Origin: Veillonellales bacterium
Lineage (GTDB): Bacteria > Bacillota > Negativicutes > JAAYSF01
Direction: 5' to 3'
DNA length: 64,000 nt
Assembly: GCA_039680175.1 (NCBI GenBank)
Contig: JBDKTO010000030.1
Location: 1 to 64,000 of the forward strand
Below, piece after piece: positions 1 to 64,000 of the stretch; position 1 is the first letter of the stretch; every line of letters begins with the position of its first letter. Position numbers and translations under genes: made by a program. The notes beneath the pieces are model-generated. The model searched no databases. It was not told the origin of the DNA and saw nothing but the letters and a program-made list of their open reading frames with translations.

Positions 1-39
1 ATGACAATCTGTCTGTTTGTGGTGCTCAAAAATAGACAG

Positions 40-81
40 AAAAGACAGGGAGGCCATTATTTCTCAATCTCTCTGTCTTTT
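40..81 (-). terminator. Possible terminator downstream of the OmpM-like gene
   Basis: Arms at 40-52 and 69-81 pair over 13 positions with one mismatch, and T-rich sequence follows on the minus strand (TTTTCTGTCTATTTTTG). It lies about 80 bases after the porin stop codon. The rest of 1-159 shows no gene. Confidence 0.45.
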
Positions 82-159
82 CCGTTGTTTCTTTGTCGTT
101 TTGTTTTCTTAACTTAATGACATTGCCCGGAGGGACGCCTTTTTTGCCGAAATACTGAA

Positions 160-1326
160 TTAGAATTTAACGCTGGCAGTAGCGCGAACGTTAGTGCCGT
201 GATCCTTGATATCCTGGTATAGAACATTGAGGTTGGTATTTTTGTTCAGCGCTTTGTTGTATTCGTATTCCATGCCTTTTGCTTCCTGACCGCCGGCGGA
301 GATTGCATAGAAGTCGTTTACGCCGATTTTCAGGTTTGCCGAGGAATCGTAAGGCAGAGCGCCTGCTTTTACGTCTTTATACGCTACGCTTAAACCGGTA
401 TTGCCGAGAGTTGCTTTCACTTGGTAAGCATCGGCTTTGGCATCAATGTTTTTAGCGTATTCAGCATCCATTTTCACACCGGGAACCAGGGTGAAGGAGG
501 TGCTGGCAGCAGCGTACTCCGTGCTGTCCTGGTTCAGATAGGCAAAAGTAAGCGGAGCGCCGACTATATTCAGTTTGTATTGTGCGCCGTAAGAATTTTC
601 CATGGTGTTGCTGCTATCGACAATTTCTTTACCGCCAAAAGCAAGGAAGTTGCCTTCTTTAACGGATACGCCGTTAAGGACAGCGGTAGTGCCGGCACCA
701 GCCAGCATGCCCTGGCCAAGATCATAGTCCTGACGGCCGATTTTGCCATCGAAGCCCAACGCTTTAAAGTTCACATAGGCGTTTTCTACGATAGGGCTGG
801 TTGCAACGCTGGAGGATGCGGAAGGATTGGTGTTGCCGGAGTTGAAGCGAGCGTACAGGCTCATGTCGTTGTTGATTTTTGCTGTAGCGCCGAGACGTAC
901 GCGGTAGTCCGTTTTGTCGGCAATGTCGCCATCTTCACCGTTGATGTAGCGAACACGGGCGTCGCCGGAGAATTTCACCATGTTGTCTACTTGATTTTGC
1001 AGTCCTTCCACTTTTACACCCATGGTGTTCAGCTCGGTAGCAAATTCTTTGGACAGTTTGTCAACGGTAGCTTTTTGATCGGCATTGAGGCTCTTGTTCA
1101 TGGCTTTGGCAACGATTTGGGCCATTTCGTAACGGGTCATGGTTTTGTCGCCGCGGAAGGTGCCGTCGCTGTAACCGTCGACGATACCGGCTTGAGCCAA
1201 TTTGTTGACAGCATCATAAGCCCAGTTGTTTGCCGGTACATCGGCAAAGGGATTGGCGAAGGCCGGTACTGCGAAGGCTACTGTCAGTGCAGTAGTGATC
1301 GCCGCTTTTAAGAGTTTCTTTTTCAC
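160..1326 (-). CDS. OmpM-like SLH-domain outer-membrane porin
   Basis: Predicted major outer-membrane protein that ties the outer membrane to peptidoglycan. The 388-aa product has a signal peptide (about 1-24, ending AFA), one S-layer homology domain (about 25-80, with FADVPANNWAYDAV and TRYEMAQIV), a short coiled coil (about 83-116) and a C-terminal region of alternating strands ending in the aromatic residue F (SVKF), as expected for a BAM-inserted barrel. In Negativicutes, OmpM proteins bind modified peptidoglycan through the SLH domain and form a trimeric porin. The start is GTG at 1326 with AGGGGGA upstream. It is a single-gene unit: the next gene upstream ends in a terminator at 1783-1816. 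Family call is firm; which OmpM paralogue it is cannot be told. Confidence 0.9.
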   Translation of the reverse strand: MKKKLLKAAITTALTVAFAVPAFANPFADVPANNWAYDAVNKLAQAGIVDGYSDGTFRGDKTMTRYEMAQIVAKAMNKSLNADQKATVDKLSKEFATELNTMGVKVEGLQNQVDNMVKFSGDARVRYINGEDGDIADKTDYRVRLGATAKINNDMSLYARFNSGNTNPSASSSVATSPIVENAYVNFKALGFDGKIGRQDYDLGQGMLAGAGTTAVLNGVSVKEGNFLAFGGKEIVDSSNTMENSYGAQYKLNIVGAPLTFAYLNQDSTEYAAASTSFTLVPGVKMDAEYAKNIDAKADAYQVKATLGNTGLSVAYKDVKAGALPYDSSANLKIGVNDFYAISAGGQEAKGMEYEYNKALNKNTNLNVLYQDIKDHGTNVRATASVKF

Positions 1327-1782
1327 TTGAAATCCCCCTAAATAATTTTTTGTGCGCGGGTGTTACCACCGGCATATCGGCTGCTATCCGCCAGGGGGAC
1401 CGAACGATGAGTATCCACGTTTCCTCAACTTCTATCCCGTCCAGCAGAAATTCGCTTTTATGCACCTGCCGCTTTCGCAGGTTCTTGTTTACATAATTCT
1501 ATACGCCTGCCTGGATTCCTGCTTGCCATTGCTGTGTAATTATTGGCAATTTCTCCTGTCTGCCGTAAAAGAAAATGTTTGTCATTGCGAGGAGGTACGA
1601 CGAAGCAATCTCGGCGCTGGCGTTTCTTCCTTGATAATGACAGAAGGAACTGCTATGATTCGTGCAAGCTGCCTCATCATGCTGCAAATGGCTTGGTTAC
1701 TTTGGAACGACCAGTCAGTCATATTGTTTCAAAAAAATTATGCATTTTACATAATAATTTTGATATATGTCAGATTCGCGAT
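1327..1782 (-). promoter_or_regulatory. Long upstream region of the porin gene
   Basis: About 455 bases with no convincing gene. A TAGAAT -10-like hexamer (minus strand, 1496-1501) lacks a good -35 box, so the promoter is unassigned. A short hairpin (ACCTGC/GCAGGT, 1464-1482) would lie in the leader. A degraded half of the dispersed inverted repeat starts near 1578. Confidence 0.35.
1578..1640. repeat. Degenerate copy of the dispersed inverted repeat
   Basis: Contains TGTCATTGCGAGGAGG and GACGAAGCAATCTC, matching the left arm of the element found intact elsewhere. The right part is reduced to a TGATAATGACA-like end. Confidence 0.6.
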
Positions 1783-1816
1783 AAAAAAAAAGAATCCTGC
1801 ATTTTCAGCGGGATTC
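1783..1816 (-). terminator. Terminator after the DUF3084 gene
   Basis: On the minus strand, GAATCCCGC and GCAGGATTC pair over nine positions with one mismatch and a 7-nt loop, followed by nine Ts (1783-1791). This is a standard intrinsic terminator about 130 bases after the stop codon at 1945. Confidence 0.85.
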
Positions 1817-1844
1817 CCGACCGGTAATTTATGTTAAGCGGGGA

Positions 1845-1938
1845 GGGCTGTTGGCGATTGGCTGTTAGCTTTTGGCTTTTGGCTTTTGGATCATGGATCA
1901 TGTCATGGATCATGGCCCATAGCCAAAAGCCCATGCCC
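1845..1938. repeat. Heptamer array between DUF3084 gene and its terminator
   Basis: Degenerate 7-nt units (TTGGCGA, TTGGCTG, TTAGCTT, TTGGCTT, then ATCATGG and ATAGCCA types), ending a few bases from the DUF3084 stop codon at 1945. Confidence 0.75.
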
Positions 1939-1944
1939 CCCGCC

Positions 1945-3198
1945 TTATTCCACTATATTGCGAACCTGGATCGTAATCTTCAGGGGACCGGCGGCGTAGG
2001 TGTCATTTTTGGCGACAGCGGTAAGCTGTACTTTGCCGCTGCAGCGTTTCACCTGATTGATGGTGTCATATAACTGGGCACCGCCCATTTCGCCTACAGT
2101 TCCCTGGAGAGGATCGGGCAGGATGCCTTGTTTGACTGCCGCTGCATTTACCTTTTGCAGAAACGACAAAACAATTTCTTCGGCTTTCCCCTGATCACTG
2201 CCGGTAACGAAGACGGCGGAATCAACGACCATCCCCTGGGAATAGATAAGGTGATTGGGGAACAGTTCAATCTGTCCGATAACCGGTTCGCCGTAGACGA
2301 TATTACCGGCTGCGGATATACGGACGACGACTCCTTCGGAAGCCGAGTCCAGGATGGCAACCGCCTGATCAAAATCATTTTTTGAAATCCAGAGGATTTC
2401 CAGATCTTTATCGGTGACATCCAGCCTGTCTAATAAACTCTGATTGGTCCGGTATATAATACTCGTCAAAGCTTTCTCCGCCTGATTGTCTTTTTCCTGT
2501 TGGGAAAGGACGCTGGTAGAGAGCACTTCTCCCGCCCGGAAAGCGATGGCGCCTTCTCTTACGGCTTGGATACCTTTGTTGAGTTTAGTCGTAAGTTCGT
2601 TTAGCCGGTCGACGTCGGACTGGAGGCTGGCTTTTGATTCGTTGAGGGCGGTAATACGAACATCCAATTCGTCCTTGGTAGCCTGCAATGTTTGGATTTT
2701 CTGCCGGGCTTCTGCCAGATTTCCCTGAACCTGGGCGTAATCCGCCTCAACTTGCTTAAGAGCAGCGGTAGTGCGATCCCGTTCGGCAGCAACTGTGGAC
2801 AATTCCGCCGTTATGTTTCTTAATTGTTCTGTAGTATTTTTTATTTTGGCATTAAGGGTAGAATATTCGGCTGTTTTAGCTTCCAGGGCAGTCCGGCTGT
2901 CTGCCAGTTCGCTGTTTTTAGCCGCTACTTCCGCCGAAAGAACCGCCAGTTCGGTTTTCAGCGCTTTCATGCCGAATAAGGCGGTACGCACGTCGCGGGA
3001 GGCCAATGTCAGTATTCCCAGGGTCGTCGAAGCGATCAGGATGCCGGTGATGATGGTAACAATGATGGAGGTATGCTTCGGCCTTAGTCCAAACAGTGTC
3101 ATTTTCCTTTTGCCGACTTTTGTGCCTAATTTGTCGCCGATATAAGCGATCACTCCGCCCATCACAGCTAAAACCGCGATGAGTACAATACCGTACAT
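1945..3198 (-). CDS. DUF3084 family membrane protein with coiled coil
   Basis: Function unknown. The 417-aa product has an N-terminal membrane segment (about 1-20), a second one (about 44-66), a long Ala/Glu/Lys-rich coiled coil (about 75-215) and a globular C-terminal domain (about 220-417). This architecture matches DUF3084 proteins, which as far as I know occur in cyanobacteria and Negativicutes, both diderm groups. It follows lptF across a 245-base repeat-filled gap and closes the lipid A/LPS-export gene set, so a role in envelope assembly is an inference from context only. The start ATG at 3198 has GGGAGG upstream. A terminator follows at 1783-1816. Confidence 0.8.
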   Translation of the reverse strand: MYGIVLIAVLAVMGGVIAYIGDKLGTKVGKRKMTLFGLRPKHTSIIVTIITGILIASTTLGILTLASRDVRTALFGMKALKTELAVLSAEVAAKNSELADSRTALEAKTAEYSTLNAKIKNTTEQLRNITAELSTVAAERDRTTAALKQVEADYAQVQGNLAEARQKIQTLQATKDELDVRITALNESKASLQSDVDRLNELTTKLNKGIQAVREGAIAFRAGEVLSTSVLSQQEKDNQAEKALTSIIYRTNQSLLDRLDVTDKDLEILWISKNDFDQAVAILDSASEGVVVRISAAGNIVYGEPVIGQIELFPNHLIYSQGMVVDSAVFVTGSDQGKAEEIVLSFLQKVNAAAVKQGILPDPLQGTVGEMGGAQLYDTINQVKRCSGKVQLTAVAKNDTYAAGPLKITIQVRNIVE

Positions 3199-3243
3199 GG
3201 GAAGGCCTCCCTTCGTGTTGGTTGTTGGCGATTGCTCTGGGAT

Positions 3244-3333
3244 TGTCGTTGCGAGCGACAGCGCAGCACACTCTCTGTTGCAGATTGCCTTTCACAGCGT
3301 TGAGATCGCCACGGCTAACGCCTCGCGATGACA
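3244..3333. repeat. Dispersed ~88-bp inverted repeat, copy 1
   Basis: Starts TGTCGTTGCGAGC and ends CCTCGCGATGACA, enclosing GAGATCGCCACGGCTAACG. The arms form an imperfect inverted repeat. Heptamer-like sequence flanks it on both sides. No reading frame inside. Confidence 0.85.
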
Positions 3334-3356
3334 GATAGAAGAGTTTTTCACTCTGG

Positions 3357-3443
3357 GCACTGGCTCTTGGCTTTTAGCTATGTGCCATGGGCTGTTGGTC
3401 AAAAGCTAAAAGCCAATCGCTAACAGCCAAAAGCCAATCGCCC
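3357..3443. repeat. Heptamer array abutting the lptF stop codon
   Basis: Units in both orientations (TTGGCTT-type, then AAAGCCA, ATCGCTA, ACAGCCA), so this copy can fold back on itself. The last unit touches the lptF stop codon at 3444. Confidence 0.8.
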
Positions 3444-4523
3444 CTACTGCGATGCTTTGCGAACCAGGTAGATACCGGCCAAAATGCCGATGATGTTGGG
3501 AAACCAGGCCGCTAGGACGGCGGGAATGGCTCCCCCCTGTCCCAAGGCGGTGGCAACGGTCATAATGGTATAGTAAATAAAAATAACGATAATGCTGATC
3601 CCCAGACCGATGGAGGAACTGGACCGATGAGGCTGAAGGCCCAGGGGCGTGCCGATAAGGGCAAAGACAAAGCTGGCCATGGGGATGGACAGCCGCTGAT
3701 GCAATTCTACTTCATAGCGGCTTGTCTTTACATATTCCCGCTGCAGTATGGCTATTTGCTGCTTCAATTCTTTAATAGACATTTCATCCGGCCGCTTTTG
3801 TTCCCGGGAGATTGATTCGGGATTTTTGTCCACGGGCAGTATTTGCCGGTCGAACCGCATAGTATGCTCCAGCTGACCGGTAGGACTGAGTTCATAAATA
3901 ATGCCGTTGGACATCACCCAGCGGTTATCCTGCCAGACTGCATTCTCGGCGTTTTCCACCCGTACCAGGCTGCCGGTTTCAAATTCTTCCACACTGACGG
4001 CATACATGACATTGTCTTCGTATTTGCGGGCATATGTCAAACGTTCCAGTGCTCCCTCTTTCACATCTTTAATGACAATGTGTTCCTGGGATTTAGGCGC
4101 CGTATTTTTTTTGATTTCATCAACAACCGTGTTATAGGCTTCATTGGACTGGGGCACTACCATTTCATTAAAAGTAACGGCAAACAAACTGACAAAAAAA
4201 GCCACAACAAATACCGGAGCCGACAGCCGGAAAAAGCTAAGCCCGCCGGAACGCATGGCCGTGACTTCACTGGCGCCGGAAAGCCGGCCAAAGGATAACA
4301 ATGCTGCCAATAACATGGACATGGGAAATGTTAATACAATAATGCTGGGCAGACTATAAATAAACAACTTAATCACCGAGGTCACTGAGGCACCGTATTG
4401 GGTTACATACTGGGCGATGCGAAACAACGTATTGGTACCGATAAAGACGCTGGAAAAAGCACATATGCCAAAAACAAAGGGTCCCATCAGTTCCTTAATG
4501 ATATATTTGTCTAAGATGCGCAT
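3444..4523 (-). CDS. lptF: LPS export permease, LptF/LptG (YjgP/YjgQ) family
   Basis: Inner-membrane permease of the ABC exporter that extracts LPS and feeds it to the LptC/LptA bridge. The 359-aa product has the family layout: three N-terminal membrane helices (about 12-35, 50-78, 100-120), a large periplasmic beta domain (about 130-265) and three C-terminal helices (about 275-357). Proteobacteria use two different permeases, LptF and LptG. Only one is present here, in line with lptB, lptC and lptA just upstream, so it may work as a homodimer. F or G identity cannot be decided from the sequence. ATG start at 4523, about 110 bases after lptB. Confidence 0.9.
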   Translation of the reverse strand: MRILDKYIIKELMGPFVFGICAFSSVFIGTNTLFRIAQYVTQYGASVTSVIKLFIYSLPSIIVLTFPMSMLLAALLSFGRLSGASEVTAMRSGGLSFFRLSAPVFVVAFFVSLFAVTFNEMVVPQSNEAYNTVVDEIKKNTAPKSQEHIVIKDVKEGALERLTYARKYEDNVMYAVSVEEFETGSLVRVENAENAVWQDNRWVMSNGIIYELSPTGQLEHTMRFDRQILPVDKNPESISREQKRPDEMSIKELKQQIAILQREYVKTSRYEVELHQRLSIPMASFVFALIGTPLGLQPHRSSSSIGLGISIIVIFIYYTIMTVATALGQGGAIPAVLAAWFPNIIGILAGIYLVRKASQ

Positions 4524-4635
4524 ATATTCTCCTTACTATCAAGAAAAGCCGCTGACGCGTCTTTTCGTCTCATGGCTCACAGCTAAAAGATTCTTATTAC
4601 GTATAGAGGAACAAAACTTTCTTCTGTCAGCGCCG

Positions 4636-5355
4636 CTACAGACTGAAATTTTCTCCCAAATAGAATTTCCTGGCGATTTCACTGACGGCGATGGTTGCAC
4701 TGTCGCCATCAATGAGAATTTGACCTTCATTGAGGATATAAGCTTTATCAACAATCTTTAAGGTTTCGCGGACATTATGGTCGGTAATTAGGATGCCGAT
4801 GCCGCGTTCCCGCAAATAGCCGATAATATCCTGAATGTCGGCTACGGCAATCGGATCGACGCCGGCAAAGGGTTCATCCAGCAGGATAAAATAGGGATCA
4901 GTAGCCAGAGAACGGGCGATTTCCACCCGGCGCCGCTCCCCGCCGGACAATTCGGAACCTTTGCGCTTGCGGACATGGACAACATGAAATTCTTCCAGCA
5001 GGCTCTCCGTTTTATCCCGGCGTTCGCCTGCCGACAAAGGGGTCGTTTCCAATATGGCCAGCAGATTATCCTCTACTGTCAGTTTGCGGAAGACGGATGC
5101 TTCCTGGGGCAAATAACCAATGCCAAAGCGGGAACGTTGGTACATAGGCATATGGGTAACATCTTCGCCATTGACAACGATATTGCCGCTATTCGGTCTT
5201 TCCAGCCCGACAATCATATAAAAGGTCGTCGTTTTACCGGCACCGTTGGGACCGAGAAGACCGACAATCTGTCCCTGATCCACCCGCAGACTGACACCGT
5301 CGACTACGTTGCGGCCTTTATAATTTTTGACTAAGTCAGAAGTTGCTATATACAT
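4636..5355 (-). CDS. lptB: LPS export ABC transporter ATP-binding protein LptB
   Basis: Cytoplasmic ATPase driving LPS export. The 239-aa product has Walker A (GPNGAGKTT), Q-loop (YLPQE), signature ([15 protein letters not shown]), Walker B ([12 protein letters not shown]) and the H-loop (ITDHNVRET), all typical of LptB. I place the start at the ATG at 5355, preceded by AAGGAG. The frame stays open 18 codons further upstream, but that stretch is read out of heptamer repeats (residues such as PTANSQ) and is very unlikely to be coding. A 54-unit heptamer array separates it from lptA, although the two products work in the same complex. Confidence 0.95.
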
Positions 5356-5372
5356 GCAAATGCTCCTTATTT

Positions 5373-5750
5373 TTGGCGATTGGCTGTTGGCTGTGGGCTG
5401 TGGGCTCATAGCTCATAGCTCATAGCTCAAAGTTCATAGCTCATAGCTCAAAGCTCATAGCTCAAAGCTCATAGCCCATAGCTCAAAGCTCATAGCCCAT
5501 AGCCCATAGCTCAAAGCTCATAGCCCATAGCCCATAGCTCATAGCTCATAGCCCATAGCTCATAGCCCATAGCCCATAGCTCATAGCTCATAGCTCATAG
5601 CCCATCGCCCATAGCCCATAGCTCATAGCTCATAGCCCATAGCCCATAGCCCATAGCTCATAGCCCATAGCTCATAGCCCATAGCTCATAGCTCATAGCT
5701 CATAGCTCATAGCCCATCGCCCATAGCTCGCAGCCCATAGCCAACAGTCC
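5373..5750. repeat. Long heptanucleotide array between lptB and lptA
   Basis: I count about 54 contiguous 7-nt units in one phase with no spacers. They begin TTGGCGA, TTGGCTG, TGGGCTG and go on with ATAGCTC, ATAGCCC and AAAGCTC variants, finishing seven bases before the lptA stop codon. On the transcribed (minus) strand the unit reads GAGCTAT or GGGCTAT. Because 7 is not a multiple of 3, the TGA inside TATGAGC recurs in every frame, so the array cannot encode a long protein. This is the largest array in the window and the region holds nothing else. Confidence 0.95.
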
Positions 5751-5757
5751 CGCCCCG

Positions 5758-6471
5758 TTACTGCTGATTAATAATCAGTTTGGTACGCCCCTGGGCGTCC
5801 ATGACTTTGTCATCCATATAGATGGTCAGGGTATTGCCTGTAAGGACATTGCCCTGCTGAATCGCACGGGCGTTGCCGGTTAATACGGCTTTAGCCTGTC
5901 CGTTTTTGGCGCCGTAGTAAACCGCCTGATCGGATACGGCATCCAGCTGGCGGGTTTCGCTGACGATATGGACATCGCCTTCGCCGACTGCCCGCTCTTC
6001 ATCAAGGAAGGCTTCCAATTTAGCGGCAGTCATGACTCCGTCCGGCATGGTCAACCGAGCCGAGTTGTTGACGACTGCATATTGTTTGTCGGAATAATAG
6101 TCGATTTGCGGACCGGTAAGGCGATTGTCGCCTTTTACCAGCACAACATCGCCGGTGGCAATAAGATGGGTATTGTCATACCCCCGGACTTCGGCTGCCG
6201 TGAGCACCGCGTCATCCTGAACGACTTTAACACCGCCGGAAATATAGGATTCTCTGGTCTTTGTATTGTAACGGGCGCTTGCCCCGGTCATGGCGGCGTT
6301 TGCCTGTGTCAGCTGAACCGCTCCCTGAGCCGTCATAACTCCGCTTACGGCATCGTATTCAATCGAATCCGCCGCCATCTCTACCGGGCCGTTGTTCTGC
6401 GCCGACAGATGATTTGTGGTGCCGACAGCCAGAAATAAAGCCAGTACTGCAATCATAAACTTATTTTTCAA
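5758..6471 (-). CDS. lptA: Periplasmic LPS-bridge protein LptA (OstA-like)
   Basis: Forms the periplasmic beta-jellyroll bridge carrying LPS from LptC to the outer membrane. The 237-aa product has a signal peptide (about 1-24, ending LSA) and an OstA-type repetitive beta domain. Typical short strand repeats are visible (VEMAADSIEYDAVSG, VVLVKGDNRLTG, AVLTGNARAIQQGN). The start is TTG at 6471, overlapping the lptC stop codon as TTGA, with GGAGGGG upstream. It is longer than E. coli LptA (about 185 aa), which could give a longer bridge segment. Confidence 0.9.
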   Translation of the reverse strand: MKNKFMIAVLALFLAVGTTNHLSAQNNGPVEMAADSIEYDAVSGVMTAQGAVQLTQANAAMTGASARYNTKTRESYISGGVKVVQDDAVLTAAEVRGYDNTHLIATGDVVLVKGDNRLTGPQIDYYSDKQYAVVNNSARLTMPDGVMTAAKLEAFLDEERAVGEGDVHIVSETRQLDAVSDQAVYYGAKNGQAKAVLTGNARAIQQGNVLTGNTLTIYMDDKVMDAQGRTKLIINQQ

Positions 6472-7028
6472 TTAGATGCCCCTCCCTTGCGAACCCGGGC
6501 GTTACCCTGCACTTTGATTTTCTCCAGATCGACATCGCTTTCCAGCTGATTGCCGCTGATGATGGTATCATCCCTGGTCACCGTAACGTCGCCGTCAGCG
6601 TAAAAGCAACGGGTTTGACCATCCCAACGCGCTTCCCTGGCATTAAGTTCGGTTCCGTCGCTGGCAACCGCCCGGACGCTGCCGGTCAGAACAATATTCT
6701 TTGTCTTTGTGTCCATGGTTGCCCAAGGTGCGGTAATGTGAATGGTACCGCCATTATCCTGATAAAAAATTCCCGCTAGGTTCATCAGCGTTGCCTGTTT
6801 GGTATTTGGCTCCATCTCAATGGAATCTGCCGTCAATTCCCAAATTCGTTTTCCATTTTCCTCTTCAATGAGTAAACTGTTGACAAAAGTGGCTGTTGAT
6901 GCCGGATCACCCTTTGCTTCCTGACCGGCGGAAGGAGAATTTAACGGTTCCTCTTTAATAAAGTAATAAATGCCTCCGGCTAAAAAAAGAACCACGCAGA
7001 CAATCGCCAGATAGGAAGTTTTTTTCAA
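6468..7028 (-). CDS. lptC: LPS export ABC transporter periplasmic protein LptC
   Basis: Bitopic protein receiving LPS from the permease and passing it to LptA. The 186-aa product has one N-terminal membrane helix (about 7-25) and a periplasmic beta-jellyroll (about 55-180) with LptC-type strands (NGKRIWELTADSIEM, KNIVLTGSVRAVASDG). The start is TTG at 7028, overlapping the upstream acyltransferase stop as TTGA. lptC and lptA both use the TTGA overlap, which points to translational coupling. Confidence 0.88.
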   Translation of the reverse strand: MKKTSYLAIVCVVLFLAGGIYYFIKEEPLNSPSAGQEAKGDPASTATFVNSLLIEEENGKRIWELTADSIEMEPNTKQATLMNLAGIFYQDNGGTIHITAPWATMDTKTKNIVLTGSVRAVASDGTELNAREARWDGQTRCFYADGDVTVTRDDTIISGNQLESDVDLEKIKVQGNARVRKGGASN

Positions 7029-7966
7029 GCCTGTTCACCGATCCTCTCCTGCAGTGTTGGCGTTCCCCGGTTATGACGATGGGAAAGAGGCGTGCGGGGT
7101 GCTGTATTCCAGCGTTTCTGAAACCACAGCCATTCATCGGGATACTGACGGATAACAGCTTCAATAATCCGGGTCATTTTCTCAGTCGCATTATATAAAT
7201 CAACGGTTTCATCACCGGTATCTTCCATGATTAAAGGCGGTTCCACAATAGCCCGGTGACCGCCTTCGGGGCGGCGAACGATAAAGACCGGAACTATGGG
7301 AGAGTGAAATCGTTTCGCAAAAACAGCAGGTCCCAGGGGAGTCGAGGCGGCCTTGCCGAGAAAAGACACAAACACTCCGCTGACTCCGGCATCCTGATCG
7401 GCTAAAAAGCTAAGAATTTTCCCTTTTTTCAGGGCCCTTGCCGCACCCACCAGTTCACTGGTGCCACGGGAAAAAATTTCCATTCCCACTTTCTGGCGGT
7501 ACTCGTTTAGAATACGGGTATGCTGGTCGTTAGGCTGCTTTTTTATTAAGGTGGTCAAAGGAAACCCGGCCATGGCCAATGCTGCGCCCAGCCATTCCCA
7601 ATTGCCGATATGGGCAGTCAAAAGAACCACTCCGTGTCCCTGGGACACAGCATCGGCCAGATACTGGTCATTTTCGAGCGTAACCAGTTGTTTGATTTTC
7701 TCCGGCGTAAGAACCGGGGTATACAAGACTTCCATGAAAGTCTGACCTAATTTTCTAAATAACCGGCGGGTAATCCTTTCCGCTTCTTTCGCCGAAACCG
7801 ACAAACTTTCCTGCATCTGATTCATAGCACGCCGGCTTTGGCGGGCGGCAAGATGATAGTACAGCCGTCCAAGCTGCCGGCCGATAAATAACACAATGGT
7901 ATAAGGCAATAAGCAAACCAGTCGGCTGATTGCTTTCAGTAAATGATATTGCCAGTTGGTGGACAT
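7025..7966 (-). CDS. Lipid A late acyltransferase, LpxL/HtrB family (copy 1)
   Basis: Transfers a secondary acyl chain to lipid A at the inner face of the inner membrane. The 313-aa product has an N-terminal membrane-anchoring segment (about 10-35) and the HX4D/E catalytic motif, here HIGNWE (about residue 118), plus downstream blocks typical of LpxL (FLADQDAGVSGVFVSFLG, PIVPVFIVRRPEGG). The ATG at 7966 has AGGAGG upstream. The gene lies between kdsC and lptC. A second, shorter homologue sits at 23215-24090. Which acyl chain or position each one uses cannot be read from the sequence. Confidence 0.9.
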   Translation of the reverse strand: MSTNWQYHLLKAISRLVCLLPYTIVLFIGRQLGRLYYHLAARQSRRAMNQMQESLSVSAKEAERITRRLFRKLGQTFMEVLYTPVLTPEKIKQLVTLENDQYLADAVSQGHGVVLLTAHIGNWEWLGAALAMAGFPLTTLIKKQPNDQHTRILNEYRQKVGMEIFSRGTSELVGAARALKKGKILSFLADQDAGVSGVFVSFLGKAASTPLGPAVFAKRFHSPIVPVFIVRRPEGGHRAIVEPPLIMEDTGDETVDLYNATEKMTRIIEAVIRQYPDEWLWFQKRWNTAPRTPLSHRHNRGTPTLQERIGEQA

Positions 7967-7990
7967 GCCGACGTTCCTCCTGTCTGTGGG

Positions 7991-8056
7991 GTTGGTTGTT
8001 GGCTGTTAGCGATTAGCGGTTGGCCCATCGCCAACAGCTAACAGCTCATAGCCAAA
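7991..8056. repeat. Heptamer array beside the kdsC stop codon
   Basis: TTGGTTG, TTGGCTG, TTAGCGA, TTAGCGG, TTGGCCC, ATCGCCA, ACAGCTA, ACAGCTC, ATAGCCA in continuous phase, ending three bases before the kdsC stop. Confidence 0.8.
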
Positions 8057-8059
8057 CTC

Positions 8060-8605
8060 CTACTGTCTGGTTTCTATTATCCCCGGACGGCTGTAGGATG
8101 CAAGGACTTCGTCCCAGCGATTCTGGGCTTTTAAAATCATTTCAATGATTTCCCGGACGGCACCTTTACCACCGGCGTGAACGGCCACAAAGTGAGCCTT
8201 TGCCTTGACTTCCGGTACGGCGTCGGCTACGGCGCAGGCCAGTCCGACCTGCAGCATAATGGCCAGATCATTCAGGTCGTCACCTACGTAGCCAACCTGT
8301 TCCAAAGTCAATTTATGTTTGGCAAGGAGCTGCTCCAAAGCCGTAACTTTATTCATAGCTCCCTGGTAAACATCTGTAATCTTTAACTCGGCGCCGCGAA
8401 TACTGACGATGTCGCTTTGCCGGCCGGTAATGATAGCCGTCTTAAGACCGGCCCGGTGAGCGGCGGTAATTCCCAGTCCGTCCTGAGCATAAAATTTCTT
8501 TAATATCTCCCCATCCCGGCCAATGACGATTTGCCCGTTGGTCAGTACTCCGTCAACATCGAAAATAAGCAGCCTGATTCTTTTGGCACGAATCTCAGTA
8601 TCCAT
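8060..8605 (-). CDS. kdsC: Kdo-8-phosphate phosphatase KdsC (HAD superfamily)
   Basis: Hydrolyses 3-deoxy-D-manno-octulosonate 8-phosphate to Kdo. The 181-aa product is a capless HAD enzyme. Motif I is DVDGVLT (nucleophile and acid/base Asp), motif II includes TGRQSD, and motif III is GDDLNDL. Its length fits KdsC tetramers. Directly downstream of kdsA and in the same transcription unit. The ATG at 8605 has AAGGAG upstream. Confidence 0.93.
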   Translation of the reverse strand: MDTEIRAKRIRLLIFDVDGVLTNGQIVIGRDGEILKKFYAQDGLGITAAHRAGLKTAIITGRQSDIVSIRGAELKITDVYQGAMNKVTALEQLLAKHKLTLEQVGYVGDDLNDLAIMLQVGLACAVADAVPEVKAKAHFVAVHAGGKGAVREIIEMILKAQNRWDEVLASYSRPGIIETRQ

Positions 8606-8681
8606 TATACCACTCCTTGCCGCAATAAGTCAGTACGGTGAATAATACCAATTAACCTGTTTCGTTTCATAAACTTTCGCT

Positions 8682-9506
8682 CTATTTATATTTTCTGGTC
8701 ACTGCATCAATCGCCAGTACATCTTTTAGCAGATTTTCAAGCTGGTCGACGTAAAGCATATTAGGACCGTCACACAAGGCTTCTTCCGGGTTGTCGTGAA
8801 TTTCCATAAATAAGGCATCCACGCCGGCGGCAACGGCGGCGCGGGTTAGATAGGGTATATATTCCCGCTGGCCGCCGGAAGAGGTACCGGCACCGCCCGG
8901 TAATTGGACGCTGTGAGTGGCATCAAAAACAACCGGATAGCCAAAGGAGCGCAGTATCGGCAGCGACCGCATATCCACAACAAGATTGTTATAGCCTAAA
9001 GTCGCTCCCCGTTCTGTCAGCAGTATATTCTCATTACCGGCTTCCCGCAGTTTGTTGACGACATTTTTCATCTCCTGAGGAGCCAAAAACTGGCCTTTTT
9101 TTACATTCACGGCTTTTCCGGTACGGGCAGCTTCATGCAGTAAATCGGTCTGACGGCATAAAAATGCGGGAATCTGTAAAATATCCAGCACCGCAGCAGC
9201 AGGTTTGACCTGGGTAACACAATGAATATCACTGATTACCGGCACGCCAAGCTGCTGTCTGATGTTTTTCAGAATCGCCAATCCTTCCGTCAGGCCCGGC
9301 CCGCGGAAGGAAGAATAAGAGGAACGGTTGGCTTTGTCAAAAGATGCCTTAAAGATATACGGAACGCCCAGGCGAGCGGTGATTTCCTGAATCGCCCGGC
9401 CAATCTTTAAGGTGCGCTGCGGATCTTCGATAACGCAGGGACCGGCAATCAAAGCAATCGGCTGCTTGCCGCCGATGGTAACGGGACCAATGGTAACGCT
9501 GTGCAT
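8682..9506 (-). CDS. kdsA: Kdo-8-phosphate synthase KdsA
   Basis: Condenses phosphoenolpyruvate with D-arabinose 5-phosphate to Kdo-8-phosphate. The 274-aa product carries family motifs [44 protein letters not shown] and [12 protein letters not shown]. The ATG at 9506 has AGGAGG upstream. kdsB lies upstream across a 355-base repeat region, and kdsC lies downstream. No arabinose-5-phosphate isomerase (kdsD) is present in the window, so that step must be encoded elsewhere. Confidence 0.96.
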
Positions 9507-9861
9507 GAGAAATACCTCCTTGTTGTTGGGCGCATGGGGAAAAGATGGTGGAACTTAGTACTTGGTACTTGGCACTTGGTACTTGGGACTAAATCTGTCA
9601 TTGCGAGCGGCAGCGAAGCAATCTCATGTCTGCGATCGTCTATCCGGCATTGAGATCGCCACGGCTAACGCCTCGCGATGACAACTATAATGGCTTTGGG
9701 CACACGGAAGTACTTGGTACTTGGTTCATAGTACATGGCATAAAGGTCTACACCTGCAGCAGCAAGATTGCTTTGCTATCGCTCGCAATGACAATCCGGA
9801 ACTTAATTTCTAAGTTCCAAGTTCTAAGTTCCCATTGCCATGAGCCATGAGCTGTGCGCTC
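9507..9861. repeat. kdsA-kdsB gap: heptamers around an inverted repeat
   Basis: The 355-base gap holds ACTTGGT/ACTTGGC-type heptamers (about 9551-9590 and 9706-9740) around the inverted repeat at 9596-9683. A reversed half copy follows (9762-9793, ending CGCTCGCAATGACA), then more heptamers (about 9813-9860) up to the kdsB stop codon. No gene or clear promoter is visible. Confidence 0.75.
9596..9683. repeat. Dispersed ~88-bp inverted repeat, copy 2
   Basis: Begins TGTCATTGCGAGCGGCAGCG and ends GCCTCGCGATGACA. A near-perfect match to the copies at 19482 and 23023. Confidence 0.9.
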
Positions 9862-10593
9862 CTACCCCCTCTTCGCTACTATCTGATTGACTAACGCCAA
9901 ATCCGCCGCTGTGTCCACTCCGATGGACTTGAAACCGGTTTTAAGAACCTTGATCCGGTAGCCATGTTCCAGGGCTCGGAGCTGTTCTAAGGATTCCGTC
10001 TGTTCCAGGGGCGTGGCATCCAGCCGGGCGAAGGTTAATAAGAAATCCCGGCGGTAAGCATAAATGCCGATATGCTTATAGACCGGAACATTGGGCTGAT
10101 TTACCCGGGGATAAGGTATGAAGGAACGGGAAAAATATAAAGCGTAACCGTTCAGGTCAGTAACCACTTTTACCGCATCCGGCGAATTATATTCGCTTTC
10201 TTCCATCGGTGTCATCAATGTCGCCATATGCAATTGTTCATCCTCGTCAAAGACGGCGGCCAATTGGTCAATAATCGACGGTTCAATAAGGGGCTCGTCC
10301 CCCTGTACATTAATAATAACATCCGCCTGGGTATAGGCGGCCGCCACTTCCGCCAGGCGATCGGTGCCGGTAGGATGATTCGCAGCAGTCAGCATCACTT
10401 CGCCGCCAAATTTTTTCACTGCATCGTAAACCAGTTGATGATCGGTGGCCACGATCACTTTTGTCGGCCGCTTCGCTTGTTTAGCCCGTTCATAGACATG
10501 CTGAATCATCGGTTTGCCGGCAATATCCGCCAAAGGCTTCCCCGGCAGCCGGGTAGATGAATAGCGGGCCGGTATCACACAAAGTATATTCAT
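9862..10593 (-). CDS. kdsB: CMP-Kdo synthetase KdsB
   Basis: Activates Kdo with CTP for transfer to lipid A. The 243-aa product has the nucleotidyltransferase motif IPARYSSTRLPGKPL at its N-terminus, then IVATDHQ, NVQGDEPLI and the C-terminal TGFKSIGVDT. The start is the ATG at 10593 with GGAGG upstream. The frame runs 27 codons further but only through heptamer sequence, so longer gene models would be wrong. Between lpxK and kdsA. Confidence 0.95.
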   Translation of the reverse strand: MNILCVIPARYSSTRLPGKPLADIAGKPMIQHVYERAKQAKRPTKVIVATDHQLVYDAVKKFGGEVMLTAANHPTGTDRLAEVAAAYTQADVIINVQGDEPLIEPSIIDQLAAVFDEDEQLHMATLMTPMEESEYNSPDAVKVVTDLNGYALYFSRSFIPYPRVNQPNVPVYKHIGIYAYRRDFLLTFARLDATPLEQTESLEQLRALEHGYRIKVLKTGFKSIGVDTAADLALVNQIVAKRG

Positions 10594-10623
10594 GGTAAGA
10601 CCTCCGTAGTATGTTTGGGACGG

Positions 10624-10685
10624 GGGGCGATTGGCTTTTGGCGGTGGGCTTTTGGCTGTTGGCTCATAGCTCATTGCTCATCGCC
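10624..10685. repeat. Heptamer array that supplies the lpxK stop codon
   Basis: ATTGGCTTTTGGCGG and related units pass into ATAGCTC, ATTGCTC, ATCGCC. The TGA stop of lpxK (10678-10680) and its last two codons are themselves part of the heptamer sequence. Confidence 0.75.
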
Positions 10686-11832
10686 TGCTATCTCCCGTCA
10701 CGTTCTCAATCAGGCTCATGAGGTCGTCATAGCCGTCAACAAAATTCAGTTTGATACTGAGAACATACATGGGCAGCTGGCGGTCGGAATGAATAAATTC
10801 CGCCGGTATTTTTACCGCGTCTTTATCCGTAATAATCAGGACGCAATCCTCATTTTGCACGGCTTTTTCCATGACTTGCTGCATTTCCGCCATGGTGTAA
10901 TCGTGATGATCCGGAAAACGGTTGGAATCGACAGCTGCCGCACCAATATCGGCTATGGTTTGTTCAAAGGAAAAGGGGTTGCCGATAGCCGATACGGCCA
11001 TCACTTTTTTACCGCGAATGGTATCCAGGGCAATGGGTGTAAACTGAATTCCTTTATACCATTCCTCAATTTCAAGAAAGCACTGGGGAGTATGGGTGCT
11101 CTCCACTACCGGCGCTTTAGCGTTATAGCGGGCCAAAAGGGTGCGAAGATTGCCCCGGCTGTCATCGCTGGACTGGTCAACCCGGGATAAAAGAAAGGCA
11201 TCGGCTCTGGTTAAATTGGATAGGGGTTCCCGTAGCGTTCCCCGGGGGAGCAGAAAATTATTGCCAAATACATTCAGTGTATCAATAAGAACAATATCCA
11301 GATCCCGGGCCAGCTGCCAGTGCTGATAACCGTCATCTAAGATGACCACCTCGGCCTTCAGCTTTTCCACCGCGTACTGTCCGGTTATCCGCCGGTCCCG
11401 TCCGATGACTACCGACACTCCCCGCAGGCTTTTTGCCAGTAAATAAGCTTCATCACCGGCTTCGGTAACGCTCATGTAAATCTTGCGTCCATCGGAAACA
11501 AGACCGACTTCTCCCCGAAAAGATGCCCGGTATCCCCGGTTTAAAATGACGACTTTATAGCCCATGTCGCGAATCATCGCCGCCAGCCGCTGGGCGGTGG
11601 GAGTTTTGCCTGTGCCGCCGACGGTAATATTCCCCAAACTGATTACCCGGCAATTCAGCTTATGCTGCTTCAATATTCCATATTTATACAAGGCAAGTTT
11701 GATAATGACTCCCAGCCCATATAGCAATGAGAATACGCGCAATAATCCCAGCAGGATATCCACCAGGATTCCGGAGCGTTCCCCATGAACCAGTTGATAT
11801 AAATAAACTTGCAATGCTTCCCGTTGCCGCAT
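10678..11832 (-). CDS. lpxK: Tetraacyldisaccharide 4'-kinase LpxK
   Basis: Phosphorylates the lipid A precursor at the 4' position on the inner membrane. The 384-aa product has an N-terminal amphipathic/membrane segment (about 22-45), Walker A GNITVGGTGKTP (about 66), and family blocks VVILNRGYRASF, VVILDDGYQHW and LLPRGTLREPL. The ATG at 11832 has only a weak ribosome-binding site. The final codons and stop fall inside a heptamer array, so the C-terminus may have been reshaped by the repeat. Confidence 0.93.
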   Translation of the reverse strand: MRQREALQVYLYQLVHGERSGILVDILLGLLRVFSLLYGLGVIIKLALYKYGILKQHKLNCRVISLGNITVGGTGKTPTAQRLAAMIRDMGYKVVILNRGYRASFRGEVGLVSDGRKIYMSVTEAGDEAYLLAKSLRGVSVVIGRDRRITGQYAVEKLKAEVVILDDGYQHWQLARDLDIVLIDTLNVFGNNFLLPRGTLREPLSNLTRADAFLLSRVDQSSDDSRGNLRTLLARYNAKAPVVESTHTPQCFLEIEEWYKGIQFTPIALDTIRGKKVMAVSAIGNPFSFEQTIADIGAAAVDSNRFPDHHDYTMAEMQQVMEKAVQNEDCVLIITDKDAVKIPAEFIHSDRQLPMYVLSIKLNFVDGYDDLMSLIENVTGDSRR

Positions 11833-11845
11833 GCTTGTTCCGCCC

Positions 11846-13147
11846 TTATCTAATAGATTCTTCTTCCAGCAGGATTTTTAGATAATAAACACTTTTCCGG
11901 GCTGCCCCCCGATTTTCCTCTATAATTGCCAAAGTTTTTGATGACATAGCCTGCCGCTCGTCTTCGTTATTTAAAATCTGCAGCATTTTTTCTGCCAGTT
12001 CATCAGTATCGCATACGGTCAGACAGGCCCCTCTTCCGGAAAAAAGAGCATAGGTATCTTTGAAGTTAAACATATGAGGCCCGACAAAGATAGGCTTGCC
12101 ATGGGCCGCCGGCTCCAGAATGTTGTGTCCGCCATGAGGCACCAGACTGCCGCCGACATAAATAATATCGCCGATACTGTAAATTTTCCCTAGTTCTCCA
12201 ATTGTATCCAGCAAAACAAAATCATGCCCGGCAGCCGGCTTCCTTTGCAGTCGGGTCCGTCTGGCGCCATGAAAACCGTAATTTTCCGCCAACGCAATAA
12301 TTTCATCGCTGCGCATGGTTTCCCGGGGAGCAATAATCATCCTGGCCTGAGAAAACTGTGTCCTGATCTGCTGAAATGCGGTAAACAGCATTTCTTCCTC
12401 CCCTTTGTGGGTGCTGCCGGCCACTACTACGGGACCGACAGCTTCCAGTCCCAGCTGCCGGCGCAAATCCTGCTTCTCAGTCTGGCTGACTGCGGTATAA
12501 GTTTGATCGTATTTGGTATTCCCGGTCACCACTACCCGGTGGGGATCTGCCCCCAAACGAATTACGTACTGAGCGTCAATCATCGACTGCATGCAGAATT
12601 TCACTACCGTATCCATCATATCGTTAAGCACACTGTGCAAATAGTGGTACCGTTTTACGCTTTTATCGCTGATCCGGCCGTTAACCATCATGACCGGGAT
12701 CCGAAAATGTCTGGCAGCTTTAAGAAAATTGGGCCATAGTTCCGTTTCCACCGGTAAAAATACTTTAGGACGAATCCGGGAAACTACTCTGTGGCTGAGC
12801 CACGGCAAATCGACGGGGAAAAAAATCACGCTGTCGGCATCGGAAATAATTGACTTCGCCATAGCATACCCGCTGGCGGTGACGACCGAAACCAAAATCG
12901 GATCACGGGGAAATTGCCGGCGGATCTCTTTGGCAATCGGACTTGCCGCCACAATTTCACCGACTGAGGCGGCGTGCAGCCAAATGCACTGCCGGCCGGC
13001 AACCGGAGCAAGCACCCGCTCCGGTATAAAGCCGAAACTCTGCCGCAGCCGCTCCCCAAAACCGTTTTCTCTGACCAACCGGACGATGAATACCGGTATG
13101 GCCATTATCACGATGATCATTGCCAAAAGATTATAAAGAAAATGCAT
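11846..13147 (-). CDS. waaA: Kdo transferase WaaA (KdtA)
   Basis: Adds Kdo from CMP-Kdo to the lipid A precursor. The 433-aa product has an N-terminal membrane anchor (about 4-22), the GT-30 N-terminal domain with WLHAASVGE, and the C-terminal nucleotide-binding region with VVAGSTHKGEEE, YVGGSLVPHGGHNILEPA and GKPIFVGPHMFNF. Whether it transfers one or two Kdo residues cannot be told. Tightly spaced between msbA and lpxK. Confidence 0.95.
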   Translation of the reverse strand: MHFLYNLLAMIIVIMAIPVFIVRLVRENGFGERLRQSFGFIPERVLAPVAGRQCIWLHAASVGEIVAASPIAKEIRRQFPRDPILVSVVTASGYAMAKSIISDADSVIFFPVDLPWLSHRVVSRIRPKVFLPVETELWPNFLKAARHFRIPVMMVNGRISDKSVKRYHYLHSVLNDMMDTVVKFCMQSMIDAQYVIRLGADPHRVVVTGNTKYDQTYTAVSQTEKQDLRRQLGLEAVGPVVVAGSTHKGEEEMLFTAFQQIRTQFSQARMIIAPRETMRSDEIIALAENYGFHGARRTRLQRKPAAGHDFVLLDTIGELGKIYSIGDIIYVGGSLVPHGGHNILEPAAHGKPIFVGPHMFNFKDTYALFSGRGACLTVCDTDELAEKMLQILNNEDERQAMSSKTLAIIEENRGAARKSVYYLKILLEEESIR

Positions 13148-13182
13148 GCTGGTACCTCGCTTTATTCTGCTGCATATGAGGT

Positions 13183-14907
13183 TTAATGATTTCGAAATTG
13201 TACTTTATACAATTTATGATAGAGCCCGCCTAAGGCCAATAATTCGTCATGGGTGCCACGTTCGGAAATCCGGCCCTGCTGCATAACGAGAATCATATCG
13301 GCCCGCTGCACCGTCGAGAGACGGTGAGCAATGACAAAGGAAGTCCGGCCAATCATCAGTTTATCCAGGGCTTCCTGCACCAATTGCTCGCTCTCGGTAT
13401 CCAAAGCGGAAGTTGCTTCATCCAGAATCAAAACCCGGGGATTTTTCAAAATAGCCCGGGCGATGGCAATTCGCTGCCGCTGGCCGCCGGACAGCTTCGA
13501 GCCCCGCTCGCCGATCTGGGTGTCGTACCCTTCCGGTAAATCTTCAATAAAGCTATGCGCATTGGCTGCCTTAGCCGCAGCGATAATATCTTCCCGCGAT
13601 GCATCCAGTCTTCCATAAAGGATATTCTCATAAATCGAACCGTTAAACAGTATTGTCTCCTGCGGGACAATACCGATCTGTTCCCGCAGGGAATCCACGG
13701 TTACCTGCTTGATGTCAAAACCGTCAATGCTCACCTTACCGCCGGTCGGATCATAAAAGCGGGGAATCAGATTTACAATGGTTGTTTTACCGGCACCGCT
13801 GGGGCCCACAATGGCCACCATTTGACCCGGTTTTGCTTCCAGGTTCACTCGGCTGAGTACCGGTTCGCCGGATTTATATTCAAAATCAACGTCATGAAAA
13901 ACAACATGTCCCTGAATCGACGGCAATTTTACCGCACCGGCAATATCCTGAATCTCCGGTTCGGTATCCAGCACGGAAAATACCCGTTCCGCCGCCGCCA
14001 GCGCCCGCTGAATGTTGCCGTATACCCGGCTGAGCCGTTTAATGGGGTTGGATATATTTACGGCATAAATCAAAAAGGCAATCAAAGAACCCGCCGTTAA
14101 ATTGCCGTTGATAACTTCCCGTCCGCCATACCAAATGATTACCGTAACGCCGATGGCTGCCAAAAATTCAATCACCGGTGTCAGCGTGGCCATCAGTTGG
14201 GCTGTTTTCATCTGGGCTCGGAAATTAAAGTAATTTTCCTGGTTGAACCGTTCGATTTCGTAATCTTCCCGGACAAAGGATTTAATGACTCTCACAGCGG
14301 AAATGCTTTCCTGCAAAACGGAGGTAATATCTGCCGCTTTACTCTGCATGAGGCTGCTGGCTTTCCGCAGCTTTTTGCCGAAGATATTGATGGTATGAGC
14401 TACCAGGGGCAGAGTAATACAGGTCAGCAGGGACAGTTTCCAGTGAATGTAAACCATCGCCCCCATTGAGCCGAGCAGTGTCATGGCTTCGGTCACCATT
14501 TCGATCATGCTGTCCACCAAAGCGCCTTGAAGAGCTGCCACGTCGTTGGTAATATAGCTCATAATGGCTCCGGTCTGGCGTTTTTCATAATAGGACAGGG
14601 ACAGTTTCTGAAGATGCCGGTAAATAGCCTCCCGGATATCAATGACCACCTTCTGGCCGACAAAAGACATTAAGTATGTCTGCCCGTAAAAAAAGATGCC
14701 TCGCAGCAAATACACCACAATAATGCCAATGGCAATGCTGTTCAGCATCAGCATATCCTTGGCGGTCAGGACCTCATCAATGACACTTTTCAAAATCCAG
14801 GGCACATACAGGTTGGCACTGGCCGCCAGCATAATACATACAATGGCAGCTGCCACCCGCGTTATATAGGGCCGGATATAATTGATCAATCGCAGATATA
14901 CGGTCAT
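13183..14907 (-). CDS. msbA: Lipid A flippase-type ABC transporter MsbA
   Basis: Half-size ABC exporter expected to flip the lipid A core to the outer face of the inner membrane. The 574-aa product has six membrane helices (about 15-310) and an ATPase domain with Walker A (VGPSGAGKTT), signature (LSGGQRQRIAIARA), Walker B (VLILDEATSALD) and the H-loop (IAHRLST). The start ATG overlaps the lpxB stop as ATGA. General multidrug or lipid exporters look alike; position between lpxB and waaA supports MsbA. Confidence 0.9.
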   Translation of the reverse strand: MTVYLRLINYIRPYITRVAAAIVCIMLAASANLYVPWILKSVIDEVLTAKDMLMLNSIAIGIIVVYLLRGIFFYGQTYLMSFVGQKVVIDIREAIYRHLQKLSLSYYEKRQTGAIMSYITNDVAALQGALVDSMIEMVTEAMTLLGSMGAMVYIHWKLSLLTCITLPLVAHTINIFGKKLRKASSLMQSKAADITSVLQESISAVRVIKSFVREDYEIERFNQENYFNFRAQMKTAQLMATLTPVIEFLAAIGVTVIIWYGGREVINGNLTAGSLIAFLIYAVNISNPIKRLSRVYGNIQRALAAAERVFSVLDTEPEIQDIAGAVKLPSIQGHVVFHDVDFEYKSGEPVLSRVNLEAKPGQMVAIVGPSGAGKTTIVNLIPRFYDPTGGKVSIDGFDIKQVTVDSLREQIGIVPQETILFNGSIYENILYGRLDASREDIIAAAKAANAHSFIEDLPEGYDTQIGERGSKLSGGQRQRIAIARAILKNPRVLILDEATSALDTESEQLVQEALDKLMIGRTSFVIAHRLSTVQRADMILVMQQGRISERGTHDELLALGGLYHKLYKVQFRNH

Positions 14908-16055
14908 GTTTGTCCTCCAGCGTACTTGGCCGCTGTGTCCAGAATGACTTTTGCCACCCGGTCAACGGCACCCGCTTCCCCTAGTTTTGCTTTAACTTCC
15001 GCCAAATCCCTCAGCACACGCTGCCGTGTTCCCTGCCGGCATAAAATCTCCAGGGTTTCTTGGGCAATATTGCCGGGATTGGCAGCACCCTGCAGCAATT
15101 CGGGCAATATTTTCCGTCCGGCAACAATATTCGGTAAACTGATATGAGGAATTTTAACTAAAAACCGGCCAAAAAAATATGTAAGAGCCGCGACTTTATA
15201 AATAATCACCGTAGGCAGATCTAACAGCGCAGCCTCTAATGTCACGGTGCCGGAAGCCGCGATTCCAATATCGGCTATGTTCATCAAATCATAATTATTG
15301 CTGCTGGTCAATACAATGGGAACCTGATATTCTTTTACAAAATTCTGCAGCATTTCCCGGGAAATTGTCGAAGCGATCGGTAAAAAGAATTGACAGTCCT
15401 GCCTTTGTTCCGCAATTTTTTCCGCTGCCGCCAGCATTACCGGCAGCAAGTTGACAAGCTCCTGCCGGCGGCTGCCGGGCATTAGCAATACAACCGGTTT
15501 CGCCGGATCAGCCTTAAAAAAACGGTAGGCCGCTGCTTTGGTCATTGACGGTCTGGCAATATCCACCAGGGGATTGCCGACAAAAACAACATCCGCTCCC
15601 GCCTGACGGTAGGCATCGGCTTCAAAGGGAAAAATAGCCGCTACTTTTTCCACCGTCGCTGCCACTTCCTTAGCCCGGCCCCTGCCCCAGGCCCATACCG
15701 ACGGACTGATATAAGAAACCACCGGTATCCCTTTTTCTTTAGCGACTTTAGCCAGGCGCATATTAAATCCGGGATAGTCGATAACGACTAAAACATCCGG
15801 TTTTTCCCGGTCCATCAATGCTGCCAGCATATTCCGCAGACGAAACAGCCGGGGTAGATTTCTAACTACTTCCACCAGGCCGATCACACCTAAATCAGCA
15901 ATATCATAAGCGATTTTCACTCCGGCCTGCCGCATCGCCTGACCGCCCATGCCGATCAGCTCAATATCCGGGCAGTTTTTTTTCAGGGCGGCGGCAACAC
16001 TGGCACCGTGCAAATCCCCGGAGGCTTCGCCGACGGAAATCATTACTTTGTACAT
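14904..16055 (-). CDS. lpxB: Lipid A disaccharide synthase LpxB
   Basis: Joins UDP-2,3-diacylglucosamine and lipid X into the lipid A disaccharide backbone. The 383-aa product has the GT-19 signatures ISVGEASGDLHGA near the N-terminus, GMGGQAMRQAG, VVIDYPGFNMRLA, YISPSVWAWGRGR and LLMPGSRRQEL. The start ATG at 16055 has GGAGG upstream. Overlaps msbA by four bases. Confidence 0.96.
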   Translation of the reverse strand: MYKVMISVGEASGDLHGASVAAALKKNCPDIELIGMGGQAMRQAGVKIAYDIADLGVIGLVEVVRNLPRLFRLRNMLAALMDREKPDVLVVIDYPGFNMRLAKVAKEKGIPVVSYISPSVWAWGRGRAKEVAATVEKVAAIFPFEADAYRQAGADVVFVGNPLVDIARPSMTKAAAYRFFKADPAKPVVLLMPGSRRQELVNLLPVMLAAAEKIAEQRQDCQFFLPIASTISREMLQNFVKEYQVPIVLTSSNNYDLMNIADIGIAASGTVTLEAALLDLPTVIIYKVAALTYFFGRFLVKIPHISLPNIVAGRKILPELLQGAANPGNIAQETLEILCRQGTRQRVLRDLAEVKAKLGEAGAVDRVAKVILDTAAKYAGGQT

Positions 16056-16098
16056 AACAGGCCTCCATTACCATCACTGCAAAAATACAACAATATTG

Positions 16099-16166
16099 AA
16101 ACCGCAAAGACGCGAAGAACTAGCGGGAATACGCTGCTGCGCATCCAAACTTCGCGTCTCTAGGGT
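16099..16166. repeat. Inverted repeat of the 'AACCGCAAAGACGCGAAG' type
   Basis: The left arm ACCGCAAAGACGCGAAG and the right arm CTTCGCGTCTCTAGGGTT pair imperfectly around a 30-base centre. It fills most of the lpxB-lpxI gap. Related sequences occur at 27550 and 39078. Confidence 0.65.
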
Positions 16167-16172
16167 TATTAT

Positions 16173-16976
16173 TTACATAGCCATAATTGCTATTCCGTTG
16201 TCATTTGCCAATTTTAGCACTGTTTCCCGCTCCACCAGCAGTGTTTTGCCGGCTTCAATTACCAGCGCCTTCGCTCCGGCCTCAATCATCGCCCGCAGGG
16301 TATCGGGGCCGACGCTGGGTACGTCAAACCGCATGTCCTGGTTGGGTTTGGCCGCCTTGGCCACTGTAACTCCTCCCCGGCCTAATTGGCCGCCCCGGCG
16401 AATACAGCTGTCCGTACCTTCAATGGCTTCTACTGCCATAACCGCCCTGTCTTTGACAACGACAGTCTGGCCGATATCCAGTCCGCCGATTTGCCGGGCC
16501 ATGGAAAAACCGAAATCCATGTCCGCCTGCTCCGCGGCGGAAGGCCGACGACTGGTCAACAAGCCGGGAGACGGCATCAATGTCCGAATCAATTTTGTCT
16601 GGTCCAGGATACCGATTCCCGCCGCTGCCAGTTCCCGGACAAAAGCCAGCATAAGGGTATCGTCACTGTTATCCGGTAACCCGGTCAAAAGTTTTTGCAT
16701 GCGGCTATCCCGTTGAACGGTACCGGCAAACAGCAATTCTTTCGTGACCTTGCCCAGCATGGTAACCTGCTCCGCTTTTTCACTTTTTAAAGTCGTAATA
16801 ATGCGATCTAATTCTCCTACGCTAATGCTGTACATTTTCTGCGCCGCCGCCGCCAGTTCCCTGTCCACGTCCGGCACAAGCCCAATGGCAATCACGGCAA
16901 AGCCCATGCCATGAGCGGCACGGGCAAATTCAACCGGCAGCCGGCCAAGCCCGGCTAATAAACCAATTGTTTTCAT
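16173..16976 (-). CDS. lpxI: UDP-2,3-diacylglucosamine pyrophosphatase LpxI
   Basis: Hydrolyses UDP-2,3-diacylglucosamine to lipid X, replacing LpxH in bacteria that lack it. The 267-aa product matches the LpxI (DUF1009) layout: an N-terminal domain starting GLLAGLGRLPVEFA, VTMLGKVTKELLF in the middle, and a C-terminal domain with DIGQTVVVKDRAVMAVEA, DMRFDVPSVGPDT and ALVIEAGKTLL. Position between lpxA and lpxB supports the assignment. Confidence 0.94.
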   Translation of the reverse strand: MKTIGLLAGLGRLPVEFARAAHGMGFAVIAIGLVPDVDRELAAAAQKMYSISVGELDRIITTLKSEKAEQVTMLGKVTKELLFAGTVQRDSRMQKLLTGLPDNSDDTLMLAFVRELAAAGIGILDQTKLIRTLMPSPGLLTSRRPSAAEQADMDFGFSMARQIGGLDIGQTVVVKDRAVMAVEAIEGTDSCIRRGGQLGRGGVTVAKAAKPNQDMRFDVPSVGPDTLRAMIEAGAKALVIEAGKTLLVERETVLKLANDNGIAIMAM

Positions 16977-16988
16977 TTGTTCTCTCCC

Positions 16989-17816
16989 TTATTCAGAAAC
17001 TTCCCGCCGGCCGCGGCAAATTCCCCGCTCCGCATTCCGCAGGAAGCGAAGAAAATGTTCTATTTCATTACAAGCTTCCAGTTCCTGTTCCATTACGGCA
17101 ATGGCCTGATCCAGGCTCAAGCCGGAACGATAAAGAATTTTATAGGCTTTTTTCAGCGTACGGCGAGCGTCCAGACTGACTCCGGCCCGTGACAAGCCTA
17201 CATTATTGAGACCGGATACTTTTGCCGGATGACCGTCGACGATAACATACGGCGGCACATCTTGTACTACTTTCGAAGCACCGCCGACCATGGCGTTTTT
17301 ACCGATTTTTACGAATTGATGCACACCGGATAAACCGCCAATGACAACCCGGTCTTCCACAACAACGTGCCCGGCTAATGTCGCGGCATTAGACATAACT
17401 ACATAATTGCCGACAACACAATTATGAGCCACATGGGTATAGGCCATCAGCAAACAGTTGGAGCCGATGCGAGTTTCCTCCCCTTCACCGGTAGCCCGGT
17501 GAACAGTAGCGAATTCCCTGATTCTGGTATTATCTCCGATAAATACATAACTTTTCTCGCCGGTAAATTTCAAATCCTGAGGTTCGGCGCCAAGGGAAGC
17601 ACTGGGAAAGATAATACAATTTTTGCCGATACTGGTCCAGCCATCTATAACAACATGAGCGCCGATTTTGGTACCATCGTCGATTAATACGTTTTCGCCA
17701 ATTACCGCATAAGGTCCGATTTCCACATCCTTACCAATGCGGGCACCGGGATGAATAACTGCCGTTTCATGTACTTGATGCAGAGGTATTACTACCTTTT
17801 CCGGTTTTATCAACAA
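16989..17816 (-). CDS. lpxA: UDP-GlcNAc acyltransferase LpxA
   Basis: First acylation step of lipid A. The product (about 275 aa) is a left-handed beta-helix of hexapeptide repeats (VIHPGARIGKDVEIGPYAV) followed by a helical C-terminal domain. LpxA hallmarks include HRATGEGEETRIG and LMAYTHVAHNC, with the catalytic His in the latter. The frame opens with TTG codons at 17822, 17816 and 17813 after AAGGAG. 17816 gives a 6-base spacing, but the exact start is uncertain. A 200-base gap separates it from fabZ. Confidence 0.93.
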   Translation of the reverse strand: MLIKPEKVVIPLHQVHETAVIHPGARIGKDVEIGPYAVIGENVLIDDGTKIGAHVVIDGWTSIGKNCIIFPSASLGAEPQDLKFTGEKSYVFIGDNTRIREFATVHRATGEGEETRIGSNCLLMAYTHVAHNCVVGNYVVMSNAATLAGHVVVEDRVVIGGLSGVHQFVKIGKNAMVGGASKVVQDVPPYVIVDGHPAKVSGLNNVGLSRAGVSLDARRTLKKAYKILYRSGLSLDQAIAVMEQELEACNEIEHFLRFLRNAERGICRGRREVSE

Positions 17817-18018
17817 AATCAACTCCTTCTTAACTGAGTATGCTGCGTTTGCCCACTGGTTAGCATCGGAAACGCCCTACCTCTAAAAATAAAATCCGAC
17901 TATCCAGTCGTATAGTGGTAAGTTATATTCATCCCAATTTAGCGGTATTTGCGCATATTTACGTACTAACGCAATCTAGCACACAAAGAGCAGTATTTTT
18001 TTCGTATTTTCATCCTTA

Positions 18019-18441
18019 TCAGGTTAAGGCAAACAAAAATTCACCTTCCGCCACCAGTTGCTCGTCAACATAAGCCTGAGCCCACAATTTTCCCATGCTG
18101 CCACGGACTTTAAGCAGTTCCGCCACTAGGCGCAGCTGATCACCGGGCACTACCGGCTTGCGGAATTTCACCCGGTCAATACCGGCAAAAACAGCCACTT
18201 TGCCTCTGTTTTCCTCCGGCTGGAGCATGGCAACTCCGCCGACCTGGGCCATGGCTTCCAGTATAAGAACGCCAGGCATAATCGGTTTCCCAGGAAAATG
18301 GCCCTGAAAAAATTGCTCGTTGATCGTCACATTTTTAATACCAACAGCCCGTTTCATCGGTTCAAGTTCCACGATGCGGTCAACCAGCAGCATTGGATAC
18401 CGATGGGGAATAATCTTTTGAATTTCTGTCGAAGACAACAT
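18019..18441 (-). CDS. fabZ: 3-hydroxyacyl-ACP dehydratase FabZ
   Basis: Dehydrates beta-hydroxyacyl-ACP in fatty acid elongation, competing with LpxA and LpxC for the same acyl-ACP pool. The 140-aa hot-dog protein has [17 protein letters not shown] (catalytic His), [20 protein letters not shown] (catalytic Glu) and [12 protein letters not shown]. The ATG at 18441 lies three bases after the lpxC stop with GAGGGAG upstream. fabZ between lpxC and lpxA is widespread in diderm bacteria. Confidence 0.95.
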
Positions 18442-18444
18442 AAT

Positions 18445-19299
18445 TTATTCAACTCCCTCAGCAATTGTGCACAACTTGAATGCTATTTTTTTTGCAAGCA
18501 TTGTATTTAAGGAATGGCCGGATTTTACAGCAATCACATGGCCGTATACGCGGCCAACCAAAGCCAAATCCCCGACAATATCCAGGATTTTATGCCGTAC
18601 TAATTCATCGGAGAAACGAAGGGGCGTAAGCACCTGGGTATCGTCATAAACAATGGCATTGCCCAGACTGCCCCCCAGAGCCAGTCCCTGGGCCTGCAGC
18701 GCTTCAATTTCATGCATAAAGCCGATGGTCCGGGCCGGCGCAATCTCCCGGCGAAAATTTCCCGGCGTTATTTCGTAATCGCCAAACTGTACACCCAGCA
18801 GGGGGTGCGCATTAATCGAAGTAAAGGTAATCCGAAAACCTTCATAAGGCAAAATCGCAATAAACTTATCCTGCTGCCGTACCGCCTGCGCCGCAGTGAT
18901 CCGGACTACTGCCCGCGGCTTGTCCTGCTCAATGATTCCTGCAGACTGAATCAACTGCAAAAAGGGCAGCGCGCTGCCGTCACCGACGGGAGGTTCAATG
19001 GAATTGATCTCCACTATACAGTTATCCACCTGTACGGCGCTGAAAGCAGCCAGCAGATGCTCTACAGTGAATACCTTTGCCTCCCCCTTCTCCAGGGTAG
19101 TTGCCCGCATAGCGTTTGTAACATTAGCAGCTTTCGCCTCCACCCGGGGAGCTCCCGGCAAATCAACGCGGGCAAATACAATACCGGTTTCTGTCGGTGC
19201 CGGATTTAAAGTAATAGTAACATCCCGGCCGGAATGAAGTCCGATGCCGGTATAGGTAACTGCTTTCGCCAAAGTAGTCTGGCGCTCAATAGTATCCAT
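18445..19299 (-). CDS. lpxC: UDP-3-O-acyl-GlcNAc deacetylase LpxC
   Basis: Zinc deacetylase performing the committed step of lipid A synthesis. The 284-aa product keeps the catalytic features TVEHLLAAFSA (zinc His), PVGDGSALPF, and HKILDIVGDLAL (second zinc His with Asp). It lacks any FabZ fusion, which some phyla have. The ATG at 19299 has AGGAGG upstream. First gene of the large lipid A/Kdo/Lpt run, with a sigma-A-like promoter just upstream. Confidence 0.96.
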   Translation of the reverse strand: MDTIERQTTLAKAVTYTGIGLHSGRDVTITLNPAPTETGIVFARVDLPGAPRVEAKAANVTNAMRATTLEKGEAKVFTVEHLLAAFSAVQVDNCIVEINSIEPPVGDGSALPFLQLIQSAGIIEQDKPRAVVRITAAQAVRQQDKFIAILPYEGFRITFTSINAHPLLGVQFGDYEITPGNFRREIAPARTIGFMHEIEALQAQGLALGGSLGNAIVYDDTQVLTPLRFSDELVRHKILDIVGDLALVGRVYGHVIAVKSGHSLNTMLAKKIAFKLCTIAEGVE

Positions 19300-19329
19300 G
19301 GAAATCCTCCTAGATGATAACCTTTGTAT

Positions 19330-19358
19330 ATTCTACAGAATATCCGCCATTCCTGCAA
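19330..19358 (-). promoter_or_regulatory. Predicted promoter of the lpxC operon
   Basis: On the minus strand, TTGCAG (19353-19358) and TAGAAT (19330-19335) are separated by 17 bases. The -10 box is about 30 bases upstream of the lpxC start codon. It matches the vegetative consensus at 4/6 and 5/6 positions. Confidence 0.65.
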
Positions 19359-19382
19359 GAGCTAGCGGGAGATTTTTTTTGC

Positions 19383-19475
19383 GACTGGCGGTTGGTTTTT
19401 GGCTGTTGGCGATTGGCTGCTGGCACTTGGCTGTTGGGACTTGGCTCTTGGGACTTGGCTGTTGGCTGTAGCACT
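19383..19475. repeat. Heptamer array upstream of lpxC
   Basis: TTGGTTT, TTGGCTG, TTGGCGA, ACTTGGC and TTGGGAC-type units in sequence, lying between the lpxC promoter and inverted-repeat copy 3. Confidence 0.75.
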
Positions 19476-19481
19476 ACATTC

Positions 19482-19569
19482 TGTCATTGCGAGCGGCAGC
19501 GAAGCAATCTCATGGTTGCGATCGCCTATCCGGCGTCGAGATCGCCACGGCTAACGCCTCGCGATGACA
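19482..19569. repeat. Dispersed ~88-bp inverted repeat, copy 3
   Basis: TGTCATTGCGAGCGGCAGCG at the left end and GCTAACGCCTCGCGATGACA at the right end. Flanked by heptamers on both sides; the right-hand ones (19571-19612) run into the stop codon of the ATPase gene. Confidence 0.9.
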
Positions 19570-19607
19570 GCTAGAATGGCTGTTGGCTCATAGCCAATCG
19601 CCTTCGC

Positions 19608-20381
19608 TCATGCACTTCGTTTGCCGGCGAGGGAGAGGGCACTGGTATTCATTTGATACTCAATCAGTTCCTTGTATTGTTTGCCGACAAAGGACCGGGG
19701 ATTAACAAACACTTGAAACGGCTGGCCTTCTTCTACAATACTGCCTTTGTCCATCAGCATGATCCGGTCGGCAACGTGAAGGGCAAAAGCGATTTCGTGG
19801 GTCACAACCAGCATGGCGCTGGCACGATACTTGGCCAGCTCTTCCATAACGACCAGCACTTCCCGTACTAAAATCGGATCGAGCGAAGCTGTCGGTTCAT
19901 CCCATAGCATCAGTTCCGGCTCAAAAGCCAAAGCCCGGGCGATGCCTATCCGCTGCTGCTGACCGCCGGACATTTCGCCCGGTTTATGGTCATGGCGGTT
20001 TTCCAAGCCCACCTTGCGAAGAGCTGCCGCTCCTTTTTCACGGGCCAATTCCCTGGGCATACCGCTCATTACCAGGCCCAGCATCACGTTTTCCAACGCC
20101 GTTAACCGGCCGATGAGATTAAACTGTTGAAAAACAAAGCCGATACGTTTTCGCATATCCCGCAGTTCGTCCGGATTCAAAGCTGTAATCTCCGTATCGC
20201 CAATCAGGATAGAACCTTGATCCGGCTCCACCAAACGGTTAATCGTCCTGATGGTAGTGGATTTGCCGCAGCCTGACGGCCCCATAAGAGCTACCGTTTC
20301 GCCCCGTCCGACAGTCAGATTGACGCCGTTAACCGCTACCAGACTGCCGAATTGCTTATATAAGTTTTGAATCGTAAGCAT
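19608..20381 (-). CDS. ABC ATPase of polar-amino-acid-importer type, partner of the 788-aa protein
   Basis: Complete 257-aa ATPase: Walker A GPSGCGKST (34-42), Q-loop VFQQFN, signature MSGGQQQRIGIARAL, Walker B LMLWDEPTASLDP, H-loop VTHE. By sequence it resembles GlnQ/HisP-type importer ATPases. No periplasmic binding protein or ordinary PAAT permease lies beside it. The only neighbour in its operon is the 788-aa membrane protein 96 bases upstream, whose C-terminus carries an EAA-type motif. The pair is therefore inferred to form one transporter of unknown substrate. The ATG at 20381 has AGGAGG upstream. Confidence 0.85.
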   Translation of the reverse strand: MLTIQNLYKQFGSLVAVNGVNLTVGRGETVALMGPSGCGKSTTIRTINRLVEPDQGSILIGDTEITALNPDELRDMRKRIGFVFQQFNLIGRLTALENVMLGLVMSGMPRELAREKGAAALRKVGLENRHDHKPGEMSGGQQQRIGIARALAFEPELMLWDEPTASLDPILVREVLVVMEELAKYRASAMLVVTHEIAFALHVADRIMLMDKGSIVEEGQPFQVFVNPRSFVGKQYKELIEYQMNTSALSLAGKRSA

Positions 20382-20399
20382 GGTAAATCACCTCCTTTG

Positions 20400-20477
20400 G
20401 TTTTTGGCGGTTGGCGATTGGCTGTTGGCACTTGGCACTTGGCTGTTGGCCCATAGCCCATCGCTCATCGCTCATCG
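20400..20477. repeat. Heptamer array within the ABC-pair operon
   Basis: TTGGCGG, TTGGCGA, TTGGCTG, ACTTGGC, then ATAGCCC, ATCGCTC units, ending exactly at the TAG stop codon (20478) of the 788-aa protein. Confidence 0.8.
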
Positions 20478-22844
20478 CTACTTAAACTTCACTTTACGGC
20501 TATTCAGCTTCTGAAGCAGACCGGGTCTGGCAGCGGGGATGACAATTTCACGCATGATTTCGTCAAAAGACAATCCCAGGGATTCTCCGGCCATCACTTC
20601 TTCGGCCGACAACGGACTGATCTTTTCCGCATAGCCGGCTACAATCAATCCCAGCAGTCCGCCGACAACCGGCACACCAATCCAAGGCAGATAAGGAATA
20701 CCGCCGCGGGCGATAATAAACATCGCTGTCAGCAGCACCGCCCCCATCATCATACCGTATTGGCGTTCCGGTGCGGTAAAGAACGCCGCAATCCGTCCTA
20801 TGACTCCGCGCCAGCCCCTGGCCCCGGCCTTCCTGTTGACCAAGCGCTTGCGACGAATAATGGTCATGATTGCAGTATGATCCAGCGCCAGAAATAATAT
20901 AGTGGCGATGATGGCCGTCATCCCGGCTAAAATAGCCCGGACTTCATTAAGCACCTGATACAGTTCACCGCGGGGATTGGGTTCAATCACCCCCAGAGCA
21001 GTGGAATACAGGGATACCTGATTATGACCCACTTGATTATAAACAATTGGCGCCACCGCATCGGTACTGATATTACTAGTGGTCAGAATCTGAATCCTCT
21101 GACCGGGAATAACCTGACCGGCAATGAATTGGTCCATCAAATTAATGGAGTTGCTGATATCTTCGTCCTTCAGGTTCGGCGCCGCAGCCGCCATATACTG
21201 GAGCTGGGTGGTAATCAGCGGTACATTCAGCTGCTGCAGTTGATTCAGCCGGTTATTGGCATCGTTCAGATTATTCCGTGCACCGTTGACATCAAAAGCG
21301 CGAAGGGCAGCTATGGTGGAATGGCCATTGACAGTAATGGCGTCAATAGCCGTTTGGGCGCGGCGGGCATTTGCCGACACATTATCCAAGTCGCTTAAAT
21401 CGGACTTGAGACTTTCAAGACTATGCCGGGTGGCTGTCAGACCGCTAATTGAGTCTGCCACATCGCCATTCACTAATTTGACGACCTGCAAAGTATTAAT
21501 CAACCCGCCGACAGCCCGGGAAGAATTATCAATTTGAACCTGCATGGAACTGGTATCGATATTGGCCAGACCACTGGTGGCCGCCTGAATGGTGTTTCCG
21601 GCAGTCTGCACATCGCTCAGCGTCTGATCCAGGGCATTTACGCCTCTGCCGTAGTTATCCAAAGCCCCAAGGGCAATATTGCTCATATTTTGCGTATCTT
21701 GCGCGAAGCCTGGAATCTGACTTACCAGTTTGGATGTCTCCGTCAGTGCGCCGCCCAATTGCTGACGCGGATTACTGTACGTTGCAGTACCTGCCGGTTC
21801 ACCTATCACATTATTGATCAGCTTATAACCCGGATTGCTGCCAAGGCCGGCAGCCTCGCCCTGAGTAATAATTCCCTCCGCAGTTCCGTCGGCACGCACT
21901 CCGGTTATCTGTACCAGAACATTCCCCTTATCCGGTGCAGCACCAGGCGGTACCATTGCCGCAGCTGTTCCCTGGAAGGCAACCTTGTCTCCTTTGGTGA
22001 GTTTGACATTAGCGGACGGTACAATCACTACCTGCGTCGCATAAGCAGTCAAAAAGCGCTTCAACTCCATCATCGTACTGACCAGGGAAGTCATGTCATC
22101 ATTCTTCCCATCAACGGATACGTTTTTGGCGTATTCCAGCTTCAGTTTATCCTGCATGTCGCTGGCAATAGCCTCACCCATACGAATCGGATTGGACGGC
22201 TCGCTGCCTACGGGGAAGCTGATTTCAATCACCTGATACTGCTTAAGAACTTCTTTAATTTGGTAATCCACCGGAGACGCTTTATCCAAAGATGACAAAA
22301 CAACACCAATCGACGCACCGTCATGAAAAACAAAGCGCACCCCGTCAATTTGAGAAATACGGTCCATCAGCATGTTTTTAGCTCCTTCCGGCACACCCCG
22401 GATGGTCAAGCGCGGTTCGGTGAGCACACCGACTCCGGCCCCGCCGGGAATACTGCCGAAAGTCTTGCTTAAATCCTCATATGTCTGCTTGGTCTTATAT
22501 TGTTCCGGCAAAGCCACAAAAAAAGATGTCTTGCCGGTAATCGTCGGTCCCTCTTTCATTTTTGCCCCGGGAAATGCATCATCAATTACCTTTTGAATCT
22601 GCAGAGCTGTATCCTCTTTTACTTCTTCCCGTGCCTGAATAATGATATCATATTCACCATAGTCGCCGACCAGACTGGCCAGGGCTTTGGAAAAATAAGC
22701 GTTAGCGGCCAAGGATACCGTGGTGGCCAACAGTGAACCAATCACGATACTTACCACGACCAGAGTCAGTATGTCCCGGTTAAAAGTATCCTGCAAAATA
22801 CTGCGAGTCCATAATTTTTTGATCCTGTTTACGAAGTTCCGCAT
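20478..22844 (-). CDS. Unrecognised ABC-type membrane protein with large periplasmic domain and C-terminal EAA motif
   Basis: I do not recognise this 788-aa protein as a named family. One membrane helix (about 27-50) is followed by roughly 585 periplasmic residues. These have an N-terminal mixed alpha/beta part (about 55-360) and a helical, coiled-coil-like part (about 365-600). Three more helices follow (about 637-662, 696-712, 717-738), then a cytoplasmic tail. That tail (748-777) reads EEVMAGESLGLSFDE then IVIPAARPGLL, closely matching the EAA coupling loop of importer permeases, but placed after the last helix. The N-terminal half, one helix before a large extracytoplasmic domain, recalls FtsX/MacB-like permeases. 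Its own promoter and the downstream ATPase suggest a two-gene transport operon set among lipid A genes. Confidence 0.75.
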   Translation of the reverse strand: MRNFVNRIKKLWTRSILQDTFNRDILTLVVVSIVIGSLLATTVSLAANAYFSKALASLVGDYGEYDIIIQAREEVKEDTALQIQKVIDDAFPGAKMKEGPTITGKTSFFVALPEQYKTKQTYEDLSKTFGSIPGGAGVGVLTEPRLTIRGVPEGAKNMLMDRISQIDGVRFVFHDGASIGVVLSSLDKASPVDYQIKEVLKQYQVIEISFPVGSEPSNPIRMGEAIASDMQDKLKLEYAKNVSVDGKNDDMTSLVSTMMELKRFLTAYATQVVIVPSANVKLTKGDKVAFQGTAAAMVPPGAAPDKGNVLVQITGVRADGTAEGIITQGEAAGLGSNPGYKLINNVIGEPAGTATYSNPRQQLGGALTETSKLVSQIPGFAQDTQNMSNIALGALDNYGRGVNALDQTLSDVQTAGNTIQAATSGLANIDTSSMQVQIDNSSRAVGGLINTLQVVKLVNGDVADSISGLTATRHSLESLKSDLSDLDNVSANARRAQTAIDAITVNGHSTIAALRAFDVNGARNNLNDANNRLNQLQQLNVPLITTQLQYMAAAAPNLKDEDISNSINLMDQFIAGQVIPGQRIQILTTSNISTDAVAPIVYNQVGHNQVSLYSTALGVIEPNPRGELYQVLNEVRAILAGMTAIIATILFLALDHTAIMTIIRRKRLVNRKAGARGWRGVIGRIAAFFTAPERQYGMMMGAVLLTAMFIIARGGIPYLPWIGVPVVGGLLGLIVAGYAEKISPLSAEEVMAGESLGLSFDEIMREIVIPAARPGLLQKLNSRKVKFK

Positions 22845-22874
22845 GGTTCATTCACCTCTTTCCATCAGGGATAT

Positions 22875-22904
22875 ATTATATCACGTATATCATTTATGTG
22901 TCTA
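22875..22904 (-). promoter_or_regulatory. Predicted promoter of the ABC-pair operon
   Basis: On the minus strand, TAGACA (22899-22904) and a perfect TATAAT (22875-22880) with an 18-base spacer. It lies about 30 bases upstream of the 788-aa gene start in very A/T-rich DNA. Confidence 0.65.
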
Positions 22905-22959
22905 TAAGTATATACTATTATAGATATTTGTATATACTGGTAAGTAAACGACCGGGCGG

Positions 22960-23016
22960 TTGGGTCATAGCACTTGGCACTTGGTACTTGGTACTTGGCA
23001 CGTGGCGGTTGGTACT
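22960..23016. repeat. Heptamer array next to inverted-repeat copy 4
   Basis: ACTTGGC, ACTTGGT, ACTTGGT, ACTTGGC, then CGTGGCGG and TTGGTACT-type units. Confidence 0.7.
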
Positions 23017-23022
23017 AAATTT

Positions 23023-23110
23023 TGTCATTGCGAGCCGCAGCGAAGCAATCTCACGGCTGCGGTTGCCTATCCGGCGTTGAAATCGCCACGGCTAACGCCT
23101 CGCGATGACA
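23023..23110. repeat. Dispersed ~88-bp inverted repeat, copy 4
   Basis: TGTCATTGCGAGCCGCAGCG at the left end and CTAACGCCTCGCGATGACA at the right end. It sits between the terminator of the acyltransferase gene and the promoter of the ABC pair. Confidence 0.9.
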
Positions 23111-23134
23111 GTTCATACGCCCATCGCCATATAC

Positions 23135-23204
23135 AAAAAAAAATTGCTTTGCTGCGTTCATAATAACATCACTGCGATGTATTATACGAAACGTAGCAAG
23201 CAAT
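23135..23204 (-). terminator. Long-hairpin terminator after the second acyltransferase gene
   Basis: On the minus strand, a hairpin about 60 bases long (ATTGCTTGCTACGTT pairing with AACGCAGCAAAGCAAT, plus an inner ATAATACATC/GATGTTATTAT stem) is followed by nine Ts at 23135-23143. It starts about ten bases after the stop codon. Confidence 0.85.
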
Positions 23205-23214
23205 TGATTGCTGT

Positions 23215-24090
23215 TTAGTGGTTTCGAGTCTCCGGCGGCCGATGTTTCCAGCGGTTATGGAGCCAAAACCACTCCTGAGGATGCTTGCGAATATGCTGCT
23301 CAACAATTTTTGTCAGCAGCTGCATGGTAACGCGGATATCCTCGTCCCGGTCGGTGGTTTTATTGACCCAGACCGGTGGATGAATGACGGCACTGTGACT
23401 GCCATCGCTATTTTCGGTAATAAACGCCGGCACAATCGGTGCTCCCTTCAGCCGGGCCAAAGCCGCCGCGCCCTGAGGAGTGGAAGCCGGGCGGCCAAGA
23501 AAATCGACAAACACTCCGTCTCCGCCGGCATCCTGATCAATCAGCAGGCCGACTATTTTGCCGTCTCCCAGCAGCCGAATCATTTCCCGCACACCGGTTT
23601 TGTAAGTAACATACATACCGGCACGAGTACGATACTCATTAATAAACCGATCCATAGCCGCATTGGTCTGCTTCTGGACGACAGCGACCAGCGGATAATC
23701 ATGCATTGCCAATGCGGCCCCGAGAAGTTCCCAATTCCCGCTATGGGCGGTAGCCAGTACTGCTCCATGTCCATGGGATAATGCTTCGGTTAAATATTCG
23801 CCGCCAATCATCCGAACATGATGTCCGATATTAGCAGCATTCAGTCGTGGAATACGCAGCACCTCTAAAAACATTTTGCCAAAACGAGTGGTACTCTGCT
23901 TCGCAATTGCGGCTGCCGTTTTTTCGTTTACTGCCAAACTGCTGATGATATTATGAATGGCCATGAGTTTCCGCTTCTGCGGCACAATCGGCCAGCACAA
24001 AGCTCCCAGGGCATTGCCAAAACAGCGGCACACCGATGCCGGCAAAATGCAGACCACTGCGCTGAAAACTTTCACTATCGTATAAAGCAT
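23215..24090 (-). CDS. Lipid A acyltransferase, LpxL/HtrB family (copy 2)
   Basis: Second late-acyltransferase homologue, 291 aa. Motifs parallel copy 1: HSGNWE (HX4E catalytic motif), LLIDQDAGGDGVFVDFLG and PIVPAFITENSDGS. An N-terminal membrane segment covers about 5-30. It is clearly diverged from copy 1, so the two probably add different secondary acyl chains or act at different positions, as LpxL and LpxM do in E. coli. The ATG at 24090 has AGGAGG upstream. Last gene of the ompH-lpxD stretch, followed by a strong terminator. Confidence 0.9.
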   Translation of the reverse strand: MLYTIVKVFSAVVCILPASVCRCFGNALGALCWPIVPQKRKLMAIHNIISSLAVNEKTAAAIAKQSTTRFGKMFLEVLRIPRLNAANIGHHVRMIGGEYLTEALSHGHGAVLATAHSGNWELLGAALAMHDYPLVAVVQKQTNAAMDRFINEYRTRAGMYVTYKTGVREMIRLLGDGKIVGLLIDQDAGGDGVFVDFLGRPASTPQGAAALARLKGAPIVPAFITENSDGSHSAVIHPPVWVNKTTDRDEDIRVTMQLLTKIVEQHIRKHPQEWFWLHNRWKHRPPETRNH

Positions 24091-24107
24091 GGGTTCCTCC
24101 TAGATAG

Positions 24108-24180
24108 GCACTTGGCGATTGGCTGTTGGCTCATAGCTCATAGCTCATAGCCCATAGCCCATAGCCCATCGCCATATCGC
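24108..24180. repeat. Heptamer array between the YjbH-like and acyltransferase genes
   Basis: ACTTGGCGATTGGCTG, then TTGGCTC, ATAGCTC, ATAGCTC, ATAGCCC, ATAGCCC, ATCGCC units, ending just before the YjbH-like stop codon. Confidence 0.8.
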
Positions 24181-24183
24181 AGA

Positions 24184-24810
24184 TTAGTTCGTAAAACTGA
24201 CGCCAAAACAGGTCTGATGCTGACGATAGCCGGCATCCAGTTTTACCCCGGGGACGATGGACAGCCGGGCGCCGTAATTCATTCCGTGTCCATCATATTC
24301 CGCCATGAATGTAGTCGCCGGGAAGGTGTTGCTGCCGGTAATCATGCCGATAGGGTTGACGGTCTTCTCAATACCGGCAAAAACACCGTCATAGCGGCCG
24401 TTTCCCATGCCAACGTGCAGGCGAAAGCCAAAAGGCAGGCTTTTACTGGCTACCGCATATAAAGTGCGTTTATCCGTATTGGCTATATCCTCCGCTCCCA
24501 CAGCCAGACCGGGAGTCAGAATGGTTTCCGGCACTATTCCCCATTTGGCATTTACGCAATTTTTATCTTCCCGGTCATTATAACGGAATCCGGCGACGCC
24601 GACTTCCATATGTCCGCCGATATTGGCGTCGAACACACCCACTCTGCCGTCTTTCAGGTGATAATATCCCAAAGAAATTTGCCCTTCCTGCAAAACAGCG
24701 GCAGTCGGATTATTGATCATCCCGGTGGAACCGTTTACCGACGGAGCCGCACCGGCCGGCGCGGCAATCAGCAATATGGCGCACAAAGTGCCCAGCATAT
24801 ATTTTTTCAC
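24184..24810 (-). CDS. YjbH-like outer-membrane beta-barrel protein
   Basis: A 208-aa exported protein. A signal peptide (about 1-21, ending AGA) precedes a strand-rich region: SVNGSTGMINNPTAAVLQEG at the start, then GQISLGYYH and further alternating strands. The opening TGMINNPTA and alternating hydrophobic/polar pattern resemble YjbH-type barrels, in a short form. The chosen start is GTG at 24810, which gives a clean signal peptide and has GGGAG nine bases upstream. An ATG 13 codons earlier lacks a ribosome-binding site. Between lpxD and the second acyltransferase. Function unknown; C-terminus GVSFTN is not the usual aromatic end. Confidence 0.7.
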   Translation of the reverse strand: MKKYMLGTLCAILLIAAPAGAAPSVNGSTGMINNPTAAVLQEGQISLGYYHLKDGRVGVFDANIGGHMEVGVAGFRYNDREDKNCVNAKWGIVPETILTPGLAVGAEDIANTDKRTLYAVASKSLPFGFRLHVGMGNGRYDGVFAGIEKTVNPIGMITGSNTFPATTFMAEYDGHGMNYGARLSIVPGVKLDAGYRQHQTCFGVSFTN

Positions 24811-24924
24811 GAATTGTTTCTCCCTTCGAATTAGCCGCTTATGGTTCAACGATATTCAATAATTCAGCAAAAACAGACATAATCCTGCTGAGAAGCGACA
24901 GGTAATATTTGATAATTCAAAGGG

Positions 24925-24955
24925 AAAGAGACAGCCTTTGCAGCCGCCTCTCTTT
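24925..24955 (-). terminator. Possible terminator or attenuator after lpxD
   Basis: AAAGAGA and TCTCTTT pair perfectly around a 17-base loop with further internal pairing. Only a weak T-rich stretch follows (TTTCCCTTTG), so read-through to the next gene is likely. Confidence 0.4.
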
Positions 24956-24957
24956 AG

Positions 24958-25974
24958 TCATTGTTCTATCCTGGCTAAGCGTTTCTCCAAATCCCGCACT
25001 TTTTTGATCAAGTCCGGCACCTTGTACAGCGAAGCCTCGGCCCGCAGCCATTCTTTATGCGGTCGGGCGGGAAAGCCGGCATAAAAAGACCCGGCAGGAA
25101 TATCGCCGATCGGTGCCGATCGGGCGGCAAAAATACAGTTATCGCCGACTGTCAGATGTCCGGCACTACCGCATTGGCCGGCAAAAGTCACGTGATTGCC
25201 GATTTTTGCACTGCCGGCAATTCCTGTCTGGGCTACCAAAAAGCAATCTTCCCCAATCACCACATTATGGGCCAAATGAACCAGATTATCAATTTTTGTT
25301 CCCCGCCTGACCAGCGTACTGCTGGTAGTAGCCCGGTCGATAGTCACATTTGCCCCAATCTCCACATCGTCTTCAATCACTACATTGCCTACCTGGGGAA
25401 CTTTATGGTGAACGCCCTCCTGGGTAACAAAGCCAAATCCGTCACTGCCAATGACCGCACCGCTATGAATCAGTACACGGTCGCCAATTCGACAGTTTTC
25501 CCTTACAGTTACATTGGGATAAATATAAACATCCCGGCCGATATGAACATTTTCACCAATATAGGTGTGGGGATAAAGAATTGTATTGTCGCCGATCGCT
25601 GCTTTATCCGCAATCACTACATAAGGCATTATTGCAATATCTTTGCCAAGTTTCACATTCTGACCGATAATAGCGGTGGGGTGAACGCCCCGCACAATGG
25701 CAGGCGGCGGATTAAATATCTCCAGCAGCCTGGTAAAGGCCACCCGGGGATTAGCTACCCGAATGGCCGGTTTGACAAATTCCGTGACGGTATCCGGCAG
25801 AATCACCGCGGCCGCCCCGGATAAGCCCGCCTGTTCAATATAAGGCACGACGGCAAAGGTAATCTCTTCGGCCCCGGCATCTTCCATACCGGACACCCCT
25901 GCAATCACAATCTCTCTATCGCCTAAAACCGTACCGTTTACCAGGTCGGCGATTTCACCAAGCTTCATTTTCAC
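24958..25974 (-). CDS. lpxD: UDP-3-O-acylglucosamine N-acyltransferase LpxD
   Basis: Adds the N-linked acyl chain in lipid A synthesis. The 338-aa product has an N-terminal uridine-binding domain (about 1-100) and a left-handed beta-helix of hexapeptide repeats ([20 protein letters not shown]), with the catalytic-region motif [12 protein letters not shown] and [16 protein letters not shown]. The tail forms a short helix ([10 protein letters not shown]). GTG start at 25974 with GGAGG seven bases upstream; an ATG two codons later is an alternative. It is separated from the lpxC-lpxA group and follows the OmpH genes, as in many diderms (ompH-lpxD). Confidence 0.95.
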
Positions 25975-25992
25975 CGGAAGTCCTCCCTGGTT

Positions 25993-26415
25993 TTATTGCA
26001 TTTTTTGAATTACATCATCCGTTATATCGGTTCCGCCCTGAGCTACGCCATTCTTATACAAAACAACTCCCAGTTTCTTATCTTTGGATACCTGCTCCAA
26101 AGCCTGTTTAATACTGGCATCAATCTGACTTTCCAGTTCCTGTTTGTTCTTCATGAATTCAGTATAGGCAGCTTCCTGCTTTTTTTGGAAATCCTCAGCG
26201 GATAAATTGGCCTTGTCCTTTTCCAGCTGATCGCTTAATTCCTTGCCCTTTTGGTTAAGCTGATCCTGAAATTGTTTCACTTGCGGACTGTCGGACATGA
26301 CTTTGTTCACATCCAGTACGCCAATATTCTGCGAGCTTGTACTGCAGCCGCTAAGCAGCAGGGATGCAGCAAAAACTATCAGCAGCAGTACAACTAATTT
26401 TTTGGTTTGTTTCAT
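25993..26415 (-). CDS. OmpH/Skp-family chaperone, lipoprotein (small)
   Basis: Skp-like periplasmic chaperones hold unfolded outer-membrane proteins on the way to BamA. The 140-aa product has a lipoprotein signal (LLLSGC, about 16-21), then GVLDVNKVMSDSPQVKQF, a charged helical coiled coil (about 50-105) and the C-terminal strand block GVVLYKNGV with DITDDVIQKMQ. Start ATG at 26415 with GGAGG upstream; a longer frame upstream is not supported. One of three tandem family members; here the Cys suggests membrane anchoring. Confidence 0.88.
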   Translation of the reverse strand: MKQTKKLVVLLLIVFAASLLLSGCSTSSQNIGVLDVNKVMSDSPQVKQFQDQLNQKGKELSDQLEKDKANLSAEDFQKKQEAAYTEFMKNKQELESQIDASIKQALEQVSKDKKLGVVLYKNGVAQGGTDITDDVIQKMQ

Positions 26416-26502
26416 TATGAATCCTCCAATCATCCATTCTTCCATCTGCCTGGTGATATCTTTACTATACCCAGCGCAGATATTTTTAGTCCGGCTATTT
26501 TG

Positions 26503-27513
26503 TTACTGCAGCCGGGATGAAAAAGTACTAAATTCGTTAATCACACTCATGGTAATATCCTCGGCGCTAAGATTAACCCGGACATTAGCCAGTACGGTTT
26601 CCATTCCCCGCCCGGCGGCGACTTGAGCGGCTTTATCACGGATATCCTCAATGATAGCCTGCTGCAAAGAATCAATTTCCTGCCGCTTTAGCGCCAGCAT
26701 TTTTTCATCCTCCCCGGTATCCGGCAAACGCGGGGAAGCAGTCGTATCCGGAGGCGGATTCTCCGGCAGCAGTGTCTGATTCCGGGAAGATATCTCCGCC
26801 GCCTTTGCCGCCGCCTTTTGATCGATTTCCTCCTGCAGCTGCCGGGAGAAAGCTGCCAGCTGCTCCTCGGCCTCACTCTTCGCCGCCAGCGTAACAGAAT
26901 CAAGACGAGCCGTCAGTGATTGTTCCCGGGCAGCGGCTTTTACGGAACGCTCCTGCTGTAATTGTTCCAGTTGCTCCGCCAACGCGGCCATTTCTCCTTT
27001 TTCCAACTGAAGGGTTTTCAATTTCAGCTGAAGGCTGAAAATCGGCGTTTGATATTGTTGATCCAATTCTTCGTTGTAAGCCTGCCGTTCCGCCGCTAGT
27101 TCCTGCCGGGTCCGGGCGGTTTTGCTGTCGACAGCATCCTTCAATTCCGCCTGTTTCGCTGCCATACGGGCATTATACTCTTGCTCAAAAGCAGCCCCGC
27201 TATTTTCCCGGGGCTCTTCCGGCAGAGGAATAAGCGGCTGTTCCCCTGCCCCCGCATTGTTGCTTGAGTTCATGGCGGCACTGGACTGCCGGGATTCCAG
27301 TTTTGCGGCCAGAAGATTGTATTGCTGCTGCAGCGCCGCCAGCTGCGGATATTTAGGATGGGCTTTGATTGCCTTATTCATGTCGATTACGCCGATTTGA
27401 GGCGCTGCGGGCGACTTGGTGTCCTGCGCCGGTTTAAAAAAACAACCGGTGATCAGAAAGGCGGCGGTCACTGTCAGCAGAGAAAAAGAAAGAATCCTGG
27501 GATTACGAAACAC
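26503..27513 (-). CDS. Enlarged OmpH/Skp-like lipoprotein
   Basis: A 336-aa relative of the neighbouring Skp-like genes. After a lipoprotein signal (FLITGC, about 13-18) comes the family opening GVIDMNKAIKAHPKYPQL. A coiled coil rich in Gln, Glu, Ala and Arg follows (about 50-270), interrupted by Pro-rich stretches. The C-terminal block (ETVLANVRVNLSAEDIT) resembles the last strand and helix of the other two. It is about twice the usual Skp length. The GTG at 27513 is my preferred start because it places the lipobox correctly; the frame extends upstream into a repeat. Function inferred from family and position only. Confidence 0.75.
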   Translation of the reverse strand: MFRNPRILSFSLLTVTAAFLITGCFFKPAQDTKSPAAPQIGVIDMNKAIKAHPKYPQLAALQQQYNLLAAKLESRQSSAAMNSSNNAGAGEQPLIPLPEEPRENSGAAFEQEYNARMAAKQAELKDAVDSKTARTRQELAAERQAYNEELDQQYQTPIFSLQLKLKTLQLEKGEMAALAEQLEQLQQERSVKAAAREQSLTARLDSVTLAAKSEAEEQLAAFSRQLQEEIDQKAAAKAAEISSRNQTLLPENPPPDTTASPRLPDTGEDEKMLALKRQEIDSLQQAIIEDIRDKAAQVAAGRGMETVLANVRVNLSAEDITMSVINEFSTFSSRLQ

Positions 27514-27549
27514 CAAATCACCCACTTTCCAAATTAAATGGCAAAAAAT

Positions 27550-27606
27550 TAACCGCGGAGACCATGGAGAGCCCGGCGGAGAGTATTCTATTTTCTCTGT
27601 GTGGTA
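27550..27606. repeat. Inverted repeat of the 'AACCGCGGAG' type
   Basis: AACCGCGGAGACCATGGAG and TTTCTCTGTGTGGT form the outer arms. Related to the elements at 16099 and 39078. Confidence 0.5.
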
Positions 27607-27759
27607 AACATACCACACTGCCGCAATTTTTTAATAAGAGCCGAGCTGGTCACCCGCTCGGCCATTCCCTGGTTATGAAATTTTATTTCCGGCGGTGAGT
27701 CGAGACTCCCGCCTCTATAAGCCGCGTTGATTCAGGCGGGGGTGACTCCCCGCCTGAAT
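27599..27759. other. Four hairpins between two OmpH-family genes
   Basis: Stems at 27599-27618 (GTGTGGTA/TACCACAC), 27640-27662 (GCCGAGC/GCTCGGC), 27691-27713 (GGCGG-GAGTC/GACTC-CGCC) and 27730-27759 (12-bp perfect stem, 6-base loop). None has the T-run of an intrinsic terminator on either strand. They may stabilise or process the mRNA, or modulate read-through. Confidence 0.55.
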
Positions 27760-27789
27760 TGCCGATGTTGCAGCTTTGCTGAAACGAAT

Positions 27790-28263
27790 TTACTTACCGC
27801 CTAATTTTTTCATTACATCGTCGGTTATATCCTGACCGCCATACACTACGTTGCTTTTATCCAGAACAACGGCGATGCCTTTTGCATCGGCAACGGATTT
27901 AATGGCCGCATCCACTTTATCAAAGATCGGTCCGATCAGTTCCTGCTGCTTCAGGTTTAACCGCTGCTGTACCTGCATGTAGTAGTCTTGTTTTTCTTTG
28001 TCATTCATATTGGCCGTTTTCGTATCGAAATCCTGCTTTGCTGCTTCCACTTCGGTTTGCATGGCGTCCTGCGCCTTAGCCATATCCGGATGCTGAGAAA
28101 CCAGCAATTGATGGTTTACCACTCCAATGTTGGAGGAACTGCTGGCATTTGCCACATTGGTTTTACCGGTTTGCGACAACGCCAGTCCGGCAACTCCCAA
28201 GACAAAGAATGCAACGATGGCTAATGATATGATTTTAACTTGTTTTTTTTGCAAATTTAACAC
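27790..28263 (-). CDS. OmpH/Skp-family periplasmic chaperone
   Basis: The most typical of the three Skp-like genes, 157 aa. It has an N-terminal signal peptide or anchor (about 10-30, no lipobox Cys), SSNIGVVNHQLLVSQHPDM, a helical hairpin (about 60-120) and the C-terminal block IAVVLDKSNVVYGGQDITDDV. It is the first OmpH gene after bamA and the 428-aa barrel protein, as in many diderms where ompH follows bamA. The start is GTG at 28263 with AAGGAG upstream and a near-perfect promoter 55 bases before it. Confidence 0.92.
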   Translation of the reverse strand: MLNLQKKQVKIISLAIVAFFVLGVAGLALSQTGKTNVANASSSSNIGVVNHQLLVSQHPDMAKAQDAMQTEVEAAKQDFDTKTANMNDKEKQDYYMQVQQRLNLKQQELIGPIFDKVDAAIKSVADAKGIAVVLDKSNVVYGGQDITDDVMKKLGGK

Positions 28264-28317
28264 GAATAAACTCCTTCTCTCTCGCCTGACGGCACTCTAT
28301 TTTCTATTACCATTATG

Positions 28318-28346
28318 ATTATAGCAGGGTATATGTCCAGTTTCAA
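28318..28346 (-). promoter_or_regulatory. Strong predicted promoter of the ompH-lpxD unit
   Basis: On the minus strand, TTGAAA (28341-28346), a 17-base spacer and a perfect TATAAT (28318-28323), 55 bases upstream of the ompH start codon. It gives this block expression independent of bamA. Confidence 0.8.
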
Positions 28347-28383
28347 GAATTATCATTAGTCCTGGTATTTTATTGCAATCTTT

Positions 28384-29670
28384 CTACAATTCAGCTACCA
28401 GACGCAGCCACTTATCCTTATTGGTAAACACATATTCGACACTTAAAAAATCATGGAATCTATACCGCAGTCCCACTTCGTCCAAATCCGTAACCGGCGT
28501 GCGCTCCAGCCGCAAAGACCAGTTGTCAGGAAGACTCTGATTAATAAAAACAATGTTCCGATCATCGGTGAGATTATATTTAAAGCCGATGAAAGTGGAA
28601 GCGCCGACCCTGTGGGACCAGCCAGGCATAATTTTCCAGGTAACGCTGCTGGGGAAAAAATCCGTCTCCACAAACAATTCGTTCCGCGCATCAGTAAACT
28701 TTCCCCCATGGAGTCTGACGGAAGTATTATCCGTCGCCCGTCCCATATCCAGATACCCTTCCAGTGTCACTTTATACCTGGTCGTCTCAGCATCCAGCAT
28801 AACCTCCGTATCCGCCGCCGGCTGAAGGACAGGCGTTAAGGTAATTCCGTAGCGGCGGGTGATTGAACTCGCCGCCGCGGCAGCTGTCAGCCGGGTGGTA
28901 AAAATATCCCGGTGCCGTTCCACAAAAGAAACCGGCAATCCCCGCAGCATCACGGCAAATTCGTCAAGGGACGGCCTGGCCTGAGCCAGCAGCACGTTGG
29001 GAATCGTGTGAGACCGCAGTGACACATGAACATCCTGGATCATTGCACCCTGAGGCACTAAAGATATTCTTACCACCGTTTTGGGGCCGGAAGCCACATC
29101 AATATTGGCCCGGAATTCCGGCAGCCGATCCGCCACCAAATCCCGAATGACAGTCTTACTCACTCCGCCAGCCCAGTCGACGGCATCGATCGGCAGACCA
29201 ATGAGGACATCCGTCACTTTTCCCTGGATATCGCCTAAATCCTGCCTGACCAGTTCAGCCACTGCCGGCTGCATGCCCGTCGAATCGATTTCCAGCTCTA
29301 CTGCCTTGACTATTTCGCCCCAGGGAGCCAGGGTAACGTCAATGTGGGTTTCAACTCCCGGGGTGATTTCTACCTGATCAACGGAGTATCCCACCAGGAT
29401 GCGGTCGAATACTTCTTTGATAATGCCTTCATAAGAACTTCTTCCGTCTGCGATATCAGCGACTTTGCGCCCGATTAAGACCTGCTGGCCTACTGTACTC
29501 ACGCTATTGGCCATTCGCTTGGCGATAAGAGGCGGCAGCGGAGAATCGCTGCCGGCAGTAATGCTGACAGAAACTGTTTCCACCGCCGCCGCGGCCAATG
29601 CTGTCCCCGGCAGGGAAAAAACCAAAAACAATGTCAGTATACAGAGAAAAACCGGAAAACGTTTCTTCAT
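28384..29670 (-). CDS. Unrecognised outer-membrane protein with internal repeats and C-terminal barrel
   Basis: I cannot assign a named family. The 428-aa product has a signal peptide (about 1-26, ending ALA) and an N-terminal region of repeating alpha/beta units. Compare GVETHIDVTLAPWGEIVKAV with GPKTVVRISLVPQGAMIQDV, and VLIGLPIDAV with MLRGLPVSFV. The unit is roughly 95 residues, present about three times, and recalls POTRA-like modules. The last 130 residues alternate like a small barrel (about eight strands) and end LVAEL rather than in an aromatic residue. ATG at 29670, GGAGG upstream; the frame could start three codons earlier at a GTG. It lies directly downstream of bamA, so an outer-membrane assembly or scaffold role is plausible but unproven. 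Confidence 0.75.
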   Translation of the reverse strand: MKKRFPVFLCILTLFLVFSLPGTALAAAAVETVSVSITAGSDSPLPPLIAKRMANSVSTVGQQVLIGRKVADIADGRSSYEGIIKEVFDRILVGYSVDQVEITPGVETHIDVTLAPWGEIVKAVELEIDSTGMQPAVAELVRQDLGDIQGKVTDVLIGLPIDAVDWAGGVSKTVIRDLVADRLPEFRANIDVASGPKTVVRISLVPQGAMIQDVHVSLRSHTIPNVLLAQARPSLDEFAVMLRGLPVSFVERHRDIFTTRLTAAAAASSITRRYGITLTPVLQPAADTEVMLDAETTRYKVTLEGYLDMGRATDNTSVRLHGGKFTDARNELFVETDFFPSSVTWKIMPGWSHRVGASTFIGFKYNLTDDRNIVFINQSLPDNWSLRLERTPVTDLDEVGLRYRFHDFLSVEYVFTNKDKWLRLVAEL

Positions 29671-29697
29671 GCCACACACCTCCTATTATGTACAGAA

Positions 29698-29721
29698 GGA
29701 GTCAGGCCGAAACCTGACTCC
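29698..29721 (-). terminator. Hairpin between bamA and the barrel protein gene
   Basis: Nine-base perfect stem GGAGTCAGG/CCTGACTCC with a 6-base loop, ten bases after the bamA stop. Only a weak T stretch follows, so it may attenuate rather than end transcription. Confidence 0.45.
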
Positions 29722-29730
29722 ACTGTGCAG

Positions 29731-31506
29731 TTAGAATTGTCCGCCAAAACTGAAATGGGTTCTGCCGCCTTCGGAACCTTTCCCATAGTCCAGCTTAATC
29801 GGCCCAATAGGAGTGGAAATCCTTACACCGAAACCAACCCCTACTTTTAAGTCGCTGATTTGGTAGCTGTCTTCATTCCACGTCTTGCCGGCATCGGTAA
29901 AGAATACGCCCTGGACTTTTTTTGCCAGCGGGAACCGGTATTCGACTGTTGCCGCCATCATTTTATCGCCCTTAAATTCGTCATCCTCATACCCGCGCAG
30001 GCTATCGGCACCGCCGAGGGAAAATTCACCGTCTTCCGGCAAGTTTCCGGTTGCATAACCTGTCATCAGGCGAACCGCCACAACCTGTGCATGTCCTACT
30101 TTGAAATAGTTGCGGTTTTCAGCGGTATATTTGTTAAAATCAAAATCGCCGCCAAAGGTACGTCCGGCAAACTCAGCCGACAGTGAAGTCCGTTTCCCTT
30201 CCGTCGGGTTAAACACATTGTCCCGGGAATCATACACCCGCATAAGCGTAACGCTGCGGGTTACACCAAAATTATCTTTTAAATAATTGGGATACTTAGA
30301 CAAAAAGTCTGTCGTTTTTGTATCTGTCGACGCACCGCTGTAATCCACGCCGGAAACGGGTTCCACATAGACATCATCCCGGTGCTTCAGAGTAATATAG
30401 TTGGTAGTGTATTCGTCTTGCGGACGCCCAAAGGTAACATCCCAGCCTTTCCGCTTTTTATAGTAGTCGGATCGTTCCGTCTCACCATCGTAATCGGTAT
30501 ATTCATTAGTCATGTTATAAAAGTTAAAGCCCAGGGAAGTCTGCTTGGCATCAAGCCAGGGATGAGTATAACTAAATTCATAATTCTTCCCATTGCTTAC
30601 ACTTTCGGCATTGCCGCCGAATTCCCAATGAATTTTGACCTGATCGCCGGTACCGTGGAAGTTCGTGTCGCCTAATTCAATAATTCCCACCATGCCGTCA
30701 CTTTTGCTGTAGCCGCCGCCAATGGAGAAGGTGCCGGTTTTTTGTTCCACCACATCGGCTTCCAGCACAACAGCGTTTGGCTCTTTTCCCGGATTCAGCT
30801 TCATGTTCACATCTTCAAAGTACCCCAGGTTGTACACTTTCTGCATGCTGCGGCGGGCATCCTTGGCATTAAAGGGCTCACCCGGCTTCAGCTTCATTTC
30901 GCGGGTAATGACATAGTTCTTTGTTTTGTCATTGCCCTTCACCTGGATTCCTTCCAGCGTACCCTCATTAATCGTAATATTCAGGACGCCGCCGCTTGCC
31001 ATGGAAACATCACTGACTTTCGCCAGGATATATCCCTGATCATGATAATACTGTTCAATCGCACGAGCATTGTCGTTCAGTGTCCTAGAATTTAAAACAC
31101 TGCCTTTAGCAACTGTCAGCATGCTCTTCAGCTTATCGGTAGTTACCTTGGTATTGCCTTTAATCACAATATCGGTAAGCACCGGATTTTCCATGACAGT
31201 ATAAACCACCTGGACGCCTTCAGGGACTTCGGTAAAATTAGCTACCACGTCGAAAAAATAACCCAATTCATAAATAGACTGCATATCCTGCTTGACTTTG
31301 TCGGCCGCCAGTACATCTCCCGGTTTTACCTTTACCACACTCAGAATCGTGCTTTCCGCCACTGTGGAATTGCCGGTAACCGTTACCTTGGTAACCACTT
31401 TGCCGGTAAGATCCTGAGCATACACAGGAGCGAAAACGGTAAGAATCAGGCTGAGACTGAAAATGGTTGCAAAGAATAGTTGTCCGTAGCGTCTTTTTGT
31501 ACTCAT
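29731..31506 (-). CDS. bamA: Outer-membrane assembly factor BamA
   Basis: Omp85 protein that inserts beta-barrels into the outer membrane. The 591-aa product has a signal peptide (about 1-30) and three POTRA domains (about 34-105, 106-180, 181-255), each opening with a strand such as VTKVTVTGNSTV, LTDIVIKGNTKV and LEGIQVKGNDKT. A 16-strand barrel follows, with the L6-type motif near SLRGYEDDEF and a final FSFGGQF. Proteobacterial BamA has five POTRAs; three is the shorter form. No BamB-E genes are nearby. The ATG at 31506 has AAGGAGG upstream. Confidence 0.96.
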   Translation of the reverse strand: MSTKRRYGQLFFATIFSLSLILTVFAPVYAQDLTGKVVTKVTVTGNSTVAESTILSVVKVKPGDVLAADKVKQDMQSIYELGYFFDVVANFTEVPEGVQVVYTVMENPVLTDIVIKGNTKVTTDKLKSMLTVAKGSVLNSRTLNDNARAIEQYYHDQGYILAKVSDVSMASGGVLNITINEGTLEGIQVKGNDKTKNYVITREMKLKPGEPFNAKDARRSMQKVYNLGYFEDVNMKLNPGKEPNAVVLEADVVEQKTGTFSIGGGYSKSDGMVGIIELGDTNFHGTGDQVKIHWEFGGNAESVSNGKNYEFSYTHPWLDAKQTSLGFNFYNMTNEYTDYDGETERSDYYKKRKGWDVTFGRPQDEYTTNYITLKHRDDVYVEPVSGVDYSGASTDTKTTDFLSKYPNYLKDNFGVTRSVTLMRVYDSRDNVFNPTEGKRTSLSAEFAGRTFGGDFDFNKYTAENRNYFKVGHAQVVAVRLMTGYATGNLPEDGEFSLGGADSLRGYEDDEFKGDKMMAATVEYRFPLAKKVQGVFFTDAGKTWNEDSYQISDLKVGVGFGVRISTPIGPIKLDYGKGSEGGRTHFSFGGQF

Positions 31507-31525
31507 GCATTACCTCCTTATCAAA

Positions 31526-32107
31526 TTACTGGCCGCGTAAAGATTTTCCGGCGGCCCGCACCAATTGCTGCATTTCTTCCGGCGATAAAGTTACCTGTTT
31601 TTCCGCCGGGCGGGTCACCTGGGGTTCACTTCTGCGGTTGTCTGAAACTCTGCTATCGCCTGCCTGCTCCGGGGCGGAAGAAACCGCCGCAGCTTTCGGA
31701 ACCACGGAAGCAGAACCGGCTGCGGCTGAAGCAGCCGGTTTGGGCTGTATAACAGCATGTTCCGCCCCGGGTTCGACTTCCGACGCCGGCCGGCTATTCT
31801 CCTGTACGGCTATCGGTACCGGCAGAACAGATTGCTGCTGGTGCCAAAAATAGCTTGCACCGCCAATACCGGCGCTGATTACGGTCAGCGCCAGTCCGAA
31901 CGCCAGTCCCTGACGCAGCAGGGGATACTTATAGCGCCATTGGCGGGAACGGCTGGCTTCCTTGACATGCTGCAATTCCGCCTGAGCCAGCATTAAATCA
32001 AGTTCGGCCCGAATATCGCGATCCTTGTCAAAGGATTCTTCTGCCCGGTTCAGCCATTGTCTGGCTGAATGCAGACGCTGAAACATATGGTGTTTAAACT
32101 CCGCCAT
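31526..32107 (-). CDS. Single-pass membrane protein following the sigma factor gene
   Basis: Not a recognised family. The 193-aa product has a charged N-terminal cytoplasmic helical part (about 1-65, many Arg, Glu, Gln), one membrane helix (about 68-89), an Ala/Pro/Ser-rich periplasmic stretch, and a short C-terminal helix (LSPEEMQQLVRAAGKSL). The cytoplasm-membrane-periplasm layout and its position between a sigma factor gene and bamA fit an anti-sigma-factor-like role, but no zinc-anti-sigma (HX3CX2C) motif is present, so this is inference. ATG at 32107 with a G-rich ribosome-binding site; ends 20 bases before bamA starts. Confidence 0.7.
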   Translation of the reverse strand: MAEFKHHMFQRLHSARQWLNRAEESFDKDRDIRAELDLMLAQAELQHVKEASRSRQWRYKYPLLRQGLAFGLALTVISAGIGGASYFWHQQQSVLPVPIAVQENSRPASEVEPGAEHAVIQPKPAASAAAGSASVVPKAAAVSSAPEQAGDSRVSDNRRSEPQVTRPAEKQVTLSPEEMQQLVRAAGKSLRGQ

Positions 32108-32265
32108 ATTCACCACCCCCCATTATATCCACAATATATAGTCCTGGGAAGAGTCCAGATTCTGGTCATCCTGTATTCAGACAAATACAGCTATATCCAC
32201 TCATTTTACAAAAAAGCAAAGGAAATACTAGTGATTTAGACTGTTTTTCTCCCGATATTGCCTAG

Positions 32266-32901
32266 TTACCAATGCTGCATAAATTTTGACAGCATACCCC
32301 TGATACGTCGAATCCCCTGCTTTTGCAATCGATACACATGAGAAATGCTCATATCCAGCTTTTCCGCCAGCTGCTTCGGTTCCCTGTCTTCCAGGTATAC
32401 CCCGCTTAAGACCATCTGTTCCTTGATCGGCAGCCGCTCCAAAGCCTTTTTAACTTGTTCAACCAGAATATTTTGCTCAGCCTGGCGGGAAACATCAGGC
32501 GCCGGATCAACCAGCAGTTCCCCTAAGGTGGCGCTGTCTCCGTCCAAAGGGCTGTCCATATAAGCCAAAGAACGTTTTCCTTCCCGTTCCATATAATTCA
32601 GCATGCGGCCGCGAATCCGATGAAAAGCGAACAGACTAAAAGCGACCCCGCGGCCGGGATCGTACCTCTCCACCGCTTCAATCAGTCCGACCGTACCCTC
32701 CTGGATAATATCCATCAGGGTAGCGTGATCTACCTTCCAGTTCATGGCAGCCTTAAAAACCAGGGGCTGATAATTTTCAATCAGCTGCCGGCGGCATTCA
32801 ATATTATCCTCTGTTTTGTAGCCCTGCCACAATCCGGCTTCTTCTTCCGGCGTAAACAGCTGAATCTTTTTCAGTTCAGCAAGATACTGTCTGAGCATCA
32901 T
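32266..32901 (-). CDS. RNA polymerase sigma-70-family factor
   Basis: A 211-aa alternative sigma factor. Region 2 is seen in LMDIIQEGTVGLIEAVERYDPGRG and the following FSLFAFHRIRGRMLNYM; region 4 in ALERLPIKEQMVLSGV with the helix-turn-helix KQLAEKLDMSISHVYRLQ. It resembles FliA/SigB-sized group 3 sigmas rather than ECF sigmas, as it keeps an extended region 3. Start ATG at 32901 or 32898 (the frame opens at a GTG at 32910). First gene of a unit continuing with the membrane protein and bamA, which suggests outer-membrane biogenesis may be under its control. FliA itself is unlikely because flagellar genes are not adjacent to it. Confidence 0.88.
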   Translation of the reverse strand: MMLRQYLAELKKIQLFTPEEEAGLWQGYKTEDNIECRRQLIENYQPLVFKAAMNWKVDHATLMDIIQEGTVGLIEAVERYDPGRGVAFSLFAFHRIRGRMLNYMEREGKRSLAYMDSPLDGDSATLGELLVDPAPDVSRQAEQNILVEQVKKALERLPIKEQMVLSGVYLEDREPKQLAEKLDMSISHVYRLQKQGIRRIRGMLSKFMQHW

Positions 32902-32929
32902 CGTAATCACTCTTTTCTAAATGGGGCTA

Positions 32930-32996
32930 TTGGCTGTTGGCTGTAAGCTATTGGCGATTGGCTCATAGCCCATAGCCTAATAGCACTTGGCAGCGG
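32930..32996. repeat. Heptamer array upstream of the sigma factor gene
   Basis: TTGGCTG, TTGGCTG, TAAGCTA, TTGGCGA, TTGGCTC, ATAGCCC, ATAGCCT units, immediately before inverted-repeat copy 5. The 330-base gap up to tamB otherwise shows no gene. Confidence 0.8.
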
Positions 32997-32999
32997 AAT

Positions 33000-33090
33000 T
33001 GTCATTGCGAGCGGCAGCGAAAGCAATCTCTGTGTTACAGATTGCCTCACCCAGCTTAGAGATCGCCACGGCTAGCGTCTCGCGATGACA
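33000..33090. repeat. Dispersed ~88-bp inverted repeat, copy 5
   Basis: TGTCATTGCGAGCGGCAGCG at the left end and CTCGCGATGACA at the right end, with one extra A in the left arm and a different centre (GTGTTACAGATTGCC) shared with copy 1. Confidence 0.88.
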
Positions 33091-33176
33091 GCCTATGACA
33101 GCAGCCTAAACCTATCAAGTCATATCCATATAGTACCTTAAAAATATTACAAATTTGTGACAAACAGATAATAATT

Positions 33177-33231
33177 TGGCTTTTTGCTATGTGCTATGAG
33201 CCAATCGCCAACAGCCAGCTGCTAACCGCCC
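33177..33231. repeat. Inverted-orientation heptamer array at the tamB stop codon
   Basis: TTGGCTT then ATGAGCC, AATCGCC, AACAGCC and AACCGCC units, opposite in orientation to most arrays and ending at the tamB stop codon. Confidence 0.75.
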
Positions 33232-36200
33232 TTAGAACCTAACCCTGGTTTCCAGACCAAACCGGGAGTGGTTTTGGTTGTCGAGAGAACCGGTTAAACT
33301 CACCCTGCTGCTTAAATCGTAACGAAAAGCAGACCCGTGCTCGCTATGATCCACGCCGACAATGTAACTCAGCATCAGCCGGTCGGTAATATACTTGCCG
33401 ACTTCCAGATTATACAGCTGCCGGGAATCCATCGCAGCTTTTTGCGTAGTATCGGTACTGCGAACAAACCGAACATTATCGAAGCCGGTAGCATTGCGGA
33501 AAATATCTTCCACCTCACTGATAAACCGGAGCTGAAGACCGGCATCCAGCAAACTCATCATTTCGTCCCGGCCAAAGCCGGTATCCGGCGAGGCATTGGA
33601 ATTATTTTGTTTACTGAAATAACGGCTGCGCAGCGTCAACAGTGATAAAATTTCCTGCTGGCTCATTGCCGGATCGGAAGTCAGCTGAAATTCCATAGCA
33701 GTAACCGGTCCGTCAATTCTAAGATTAACAGCCATCTCCTGGAGCTTAGTATCCGCCTGGAGATGAATCACCGGTTCAAAGGAACCGTATTGGGTAAATT
33801 CAGCACTGGCCTCTTTAATTTGAAACTGTGTGCTTAAATAGTTGACTGTTCCCCGTAAGGCAGTAATCCTGCCGGAGGCAACCGGTTCCCGGATACTGCC
33901 GGTAAACCTTACCCTTCCTTCCGCCATAATATCATACATATAAGGATTATAGAAGCGCACCTTATTGCCGGCTACCAATTCCACATCCAGGCCCAAATTC
34001 ATATCTGTTGGCTCTACGGCAGCCACATAAGGGATATTGATCATATCGTGATCAAACAACAGCTTACCGGATAATTTCGGACTGTGGCCGCTGCCGGCAA
34101 GAGTTAATGTTCCATTGAGAGAGCCTTTAAAGTATTTGCTGTTTACTCCAAGCTTATCCAGGACCAGCAGCATATTATAATCTGCCAGGGACAAACCATC
34201 CAGTCTGGCCGATCCGGTCAAACGGTAGCTGCCTGACCCCATAGACCCGTCAAAAGATTTTACATTTATTTTATCACCTTCGAACTGAATAGCAAGCCCC
34301 ACTTTTTGGATGGGATCGGACAGCAGCTTCAGTTTGAACGCCCCTTCGTCGACCGACACGCTGCCGGTTAGAACAGGTTCAGCCAACGTCCCGCCAACAG
34401 TTATCTTTCCCTGGGTTTTGCCGGCTGCCCAGGATAGCTGTCCGTTAAACAGCGGCAGCATGCTTAGATTGCCTTCATTTAAGTCAAGCGTAAGGTTCAT
34501 CTGATCGGCTTCTGTAGCCTGCTGCCGCCCTTCGGCAGTTAGCGCTCCCAGCGGAATTTCGCCGTAAGCCGTAATTTTATTGGAACCTTTGGCCAGCATC
34601 AGTTGGTTGACATGAATTCTGTGCTTATTAATAATAAACAGACCATATAGATCATCAAAAGTTGCGTTCGCCAGAGTTCCGCCCTTAATTCCCAGAGATA
34701 CCGCGGCATGGGGGTTGACAGACGTACCGGAAATCTGGGAAGAAAAATTTAAATTTCCTTTCAGTCCGGCATCAGAGTCAAACCAAGCCGTCAGTATGCC
34801 GGCATCAATATTGGAACCGCCGACTTCCAGATTCAGTGGGCCGTTTATAGCGGCAGTACCAAGAACGAACAGTGTCCCCTTGCCCTGCCGGGCAGCAAAG
34901 TGGTTGATGGTAACGATATTATTTTCCAGAGCAACATCCACATCCACATTTTCCAAAGGATATTTTTTAATGCTGCCGTTGGTCATGCTGCCGGTAATCC
35001 ACAGATTCGGCTGGGTAAACGTACCATTCAGGACAACGTGGCCGTTCAGCCGGCCATTGATCCCCCCCTGCAGCGGCACGTTGCATACTGCCAGCAGCGG
35101 CGCGACTTCGGCCTGCTCCACATCCATCTGACCGAAAATGGTACCAGCGGCCAAATCGGCGCCGCCGGAAAAGCTATACCGGCCGGGTCCCTGGAAAAAG
35201 CGAACCGCCGGCAGGAAAACCGTATTGCCGTCGACAGCAACGCTGCCGGTCAGTTGCCGCAGTTCCTGGTTCTTAATCGTTAGCTTATCGGCACTGAACC
35301 GACCATCGAACCGGGGCATTGCCGGAGTTCCGGTCAGTTTCCCGGCAAAATCGGCCTGACCGGTTAACGGATAGGATCCCTCCTGATACAACCGGCTCAA
35401 ATCAATATGATGAGCCGCCACATCAAGCTCCAGTTCATTCCCGGGATAAATTGCACCGCTTAACTGAATTTGACTGTTTAAAGACTGAATGACAAAATCA
35501 TTCAGCCGGAGAACGCCATTTTGCCGACTGTAAGTCCCGCCGGCTTTAGCCAGCAGATAGCCGCGAAAGCTGCCGTCGGTGAGCGTGATTTTTCCTGTGG
35601 CGTCAAAATTATCCAAAGAGCCGCTGAGAACCATTTCATTATCAATGTTGCCGGTAAAATGCTCTCCCGGCGACAACAGCCGGATGAGGTCTTCTCCCCG
35701 TGCCTGGTGGGAAATTACTGTTAAATCAATATCCCGCCGTCCCGTCAGGCCTACCTTTCCCTGAATTCGGTGGCTGGCAGGGCCGCTTACTAATTCGATA
35801 TTATCCAGTATCACCTGATCCGGCCGAATCTGAACATTTCCCCGGGCCTGAGCAAACGGCTGATAAAATGCCTGACCGTTGACTGCCGTAAAAGCAGCGG
35901 CGAGCGAAGGACTATCGACCGTTCCGGTAAGAGTGCCGGAAAAATCTGCTGTTCCGTCCAGAGGCAGTCCGTCAATCTGCCGGGCGGCCAGACTTAAAGG
36001 AAGCGACCATCCCCCTATGTTCAGGTTTAAGCTGCCATTATCGATCCTGCCGCCGGCAGTCAGCAGGCCTCCTTCCAGGACAATGTTTGCATAATCAATG
36101 CCTATCTGTTCACCGGAGCGGTAAAACCCGGTATCTATGGATGCAAAAGGAATTCCCGAATATGTACCCGCCTGTAAAGCAGCCGTTCCATACACGATCA

Positions 36201-37530
36201 TTCCATCAATTCCGTCCAGGGAACCGGCGGCGGCAATCTGAATATCGCCAGAAGCACTAAGACCGGGAACCCACTGGCTGGCATACTGACTGTCCAGGTG
36301 CTGTCCCCTGGCAGTCAGCCGGTAAGATCGCTGGGTAAGATTTACCGTACCTGCACCTTCCACCCTGCCTCCCCACACATTCCCGTGAAACTCCTGCAAA
36401 GTCAGATTCTGATCCGCAAACTTCAGTCTGACCGATACATCTGTCGCCCCATACCCGGCCAGTGTACCCTGCTTCAGTTGAAACTCACCTGTAACCAAGG
36501 GATCGGCGATTGTCCCGCTGACATCGGCATTAAATGATACCGGCCCCTGCAGCGGCAGCGCCGGATCAATCGCCCCGGGATCAAAGCCGGAAGAAGAAAC
36601 TGCCAGTTTAAATACCGGTTCACCAGTATCAACCGCTATCCAGCCCCGTACATTCACCGGCTGATCATAAATTTCAGCGGTTTGAAACAAATAAACCCGG
36701 TTATCCGTAAAAGTCATAAGTCCCTGGGCAGCACGAACCGGCACAGCGTTAACGTCAAAACCGGCATGATCCAGTCCGGCTTCCCCGGCAAAATGAAAAT
36801 CACCGTCCTGGCGCCGAATTGTAAGATTGATTTTTTTCGCGTCACCCTCCACCAGTCGCAGCGGCAGTTCCGCCTGACAAAATTCTTGCAGATCGACTAA
36901 AGACAACCGCTCCGCCTTAAGCGTAAGTGACAGATTATTGCTGTCCGACAGCGCCCCGGCTACAGATATGTCAGTTCCTTGATAGGCAGCAGCCAGTTGA
37001 AGATCAATAGCAGGGTTAGCGGCAAAATCCAGACTGCCGTTAATTCCCTCAAGCTGACGGAATCCCCGCAGGCTATCCACCGACAGTCTGCCGTTTTTCA
37101 GCACGACCTCACCGGTAAACCGAGCTTCACCTTCCTGCTGCTGTATAATATCTTCAATATTCCAGCTGCCGTCCGATCGCTGTTTTAAAAAAAGCTCCGG
37201 TTGTTCGATTATGACCTTTTGAATCAGGCTGACTGCCGCTTTCCCCTGAAAAATACCCCAGAGGCTATAAGCTATATGTATCTGATCACCGGACGCCGCC
37301 AAATTTCCTTGTTTGTCGTAAAGCGTAACCTGATGAATTGTCAATTCATTCCAAGCCGTTAATTCCATACTGCCAAGCAAAATTGAACCGCCCAGACTTT
37401 GGGACAGTCCTGTTTCCACGACAGACCGGACATCCGCCATGACTGACCGGCTCCTGCTATGCCAAAAAGCGCCGGCAGCAATGAGTAGAAATAAAACTGT
37501 AACCCCTAGTACGATTGCCTTTTTTCTCAT
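33232..37530 (-). CDS. tamB: TamB-family intermembrane protein
   Basis: AsmA-like inner-membrane-anchored protein spanning the periplasm as a hydrophobic beta-groove, implicated in phospholipid traffic to the outer membrane and in barrel assembly. The 1432-aa product has an N-terminal membrane helix (about 5-24), a very long repetitive beta region (about 30-1080) and the conserved TamB/DUF490 C-terminal domain (about 1090-1432) ending in LETRVRF. No TamA is nearby; BamA at 29731 is the likely outer-membrane partner, as suggested in bacteria with TamB but no TamA. The ATG at 37530 has GGGAGG upstream. Confidence 0.93.
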   Translation of the reverse strand: MRKKAIVLGVTVLFLLIAAGAFWHSRSRSVMADVRSVVETGLSQSLGGSILLGSMELTAWNELTIHQVTLYDKQGNLAASGDQIHIAYSLWGIFQGKAAVSLIQKVIIEQPELFLKQRSDGSWNIEDIIQQQEGEARFTGEVVLKNGRLSVDSLRGFRQLEGINGSLDFAANPAIDLQLAAAYQGTDISVAGALSDSNNLSLTLKAERLSLVDLQEFCQAELPLRLVEGDAKKINLTIRRQDGDFHFAGEAGLDHAGFDVNAVPVRAAQGLMTFTDNRVYLFQTAEIYDQPVNVRGWIAVDTGEPVFKLAVSSSGFDPGAIDPALPLQGPVSFNADVSGTIADPLVTGEFQLKQGTLAGYGATDVSVRLKFADQNLTLQEFHGNVWGGRVEGAGTVNLTQRSYRLTARGQHLDSQYASQWVPGLSASGDIQIAAAGSLDGIDGMIVYGTAALQAGTYSGIPFASIDTGFYRSGEQIGIDYANIVLEGGLLTAGGRIDNGSLNLNIGGWSLPLSLAARQIDGLPLDGTADFSGTLTGTVDSPSLAAAFTAVNGQAFYQPFAQARGNVQIRPDQVILDNIELVSGPASHRIQGKVGLTGRRDIDLTVISHQARGEDLIRLLSPGEHFTGNIDNEMVLSGSLDNFDATGKITLTDGSFRGYLLAKAGGTYSRQNGVLRLNDFVIQSLNSQIQLSGAIYPGNELELDVAAHHIDLSRLYQEGSYPLTGQADFAGKLTGTPAMPRFDGRFSADKLTIKNQELRQLTGSVAVDGNTVFLPAVRFFQGPGRYSFSGGADLAAGTIFGQMDVEQAEVAPLLAVCNVPLQGGINGRLNGHVVLNGTFTQPNLWITGSMTNGSIKKYPLENVDVDVALENNIVTINHFAARQGKGTLFVLGTAAINGPLNLEVGGSNIDAGILTAWFDSDAGLKGNLNFSSQISGTSVNPHAAVSLGIKGGTLANATFDDLYGLFIINKHRIHVNQLMLAKGSNKITAYGEIPLGALTAEGRQQATEADQMNLTLDLNEGNLSMLPLFNGQLSWAAGKTQGKITVGGTLAEPVLTGSVSVDEGAFKLKLLSDPIQKVGLAIQFEGDKINVKSFDGSMGSGSYRLTGSARLDGLSLADYNMLLVLDKLGVNSKYFKGSLNGTLTLAGSGHSPKLSGKLLFDHDMINIPYVAAVEPTDMNLGLDVELVAGNKVRFYNPYMYDIMAEGRVRFTGSIREPVASGRITALRGTVNYLSTQFQIKEASAEFTQYGSFEPVIHLQADTKLQEMAVNLRIDGPVTAMEFQLTSDPAMSQQEILSLLTLRSRYFSKQNNSNASPDTGFGRDEMMSLLDAGLQLRFISEVEDIFRNATGFDNVRFVRSTDTTQKAAMDSRQLYNLEVGKYITDRLMLSYIVGVDHSEHGSAFRYDLSSRVSLTGSLDNQNHSRFGLETRVRF

Positions 37531-37628
37531 GCGAGCCTCCCGTATGATAATGAGATATCATTTCGACGTCTACCCGCTGGCTTCCTTTGTTGCTGAAGTG
37601 GAATATTATTCTTTCCGGAATAATTTGT

Positions 37629-37634
37629 ATTATA
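37629..37634 (-). promoter_or_regulatory. Possible -10 box upstream of tamB
   Basis: A perfect TATAAT on the minus strand about 100 bases before tamB, without a convincing -35 hexamer. The tolC terminator just upstream means tamB needs its own promoter, so this is the best candidate. Confidence 0.4.
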
Positions 37635-37678
37635 CGGATAAATTTGGTGATTTTTGTGCTGTGAATCCCCCTTATGGT

Positions 37679-37708
37679 AAAAACAGCCGGGGCTGCGCCC
37701 CGGCTGTT
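37679..37708 (-). terminator. Strong terminator after the TolC-family gene
   Basis: Perfect 12-base stem AACAGCCGGGGC/GCCCCGGCTGTT with a 3-base loop, followed on the minus strand by a run of Ts. It begins about 20 bases after the stop codon. Confidence 0.92.
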
Positions 37709-37726
37709 ACTCCACTCTTTATTGAC

Positions 37727-39022
37727 TTACTGCACGCTCACACCCATGGCTTTATCCAGTTTTGCCTTGCTGGTGTTATAATCGTACAAGGCCTGGATAT
37801 AGTTTGTCTTTGCCGTAGTCAGGGCAACCTGCGCATCCATCACGTCAACGTTGGTTCCCACGCCGGCGCTGTAGCGCACCTGGGCAATTTTGTAATCTTC
37901 CTGGGCTTTGGCAACTGTAACTTTACTGGTAGCAATCCGCTTTTCGGCTTCCTGCATGCTGAGATAAGCATCACGAACATCCAGCTGCACCGAATCACGC
38001 GTGTCACGCGCCTGAGCAACTGCCTTATTCTGAGCCGCTTCCGCCTGCCTAATCTGAGACTTGGTCAAATTCGAATCAAAAACATTCCAACTGGCTTTTA
38101 GCGCCACCTGCCAATTATTATTCTCCGCTCCCGGAAAATCTTCGTCATTCCAGTCGCTTGCGGCACTGGCAGTAACTGTCGGCAGCCGGCCGGCATTGGC
38201 AATCGTAATTCCTTTTTTGGCAATATCAATATTCGTATCCGCCTCAGCGACTTCCGGACGGTGAACCAAAGCATATTGAATGCATTCCGTCAATGTCAAA
38301 TCATATTTTTGATATTGCAATTCGTCGTTCAAAGTCACTACCGTATCCAATGGCAGCCCCACCACTTTATTGAAGCCGGAGACAGCCAAGTCGTAAGTAT
38401 TATTCGCTTTAATCAGAGTTTGCTGGGCATTCGCCAGTTCCACTTCCGACCGCAGCAGATCGGATTTAGCCACTGTGCCTACATCATATTGAGCTTGGAC
38501 ATTTCGCAAGTGTTCGGCCAAAGCGTCCACCGATTCCTGATCCACTCTGACCATATTGCGGGCCTGCAGGATATCGAAATAACCGGTAGTCGCATCTAAT
38601 TTTACCTGCTGCTTGGTAGCACTCAAGGCCAAATCATAATATTTGAGACTCAGTTTAGCCTGATCAATGGTGCCTTCCAGCTTGTTGCCTGTATATAAGG
38701 GCAGGCTGAGAGTCACACTATTGTCATAATTATCTTTTATAACAGAACTTCCTGCAGCCGGATTGCTCTTCAAGTGAGCGTCCGTATTGGTCCAGTTTAA
38801 AACCGGCTTTCTACCGGCCTTGGCCGTATCAACAGCCCAGGCTGCTTTTTCCTTGTCAGCATCTGACACGCTTATGGACGGATTATTTTTTAAGGCCAGG
38901 GCAACGCTGTCATCCAGCGATAATTCAACCGGATCGGCCATTGCCACTGCAGCGTTTAAAATTAAAAATCCACCGACCATCACGGTACTCAACCGTTTTT
39001 TCCAACAACCATTTCTTGCCAT
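37727..39022 (-). CDS. TolC-family outer-membrane efflux protein
   Basis: Outer-membrane channel of the TolC type. The 431-aa product has a signal peptide (about 1-29, ending AMA) and two repeats of the TolC helical/barrel unit, opening with LSLDDSVALALKNNPSI and then LTLTECIQYALVHRPEV. Long Ala/Gln/Asp-rich helices would form the periplasmic tunnel. No inner-membrane pump or fusion protein is adjacent, so the partner is unknown; the Mla genes upstream do not need TolC. A near-consensus promoter and a terminator mark it as a single-gene unit. ATG at 39022 with AGGAGG. Confidence 0.92.
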   Translation of the reverse strand: MARNGCWKKRLSTVMVGGFLILNAAVAMADPVELSLDDSVALALKNNPSISVSDADKEKAAWAVDTAKAGRKPVLNWTNTDAHLKSNPAAGSSVIKDNYDNSVTLSLPLYTGNKLEGTIDQAKLSLKYYDLALSATKQQVKLDATTGYFDILQARNMVRVDQESVDALAEHLRNVQAQYDVGTVAKSDLLRSEVELANAQQTLIKANNTYDLAVSGFNKVVGLPLDTVVTLNDELQYQKYDLTLTECIQYALVHRPEVAEADTNIDIAKKGITIANAGRLPTVTASAASDWNDEDFPGAENNNWQVALKASWNVFDSNLTKSQIRQAEAAQNKAVAQARDTRDSVQLDVRDAYLSMQEAEKRIATSKVTVAKAQEDYKIAQVRYSAGVGTNVDVMDAQVALTTAKTNYIQALYDYNTSKAKLDKAMGVSVQ

Positions 39023-39077
39023 GTATATTTCCTCCTATTCCCAATACTCCCCACTTTGATTAAAATAAGGGGATTTT

Positions 39078-39187
39078 TGAACCACAGAGTACGCAGAGGG
39101 TGAAAATGGATTACGGGTTTAATCATATACTCTGACATCTCGCTGAATTCTCTGTGCTCTCTGCGTACAGCATCCTCCATTTTCATT
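39078..39187. repeat. Inverted repeat of the 'AACCACAGAG' type in the tolC leader
   Basis: GAACCACAGAGTACGCAGAG at the left and TCTCTGTGCTCTCTGCGTAC at the right, partly complementary. It lies in the roughly 220-base untranslated leader of the TolC-family gene. Confidence 0.6.
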
Positions 39188-39245
39188 CTGCGTGTACCGC
39201 GACAGCAGTATGATAATTTCTGACTAAATAGTCAATCACTGTTTT

Positions 39246-39274
39246 ATTATAAAGCCAATTATTGTCAGTGTCAA
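39246..39274 (-). promoter_or_regulatory. Consensus promoter of the TolC-family gene
   Basis: On the minus strand, TTGACA (39269-39274), a 17-base spacer and TATAAT (39246-39251): a perfect match to the vegetative consensus, starting six bases past the mlaD stop codon. Confidence 0.9.
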
Positions 39275-39279
39275 TACCA

Positions 39280-40560
39280 TTAGAAGGTTCGCCGAATGCC
39301 TACATAGGTATTTTGGTCTGACGATTTGTTAATACTGTCGACCTGACCAACCAGATAGGTATCGGCTGACAGCCGGTACTGGGTACGCAGTTTCAGACGC
39401 ACATCATTGGGATCATAGGCATCCAGCGACAGCCGCAGCTGATTGCCCAGCTTTGTATCCACGCCGACGCCGGCCCGGCTTTCAATTATTCCCGCCCGGG
39501 TGGCAAATTGATCACTGCCTTTACCAATCTGGAAGTTCGTTTTATTGGTTTCGCCGATATCATCGACACCCAGCACGGCAAAATTATCCGGTGAAGTGCT
39601 GATCCGCACGTCGGCATCACTGCGGTACTTGCTGGTATCGGTATTGTACAGCATTTCAAATCCTGTCTCAGTGTGAATCGATTGTATTCTGGTCAGCATT
39701 TTATCGGCCTTATCGCTGACGCTGCGGGCGTTGCGCAGCGTTTCTTTAATATTTTTAGCAGTTTCCGGATCGGTGACAACACCTTCCAGAGAAGCTGCCA
39801 TCTTCTCCACCCGTACACTGGTCACTTTTAAGTTGTGAATGGCTTCCCTCAGATCCCGGGCTGTCTGCCCGTCGTTGTCCAAAACGGCCACCATCTTGTC
39901 CACCCGGGCGGCGACATCCCGCAAACTGCCGGACATAACCCTTAAATTACTTACCATTGTATTGACATCCGCTTCATTGTTTTGGGCCATACGGGCCAGC
40001 GTAGCACTGAGTGTATTGAGATTAGCGGTTATAGTCCGGGCATTCAGTGCTGTTTCCTTCAGCGAGGTTTTCACGTTTTCATCACCGAGGACGTCATTCA
40101 TGGACCGGACCAGCTGCTGAATTTCCAGCAGAACTTGCTCGGCTGTTGCCACCAGATGGTCCAGCCCCCGGGAATCTTCACCCCGCACTATGGCGTTAGG
40201 CGGCAGAAAGCCGGAGGAGCTAAAAGGCGGCGGAGCAATATTGATAAATTTCTCACCCATTAAGCCATCGGTACCGATACTGAATTTTGATCCTTCCGGA
40301 ATTTTTACGTCCGAATGGATCATAAGGGTTACGGCAACCCCGTCGGGGACTACCCGAACTGATTTCACCCGGCCGACTTCCACCCCGTTATAGCGTACCA
40401 GATTGCCTTCTTTCAGGCCGTTTACCTGGCTGAAGACCGCTTGGACCGGATAGCCTTTCTCGCCAAAATTAAAGTTGCCAAGATGAATAATCATATAGGC
40501 AAGTAAAATAAGTCCGACTAACGTGAAGCCGCCTACCTTCGCTTCTGTACTTAAGCTCAC
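39280..40560 (-). CDS. mlaD: MlaD with a C-terminal beta-barrel domain
   Basis: MCE protein of the Mla phospholipid-transport system. The 426-aa product has an N-terminal membrane helix (about 12-31), the MCE domain (about 38-115, with GLKEGNLVRYNGVEVGRV and DGLMGEKFINI), a long helical region of Asn/Thr/Ala-rich heptads (about 125-310) and a strand-rich C-terminal domain (about 312-426) ending in the aromatic YVGIRRTF. This MCE-helix-barrel form is known from Veillonella, where MlaD is proposed to bridge both membranes on its own, so no MlaA/MlaC is needed. GTG start overlaps mlaF as GTGA. Confidence 0.93.
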   Translation of the reverse strand: MSLSTEAKVGGFTLVGLILLAYMIIHLGNFNFGEKGYPVQAVFSQVNGLKEGNLVRYNGVEVGRVKSVRVVPDGVAVTLMIHSDVKIPEGSKFSIGTDGLMGEKFINIAPPPFSSSGFLPPNAIVRGEDSRGLDHLVATAEQVLLEIQQLVRSMNDVLGDENVKTSLKETALNARTITANLNTLSATLARMAQNNEADVNTMVSNLRVMSGSLRDVAARVDKMVAVLDNDGQTARDLREAIHNLKVTSVRVEKMAASLEGVVTDPETAKNIKETLRNARSVSDKADKMLTRIQSIHTETGFEMLYNTDTSKYRSDADVRISTSPDNFAVLGVDDIGETNKTNFQIGKGSDQFATRAGIIESRAGVGVDTKLGNQLRLSLDAYDPNDVRLKLRTQYRLSADTYLVGQVDSINKSSDQNTYVGIRRTF

Positions 40561-41321
40561 GAATTGTTCCTCCTTCGGTCATTAATGCCGGCTGTGATCT
40601 CTTGTCCGCAAATAAATCGCCGGACAATCTCGTTCTCCGAATTTCGTATCTGCTCCACTGTCCCGACTTCCACAATTCTGCCTTCATAAATCATAGCGAT
40701 ACGGTCGGCAATATTGAAGGCACTGCTCATCTGATGGGTCACAACCACTGAAGTCACTCCCATAATTCGCTGGGTACTGACAATCATCTGGTCAATCGTA
40801 TTGGACATTATCGGATCCAGTCCGGCAGTCGGTTCATCATAGAGAATAATCTTCGGATCAATGGCGGTAGCCCGTGCCAGACTGACCCGTTTCTTCATAC
40901 CGCCGGAAAGCTCATTGGGCATCACATTCTCCTGGCCTGACAATCCTACCATCTGCAGCTTCCGCCGCACAACCCGGGCTATCTGCTCTTCCGTCATCGT
41001 GGTGTGCTGCCGCAGCCCGAAAGCCACGTTCTCCCCAACACTCATGAAATCAAACAAGGCGGAATACTGAAATACCATGCCCATGTTCAGGCGGATACGG
41101 TTTAGTTCAGCTTCACCCAGTCGGGAAATTTCCTGATTATCTATCCATATTTCACCGTCTGAAGGTTTCATCAGCCCGACGATTAAACGCAGCAGTGTAC
41201 TTTTTCCGGAGCCGCTGGGGCCGATAATTACCATTGTTTCGCCTTCGGCCACTTCCAGACTGACACCTTCCAGTACATGCTTGTTGCCAAAACTCATTGT
41301 AACATTCACTAGTTTAATCAT
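40557..41321 (-). CDS. mlaF: Mla transporter ATPase MlaF
   Basis: ATPase of the MlaFED phospholipid transporter. The 254-aa product has Walker A (GPSGSGKST), Q-loop (MVFQYSALF), signature (LSGGMKKRVSLARA), Walker B (IILYDEPTAGLDP) and the H-loop (VVTHQMSS). The Met-Lys-Lys in the signature is typical of MlaF. Between mlaE and mlaD, overlapping mlaD by four bases. Confidence 0.95.
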   Translation of the reverse strand: MIKLVNVTMSFGNKHVLEGVSLEVAEGETMVIIGPSGSGKSTLLRLIVGLMKPSDGEIWIDNQEISRLGEAELNRIRLNMGMVFQYSALFDFMSVGENVAFGLRQHTTMTEEQIARVVRRKLQMVGLSGQENVMPNELSGGMKKRVSLARATAIDPKIILYDEPTAGLDPIMSNTIDQMIVSTQRIMGVTSVVVTHQMSSAFNIADRIAMIYEGRIVEVGTVEQIRNSENEIVRRFICGQEITAGINDRRRNNS

Positions 41322-41333
41322 CCGCCCACCTCA

Positions 41334-42107
41334 TCAACGATATAGCAATAGTGATAAAAAATAATTGGCAATAAAGATTATAATAATAGAACTAACCACC
41401 GAGCCGGTCGTCGCCTGGCCCACGCCTTCAGCACCCTGACCGGCGTTCAAACCGCGATGACAGCCGATAATGGCTACAATCCCGCCGAAAACCATGGCTT
41501 TTATCAATCCGCCGATGACATCATTCACGACAGCAAAAACCTGAATCGACTGCATATAGGTATAAGAACTGATACCGGCATACAAAGTGGCTACCAAATA
41601 GCCCCCAAAGGTGCCGATAAGATCGGCAAACACTACCAAAACCGGCAGCATCAGCACACAGGCCAAAAACCGGGGAACTACAAGATAGGCCACGGGGCTG
41701 GTTGCCATCACCCTGAGAGCATCAATCTGCTCGGTTACTTTCATGGAGCCGATTTCAGCCGTAATGGCCGCACCGACCCTGCCGGCAAACACTACGCCGG
41801 AAAGCACCGGCGCTAATTCCCGCCCCATGCCGATGGCAATGACACCGCCCACTGTCGCCTGGGCCCCATATTTAATAAATTCATGGGCCGTCTGCACCGT
41901 CATCACCATTCCGGTAAATAGAATGGTCAGCAAAACAATCGGCAGCGACTCCACGCCAAGATGATTCATTTGCTGCAGAATGTGAACAATTTTAGGGCGA
42001 CGGCATATATAATACAAGGTTTCAGCAAACAACAGCACGACCTGTCCGCTAATCTCCATTCCCTGAATTACTCTGCGTCCTATCCCTTCCAGTAGCTTAA
42101 TCAGCAT
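41334..42107 (-). CDS. mlaE: Mla transporter permease MlaE
   Basis: Inner-membrane permease of the Mla system. The 257-aa product has about five membrane helices and the MlaE motifs SLPIVLLTILFTGMVMTVQ, GAQATVGGVIAIGMGRELAPVLSG and AAITAEIGSMKVTEQIDAL. First gene of the mlaE-mlaF-mlaD operon. ATG at 42107 with GAGG upstream. Confidence 0.95.
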   Translation of the reverse strand: MLIKLLEGIGRRVIQGMEISGQVVLLFAETLYYICRRPKIVHILQQMNHLGVESLPIVLLTILFTGMVMTVQTAHEFIKYGAQATVGGVIAIGMGRELAPVLSGVVFAGRVGAAITAEIGSMKVTEQIDALRVMATSPVAYLVVPRFLACVLMLPVLVVFADLIGTFGGYLVATLYAGISSYTYMQSIQVFAVVNDVIGGLIKAMVFGGIVAIIGCHRGLNAGQGAEGVGQATTGSVVSSIIIIFIANYFLSLLLYR

Positions 42108-42224
42108 TCTTCCAACCTCATTATCGGTTATTATTTCAGCCTAATTCCTATTTTGTTAATTCCACATTCACCGCCGGTTCCCTGCCGGCAGCGGATTTTT
42201 CGTGTCATTTCTTATCCGGGAAGT

Positions 42225-42265
42225 CGGCGGTTGGCGGTTGGTAATGGGAACTTGGTAATGGGCAC
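42225..42265. repeat. Short heptamer array before the S55-protein terminator
   Basis: GGCGGTTGGCGGTTGG then TAATGGG, ACTTGGT, TAATGGG units. It overlaps nothing else in the 200-base gap apart from the terminator at its right end. Confidence 0.6.
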
Positions 42266-42296
42266 AAAACAGGCGCACTCAGTGGAGCGCGCCTGT
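42266..42296 (-). terminator. Terminator after the S55 protein gene
   Basis: ACAGGCGC and GCGCCTGT pair over eight bases around a 12-base loop, followed by TTTTG on the minus strand, a dozen bases after the stop codon. Confidence 0.7.
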
Positions 42297-42307
42297 CTAG
42301 AAATCAT

Positions 42308-44092
42308 TCACTTATCTTTCATAACCGGTATTGCCAGCTGGGTGTCGCCCTCAATAATGTAGTCCGTGGTAAGAAAACTTTTATTCTTAGCATCTTCAGC
42401 TTCGCTCGCTTTTTTCTCTGTGGCAGCCAATTTTGTCCCTTTGCTTTTATTTTCCGCTGCAACGGGAGCTGCCGTGGCAGCCAGAGTCGGCTCGACAATA
42501 TCCTCCTGGCTCATATCCAGTATGTCCACTACAATATCGTTATTCCGATCATTCTGGCTAAATTCTTTCAATATCTTTTCAAACGATTTATTTTTTTTCT
42601 TATTAGGTTTGAACAAATCCTCGTCCAGCCCCTGGCGCCTTAATAGCAGCTGACTGAGAGGAATCAAGCCACCGCCCCGCACTTCCAGCATCATTGTACC
42701 TTCCGGCTGATCCTTCGGAACGGTGAAAGGCACTACCTGAGTAACGGGCGCGCCGCGAAAAGGCTTCAGTTTAACGGTGATGTCTACCTTTTGACCTGGC
42801 TTTACAGTCATTTCTCCGGCCTTTGCCGAAATAATGGCAGCTGTCCGGCGTTCTTCATCCATAGTAATGTTGACCTTAACATCCATGATATCAACCGGAT
42901 GATATTGGTTGTTCGCAATCAGGCTCATGGCATCCAAAAACTCGCCGACAGCCATTTCCCCGACATTGGCCGGACTGTAAAACATATTTTCCCTGGTTAA
43001 CACATCTCCCGGCAAATCCCGTCCGGTAATCTGAAAAGTCACCTTGGCCGTTCCGGGGCCAACCCGGTCCATAGCTTTTTCTGTAGCATTAAATGCCGTG
43101 GCTGCAGCCAAAATCGGCGCCAGCTGCTCATCCTGCACTATTTGAACGGCTGATACTTCTTTCCGGTTCAAGCCATTGTCCTGAACGGTAATCAGCATGG
43201 GGATCACCGAGGGATAACGTCCCACTTCGCCGGCAACGGCTGCGCCCCGATCCTGATTAATGAGACCAATGAGCTCACCCGTCGTTCCGACTTTAAATGA
43301 ATTTTCCAAGCCGTTGACAGTTGTAAACACATAGGCATTGGTCATCAAATAACCCACATTGCCTTTTTTCAGAAAAGGATGACCAAATGCCAGTACCTTA
43401 CTGCCTTCGGCATAGGTCACCGTGCCTAATGCGCCTATGCTTACATCACCACCAACCAGCTGCACGCCGACAGCGCTCCCCGGTTCCAGCGGGCCAAATT
43501 GAACGCCGTCAGGCGCATCGCCTACGGCATAGGGTACCAAATTCAATGGCCCCAGCTTATCCTTCAGCATGGACAAAGCCGGCTGGCCAAACCCACTCAC
43601 CATCAGCGGAGTAGCTAATTTTTTAAAACCAGTCCCGTTCAGCCAATCCGTATCATCAACCGGGATCTTATTTCTATTATCCGGCAAGTCCCATAACTTG
43701 AGCATATCGGCAATAGGCGTAACCATGCCGATTTTATGATCAGTCAGCGACCAACCATAAGCGATGGCTCCAACCAGCTTGCCGTCAATATAGACCGGAC
43801 TGCCGCTCATTCCCTCGGCAATTCCTCCGGTCCGATCAATCAGGTCGCCGGAAGTACGGACTAAAATCAAGTCGCCGGCAGGTCCTTTATCCTTCAGAAT
43901 GCCCAACACTTCAACATCAAATTCTTCAATAGCCGTTCCTGATACTACTGTCTTAGCGACGCCCTTCATACCGGGCGTAATTTGATCAACCGGCAATATT
44001 TCAGGCGATGCATAGGCAAAAACAAGCGGCAGCACCAGCAGCACTGCCAATACTGCCAGGCTCCGCTTCCATAAATGTGACAAACAGATCAT
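42308..44092 (-). CDS. SpoIVB-type S55 peptidase-domain protein
   Basis: Secreted or membrane-anchored protein with a SpoIVB-like S55 domain. The 594-aa product has an N-terminal membrane segment (about 10-27), then LPVDQITPGMKGVAKTVVSG and the catalytic-type GMSGSPVYIDGKLVGAIAYG (first Ser of GMSGSP as nucleophile). The long C-terminal half (about 220-525) is beta-rich without a known fold, and the last 70 residues are Ala/Lys-rich and low-complexity. SpoIVB (about 430 aa) has a PDZ domain that I do not see here. It closes an operon with a lipoyl-like protein and an AMIN/glycosidase protein, so an envelope role unrelated to sporulation is likely. ATG at 44092 has AAAGG immediately adjacent; a TTG three codons in has better spacing. 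Confidence 0.8.
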   Translation of the reverse strand: MICLSHLWKRSLAVLAVLLVLPLVFAYASPEILPVDQITPGMKGVAKTVVSGTAIEEFDVEVLGILKDKGPAGDLILVRTSGDLIDRTGGIAEGMSGSPVYIDGKLVGAIAYGWSLTDHKIGMVTPIADMLKLWDLPDNRNKIPVDDTDWLNGTGFKKLATPLMVSGFGQPALSMLKDKLGPLNLVPYAVGDAPDGVQFGPLEPGSAVGVQLVGGDVSIGALGTVTYAEGSKVLAFGHPFLKKGNVGYLMTNAYVFTTVNGLENSFKVGTTGELIGLINQDRGAAVAGEVGRYPSVIPMLITVQDNGLNRKEVSAVQIVQDEQLAPILAAATAFNATEKAMDRVGPGTAKVTFQITGRDLPGDVLTRENMFYSPANVGEMAVGEFLDAMSLIANNQYHPVDIMDVKVNITMDEERRTAAIISAKAGEMTVKPGQKVDITVKLKPFRGAPVTQVVPFTVPKDQPEGTMMLEVRGGGLIPLSQLLLRRQGLDEDLFKPNKKKNKSFEKILKEFSQNDRNNDIVVDILDMSQEDIVEPTLAATAAPVAAENKSKGTKLAATEKKASEAEDAKNKSFLTTDYIIEGDTQLAIPVMKDK

Positions 44093-44101
44093 CCTTTCAT
44101 G

Positions 44102-44413
44102 TTATTTGTGCGCCGGTTCGATCCGTGCCACTACATCGCCGGAATGGATAGTGTCTCCTGCTTTTACCAGGACTTCTCTTACCACGCCGTCACTTGTGGC
44201 CCTTGCCGTCGGCATTGGGCCGGCAATGGTTTGAACATTCACCAGAATATTTCCTTCGCTTACAACTGTTCCCGGTGTCACCAGCCCCTGAGCTACCACC
44301 CGGCCTGACAGAACACTCGTTTGATCAATGGTTTTGTCTGCAGCCATTGCCCAGGTGCCAAGGACGGCAAGCAGCACTGCCGTGAGAATCATAACAGTTT
44401 TTCTATGAATCAT
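44102..44413 (-). CDS. Small secreted lipoyl/biotinyl-fold protein
   Basis: A 103-aa exported protein: signal peptide (about 1-25, ending AMA) then a single biotinyl/lipoyl-type beta module (VVAQGLVTPGTVVSEGNILV and TSDGVVREVLVKAGDTIHSG). It lacks the MKM lysine used for biotin or lipoyl attachment, so it is more like an isolated HlyD/membrane-fusion hammerhead domain than a carrier. ATG at 44413 with GGGAGG upstream; the frame extends eight codons further without support. Sits between the AMIN/glycosidase gene and the S55 gene in one unit. Function unknown. Confidence 0.75.
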   Translation of the reverse strand: MIHRKTVMILTAVLLAVLGTWAMAADKTIDQTSVLSGRVVAQGLVTPGTVVSEGNILVNVQTIAGPMPTARATSDGVVREVLVKAGDTIHSGDVVARIEPAHK

Positions 44414-44488
44414 GGTAACACCTCCCGTCGATCTCATTATACAGTATCACTGCCAATAAGCAATATGGTGTAATCATTTCCCAGCAGA

Positions 44489-45898
44489 CTAATTTTTTAA
44501 AATAACCAGGGAATCGCCTACCAAACGTTCCCGTCCGTCGGAAGGCTTATTGACGACCTTGCCGTTTACCACCATATCGCTGGATCCGCCGCCATCCAAA
44601 TTCATGGCATTGACAGCACCCAGTTCCTGCATAAACTGAGCCAGCTCCAACAATGTCATACCAATACTATGGCTTTGCCGTCCATCTACAACCACCAGCA
44701 GTAAATGTCCCTGTTTGTCCAGGCCCAAAGCCGTTCTCGGTGCGCGACCGCTGGCTACATCGGAACCGAACTGCTCGGTTTTGGTCGTCAGATACACACT
44801 GCCGTCTTTAACCAGCATCGGCCCCGCACCCAAGACATAGACTGCTTTGTCCCATACACTGCCCAGAGTCTGACTGATTTTTACTTTGCTCCCCACCTTT
44901 AACCCCGACAGTACCTGAGCTGCCGTCCCATGGGCGGACAATACCACACTGCCGGCTGTGAGAGCCGAATTATTGCCATTGACGGAGGTCACCGTATCGC
45001 CGGTAATCACGTATTCCGCCCCAAACTCATTCGTACCGGTAGTACTGCCATAAAAGCTGTTATATAAAATTAAATTGTCCGGTCCCCGTTCGCAATTCAC
45101 GCCGCTGATGGCGATTAATTTATCTCCCGGCAGAGTCACTGTACCGTTATAATCCACCTGATCGAAGAGAATATTTCCCTCCGCTGTGACCCCCATGGCA
45201 GTCCGGGGTAAATCCGATACGCTGACAATCTTTCCATCCAGCATCAGCAGCCCCAGAATTTCACCGTCCGGGTCGAAATAGGAGCCGTTTACAGCGGCAA
45301 TAGCCTGCACCCGGTCCGCCATGGATTTGACTGTCTCCAGCCCGGATATGGCATCATTGGACAATACCGGTTTTACACGGTAGCCGGCTTTTAAATTCAC
45401 ATCCAATATATAAGCGGCAACCGGTCCGGCCGAGCTTCCCCGCGACCAGCTGGTATAACGCACTCCCGGAGCTATCTCCTGGGTAATTTTTTGATCATAT
45501 CCCTTAACAATGTCAATAACCAGACGATTCGGGCCGGTAAGACTAAATACCTTATATACGGCGGCGGTCTTCAAGTCTACAATAGCTCGCAATTTCCCCG
45601 GCTCGGTTTCCACTACGCGCAGCCCGCTGACGACTTCATCATTAAAAGTCATCTGAGGCAAAACCCCGGAAGCCAAGGTACCGGCAAAATCAACGTCCAA
45701 ATGCAGATTATCCGGTTCTAAACTTGTAGTATATGTAGGTATTGTACTTACATCTAATACAATGCGAATTTTTTCCGCCGATTGGCTAAAGCGAATTTTT
45801 TGTATCTCCGGATTACTGGCCGAAGCTGCCCATACGACCTGCGACAGCAGGAAGAGCATCAATCCTGCGAGCAGAATCGATAATCTCAGCTTTTTCAT
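44489..45898 (-). CDS. AMIN-domain phosphodiester glycosidase family protein
   Basis: The 469-aa product has a signal peptide (about 1-25), an AMIN domain (about 30-125, as in IQKIRFSQSAEKIRIVLDVS), which in other proteins binds peptidoglycan, and a phosphodiester glycosidase (NAGPA/DUF2233) domain (about 210-465) marked by AAVNGSYFDPDGEILG and MNLDGGGSSDMVV. The likely role is cleaving or modifying a cell-wall glycopolymer or sugar phosphodiester; the substrate is unknown. I chose the ATG at 45898 (GGAG nine bases upstream); an ATG two codons earlier is too close to it. First gene of a three-gene unit. Confidence 0.85.
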   Translation of the reverse strand: MKKLRLSILLAGLMLFLLSQVVWAASASNPEIQKIRFSQSAEKIRIVLDVSTIPTYTTSLEPDNLHLDVDFAGTLASGVLPQMTFNDEVVSGLRVVETEPGKLRAIVDLKTAAVYKVFSLTGPNRLVIDIVKGYDQKITQEIAPGVRYTSWSRGSSAGPVAAYILDVNLKAGYRVKPVLSNDAISGLETVKSMADRVQAIAAVNGSYFDPDGEILGLLMLDGKIVSVSDLPRTAMGVTAEGNILFDQVDYNGTVTLPGDKLIAISGVNCERGPDNLILYNSFYGSTTGTNEFGAEYVITGDTVTSVNGNNSALTAGSVVLSAHGTAAQVLSGLKVGSKVKISQTLGSVWDKAVYVLGAGPMLVKDGSVYLTTKTEQFGSDVASGRAPRTALGLDKQGHLLLVVVDGRQSHSIGMTLLELAQFMQELGAVNAMNLDGGGSSDMVVNGKVVNKPSDGRERLVGDSLVILKN

Positions 45899-45919
45899 AT
45901 TCATTGTCTCCTTTGCAGC

Positions 45920-45952
45920 CGGTTGGCACTTGGTACTTGGCACTCGGCATTA
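45920..45952. repeat. Short heptamer array beside inverted-repeat copy 6
   Basis: TTGGCACTTGGTACTTGGCACT-like units, immediately before the inverted repeat. Confidence 0.65.
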
Positions 45953-45957
45953 AATTC

Positions 45958-46045
45958 TGTCATTGCGAGCGACAGCGAAGCAATCTCTCGACTGCGGTTG
46001 CCTATCCGGCGTTGAGATCGCCACGGCTAGCGCCTCGCGACGGTA
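45958..46045. repeat. Dispersed ~88-bp inverted repeat, copy 6
   Basis: TGTCATTGCGAGCGACAGCG at the left end; the right arm keeps GAGATCGCCACGGCTAGCGCC but its end has decayed (CTCGCGACGGTA instead of CTCGCGATGACA). Confidence 0.8.
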
Positions 46046-46071
46046 CTCCAATAAATAATGGTATTCGGAAG

Positions 46072-46100
46072 AAAAAACCAGACACCTATTTAGGTGCCTG
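46072..46100 (-). terminator. Terminator of the flagellar ring operon
   Basis: Ten-position stem (CAGGCACCTA/TAGGTGTCTG with one mismatch) with a 2-base loop, followed by TTTTTT on the minus strand. The stop codon of the FlgJ-like gene lies inside the hairpin. Confidence 0.88.
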
Positions 46101-46472
46101 ACCCGTAAAATTTCCCTTTGCCGTTGTTATTCGGAGCTGGCGATAAAGCATATCCGCCAACCCGATTCCTCCGGCTTGAGCCATATTTTTCGTCATTTCA
46201 CTGTCCAGCATCGATGTCATGAGTTCCTCCTGGGACTGATCCCCCAACAAGCTGGACTTAGGCACTGTCTTTCGCATTTCGGTAAGCAGTAAGTTAAGAA
46301 ATACGGCTTCCATGTCCCGGCAGGCATGTTTAAGCTTAATATCATCCTGACTTATTCCCGACTGACCGGCAGCAGATTTTTCCAGCTTATCGGCAAGAGC
46401 ACCGACGGCTTTAATTTGACCCGATTTATAATTGTTTATTCCTGTCTGGGTATCAATACTATTAATTCCCAT
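46086..46472 (-). CDS. FlgJ-like flagellar rod-binding protein
   Basis: A 128-aa protein of the rod-scaffold (Rod-binding) family, corresponding to the N-terminal half of proteobacterial FlgJ and lacking the muramidase domain. Motifs include ACRDMEAVFLNLLLTEMRKTVP and EMTKNMAQAGGIGLADMLYRQL. Last gene of the flagellar operon before a terminator that overlaps its stop codon. Without the lytic domain, another enzyme must open the peptidoglycan for the rod. Confidence 0.85.
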   Translation of the reverse strand: MGINSIDTQTGINNYKSGQIKAVGALADKLEKSAAGQSGISQDDIKLKHACRDMEAVFLNLLLTEMRKTVPKSSLLGDQSQEELMTSMLDSEMTKNMAQAGGIGLADMLYRQLRITTAKGNFTGQAPK

Positions 46473-46489
46473 GAATTACACCTACTTTA

Positions 46490-46555
46490 TGGGCTTTTGG
46501 CGTTGAGCTATGAGCTATTAGCTTTTGGTTATTGACCAATCGCTCATAACCCCTA
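46490..46555. repeat. Heptamer array at the flgI stop codon
   Basis: TTTTGGC, GTTGAGC, TATGAGC, TATTAGC, TTTTGGT and AATCGCT, ATAACCC units, ending at the flgI stop codon (46553). Confidence 0.7.
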
Positions 46556-47686
46556 CATGATCTGCAGGTCGGCATGGAGTGCACCGGCGGCTTTTATGGC
46601 CTGAAGGATGGAAATAATGTCCCGCGGCGTGGCCCCTATAGCATTGAGTGCGTTAACAACATCGCCTACATTAGCCGTGGCCGGTAACAATACAACATGA
46701 GCCTTATCTTCTTGCACATCTACGGTTGTCTGACCGGTTACCACCGTGCTGCCGTTGGAAAATGGCGCCGGCTGGGAAACTTCTATTGTCTTACCGATTT
46801 TGATGCTAAGCCCGCCTTGTGCAACCGCTACTTCATCAATCGTAACATTGGAACCCATCACCACGGTACCGGTACGTTCATTAATAACCACCCGGGCAAT
46901 GGAATCCGGCGTCACCGGCAGTTCCTCCAGCGCTGCTACAAAGCCGACAATATCACCGCTATAATCCGGCGGAATCACAACGTTAACTGTTCCTGGATCA
47001 CGGGCGGTGGCAACGCCGCCGAACTGACTGTTTAACACTTCGCAAATACGACTGGCAGTGGTAAAGTCAGGCTGATTCAGAGCAAGATTAATGCTGCCGC
47101 CGCTGTTGAGCTGACTGGGCACATCCCGCTCAACAATCGCCCCGTTGGGCGTCGTGCCGACAGTGGGAAAATTCTTTTGCTGACTGCTCCCGCCGCTACC
47201 GGCAACAAAACCGCCGGTTGATACGGCTCCCTGAGCCACCGCATAGACGAGACCGTTGGCCGCCTTTAAAGGAGTCTGCAGCAGTGTGCCGCCCTGCAGG
47301 CTTTTAGCGTCCCCCATGGAAGAAACCGTAATATCAATCGTATCACCCGGTTTCACAAACGGCGGCAGCATAGCCGTTACCATAACGGAAGCCACATTTT
47401 TCGCTTGTAATTGCTGCATTTTAACCGCACTCACACTCACGCCAAAATTTTTAAGCATATTGGCAATGGTCTGAATGGTCTCCACGCTTTTGGTTCCATC
47501 ACCCGTTCCGGCCAGCCCCACTACCAGGCCATAGCCCACCAGTTGGTTGGAGCGGACTCCCTGTACCTTGGCAATGTCCTTTATCCGGCTGCCGGCTGAT
47601 GCCGGGGCAGCCAGGGCAATCATTTCCGTAAACATTATTATCGTAATAACAAACATGATGGTTATTACGTTTATTGCTTTTTTCAT
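46553..47686 (-). CDS. flgI: Flagellar P-ring protein FlgI
   Basis: Forms the periplasmic P-ring around the flagellar rod, present only in diderm bacteria. The 377-aa product has a signal peptide (about 1-29) and the FlgI motifs RIKDIAKVQGVRSNQLVGYGLVVGL, GTGDGTKSV and DVVNALNAIGATPRDIISILQAIKAAGAL. ATG at 47686 with GGAGGGC upstream; a longer upstream frame starts in the flgH gene and has no ribosome-binding site. Between flgH and the FlgJ-like gene. Confidence 0.96.
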   Translation of the reverse strand: MKKAINVITIMFVITIIMFTEMIALAAPASAGSRIKDIAKVQGVRSNQLVGYGLVVGLAGTGDGTKSVETIQTIANMLKNFGVSVSAVKMQQLQAKNVASVMVTAMLPPFVKPGDTIDITVSSMGDAKSLQGGTLLQTPLKAANGLVYAVAQGAVSTGGFVAGSGGSSQQKNFPTVGTTPNGAIVERDVPSQLNSGGSINLALNQPDFTTASRICEVLNSQFGGVATARDPGTVNVVIPPDYSGDIVGFVAALEELPVTPDSIARVVINERTGTVVMGSNVTIDEVAVAQGGLSIKIGKTIEVSQPAPFSNGSTVVTGQTTVDVQEDKAHVVLLPATANVGDVVNALNAIGATPRDIISILQAIKAAGALHADLQIM

Positions 47687-47696
47687 ATGCCCTCCG

Positions 47697-48302
47697 TTAA
47701 AACAGGAAATTGAATAATTGGGAAACAATCCCTTGCCGCTGTTTGCCGGCAATCGGCCCTTTACCGTCAACAAAAATTTGTGCATTGGCGATATAGCTGG
47801 AATAAATCGTATTGGACGAAGTAATATCTTCGGAACGGATCGTCCCGACTACTGTGATTTTTTGCGCTTCCCCATTTTGTTTAATACTTTGGGTTCCGGA
47901 AATCACCATATTGCCATTAGGTTTCACTTCAGTGATTACAGCGGTCATTGTCCCAGTCACCACATTCGTGTTGGCTATGGTCCCCTTAGCAGTGAAGCTA
48001 TCCGTATCGGCAGCACTGGCGGCAGCAATTCCATGGAAGATCCCGGTTCCGGCACTCATAGTAGTACTGGCATTTTTGGAATTACTGGCCGAACCGGCAC
48101 GAGTAGCACTGGAAGTCTCATTAATGAGAATCGTAACAATATCGCCCACAGCATGGGCTTTATGATCGGCAAACAGACTGGAAGCAGAACCGTTATCACT
48201 CCACAAGGAATCGGCCTGAGCCGAATTGGCCAAGGGAAACGATAGCGCTAACAAACCTGCCAGCAGCAATCCGGTTAACCTGAAGCGAATCATCTGTTTC
48301 AC
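47697..48302 (-). CDS. flgH: Flagellar L-ring protein FlgH, without a lipobox
   Basis: Outer-membrane L-ring. The 201-aa product matches FlgH (LWSDNGSASSLFADHKAHAVGDIVTI, GVIRSEDITSSNTIYSSYIANAQI-like C-terminal blocks, GKQRQGIVSQLF). Unusually, its signal peptide has no Cys, whereas proteobacterial FlgH is a lipoprotein; membrane anchoring must differ. The frame opens at a GTG overlapping flgA (GTGA), but the ATG three codons in (48293) has AAGGTG at good spacing and may be the real start. Confidence 0.93.
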   Translation of the reverse strand: MKQMIRFRLTGLLLAGLLALSFPLANSAQADSLWSDNGSASSLFADHKAHAVGDIVTILINETSSATRAGSASNSKNASTTMSAGTGIFHGIAAASAADTDSFTAKGTIANTNVVTGTMTAVITEVKPNGNMVISGTQSIKQNGEAQKITVVGTIRSEDITSSNTIYSSYIANAQIFVDGKGPIAGKQRQGIVSQLFNFLF

Positions 48303-49069
48303 CTTCCGTTATACGTCGCTGCCAAAACAGCAGCATCATTCAGCACTTTGGCGACGATTATTTTTCGGGAGTTCAAATTTTGTATTTTTATCAGCTGTCC
48401 TTCTACACCGTCCTGCAAGGCTTGTCCCGGTGCAGATACCTCAATGGTCCCTTTACGGGCCAGAATGGTAACGACATTTCCCCGTTTGATAAGCACCGGT
48501 TTAACCAGCAGCGACTGATTCATTACCGTACCCGGTGAAATCTGCCTGCGAGCGGCTAACCCCACTGCCTTGTTGATATCAGTAATATAGCCCACTGCCA
48601 GCCGCCCTGTATCGACCCGCTCATAACGCAGCCTGTCAGCTGTAAGCAATTCCCGGGCCTCAATAACCCCGGCTGCTACAACGACCTGCTGATAATATTT
48701 CACTGCAAACAGCAGGTTCACCTGCGCCGCAGTCCGGCCATCAACTGCAATAGTAACCGTGGCATTGGTCGGTGTGCTGTAGCGAACGCCATAAGGTAAT
48801 TCGACTGTCAAATTCAAAGTACCGGCAGGTACGACAGCAGCCTGCGGCAAGTGCAACAGCGTAATGTCTACAGCATCGCTGTCGGCCGGAATCCCAATAC
48901 GCTGACGGATATAGGCGGCGGCAGCATCTGACAATGTTTGACCGCTTACCTCCTGCCCGCCGGCAATATCTGCCTGTTCTGAGCCGTCAGCAGCATTTTC
49001 GGCGGCCAGCGCAGTCCCTATCAGCAGAAAGAAGGCGGCTAAGCACACCCCGCAAATTTTTCTTAGCAT
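48299..49069 (-). CDS. flgA: Flagellar P-ring assembly chaperone FlgA
   Basis: Periplasmic chaperone for P-ring assembly. The 256-aa product has a signal peptide (about 1-22) and the C-terminal SAF-type FlgA domain (ADRLRYERVDTGRLAVGYI, GLAARRQISPGTVMNQSLL, APGQALQDGVEGQLIKIQN). Overlaps flgH by four bases. ATG at 49069, nine bases after flgG. Confidence 0.93.
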   Translation of the reverse strand: MLRKICGVCLAAFFLLIGTALAAENAADGSEQADIAGGQEVSGQTLSDAAAAYIRQRIGIPADSDAVDITLLHLPQAAVVPAGTLNLTVELPYGVRYSTPTNATVTIAVDGRTAAQVNLLFAVKYYQQVVVAAGVIEARELLTADRLRYERVDTGRLAVGYITDINKAVGLAARRQISPGTVMNQSLLVKPVLIKRGNVVTILARKGTIEVSAPGQALQDGVEGQLIKIQNLNSRKIIVAKVLNDAAVLAATYNGR

Positions 49070-49078
49070 AGCCTTATG

Positions 49079-49867
49079 CTAACGCTTCAACTGAGCAGCC
49101 TGACTCAGCATGTCATCCGCTGCGGTAATCGCTTTGGAGTCAATTTCATAAGCCCGCTGGGCCACAATCATATTGACCATTTCTTCGACTACCTGAACAT
49201 TTGACATCTCCAAATATTTTTGCTGCAAAGTTCCTGCTCCATCGGTACCCGGATTCGTAACAACCGGTGTGCCGGAAGCCGCTGTCTCCTGTAATAAATT
49301 TCTGCCGATGCTGTCAAGACCGGCCGAGTTGATAAAGCGAGCAATCTGCAGCTGCCCGATATCCTGGGGATCCGTCTGATTCGGAATCTTTGCTGTAACC
49401 TGTCCATCCGCGGATATGGAAATGTCCGTAGCCGTATCCGGAACCGTAATCTGCGGCTCAACTGTATAGCCGTCGGAAGTTACGATTCTTCCCTGGGAAT
49501 CCTTTTTAAAGGAACCGTCGCGAGTATAAGCCAGTGTCCCGTCCGGCATATTGATTTGAAAAAATCCGTCTCCCTCAATCATTACATCATACGAATCGCC
49601 CGTGGATTGAGGACTGCCTTCGGTATAAAGTTTTGTGGTCGCTACCTGGCGCACGCCGCTTCCCACCTGGATTCCTGCTGGGACCTGGGTATCCGGTCCT
49701 GTAGAAGAACCGGCCTGGCGCATTGTCTGATACATTAGATCCTGAAAATCGTTACGGCTTTTTTTGAAACCTGTTGTATTCACATTGGCCAGATTGTTGG
49801 AAATAATATCCAAATTTGACTGCTGTGCAATCATTCCTGACCCGGCAGTCCATAAGGCACGCATCAT
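49079..49867 (-). CDS. flgG: Flagellar distal-rod protein FlgG
   Basis: Distal rod of the flagellum. The 262-aa product has the N-terminal rod motif MIAQQSNLDIISNNLANVNTTGFKKSR, GSPQSTGDSYDVMIEGDGFFQI and the C-terminal MSNVQVVEEMVNMIVAQRAYE. Corresponds to FlhP in Bacillus subtilis. Start ATG at 49867 with GGAGG eight bases upstream; the frame runs 13 codons further without support. Confidence 0.95.
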   Translation of the reverse strand: MMRALWTAGSGMIAQQSNLDIISNNLANVNTTGFKKSRNDFQDLMYQTMRQAGSSTGPDTQVPAGIQVGSGVRQVATTKLYTEGSPQSTGDSYDVMIEGDGFFQINMPDGTLAYTRDGSFKKDSQGRIVTSDGYTVEPQITVPDTATDISISADGQVTAKIPNQTDPQDIGQLQIARFINSAGLDSIGRNLLQETAASGTPVVTNPGTDGAGTLQQKYLEMSNVQVVEEMVNMIVAQRAYEIDSKAITAADDMLSQAAQLKR

Positions 49868-50016
49868 AATATATTCCTCCCCCGGTTTATCCGTAATAAG
49901 CTGCATCTATCGATCAGCAGCCCGGGGCTCCCGCAAAGGTCCGGCCCCATAACATAGTCTTTACTATCTTATCGATAAAAATGGGAAAAAAATTAAGTGC
50001 TATTTTATAACAGCCA

Positions 50017-50757
50017 TTAGATTTTTCCTACATCATTGACTGCCTTATCCAGCAATGAATCGTGAGCCTGCACCGTTTTGCCGTTGACTTCATAAGCGCG
50101 ATAGTTGGCAATCAGGTTTACCATCTCGGATACCACATTCACGTTAGACATCTCCAGACAGCCTTGCTCCACCTGTCCGGACACCGGCTGCGTCCGGGCA
50201 TTGTCTGATGCGGCAAACAAGCTGCTGCCTTCTTTCGTCAGCTGTTTGGTATCGGCAAAATCAGTTACCCGCAGACGGTCGGTCTGAACTCCGTCTACAA
50301 AAACCTGGCCCATAGCATTTACCGTCAATTTGCCATCGTTCACCCGAACCGCCCCACGCTGTCCCATGACCCGGTAACCGTCACCGGTAACGAGTTCTCC
50401 CCGGGAGCTCCTGGTAAAAGAGCCATTACGGGTATAACGGATTCCGTTCGGGGTCTGTACCGCAAAAAAGCCTTTGCCGTTAATGGCCAAATCAAGATCG
50501 TTGCCCGTGGCGCGAATCTGACCGCCGGTGTATATGGTCGCAACTTCGTCAACCTGAGAGCCCGATCCCATCTCGCCAATAGGAGAACTCGCTCCGTCAT
50601 TGATTCTTTCGATCAGCACACTGTTAAAATCCTTGCTGATCGACACATCTTTTTTAAAACCGGTAGTGTTGGCATTCGCCAGATTATTGGCAGTTACGTC
50701 ACTGCGGACTATTTCAGTCATCATACCGGCTGCCGCTGAATAAATCCCGCGAATCAT
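50017..50757 (-). CDS. flgF: Flagellar proximal-rod protein FlgF
   Basis: A 246-aa rod protein: MMTEIVRSDVTANNLANANTTGFKKD at the N-terminus, ATGNDLDLAINGKGFFAV in the middle and MSNVNVVSEMVNLIANYRAYEVN at the C-terminus. Equivalent to FlhO in B. subtilis, where flhO also follows mbl. ATG at 50757 with GAGGTG upstream. Confidence 0.93.
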   Translation of the reverse strand: MIRGIYSAAAGMMTEIVRSDVTANNLANANTTGFKKDVSISKDFNSVLIERINDGASSPIGEMGSGSQVDEVATIYTGGQIRATGNDLDLAINGKGFFAVQTPNGIRYTRNGSFTRSSRGELVTGDGYRVMGQRGAVRVNDGKLTVNAMGQVFVDGVQTDRLRVTDFADTKQLTKEGSSLFAASDNARTQPVSGQVEQGCLEMSNVNVVSEMVNLIANYRAYEVNGKTVQAHDSLLDKAVNDVGKI

Positions 50758-50797
50758 ATACGCTCACCTCGCTTTTCGGTTTTTAGTCTAAACAACA

Positions 50798-51826
50798 TTA
50801 CGCAATGCTGCCTTTTTTGAGGGTAGTAATACCATCTTCCAGTGCTTCCATGGATTCTAATGCTTTACCGGTACCCAAAGCCACGCAAGACAGCGGATCT
50901 TCCGCCAGATATGTCGGAATGCCGGTTTCCGCCTGAATCAGCTTGTCCAGCCCGGTAAGCAGCGAACCGCCACCGGTCATAACAATTCCTCTGTCCATGA
51001 TATCGGCAGATAATTCGGGGGGAGTGCTTTCCAGAACGGATTTTACACAATGAACAATCATTGCTACCGAATCGGCCAAGGCTTCTCTTGTTTCTTCGGA
51101 AGTAATCCGCATGGTTTTCGGTAAGCCGGACAATAAATCCCGCCCCCGGATTTCGAGAGATTCTTCCCGGCCTTTTTCGTAGGCGGTACCGACATTGACT
51201 TTAATTTCTTCTGCAGTCCGTTCGCCAATCATAATATTAAACTCCCGCTTGACATACCGCACTAAAGCTTCATCAAATTTATCGCCGCCAATCCGAAGAG
51301 ACTCGCTGATTACAATCCCCCCCAGACTGAGAACCGCCACATCGGTCGTCCCGCCACCAATGTCAACCACCATAGCGCCGCAGGGTTCGGAAATTTCCAG
51401 CCCAGCTCCCAGAGCCGCCGCCAGCGGTTCTTCAATCAAGTAGGTTTTTCTGGCCCCGGCCTGCATGGCAGCCTCAAGCACAGCCCGTTTTTCTACCGTA
51501 GTAACACCCGAAGGGATGCAAACCATAATTCGTGGCTTGAAGAACATGTTTTTCCCGGCTACCTTTTGGATAAAATGGCGGAGCATGCTTTCCGTCGTAT
51601 CGTAATCAGCAATCACACCCTCCCGCAAAGGACGAATGGCAATAATATTGCCGGGAGTACGCCCCAGCATACGGCGAGCCTCTTCGCCAATCGCCAGGAT
51701 GCGATTGGTATCCCGGTCAATTGCCACTACCGACGGCTCCCGCAAAACAATTCCCCTTCCCTTTATGTATACCAGTACATTCGCAGTACCTAAATCCACC
51801 CCAATATCCATTGATATCCCAAACAT
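50798..51826 (-). CDS. mbl: MreB-family cell-shape protein (Mbl)
   Basis: Actin-like filament protein directing peptidoglycan synthesis along the cell. The 342-aa product has phosphate-1 [19 protein letters not shown], phosphate-2 [18 protein letters not shown] and adenosine-site [18 protein letters not shown] motifs. Named Mbl rather than MreB because it lies directly downstream of spoIIID, as mbl does in B. subtilis; sequence alone would allow either. ATG at 51826 with AAGGGGA upstream; the frame extends 20 codons upstream without a ribosome-binding site. Confidence 0.93.
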
Positions 51827-51966
51827 GTAGAATCCCCTTTCAATTATAACCGAACGCCTGTCCCTGATTGGCCGGAAAAGAAGCAATCAGCCGCCAGAAT
51901 TCAAACAAGCAGTTACAAAAATCCGTATATGTTTGAATATTTTTCTACATTTATCGCCGAAACCCT

Positions 51967-52233
51967 TTATTTTTTGCTATTTTCTTTTGATAATTTATAC
52001 TTTCGCCGAGTTGCCTCACCCCCGCGGATATGGCGCTCCGCTTTATTTTCTTCCAGTATCAATCTGACCTTTCCGGCCAGCCGCTTATTGATCACTGGCA
52101 GGCGCTCAATCATATCCTTGTGTACCGTACTTTTGCTGACACCAAAGACGACCGCTGTTTGCCGCACCGTATGTTTACTTTCCAGGATATGACTGCAGAT
52201 GTCCAATACCCGTTTGCGGATATAGTCTTTCAT
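51967..52233 (-). CDS. spoIIID: Sporulation regulator SpoIIID
   Basis: DNA-binding switch regulator of the mother-cell programme during sporulation. The 88-aa product matches SpoIIID over its length: DYIRKRVLDICSHILESKHT, the helix-turn-helix RQTAVVFGVSKSTVHKDM and the basic C-terminal GGEATRRKYKLSK. ATG at 52233; a longer frame begins nine codons upstream. Strong evidence that the organism forms endospores. Confidence 0.96.
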   Translation of the reverse strand: MKDYIRKRVLDICSHILESKHTVRQTAVVFGVSKSTVHKDMIERLPVINKRLAGKVRLILEENKAERHIRGGEATRRKYKLSKENSKK

Positions 52234-52281
52234 ATTTTTTGCTTCCCCCTCACCCTCCATTTGCTAACATGTATATGCGGA

Positions 52282-52317
52282 CAAAAACAAAAAATGCGTG
52301 AGTTTTCTCACGCATTT
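52282..52317 (-). terminator. Terminator after spoIIQ
   Basis: Perfect 11-base stem AAATGCGTGAG/CTCACGCATTT with a 4-base loop, followed by TTTTTTGTTTTTG on the minus strand. It separates spoIIQ from spoIIID. Confidence 0.95.
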
Positions 52318-52358
52318 GGACAAGAGGGCTCTGGGTTCTTCTATCCGTTTTGTCGGCC

Positions 52359-53036
52359 TCAATTATTTGTCAGTTCTCTTGGATCGATCCAGTTGTCCCC
52401 CTTTTTCACCGCTAAATGGAGATGAAGATAAGGCTCCGCGTCGCACAAACCGGCAGTGCCGATCCGGCTGCCGGCAGTCACCCGACTGCCTTTAGCAACC
52501 GCAGCGGCTGCCAGGGAGCCATAATACACCGTATATTTCTCACCCGCCACGACCACTGTCAAACCGCTGCCGTTGTCGGTATAAATATCGGTTACTCTGC
52601 CGCTGAACATGGCCTGAACCGGCTGCTCCTCTTTTGCCTGAATATCAATGCCGGTATGGTATCGCCAGTCCAAAAAAACCGGATGCAGCTGCCAGCCCAT
52701 CTCCCGCTGTATTTTCCCCTGAAGCGGCCAGCAAGCCGTTTCTGCTGCAGCCACCGGCGCCACGGCGGCTGCAGGCTTAGCTGGCTCGACCACCGCCTCC
52801 CCGGTCCCGACTGAGGGAGAAAGCCGCTCCCCGGTCCCATCTGTGATTTCAGCCGCCGGGACCGGGAGCCTCTCCGCTCCGCTTTCCAGACTTGATGCCA
52901 CTGTAAACAGCAATCCGCCGGTCAGGAGCAGCAGCCCTGCCGCAGCATAAACCGGCTTAGGCCGTATCCACCCCGGATAAAAGATTAGCTTGCATTGATC
53001 CCACAGCGCTACCATCCAACCCGTTTTCCCGAACAT
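52359..53036 (-). CDS. spoIIQ: SpoIIQ-like M23 peptidase with apparently intact zinc site
   Basis: Forespore protein that with SpoIIIAH bridges the septum during engulfment. The 225-aa product has a membrane helix (about 30-48), an Ala/Pro/Glu-rich linker and a LytM (M23) domain with HPVFLDWRYHTGIDI and a C-terminal LHLHLAV, giving the His, Asp and HxH residues of an active zinc endopeptidase. B. subtilis SpoIIQ has lost part of this site, while clostridial versions keep it. Position between spoIID and spoIIID supports the name. ATG at 53036 with GAGGTG upstream. Confidence 0.88.
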   Translation of the reverse strand: MFGKTGWMVALWDQCKLIFYPGWIRPKPVYAAAGLLLLTGGLLFTVASSLESGAERLPVPAAEITDGTGERLSPSVGTGEAVVEPAKPAAAVAPVAAAETACWPLQGKIQREMGWQLHPVFLDWRYHTGIDIQAKEEQPVQAMFSGRVTDIYTDNGSGLTVVVAGEKYTVYYGSLAAAAVAKGSRVTAGSRIGTAGLCDAEPYLHLHLAVKKGDNWIDPRELTNN

Positions 53037-53092
53037 ACGATCACCTCACAATCAGTATGCCCGGGAGAGAAGAATTTCAAACGGGGATATGG

Positions 53093-53151
53093 ACGGTTGG
53101 CGTATAGAGAACTTGGCACTTGGTACTTGGTACTTGGTACTTGGTACTGGA
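53093..53151. repeat. Heptamer array between spoIID and spoIIQ
   Basis: ACTTGGC, ACTTGGT, ACTTGGT, ACTTGGT, ACTTGGT units run into inverted-repeat copy 7. A few more units (53262-53282) touch the spoIID stop codon. Confidence 0.8.
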
Positions 53152-53153
53152 AT

Positions 53154-53243
53154 TGTCATTGCGAGCGAGCAGCGAAGCAATCTCGGTTCCGTTTTGCCTC
53201 TACCCATCCTTGAGATCGCCACGGCTGACGCCTCGCGATGACA
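53154..53243. repeat. Dispersed ~88-bp inverted repeat, copy 7
   Basis: TGTCATTGCGAGCGAGCAGCG at the left end and GGCTGACGCCTCGCGATGACA at the right end. One of two copies with a diverged centre. Confidence 0.88.
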
Positions 53244-53282
53244 CCGGCCAACAAGGGAAAATCTGGCGGTTGCTCATAGCCC

Positions 53283-54275
53283 TTACGACCCGAATATGTT
53301 CGTCAAGGCTACGCCGGTGTAATAATAGGTAACAATCTGACGATAATCCCTGCCTTCTTTCGCCATGCCGTTGGCTCCATATTGGCACAGGCCGACGCCG
53401 TGACCGTAGCCGATGGTTTTAAAAATCATTTTGTCGCCACTTTGTTCCACAGTGAAATTAGCGGAACGCAGCTCCAGCTTTTCCCGCGCGGCAATTCCCG
53501 ACAGCACCTTGCTGCCAATACGAATCTTATCCACCCGGCCGGAATCCGTCAGATCTATAATATGAGCCACTGCTCCGCTACCGTTTTTGGCGGCGGACAT
53601 AACTCCGGCATCAGGACCCAGCCGCTGTTCAATTTCCGCCAGAGGTATTTCTTTGGTGTCATTATAGCGAGGTGATGTTTGATCCCAGGTGCAGGCTACA
53701 CTTTGCAAATAGGGATACTCAAATCCCCACACTTCTTTGGCGCTGGCAGTACGTCCACCGCTGGTAGAATGGAATACTGCGTTGATCGGCTCGCCGGCAT
53801 AGGTAATAATTTGGCCCCTAGTCTGGTCTACAGCCTGTGAAATTCGCGCCCAGTAGCGTCCATAATTATCCCCCCACCGCTCCCTGAGCCTGGCTTCGCC
53901 AAGCCAAGCCTGGCTTTGCTTAAAATCCGCGCTGACATCGGCTCCCGGATGTTCCGGCACACCTGAGCCGCCAAAAGATGCCATACTTTTTACCGCTACT
54001 GTCCGTGCCGCGACCGCCTGGGCCTTTAGTGCCTCAAGCTCGAACTCGGCCGGCATTTCCGCAGCTACTACCCCTTTGATATAATCCTCCAGGTTCATCT
54101 CGACAATTTTATTCGTTTCAGGCAGATAAACCCGAATCGAGATATCTTCACTTGTGAACACCTTATTCCCCCTGTTCGGTGCCGGACCGGTAAAATCCAG
54201 GCGCACCAGCAGGGCAGGAATGATGATGACCAGAACAATCACCAGCAGCGCTGTAAACGCCAGCAGTTTTTTCAC
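53283..54275 (-). CDS. spoIID: Stage II sporulation protein SpoIID
   Basis: Membrane-anchored lytic transglycosylase needed for engulfment. The 330-aa product has an N-terminal membrane helix (about 5-25) and the SpoIID/LytB domain with the catalytic-Glu block VVAAEMPAEFELEALKAQAV, GRTASAKEVWGFEYPYLQSV and the C-terminal GYGHGVGLCQYGANGMAKEG. GTG start at 54275 with GGAGGG upstream. In most Firmicutes spoIID sits right beside murA; here an 8-kb transport island separates them. Confidence 0.94.
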   Translation of the reverse strand: MKKLLAFTALLVIVLVIIIPALLVRLDFTGPAPNRGNKVFTSEDISIRVYLPETNKIVEMNLEDYIKGVVAAEMPAEFELEALKAQAVAARTVAVKSMASFGGSGVPEHPGADVSADFKQSQAWLGEARLRERWGDNYGRYWARISQAVDQTRGQIITYAGEPINAVFHSTSGGRTASAKEVWGFEYPYLQSVACTWDQTSPRYNDTKEIPLAEIEQRLGPDAGVMSAAKNGSGAVAHIIDLTDSGRVDKIRIGSKVLSGIAAREKLELRSANFTVEQSGDKMIFKTIGYGHGVGLCQYGANGMAKEGRDYRQIVTYYYTGVALTNIFGS

Positions 54276-54604
54276 ACTGTCCCTCCTCTCCGATCCGATA
54301 CTCCGCGATATTTTCCTTGTCCATACGAAAAAAATTGCAGCCCGCTGTCTATTCTGCTACTAATAATTATGCGTTATATAGGCAGAGTATGCAAGGAAGG
54401 GAGCACTTGGAATTTGGCTATTGGCTGTTGGCTGTTGGCTATTGGCTGTTGGCTATTGGCTGTTGGCTCATAGCTCATAGCTCATAGCTCATTGCTCATT
54501 GCTCATTGCCGGCTAGTCGGACATTCCTGCTTCTTTCCGCAATAATACACACTGATCCCATCATCACCATAAAATAAAGCGCAACGGCAGCCAATAGCTT
54601 TATT
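54276..54604. repeat. spoIID-ABC gap with a heptamer array
   Basis: Of 329 bases, 54411-54515 is a heptamer array in unbroken phase (TTGGCTA, TTGGCTG, TTGGCTG, TTGGCTA, ..., ATAGCTC, ATTGCTC, ATTGCCG). The rest is unremarkable apart from a small AATAG/CTATT hairpin just after the ATPase stop. No terminator with a T-run is visible after the transport operon. Confidence 0.75.
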
Positions 54605-55675
54605 CTATTGCTCGCCGCCGTACCAGAAGGGGCGCAGGAAACGCAGGCAGCATGATTCGCCCAACTCGGGGCCGGGGGCGCGACGTCCCTTCTGAACGCG
54701 TACCTCCTGTTCGCCGATTTTCACCTGATAGTCAATAATTTCGCCCAGAAATGCTTTACGGCTGACAACGCCGCGCACTCCGTCCTCGTCGTCCCCACTC
54801 ACAAAATCGATCTCAGACGGACGGCTTGCCAAGGAAAGCATGCCCCTGTCGTGCATCGCTGCCGGCGGGAGCAAATTCAACGGCAGCGATGCATTGTCAC
54901 CGCGCACAAACGTTTTGCCGTCCTCCCGAACAATATCGAGAAAGTTGGACAGGCCAATAAAACTGAAGACGAATTTATTGGCCGGCTTGTTGTAGATATT
55001 AAGCGGCGTATCTATCTGCTGCATGATACCTGCTTTCATCACCAGTATCCGGTCTGAAAGGGCCATGGCCTCGGACTGGTCATGAGTCACATAGATGATG
55101 GAAAAGCCGTACTTTCGCTGTAAGTCCTTAATCTCAAAACGCATCTCCTCGCGCAGATGAGGGTCTAAGCTTGAGAGCGGCTCATCCAAGAGCATGACAT
55201 CAGGATTCATGGACAGCGCCCGGGCAAGCGCTACCCGCTGTTTGCCGCCGCCTGAAAGGTCTGCCGGGCTGTCCGCTGCGACCTTTAGCAGGTTTGTGGC
55301 GCGCAGAGCGTCGTTCGTGCGCCGCTCAATCTCAGCGGCAGGTAATTTGCGGATGCGCAGCGGAAAAGCGACATTCTCAAAAACCGACAAATGGGGCCAG
55401 ACGGCAAAAGCCTGAAAAACCATGCCGAAATTACGTTTTTCCGGCGGCAGATAATAATTACGCTTAGGGGAAGAAATAAGATGATCCCCGACGTAAATTT
55501 CCCCGTCGCTCAAGTCCTCAAACCCAGCCACCATGCGGAGTGTCGTGGTCTTACCGCAGCCGGACGGACCCAGCATGGAAAAGCATTCCCCCTTGCCAAT
55601 CTCCAGGTTCAGGGAATTAACGGCGGTAACGTCGCCGAATTTTTTGGTAACATTCACTAAGCGCACATATGACAT
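54605..55675 (-). CDS. ABC importer ATPase (FbpC/PotA type), second ATPase of the operon
   Basis: A 356-aa ATPase with N-terminal ABC domain (Walker A GPSGCGKTT, Q-loop MVFQAFAVWPHL, Walker B VMLLDEPLSSLDP, H-loop YVTHD) and a C-terminal TOBE-type domain (about 245-350). The signature reads LSGGGKQRVALARAL instead of LSGGQQQR, an unusual Gln-to-Gly change at the helix start. It ends the operon and differs from the ATPase upstream of the permease, so the transporter may be a heterodimer. Substrate class: ferric iron, phosphonate or similar. Confidence 0.85.
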   Translation of the reverse strand: MSYVRLVNVTKKFGDVTAVNSLNLEIGKGECFSMLGPSGCGKTTTLRMVAGFEDLSDGEIYVGDHLISSPKRNYYLPPEKRNFGMVFQAFAVWPHLSVFENVAFPLRIRKLPAAEIERRTNDALRATNLLKVAADSPADLSGGGKQRVALARALSMNPDVMLLDEPLSSLDPHLREEMRFEIKDLQRKYGFSIIYVTHDQSEAMALSDRILVMKAGIMQQIDTPLNIYNKPANKFVFSFIGLSNFLDIVREDGKTFVRGDNASLPLNLLPPAAMHDRGMLSLASRPSEIDFVSGDDEDGVRGVVSRKAFLGEIIDYQVKIGEQEVRVQKGRRAPGPELGESCCLRFLRPFWYGGEQ

Positions 55676-55681
55676 GATCTT

Positions 55682-57373
55682 TTACACACCTGCCTTTTTG
55701 GTGAAATGGTTAATCAGTGTCTGACCGGTAATAATGATCAGCAGCGCAATACCGGCTAAGGCCGCCGAGATTACTGTTTCCCCGTCCTCGTTCAGGGTAT
55801 ATATCGCAACGCCGATGGTCCGGGTAGCCGGTGAGTAAAGCATGATAGAAACGGTTAGTTCTCTCAGGGATGGAAGAAAAATCAGAAAGAAGGCCGCCAG
55901 CATGCCGGGACGCACAAGGGGCAGCACGATATCCTTAAGGGACTGCCACATGCTAGCACCGCAGGAGCGGGCTGCCTCTATCAAGGAGTCATGCACCTGC
56001 TCCAGGGCCGCCGAGTTGGCTTTGAGCGAAAAAGCCATGTAGCGGGCAATATAGGCGATTAATATGATCCAAACCGTGTTATAGAGGTTGATGCCAAACT
56101 GGCCGCTCCAGGCAAGGATCACACCAAGGGCGATTACCGAACCGGGAACCGAGAAGGGAAGCATCCCCAAGAACTCTAAGATGCGTTTGCCCCGCACCTT
56201 CATCTTAACAATGACATAGGAAATCATAACCCCGGCGAACATGGTAATGACAGCCGCGCTCAACCCCAGAGTAACGCTGTTGCAGATTGCATCCCTGGTC
56301 ACATTATAGTCAAAGAGGATGTATTTATAGTTGCTAAGTGAAAGATTCTCCCAAGTGAAAGGCAGTCCATAGGTCGTCAGCCCTCCTACCAGGAAAATAA
56401 CCACCGTAGGCAGGACAATCGTAAAACCAATGTACCCCAGGCAGAGGATAAGAAGCGGTACGCGCAGAGCGCGCAGTTTCAGTTCCATCGGCCGGAAGCT
56501 TTTACCGCCGATAATCTGATAATGCCCCTTGCCCAGTACTTTCCCCTGCAGCCAGATGATGAAAGCCGCAGATATAATCAGTACCGTGGCAAGCACTGTA
56601 CCGGTCCGTATCGAGTCAAAGCTCCCCCCGCTCTGGTGTATGCGCTCGTAAATAAGTGTCGGTATATTGTATATCCCATTTTCTATGCCAAGCACAGCGA
56701 CAGTGCCAAAGTGAGCCATTGAGTAGAGCATTATCAGCAGCGAGCCTGAAAGAATACTTGGCAGCACTAAAGGAATTGTAATTTTTCTTGTGATGGTGAA
56801 AAGCCCCGCCCCCGATATGCGAGCCGACTCCTCCAGGGTCGGGTCCATGCGCTCAAGCGCGCCGCACACCTGGATGAAAACAAAGGGAAACAGATACATT
56901 ACCTCTACACCGCTAATACCAAGATAGCTGTAAATATTAAAAATCGGACCGTCAAAGCCAAAATTATTCATAAAAAATTTGTTAATGAACCCGGCATTGG
57001 GGGAAAGCAGCATCTTCCAGGCGAGCGCACCGATAAATGACGGGAGCATGAACGGTACTAAGAACATGGCCTTCATAAAACCTTTGTAGGGAAGATCAGT
57101 ACGCGTTACCAGCCAAGCAAAAAAAGTGCCGACGATCGTACTGCCAATCGTAGTGCCGGTAGCAATAATAAGCGAATTTATCAGGGCCTGATACGTCTGC
57201 GGTTCTGAAATAGTCTTGTAGACATCCTTGAGGTTGAACTCACCGTTCACCCAGAAGGCATTGAACAAAATCAAAAGAACCGGAACAGCCACCACAATAA
57301 CCAAAATGGCAATGGAGAGAAACAGTATAACCTGCGCCACGCCAAAATTGCTCTTTTGCGTGATTGATTTCAT
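55682..57373 (-). CDS. Fused double ABC permease (FbpB type)
   Basis: A 563-aa membrane protein with about 12 helices in two homologous halves, each with an EAA coupling loop (LEESARISGAGLFTITRKITIPL in the first; LIEAARSCGASMWQSLKDIVLPL in the second). The layout matches Fe(III)- and 2-aminoethylphosphonate-type importers. It overlaps the first ATPase gene as ATGA and is followed six bases later by the second ATPase gene. Moves a small, likely negatively charged or chelated substrate inward. Confidence 0.9.
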   Translation of the reverse strand: MKSITQKSNFGVAQVILFLSIAILVIVVAVPVLLILFNAFWVNGEFNLKDVYKTISEPQTYQALINSLIIATGTTIGSTIVGTFFAWLVTRTDLPYKGFMKAMFLVPFMLPSFIGALAWKMLLSPNAGFINKFFMNNFGFDGPIFNIYSYLGISGVEVMYLFPFVFIQVCGALERMDPTLEESARISGAGLFTITRKITIPLVLPSILSGSLLIMLYSMAHFGTVAVLGIENGIYNIPTLIYERIHQSGGSFDSIRTGTVLATVLIISAAFIIWLQGKVLGKGHYQIIGGKSFRPMELKLRALRVPLLILCLGYIGFTIVLPTVVIFLVGGLTTYGLPFTWENLSLSNYKYILFDYNVTRDAICNSVTLGLSAAVITMFAGVMISYVIVKMKVRGKRILEFLGMLPFSVPGSVIALGVILAWSGQFGINLYNTVWIILIAYIARYMAFSLKANSAALEQVHDSLIEAARSCGASMWQSLKDIVLPLVRPGMLAAFFLIFLPSLRELTVSIMLYSPATRTIGVAIYTLNEDGETVISAALAGIALLIIITGQTLINHFTKKAGV

Positions 57374-58458
57374 TGCTTCACCTCCTTCAGGCTCTCAGCG
57401 TTGAACCACAGGAGGCTCCGGAAGCTGATGACGCAAGTCTCCCCTTCTTTGAACATAAGCCCCTTGGAAATGGCCGCGTGTGTCTCTATGCTTGTGCGTA
57501 AATGGGCGCCGTCCACCTCAATGAGATAATCCATCGTCGAGCCAAGGAAGTTGGCACGCTTGACCACGCCTCTGAGGCCGGTTCCCTGCCGGGTAATTTC
57601 CACGTCGGAGGGGCGAAAGCCCGCGACCCATTCAGGCGCGTCGCCCTTGGGCAGCTCCCAGGGAATGAGCTGTTCACCGTCGCCCACCAGATAGGATTCC
57701 CCGTCCCGCCGCACAGGGACAAAGTTCGCTATGCCCATGAAGTTGAAGATAAAAGGATCCGCCGGTCGTTCAAAAATCTCCCAAGGGTTGCTTGTCTGCC
57801 GTATCCTGCCCGTCTCGTCCATGATAGCAATGCGGTCTGAGATAGCAAGCGCTATCTCCTGATCATGCGTAACATAGAGAACTGTTATATTCAGCTTGCG
57901 CTGCAGCTCTTTTATTTCAAACCGCATTTCTTCGCGCAGATTGGCGTCAAGATTGCTCAGCGGCTCATCCAACAGCATCACGGACGGTCTGGCGACAAGC
58001 GCACGGGCCAGGGCCACACGCTGCTGCTGACCGCCGGAAAGCTCCGAGGGCAGACGGTGCTCGAGGCCGCCCATCCCAACCATCTCGATTGTTTCCATTA
58101 CCCGATCCCGCAGCTCGTTTTTCGACCGTTTGGCAATTTTTAAAGGATAACCGACATTGTCAAATACAGTCATATGCGGCCAGACTGCGTAATCCTGAAA
58201 GACGATGCCAAGCCCTCTGCGGTCGGGAGGAATATTTATACCCCCCGCCGTGTCTGTAACGACAATATTATCAATGGATATTCTGCCGGCATCCGGAATC
58301 TCAAAACCCGCAATAAGCCGCAGCAGCACGGTTTTACCGCAACCCGACGGCCCCAGCAGGGTAAAACATTCACCCTGCTCAATGGCAAGTGTAAGATCGT
58401 TGTGTACCTGATGCTTGTCGTAACTCTTCGCTACACCTTCTACCCGGATTATTTCCAT
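57370..58458 (-). CDS. ABC importer ATPase (FbpC/PotA type), first ATPase of the operon
   Basis: A 362-aa ATPase with Walker A GPSGCGKTV, Q-loop IVFQDYAVWPHM, normal signature LSGGQQQRVALARAL, Walker B VMLLDEPLSNLDA and H-loop YVTHD, plus a C-terminal regulatory TOBE domain. Two non-identical ATPase genes flank one double permease, which is uncommon. ATG at 58458 with GGAGGG upstream, about 90 bases after the binding-protein gene. Confidence 0.9.
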   Translation of the reverse strand: MEIIRVEGVAKSYDKHQVHNDLTLAIEQGECFTLLGPSGCGKTVLLRLIAGFEIPDAGRISIDNIVVTDTAGGINIPPDRRGLGIVFQDYAVWPHMTVFDNVGYPLKIAKRSKNELRDRVMETIEMVGMGGLEHRLPSELSGGQQQRVALARALVARPSVMLLDEPLSNLDANLREEMRFEIKELQRKLNITVLYVTHDQEIALAISDRIAIMDETGRIRQTSNPWEIFERPADPFIFNFMGIANFVPVRRDGESYLVGDGEQLIPWELPKGDAPEWVAGFRPSDVEITRQGTGLRGVVKRANFLGSTMDYLIEVDGAHLRTSIETHAAISKGLMFKEGETCVISFRSLLWFNAESLKEVKQ

Positions 58459-58551
58459 ACTCTACCCTCCAAAATTTCAAACATTTCAATAAATAAAACA
58501 GCGGAACGGAACGATCCGCCCCGCTGAAGTAAGCAGGAAGTTTTGTTACAA

Positions 58552-59583
58552 TTATTTTTTCACCTGCAGTATTTCAGTAAACTTCTTTATCGTTGCTTCC
58601 TTGGTGGTCAGAGCCTCGTTATAGTCTATCTTGATGGCGCGCTTCAACGCTTCAGCCGCCTCCGGCAGATTGAATTTTTCCGGGCTCTTCACGTCCGGGC
58701 GTACGGAAATCGTACCCTCAGCGGCAATAAGCGCCTGAGCTTCCGGACCGAGAAGATAGTCGACAAATTTCTTCGCTGCGTCAAGCTTGGCAGTCCCTTT
58801 GAATATAGCCACCGGACTGGGCACAACCAAAAGTTCCGGCGGATAGTACAGGGCAATATGCGCGCCCTTTTTAATCTTGCTGTTTGTTATGTAATCAACG
58901 GCAAGACTGGCAGCAAGTTCACCCGAGGCGGTGTCGTCAACAACCTGACCCGACCCCTTGCCTATTCTGGCCTGATTCGCGTGCAGTTTCTCAAAAAACT
59001 CCCAGCCGAACTGCTTTTCCAGCAAAGCGACACTCATGTAGGATGTTCCGGAAAGAGCGGGATCCGCTATGGCGAAGGCCCCTTTATATTCCGGTTTTAA
59101 CAGATCGGACCACTGAGTAGGCGGGGTCTTAATTTTGTCTGTGTTGATGGCTATGCCCAGTGTTCCCAGCCGAGCCGCGGTAAAAGATCCATCATAATCT
59201 TCAAAAGGATTGACGATCTCACCTAAGAGCGGCGACTTGTATTGTTCCAGGATTCCCTCTTTCTTCATACTGTAGAAATCGGGAACCTCACTTGTCCAGA
59301 TAACGTCTGCCAGAATATGGCCGCTCTGCCGCTCTGCCGCGATTTTGGCCATGAGCTTGCCGGCGCCGGCGGACTGATAATCTACCTCAATGCCGGGATT
59401 TTTCTGCTTGAAACCTTCAACTATCCCTTTGATGAGAGATTCCTTCATGGACGTGTAGATGATAAGTTTATTTCCGTCTGCGGCACCGGGAGCTTGCGCT
59501 TTTTTATCGTTGCCGCCGCAACCGGCAAGCAGGATACTGCACAACATGATGAACGCTAACAAAAGAATACTTTTTTTTCTCAT
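58552..59583 (-). CDS. ABC substrate-binding lipoprotein (AfuA/PhnS type)
   Basis: A 343-aa lipoprotein (signal ending LLAGC, about 15-19) of the Fe(III)/phosphonate binding-protein class: LIIYTSMKESLIKGIVEGFK at the start, DVIWTSEVPDFYSMKKEG, and LLGPEAQALIAAEGTISVRP near the end. The Tyr pair (ALYYPPEL) is not placed like the iron-binding Tyr of FbpA, so iron is possible but unproven. ATG at 59583 with AGGAGG upstream; the upstream frame is unsupported. First gene of the transport operon after a terminator. Confidence 0.88.
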   Translation of the reverse strand: MRKKSILLLAFIMLCSILLAGCGGNDKKAQAPGAADGNKLIIYTSMKESLIKGIVEGFKQKNPGIEVDYQSAGAGKLMAKIAAERQSGHILADVIWTSEVPDFYSMKKEGILEQYKSPLLGEIVNPFEDYDGSFTAARLGTLGIAINTDKIKTPPTQWSDLLKPEYKGAFAIADPALSGTSYMSVALLEKQFGWEFFEKLHANQARIGKGSGQVVDDTASGELAASLAVDYITNSKIKKGAHIALYYPPELLVVPSPVAIFKGTAKLDAAKKFVDYLLGPEAQALIAAEGTISVRPDVKSPEKFNLPEAAEALKRAIKIDYNEALTTKEATIKKFTEILQVKK

Positions 59584-59656
59584 TTTCCCGAAATCCTCCT
59601 TGTGTAAGTTATTGGGTACACCGGAAAAAGGTAGAAACTTTACTTGTCTACCCATG

Positions 59657-59707
59657 AAAAAAACAGCCTTTTGTGCTTTTTCTAAATTATCGCACAATTA
59701 AAGGCTG
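59657..59707 (-). terminator. Terminator between the two-component and transport genes
   Basis: CAGCCTTT-TGTGC pairs with GCACA-AAAGGCTG with a small bulge, followed by seven Ts (59657-59663). It starts 54 bases after the regulator stop codon and separates signalling from transport genes, although it could also act as an attenuator under the regulator's control. Confidence 0.85.
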
Positions 59708-59760
59708 TAATGTAGCGGAAAAATCCCCTAACTTACTGTCGGAAAAATCCCTTACAAAGG

Positions 59761-60423
59761 TTATTTATTCGACAATAAACCGTACTTCAGGGCGTAACTT
59801 ACCAAATCACTCCTTTTGGTTGTTTTCAGTTTCTCCGTTAGCCGTACTTTATACGTATCCACTGTTTTAATACTCAGCGATAGTCTTGCCGCTACCTCGG
59901 CCAGGGAATATCCATGGGCAACAAGCCGCAAGACTTCCCGCTCCCTGGGACTGAGCAGAACGTAAGGAGCTTTTTTATCAATCGTTTCCTGCTCCTGGTT
60001 TAGTAAATCGTGCAGCAATAGACTGGAATCTTGTTGGCTGAGGTAAAGCTCACCGGCTTGCACCGACGCAATCGCTTTGAACAAATCAGTGTCCGCCGCG
60101 CTTTTATGGACGTAAGCAGCGGCTCCTGCCTGCATTGCCCGCTTTATATAACTCTCATCTTCGTGCATCGTCAGCACAATCACCCTGGCATCAGGATGAC
60201 GGCTTTTGATCTCCTTGAGACATTCAATCCCACTCATATTCGGCATTGATAAGTCAAGCAGCAGAATATCTGGTTTAAGCTGCTCAAACAGCTGTATTGT
60301 CTGCTCACCATCCGCCGACTCTCCCACCACCAGCATATCCGGATTCCGCTGCAGCAGCAGTTTCAAGCCGGAGCGAAGCAGCTTATGATCATCCGCCAAT
60401 AGCAATTTTAGCTTTTGTTTCAC
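59761..60423 (-). CDS. NarL/FixJ-type response regulator
   Basis: A 220-aa regulator: receiver domain (about 5-120, phospho-acceptor Asp57 in ILLLDLSMPNM) and a LuxR-type helix-turn-helix (LSPREREVLRLVAHGYSLAEV, KTVDTYKVRLTEKL). Encoded in an overlapping unit with its kinase (GTGA overlap) and a PhnD-like lipoprotein. Probable target: the ABC importer operon just downstream. Confidence 0.93.
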   Translation of the reverse strand: MKQKLKLLLADDHKLLRSGLKLLLQRNPDMLVVGESADGEQTIQLFEQLKPDILLLDLSMPNMSGIECLKEIKSRHPDARVIVLTMHEDESYIKRAMQAGAAAYVHKSAADTDLFKAIASVQAGELYLSQQDSSLLLHDLLNQEQETIDKKAPYVLLSPREREVLRLVAHGYSLAEVAARLSLSIKTVDTYKVRLTEKLKTTKRSDLVSYALKYGLLSNK

Positions 60424-61847
60424 GATAGCTCTCCTTTCACTGGGTGGTATTGAGGAATCGCAATGAAAAGTTCCGTGCCGCCGCCGGGGGACTGTCCGAT
60501 ATCTAGCCTTCCCTGCAGCAGTTCCACCCGTTCACGCATTCCATATAATCCAAGCCGATGTTCTTTCTGGGCCCGAATTAAATCAGAATCGGTAATGCCC
60601 CTGCCATTGTCAGCTATAGCGACCATAATCCGCTCGGGCTGAAAGGTGATATCAATTGACACAGTAGTTGCGCCGGAGTGCTGAACAACATTATTTAAGC
60701 TCTCCTGGACAATTCGGTAAAGGGCCACAGCAATTTGGCCATCTACCGAAGTTTGCCGGCCTGATGTATTTAGGTCAATGTCTAGCCCATGGCGGCTGGC
60801 GAATTTCTCACTATATCGTTCTATGGCTGCGACTAGCCCGAGATCATCCAGCGCCGGCGGTCTTAGCTCAACTGCCAGATCGCGAACCTCCCGCAAAATA
60901 TTGGCGGCAACGTCGCGCCCCAGAAGCAAAGCATCTTTTTGCTCCTGATTTGATGCATCTTCCGCTAGAACCCGCATTGTCAGCATAAGCGAGGTTAGCG
61001 CCTGACTTGTTTCATCATGCAGTTCGCGAGAAATCCGCTTGCGCTCGTCTTCCTGCGCTGTCATCAGCTTTGTAATCAAAGTATCCCGCAGCTGTTCCTT
61101 GACACGCAGCTCGCCCAGCAAAATTTCCTTATCAGCGCTAGCCTTTATCAGGCTGGCCGCCATTTCGTTAAAAGCGACGGCCAGCTTGCCGACCTCGCCG
61201 GTATCACGGATATTGGCCCGAATTTTTAGATTTCCCTGGGTTATTGATTCGGCAACTTCCGCCAGATCGCGAATCGGTTTTGTAATCAGCGCCGATATCC
61301 GGCTGGATAAGAATACAGCCAGGGCGCAAACAATAAAGACAGTAAACAACACGTCCCTTGCATGCTGATGAATCGAGTTCCGCGTGTACTTTTCGGTCAT
61401 GCCGACCCGAACATAACCGACGGCTCCATTTTCAATGGGAACAACAATATCATGGATAAGCCCTTCGTCAGAATTAAATGCCGTTATTTCTTGCTGCGTA
61501 AAATCGGGCATATCATCCAGCAGTCCCGCGGGTATGCCCCCGTGAAAAGTATGCGCCAGCAAACGCTGGTTGCTGTCGATAATTAAAATATACCGCACAT
61601 CTTCGCTGCTGGCGGCTGTCTGAGCCGCCAGCTCATAGAGATTGTACAAATCTTCCATCAATATATAATTTCCGCCGGCCAATGCTACGTGATTGGCGAT
61701 CTCGGTGCCGCGCTTTTGCAGCTGCTGCGAAACAACATCGTCAAGCGAGTCCCAAACAATTAAACCGATAGCAACGCTAAGCAGCGCGATGATAAAAAGT
61801 GCCATCGCCAATATCCGGTAATAAACCGACAACCGCGGCAGCCTCAT
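60420..61847 (-). CDS. HisKA_3-type sensor histidine kinase
   Basis: A 475-aa kinase: membrane helix (about 12-32), extracytoplasmic sensor (about 35-165), second helix (about 167-186), HAMP (about 188-240), HisKA_3 dimerisation region with the phospho-accepting His in RISRELHDETSQALTSLM, and a HATPase domain (NNVVQHSGAT, ADNGRGI, GLYGMRERVELLQGRL). Partner of the regulator downstream. The lipoprotein gene upstream overlaps it (ATGA) and may present ligand to the sensor domain, as in three-component PgtABC-like systems. Confidence 0.93.
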   Translation of the reverse strand: MRLPRLSVYYRILAMALFIIALLSVAIGLIVWDSLDDVVSQQLQKRGTEIANHVALAGGNYILMEDLYNLYELAAQTAASSEDVRYILIIDSNQRLLAHTFHGGIPAGLLDDMPDFTQQEITAFNSDEGLIHDIVVPIENGAVGYVRVGMTEKYTRNSIHQHARDVLFTVFIVCALAVFLSSRISALITKPIRDLAEVAESITQGNLKIRANIRDTGEVGKLAVAFNEMAASLIKASADKEILLGELRVKEQLRDTLITKLMTAQEDERKRISRELHDETSQALTSLMLTMRVLAEDASNQEQKDALLLGRDVAANILREVRDLAVELRPPALDDLGLVAAIERYSEKFASRHGLDIDLNTSGRQTSVDGQIAVALYRIVQESLNNVVQHSGATTVSIDITFQPERIMVAIADNGRGITDSDLIRAQKEHRLGLYGMRERVELLQGRLDIGQSPGGGTELFIAIPQYHPVKGELS

Positions 61848-62776
61848 AACTCCTCTCTTCCTTCGCGCAGCATCAGCCGAATCGGTTCAAACAGCTCCGG
61901 CTGAGGCGGCACGAACCGGTCAATCGACAATCCTTGCAGTGCCGGCGTCATATACGGGTATTCATGCATGCTGAGCAGGGCTTTGCGCAAGCTGTCCCGC
62001 TGTCTCTGGCTTACACTTTTACCCGCTACTACCGGGCCAATCCCGGCAGGCGGCGAAACAGCAATAATCTTAACAGCCTCCGCCAGCTCCGGCTGTTTTT
62101 CTTTCGCCCTATCGTATACCAGCCTGGTAACAGGCGCACCATCGACGACCTTGTTGGCAACGGCGCGAAGAGAATTATCATGACTATACGTGTAAATATA
62201 ATGTCCGAAAAACGTTTCCGGCGTCTGGTTCCTGTGTCGCAGCATTTGTACTAAAAATGTGTAACCGGAATAACTTAACGGGTCGGTAAAGGCGACCGTC
62301 TTGCCTTTAAGATCCGCTATGTCGTTTATTCCGCTATCCTTCGCTACAATAATATACCCTTGATAATAGGGCAGCCCCATCCGCTGCTGCGATGCCAGCA
62401 TCTCAATCTCGTCAAAGCCACTGTAAGCCGCATATTCTCCGGATGAGAAAAAAGCAATGTCCGCGCCGCCATTTAGGAGCAGCAGTGCAATCTCTGCATA
62501 ACTTTTTCGCTGAATCAGGATGACCGGCCTATCCACATGCTGGCCGAGAAAATTAGCTATCGAGCGGTAATGCATTACGGTCTCCTGCGGCAATAACACA
62601 GAGGAAATCGCCACCCGCAAAGCCTGAGAATCCGTGCTGACGGCAGAAACAGCCGGTGCCGGTTCCACCTTCTTAAAATCAATGTACTTATCCTTACCCG
62701 GGAAAGAGCCGCATCCTGTGCAGACAGCAAGCAGAATCGTAAGTAAGCAAACCAGCCGCATTTTTTTAAAATTCAT
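61844..62776 (-). CDS. PhnD-like periplasmic-binding lipoprotein, likely co-sensor
   Basis: A 310-aa lipoprotein (signal ending LAVCTGC) of the PhnD/SsuA-2-type periplasmic binding superfamily: ALRVAISSVLLPQETVMHYR, VILIQRKSYAEIALLLLNGGADIAF, DLKGKTVAFTDPLSYSGYTF. Normally these bind phosphonates or phosphite for transport, but here the gene heads a kinase/regulator unit, so it probably senses the substrate of the neighbouring importer. Start ATG at 62776 fits the signal peptide; an earlier ATG at 62818 is less likely. Confidence 0.85.
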   Translation of the reverse strand: MNFKKMRLVCLLTILLAVCTGCGSFPGKDKYIDFKKVEPAPAVSAVSTDSQALRVAISSVLLPQETVMHYRSIANFLGQHVDRPVILIQRKSYAEIALLLLNGGADIAFFSSGEYAAYSGFDEIEMLASQQRMGLPYYQGYIIVAKDSGINDIADLKGKTVAFTDPLSYSGYTFLVQMLRHRNQTPETFFGHYIYTYSHDNSLRAVANKVVDGAPVTRLVYDRAKEKQPELAEAVKIIAVSPPAGIGPVVAGKSVSQRQRDSLRKALLSMHEYPYMTPALQGLSIDRFVPPQPELFEPIRLMLREGREEL

Positions 62777-62972
62777 AATCCACTCACCCCATAAGAGAGT
62801 GCATTTTCTTCGCTTCATTATTGCTTCATTATTATATTTATTCGCTCGGGAAATGGTATTTCCTGCATAAATTGGCTAATTCTCGCTACTATCAGCCTCA
62901 ACCCTAGCTTACAGCGCGCACCTCCGTCTTCTTGTCTCCCGACAAAGCCGCCTTATAGCAATTGTCATTATC

Positions 62973-62995
62973 AAAAAAGAGCACCCCATGCTCCT
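62973..62995 (-). terminator. Terminator after murA
   Basis: GAGCA-TGGGG-TGCTC hairpin on the minus strand, extended by two weaker pairs and followed by TTTTTT, about 105 bases after the murA stop codon. Confidence 0.7.
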
Positions 62996-63036
62996 AAGAT
63001 TGCTTCGTCGTGCCGCCTCGCAATGACAAATCTCCC

Positions 63037-63084
63037 CTAATACATGAAAGGACGGCTAAGCTTAGCCGTCCTTTCATGTATTAG
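63037..63084. other. Perfect 48-bp palindrome downstream of murA
   Basis: Twenty-four-base arms with no loop, centred on AAGCTT at 63058-63063 (TACATGAAAGGACGGC in the arm). Starts 17 bases after the murA stop. A T-run is lacking, so it is either a cruciform-like site or the stem of a weak terminator. Confidence 0.9.
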
Positions 63085-63100
63085 CCTAAATTATAAGTGC

Positions 63101-64000
63101 TTAGCCGATGCGTTCGATGTCGGCGCCGATTCCTTTCAGCTTGTTCACAAGATTGTCATAGCCGCGGTCGATATGATGAATGTAACCGACCTCGGTTTTT
63201 CCCTCCGCAGCCAGTCCTGCCAATACCATGGCGGCACCGGCCCGCAAATCGGTGGCTTTAACCGGACAGCCGGTCAACGTGGCCACACCTTCCACAACTG
63301 CACTGCGCCCTTCAATCTTGATACAAGCTCCCATCCGTTTCAATTCGTCCACATGCATAAAGCGATTTTCAAATACCGTTTCACTCACTACACTGGTTCC
63401 CTTGGCAATGGCTGCCATGGCCATAAACTGAGCCTGCATATCGGTGGGAAAACCCGGATAAGGCAATGTCTTAATATCCACCGCCCGGAAATTGCCGTCA
63501 CCCCAGACCCTCACACCGTTAATATCTTCCTCAATACAAACACCGGCCTCCTTCAGCTTGGCCACTACCGGCTTCAGATGCTCGGTCAATGCATTTTCAA
63601 TCCAGACATCGCCGCCGGTCATGGCGGCGGCCACCATATAGGTGCCTGCTTCGATCCGATCGGGAATGACAGTGTAATCCATTCCTCTGAGCTCGTTCAC
63701 ACCTTCAACTTTAATCACATTCGTGCCGGCACCGCGAATCCTGGCTCCCATGACGTTCAAATAGTTGGCTAAATCGACAATTTCCGGTTCGTGAGCCGGA
63801 TTCTCCAGGATGGTCTGGCCCTTTGCCATACTGGCCGCCATGATAATATTTTCCGTTGCACCAACACTGGGAAAATCCAAATATATCCTCGCTCCCGTTA
63901 ACCCCTGGGGTGCTTTTGCTTCAATATACCCATGCCCGATATCAATATCGGCGCCCAAAGCTTCAAACCCTTTCAGATGCAAATCAATTGGCCGGGTGCC
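63101..64000 (-). CDS. murA: UDP-GlcNAc 1-carboxyvinyltransferase MurA, C-terminal part
   Basis: First committed step of peptidoglycan synthesis. About 300 residues are visible; the N-terminal 110-125, including the catalytic Cys loop, lie beyond the right edge of the window. Visible motifs include [15 protein letters not shown] at the edge, [41 protein letters not shown] and [19 protein letters not shown]. Frame runs to the last base, so no start codon is present. Adjacent to the spoIID-mbl block apart from the inserted transport island, matching murAA of B. subtilis. Confidence 0.95.

Follow-up and report, generated by a model that had tools for sequence, protein, structure and literature searches.

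A heptamer-phased array between lptA and lptB of a Veillonellales bacterium belongs to a dispersed family of intergenic foldback repeats

The heptamer array at the lptA-lptB junction of this Veillonellales bacterium is the longest and most expanded member of a dispersed, intergenic family of heptamer-phased foldback repeats. We analysed it within a 64,000-nt stretch of contig JBDKTO010000030.1 (hereafter the window), in other parts of the same genome, and in genomes across the Negativicutes and the wider phylum. Our preferred account of its origin, which we hold to be somewhat better than even, is expansion through hairpin-aided slippage within a permissive gap.

Results and Discussion

Structure of the lptA-lptB array

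At 375 bp (5373-5747; 53 full units plus four bases, with the 7-nt phase never broken), the array occupies the whole gap between the start of lptB at 5355 and the stop of lptA at 5758, both genes lying on the minus strand (Table 1). Tandem Repeats Finder recovered 48.3 copies over 5404-5741, with a score of 473. Within the unit, G occupies position 4 in all 53 cases and C occupies position 5 in 52 of 53; position 6 holds T or C. The units named in the initial annotation (ATAGCTC, ATAGCCC, AAAGCTC and TTGGCTG) are all present in continuous 7-nt phase, amounting to about 53-54 units, and its reading of an untranslatable heptamer tandem repeat within an LPS transport operon was borne out. Pfam matches back lptA, lptC, LptF/LptG, a lipid A acyltransferase and Kdo enzymes near the array; gene names beyond these are putative. 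The longest lptB open reading frame (4636-5409, minus strand) begins at an ATG within the array, which is likely to be a source of wrong start annotation.

The array has two unequal arms, a GT-rich arm of five units and an AC-rich arm of about 48. The skew of G+T minus A+C is +0.48 over the first 42 nt and runs from -0.19 to -0.38 along the entire AC-rich arm.

Table 1. Coordinates of the lptA-lptB array, neighbouring genes and related repeats in the window
Feature	Position	Strand	Basis
Heptamer foldback, other gap of the same operon region	1846..1944	.	
Heptamer foldback, DUF3084 - LptF/LptG gap	3361..3442	.	
lptB, LPS export ATPase	4636..5355	-	87% identity to G002
Shine-Dalgarno AAGGAG of lptB, few bases from the array, outside its hairpin	5363..5368	-	
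Heptamer array, 53 full units, lptA-lptB gap	5373..5747	.	Repeat finder and phased reading
GT-rich arm, 5 units (TTGGCGA TTGGCTG TTGGCTG TGGGCTG TGGGCTC)	5373..5407	+	Phased reading
Predicted terminal stem, 3' half	5375..5400	-	RNA fold of transcript
AC-rich expanded arm, ATAGCTC/ATAGCCC/AAAGCTC units, ending ATAGCCA ACAGTCC	5408..5747	+	Phased reading
Predicted terminal stem, 5' half	5731..5754	-	RNA fold of transcript
lptA	5758..6471	-	PF03968, E 1e-13
lptC	6468..7028	-	PF06835, E 5e-19
Heptamer foldback, lipid A acyltransferase - HAD (kdsC-like) gap	7991..8052	.	
TTGGYAC heptamer array, left of REPIN-like core	9553..9590	.	
REPIN-like core TGTCATTGCGAG...CTCGCGATGACA, one of ~21 copies	9596..9683	+	
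Heptamer array, far side of the gap holding the REPIN-like core	9804..9860	.	
Heptamer array, kdsB / putative lpxK gap	10617..10684	.	

Chance as the origin of the lpt array was excluded by the near-total confinement of tandem arrays to period 7: scanning periods 3-30 over 408 kb of the same genome, in stretches chosen for matches, yielded 47 arrays whose period was 7 or a multiple of 7, and 3 with any other period. An assembly artefact is highly improbable. Several contigs end in heptamer arrays, which indicates that such arrays are hard to assemble, but the order of unit variants and the flanks are unique here, and an independent genome (G017) carries an array at the same junction. Exact repeats within the lpt array reach at most 44 nt, which puts its resolution within the scope of short-read assembly. 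Nevertheless, the number of copies is not certain to be exact, given that three contigs of this assembly (C8, C42 and C115) start or stop in a heptamer array; long heptamer arrays probably fragment the assembly.

A genome-wide family of period-7 arrays

Similar arrays were found by BLAST at 42 places in the genome, the lpt array included, and a lower threshold gave 54 period-7 arrays over 404 kb, of which 53 are intergenic (densities rest on sampled genome stretches). Heptamer arrays were present in 23 of the 60 gaps longer than 300 nt, and the LPS operon region holds six further arrays in five gaps other than lptA-lptB. The lpt array is therefore not an isolated oddity. Gaps with arrays showed no bias towards co-directional genes (46 of 51, versus 194 of 220), and array flanks had no conserved ends, apart from the REPIN-like core described below. 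Arrays were unevenly spread: a further 40 contigs, some of them masked, were sampled over 476 kb and contained a single array; contigs C30, C117 and C60 showed strong clustering. GC content is heterogeneous across the genome (0.33-0.55 in 10-kb pieces), and in a check of mixed-genome contamination as a source of the clustering, composition overlapped between contigs with and without arrays.

Facing arms and predicted folds

Phased arrays often open with GT-rich units (TTGGCTG, TGGGCTG) and close with AC-rich units (ATCGCCA, ACAGCCA). GT-rich sites (TTGGCTG) lay 5' of AC-rich sites (CAGCCAA) in 242 site pairs, versus 1 in the reverse order. Counted by array, 19 had GT-then-AC order versus 0 the reverse, the remaining arrays holding one site type only. 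This order reads identically on either strand and so is independent of array orientation. Because the site motifs had been picked after looking, a second test set the (G+T)-(A+C) skew of one half of each array against that of the other. The result was significant in this genome (p 7e-8) and in G198 (p 9.5e-6); nine genomes combined gave 59 versus 13, and the test was not significant alone in G173, G185, G331 or G330. Together, the convergent site pairs and the skew test imply that many arrays are inverted repeats with 7-nt-periodic arms. The earlier description of a direct heptamer repeat thus stands as regards its tandem units, but is incomplete as regards architecture, the array being also a foldback in which a GT-rich arm faces an AC-rich arm.

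The true unit order was predicted to fold better than shuffled units, with z -4.45 for the lpt array and a mean z of -1.07 over the 54 arrays. The predicted RNA fold of the lpt transcript had a minimum free energy of -181.8 kcal/mol (z -6.2 versus dinucleotide shuffles), and a predicted terminal stem of about 22 bp closes the whole array into one hairpin, with the lptB ribosome site outside. Sequestering of that site was rejected, its predicted accessibility being equal with and without the array. Three other candidates were also rejected, namely an intrinsic terminator (no GC-rich stem with a T-run in the array), a promoter (none found in the array) and a CRISPR array (units contiguous, no unique spacers). 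Known RNA families had no match in the window.

The heptamer unit and its RGCY core

In 33 of the 54 arrays, RGCY recurred in one phase in at least half of the units; the next palindromic class was YATR (17 arrays), and others occurred in 0-2. ATAGCTC repeats were predicted to form, as single-stranded DNA, one 4-bp AGCT stem with a 3-nt loop per pair of units. In the same kind of prediction TAACTGA and CCCCAGT repeats gave no fold, and GGGAATC almost none. Exact runs were longest in AGCT arrays (median 32 nt versus ~18 nt in others, p 0.002), and run length correlated weakly with unit fold energy (Spearman -0.30, p 0.03). Reversing the ATAGCTC unit leaves its predicted fold about as strong, so that stem strength fails to explain the choice of RGCY; RGCY and YCGR are both palindromic and have about equal intergenic frequencies. 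G-quadruplex formation was rejected, the motif being absent from both strands of the lpt array and present in only 2 of the 54 arrays.

A protein-binding array, in which a nucleoid or RNA-binding protein would read every 7 nt, is very unlikely. Constant unit length with variable sequence would suit it, as has been discussed for constant-size Bacillus repeats (PMC8161180), and cold-shock proteins can bind heptamer repeats (PMC4679880). However, units vary between species and inside one array, and most of the sampled genome is without arrays.

A REPIN-like core beside some arrays

Some arrays adjoin a REPIN-like element (TGTCATTGCGAG...GAGATCGCCACGGCT...CTCGCGATGACA), which is itself usually flanked by heptamer arrays. 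Arrays of the TTGGYAC type adjoin the core, with the conserved linkers CTAAATTC and GCTAGAATGGC, and 16 of 21 cores had a period-7 stretch in their flank, versus 1.5% of random positions. The genome also has seven Y1_Tnp matches, representing IS200/IS605-type Y1 transposase genes. At its own lptA-lptB junction, the same-family genome G002 carries halves of a REPIN-like core joined by a linker (GTCTAGAATGGCAACAGCCAAC) similar to those above, with two heptamer-like units. All four observations would fit a dispersed, non-autonomous foldback or REPIN-like mobile element, spread by a transposase and bearing heptamer arms as its variable ends. Against this, the core is absent from the lpt array and from most other arrays, and array flanks are without conserved ends, even though the arms are inverted repeats. 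Moreover, the core has only about 21 copies, clustered on few contigs, and no transposase could be linked to it or to the arrays. We therefore regard such an element as improbable, albeit less so than a protein-binding array.

Repeats of the CATTGCGAG type, related to the REPIN-like element and without heptamers, were observed on contig C117. An open frame at 1352-1837 spans a CATTGCGAG repeat (translation CHCEEVRRSNL) and is probably not a gene.

The lptA-lptB gap in other genomes

Elsewhere in the Negativicutes, 29 genomes were compared at this junction: 12 have a gap of 13-41 nt, and in the remaining ones it spans 68-284 nt. Long gaps were often filled by unrelated foldback repeats, of the ACCACAGAGG...CCTCTGTGGT or ACCACAAAG...CTTTGTGGT types in several genera. 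In G017, the junction holds (GAGCCAC)19. A heptamer array has thus arisen at this junction at least twice, and the junction repeatedly accepts foldback repeats. The array had been called striking for its place inside an essential operon; this gap is not protected, since its length and content vary across the 29 genomes. A complete lack of similar repeats in relatives, which would have spoken against the array, was not what we found: G017 has a heptamer array of its own, and G002, which lacks the array, has at this site a different repeat that includes the two heptamer-like units. Inverted repeats of the ACCACAGAGG or ACCACAAAG type were seen at the junction in G032, G024, G036, G048, G025, G007 and G043, and some bear short tandem units in their arms.

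These comparisons bear on whether the lpt array is a selected mRNA element of the REP/BIME kind, protecting the upstream mRNA or setting the product ratio, with its arms kept complementary by selection. The arms do remain complementary and polar, the lptB ribosome site lies beyond the predicted hairpin with unchanged predicted accessibility, there is no terminator-like site, and unrelated foldbacks fill the same gap in several genera. However, the 12 genomes with just 13-41 nt in the gap imply that nothing is required there, and arrays are neither enriched in co-directional gaps nor present in most of the sampled genome. We consider selection of this kind unlikely, if the most plausible of the alternatives to slippage.

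Relatives across the Negativicutes and the phylum

Three tandem copies of TTGGCNN gave 49 matches in this genome versus 0-4 in each of 379 other genomes of the class. A more general motif, RGCY every 7 nt, six times, occurred in 33 of 380 class genomes, versus 3 for the reversed-motif control (YCGR). Within those 33 genomes, which had been selected as positive for 7-nt spacing, a spacing of 8 was found in one and a spacing of 6 in five. In a phylum sample, RGCY at 7 nt occurred in 15 of 299 genomes versus 10 for the control, which makes the RGCY preference mainly a feature of the Negativicutes. Elsewhere in the phylum, G401 had 35 matches to the reversed core YCGR and G489 had 99 matches to RGCY, both at 7-nt spacing; these two genomes may be rich in heptamer arrays.

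Sampled arrays of G206, G203 and G017 included foldbacks built from other units, and G198 had 8-nt foldbacks with facing arms based on GTAGT...ACTAC. Several other genomes had single arms only among their sampled arrays. Intergenic arrays with 8-nt units were also observed in G330 and G173. Tentatively, short-unit foldbacks with facing 7- or 8-nt arms, GT-rich then AC-rich, could form a distinct, undescribed intergenic class that has arisen or spread repeatedly in the Negativicutes. If so, genome-specific units combined with a constant architecture would imply a shared mechanism that makes or keeps the arms complementary. Our literature search turned up no pertinent paper on repeats of Negativicutes or on tandem repeats in inverted arrangement, and no match for the REPIN-like core sequence or the CACAGAG repeat.

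Proposed origin by hairpin-aided slippage

In a comparison that covered a single genome of this genus, the lpt array appears most likely to have arisen by hairpin-aided slippage within a permissive gap. In this scenario, each element would first exist as a small hairpin whose arms have a 7-nt period. Units such as ATAGCTC that become single-stranded in replication may then fold into mini-hairpins with an AGCT stem and a 3-nt loop, so that the array would grow or shrink by whole units of 7 nt. Such growth would have brought one arm of the lptA-lptB array to about 48 units, and the array would be tolerated because the gap needs only the lptB ribosome site, which is left outside the fold. The transcript would then bear a long hairpin between the lptA and lptB cistrons, and any effect would presumably resemble that of REP/BIME elements, acting on mRNA decay or on the ratio of lptA to lptB, and not that of a dedicated switch. 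Slippage leaves three observations unexplained: the GT-to-AC order of the arms, the use of RGCY over YCGR, and the clustering on contigs. As regards the first, the opposite order would fold equally well, and the strictness of the order is thus not accounted for.

Comparison with known repeat systems

Bacterial tandem repeats often have a 7-nt unit. As relayed in two later papers (PMC4679880, PMC4692102), Mrazek and others reported in 2007 that heptanucleotide repeats are the most abundant long class of simple sequence repeats (SSRs) in most surveyed genomes; the same papers relay a proposal of slippage tied to a 7-nt polymerase contact. The arrays described here resemble bacterial heptanucleotide SSRs in their intergenic position (outside genes in 53 of 54 cases), their lineage-specific abundance and their head-to-tail units of exactly 7 nt. 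In contrast to these, many are two-armed foldbacks, with a self-complementary RGCY in most units.

The TAACTGA repeats of Beggiatoaceae are heptamers that also lie between genes, many of them immediately before a start codon, and their arrays reach 43 copies in some species (PMC4679880). They have a single fixed unit, only one inverted case (PMC4679880) and no predicted hairpin. The GGGNATC quadruplex heptamers of Xanthomonas and Nostoc are likewise intergenic, and are transcribed (PMC4692102), whereas the lpt array has no quadruplex motif. The units found here are of the ATAGCTC, TTGGCTG and TTGGYAC types, and identity with STRR or TAACTGA repeats by unit sequence was rejected. STRR heptamers of Calothrix and other cyanobacteria, whose units include CCCCAGT and others, are similarly tandem and scattered between genes, and the kinship in kind suggested initially holds as an analogy; they differ in unit sequence, and CCCCAGT is predicted to have no fold.

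REP elements are short fixed palindromes. Like REP, BIME and REPIN sequences, the arrays are dispersed extragenic palindromes, often between operon genes, and a REPIN-like core adjoins some of them; unlike REP, their heptamer arms vary in sequence and length, and there is no fixed palindrome with defined ends. The likeliest placement of the lpt array is therefore among known intergenic heptanucleotide repeats, from which its two arms, its self-complementarity and its changing units set it apart. The heptamer can be read here as a short self-complementary stem with a minimal loop. In several genera, arrays made of other units share the layout of two arms in a preferred order. These features provide a concrete connection, open to testing, of heptamer expansion with hairpins, and they show that gaps of an essential LPS operon tolerate such arrays.
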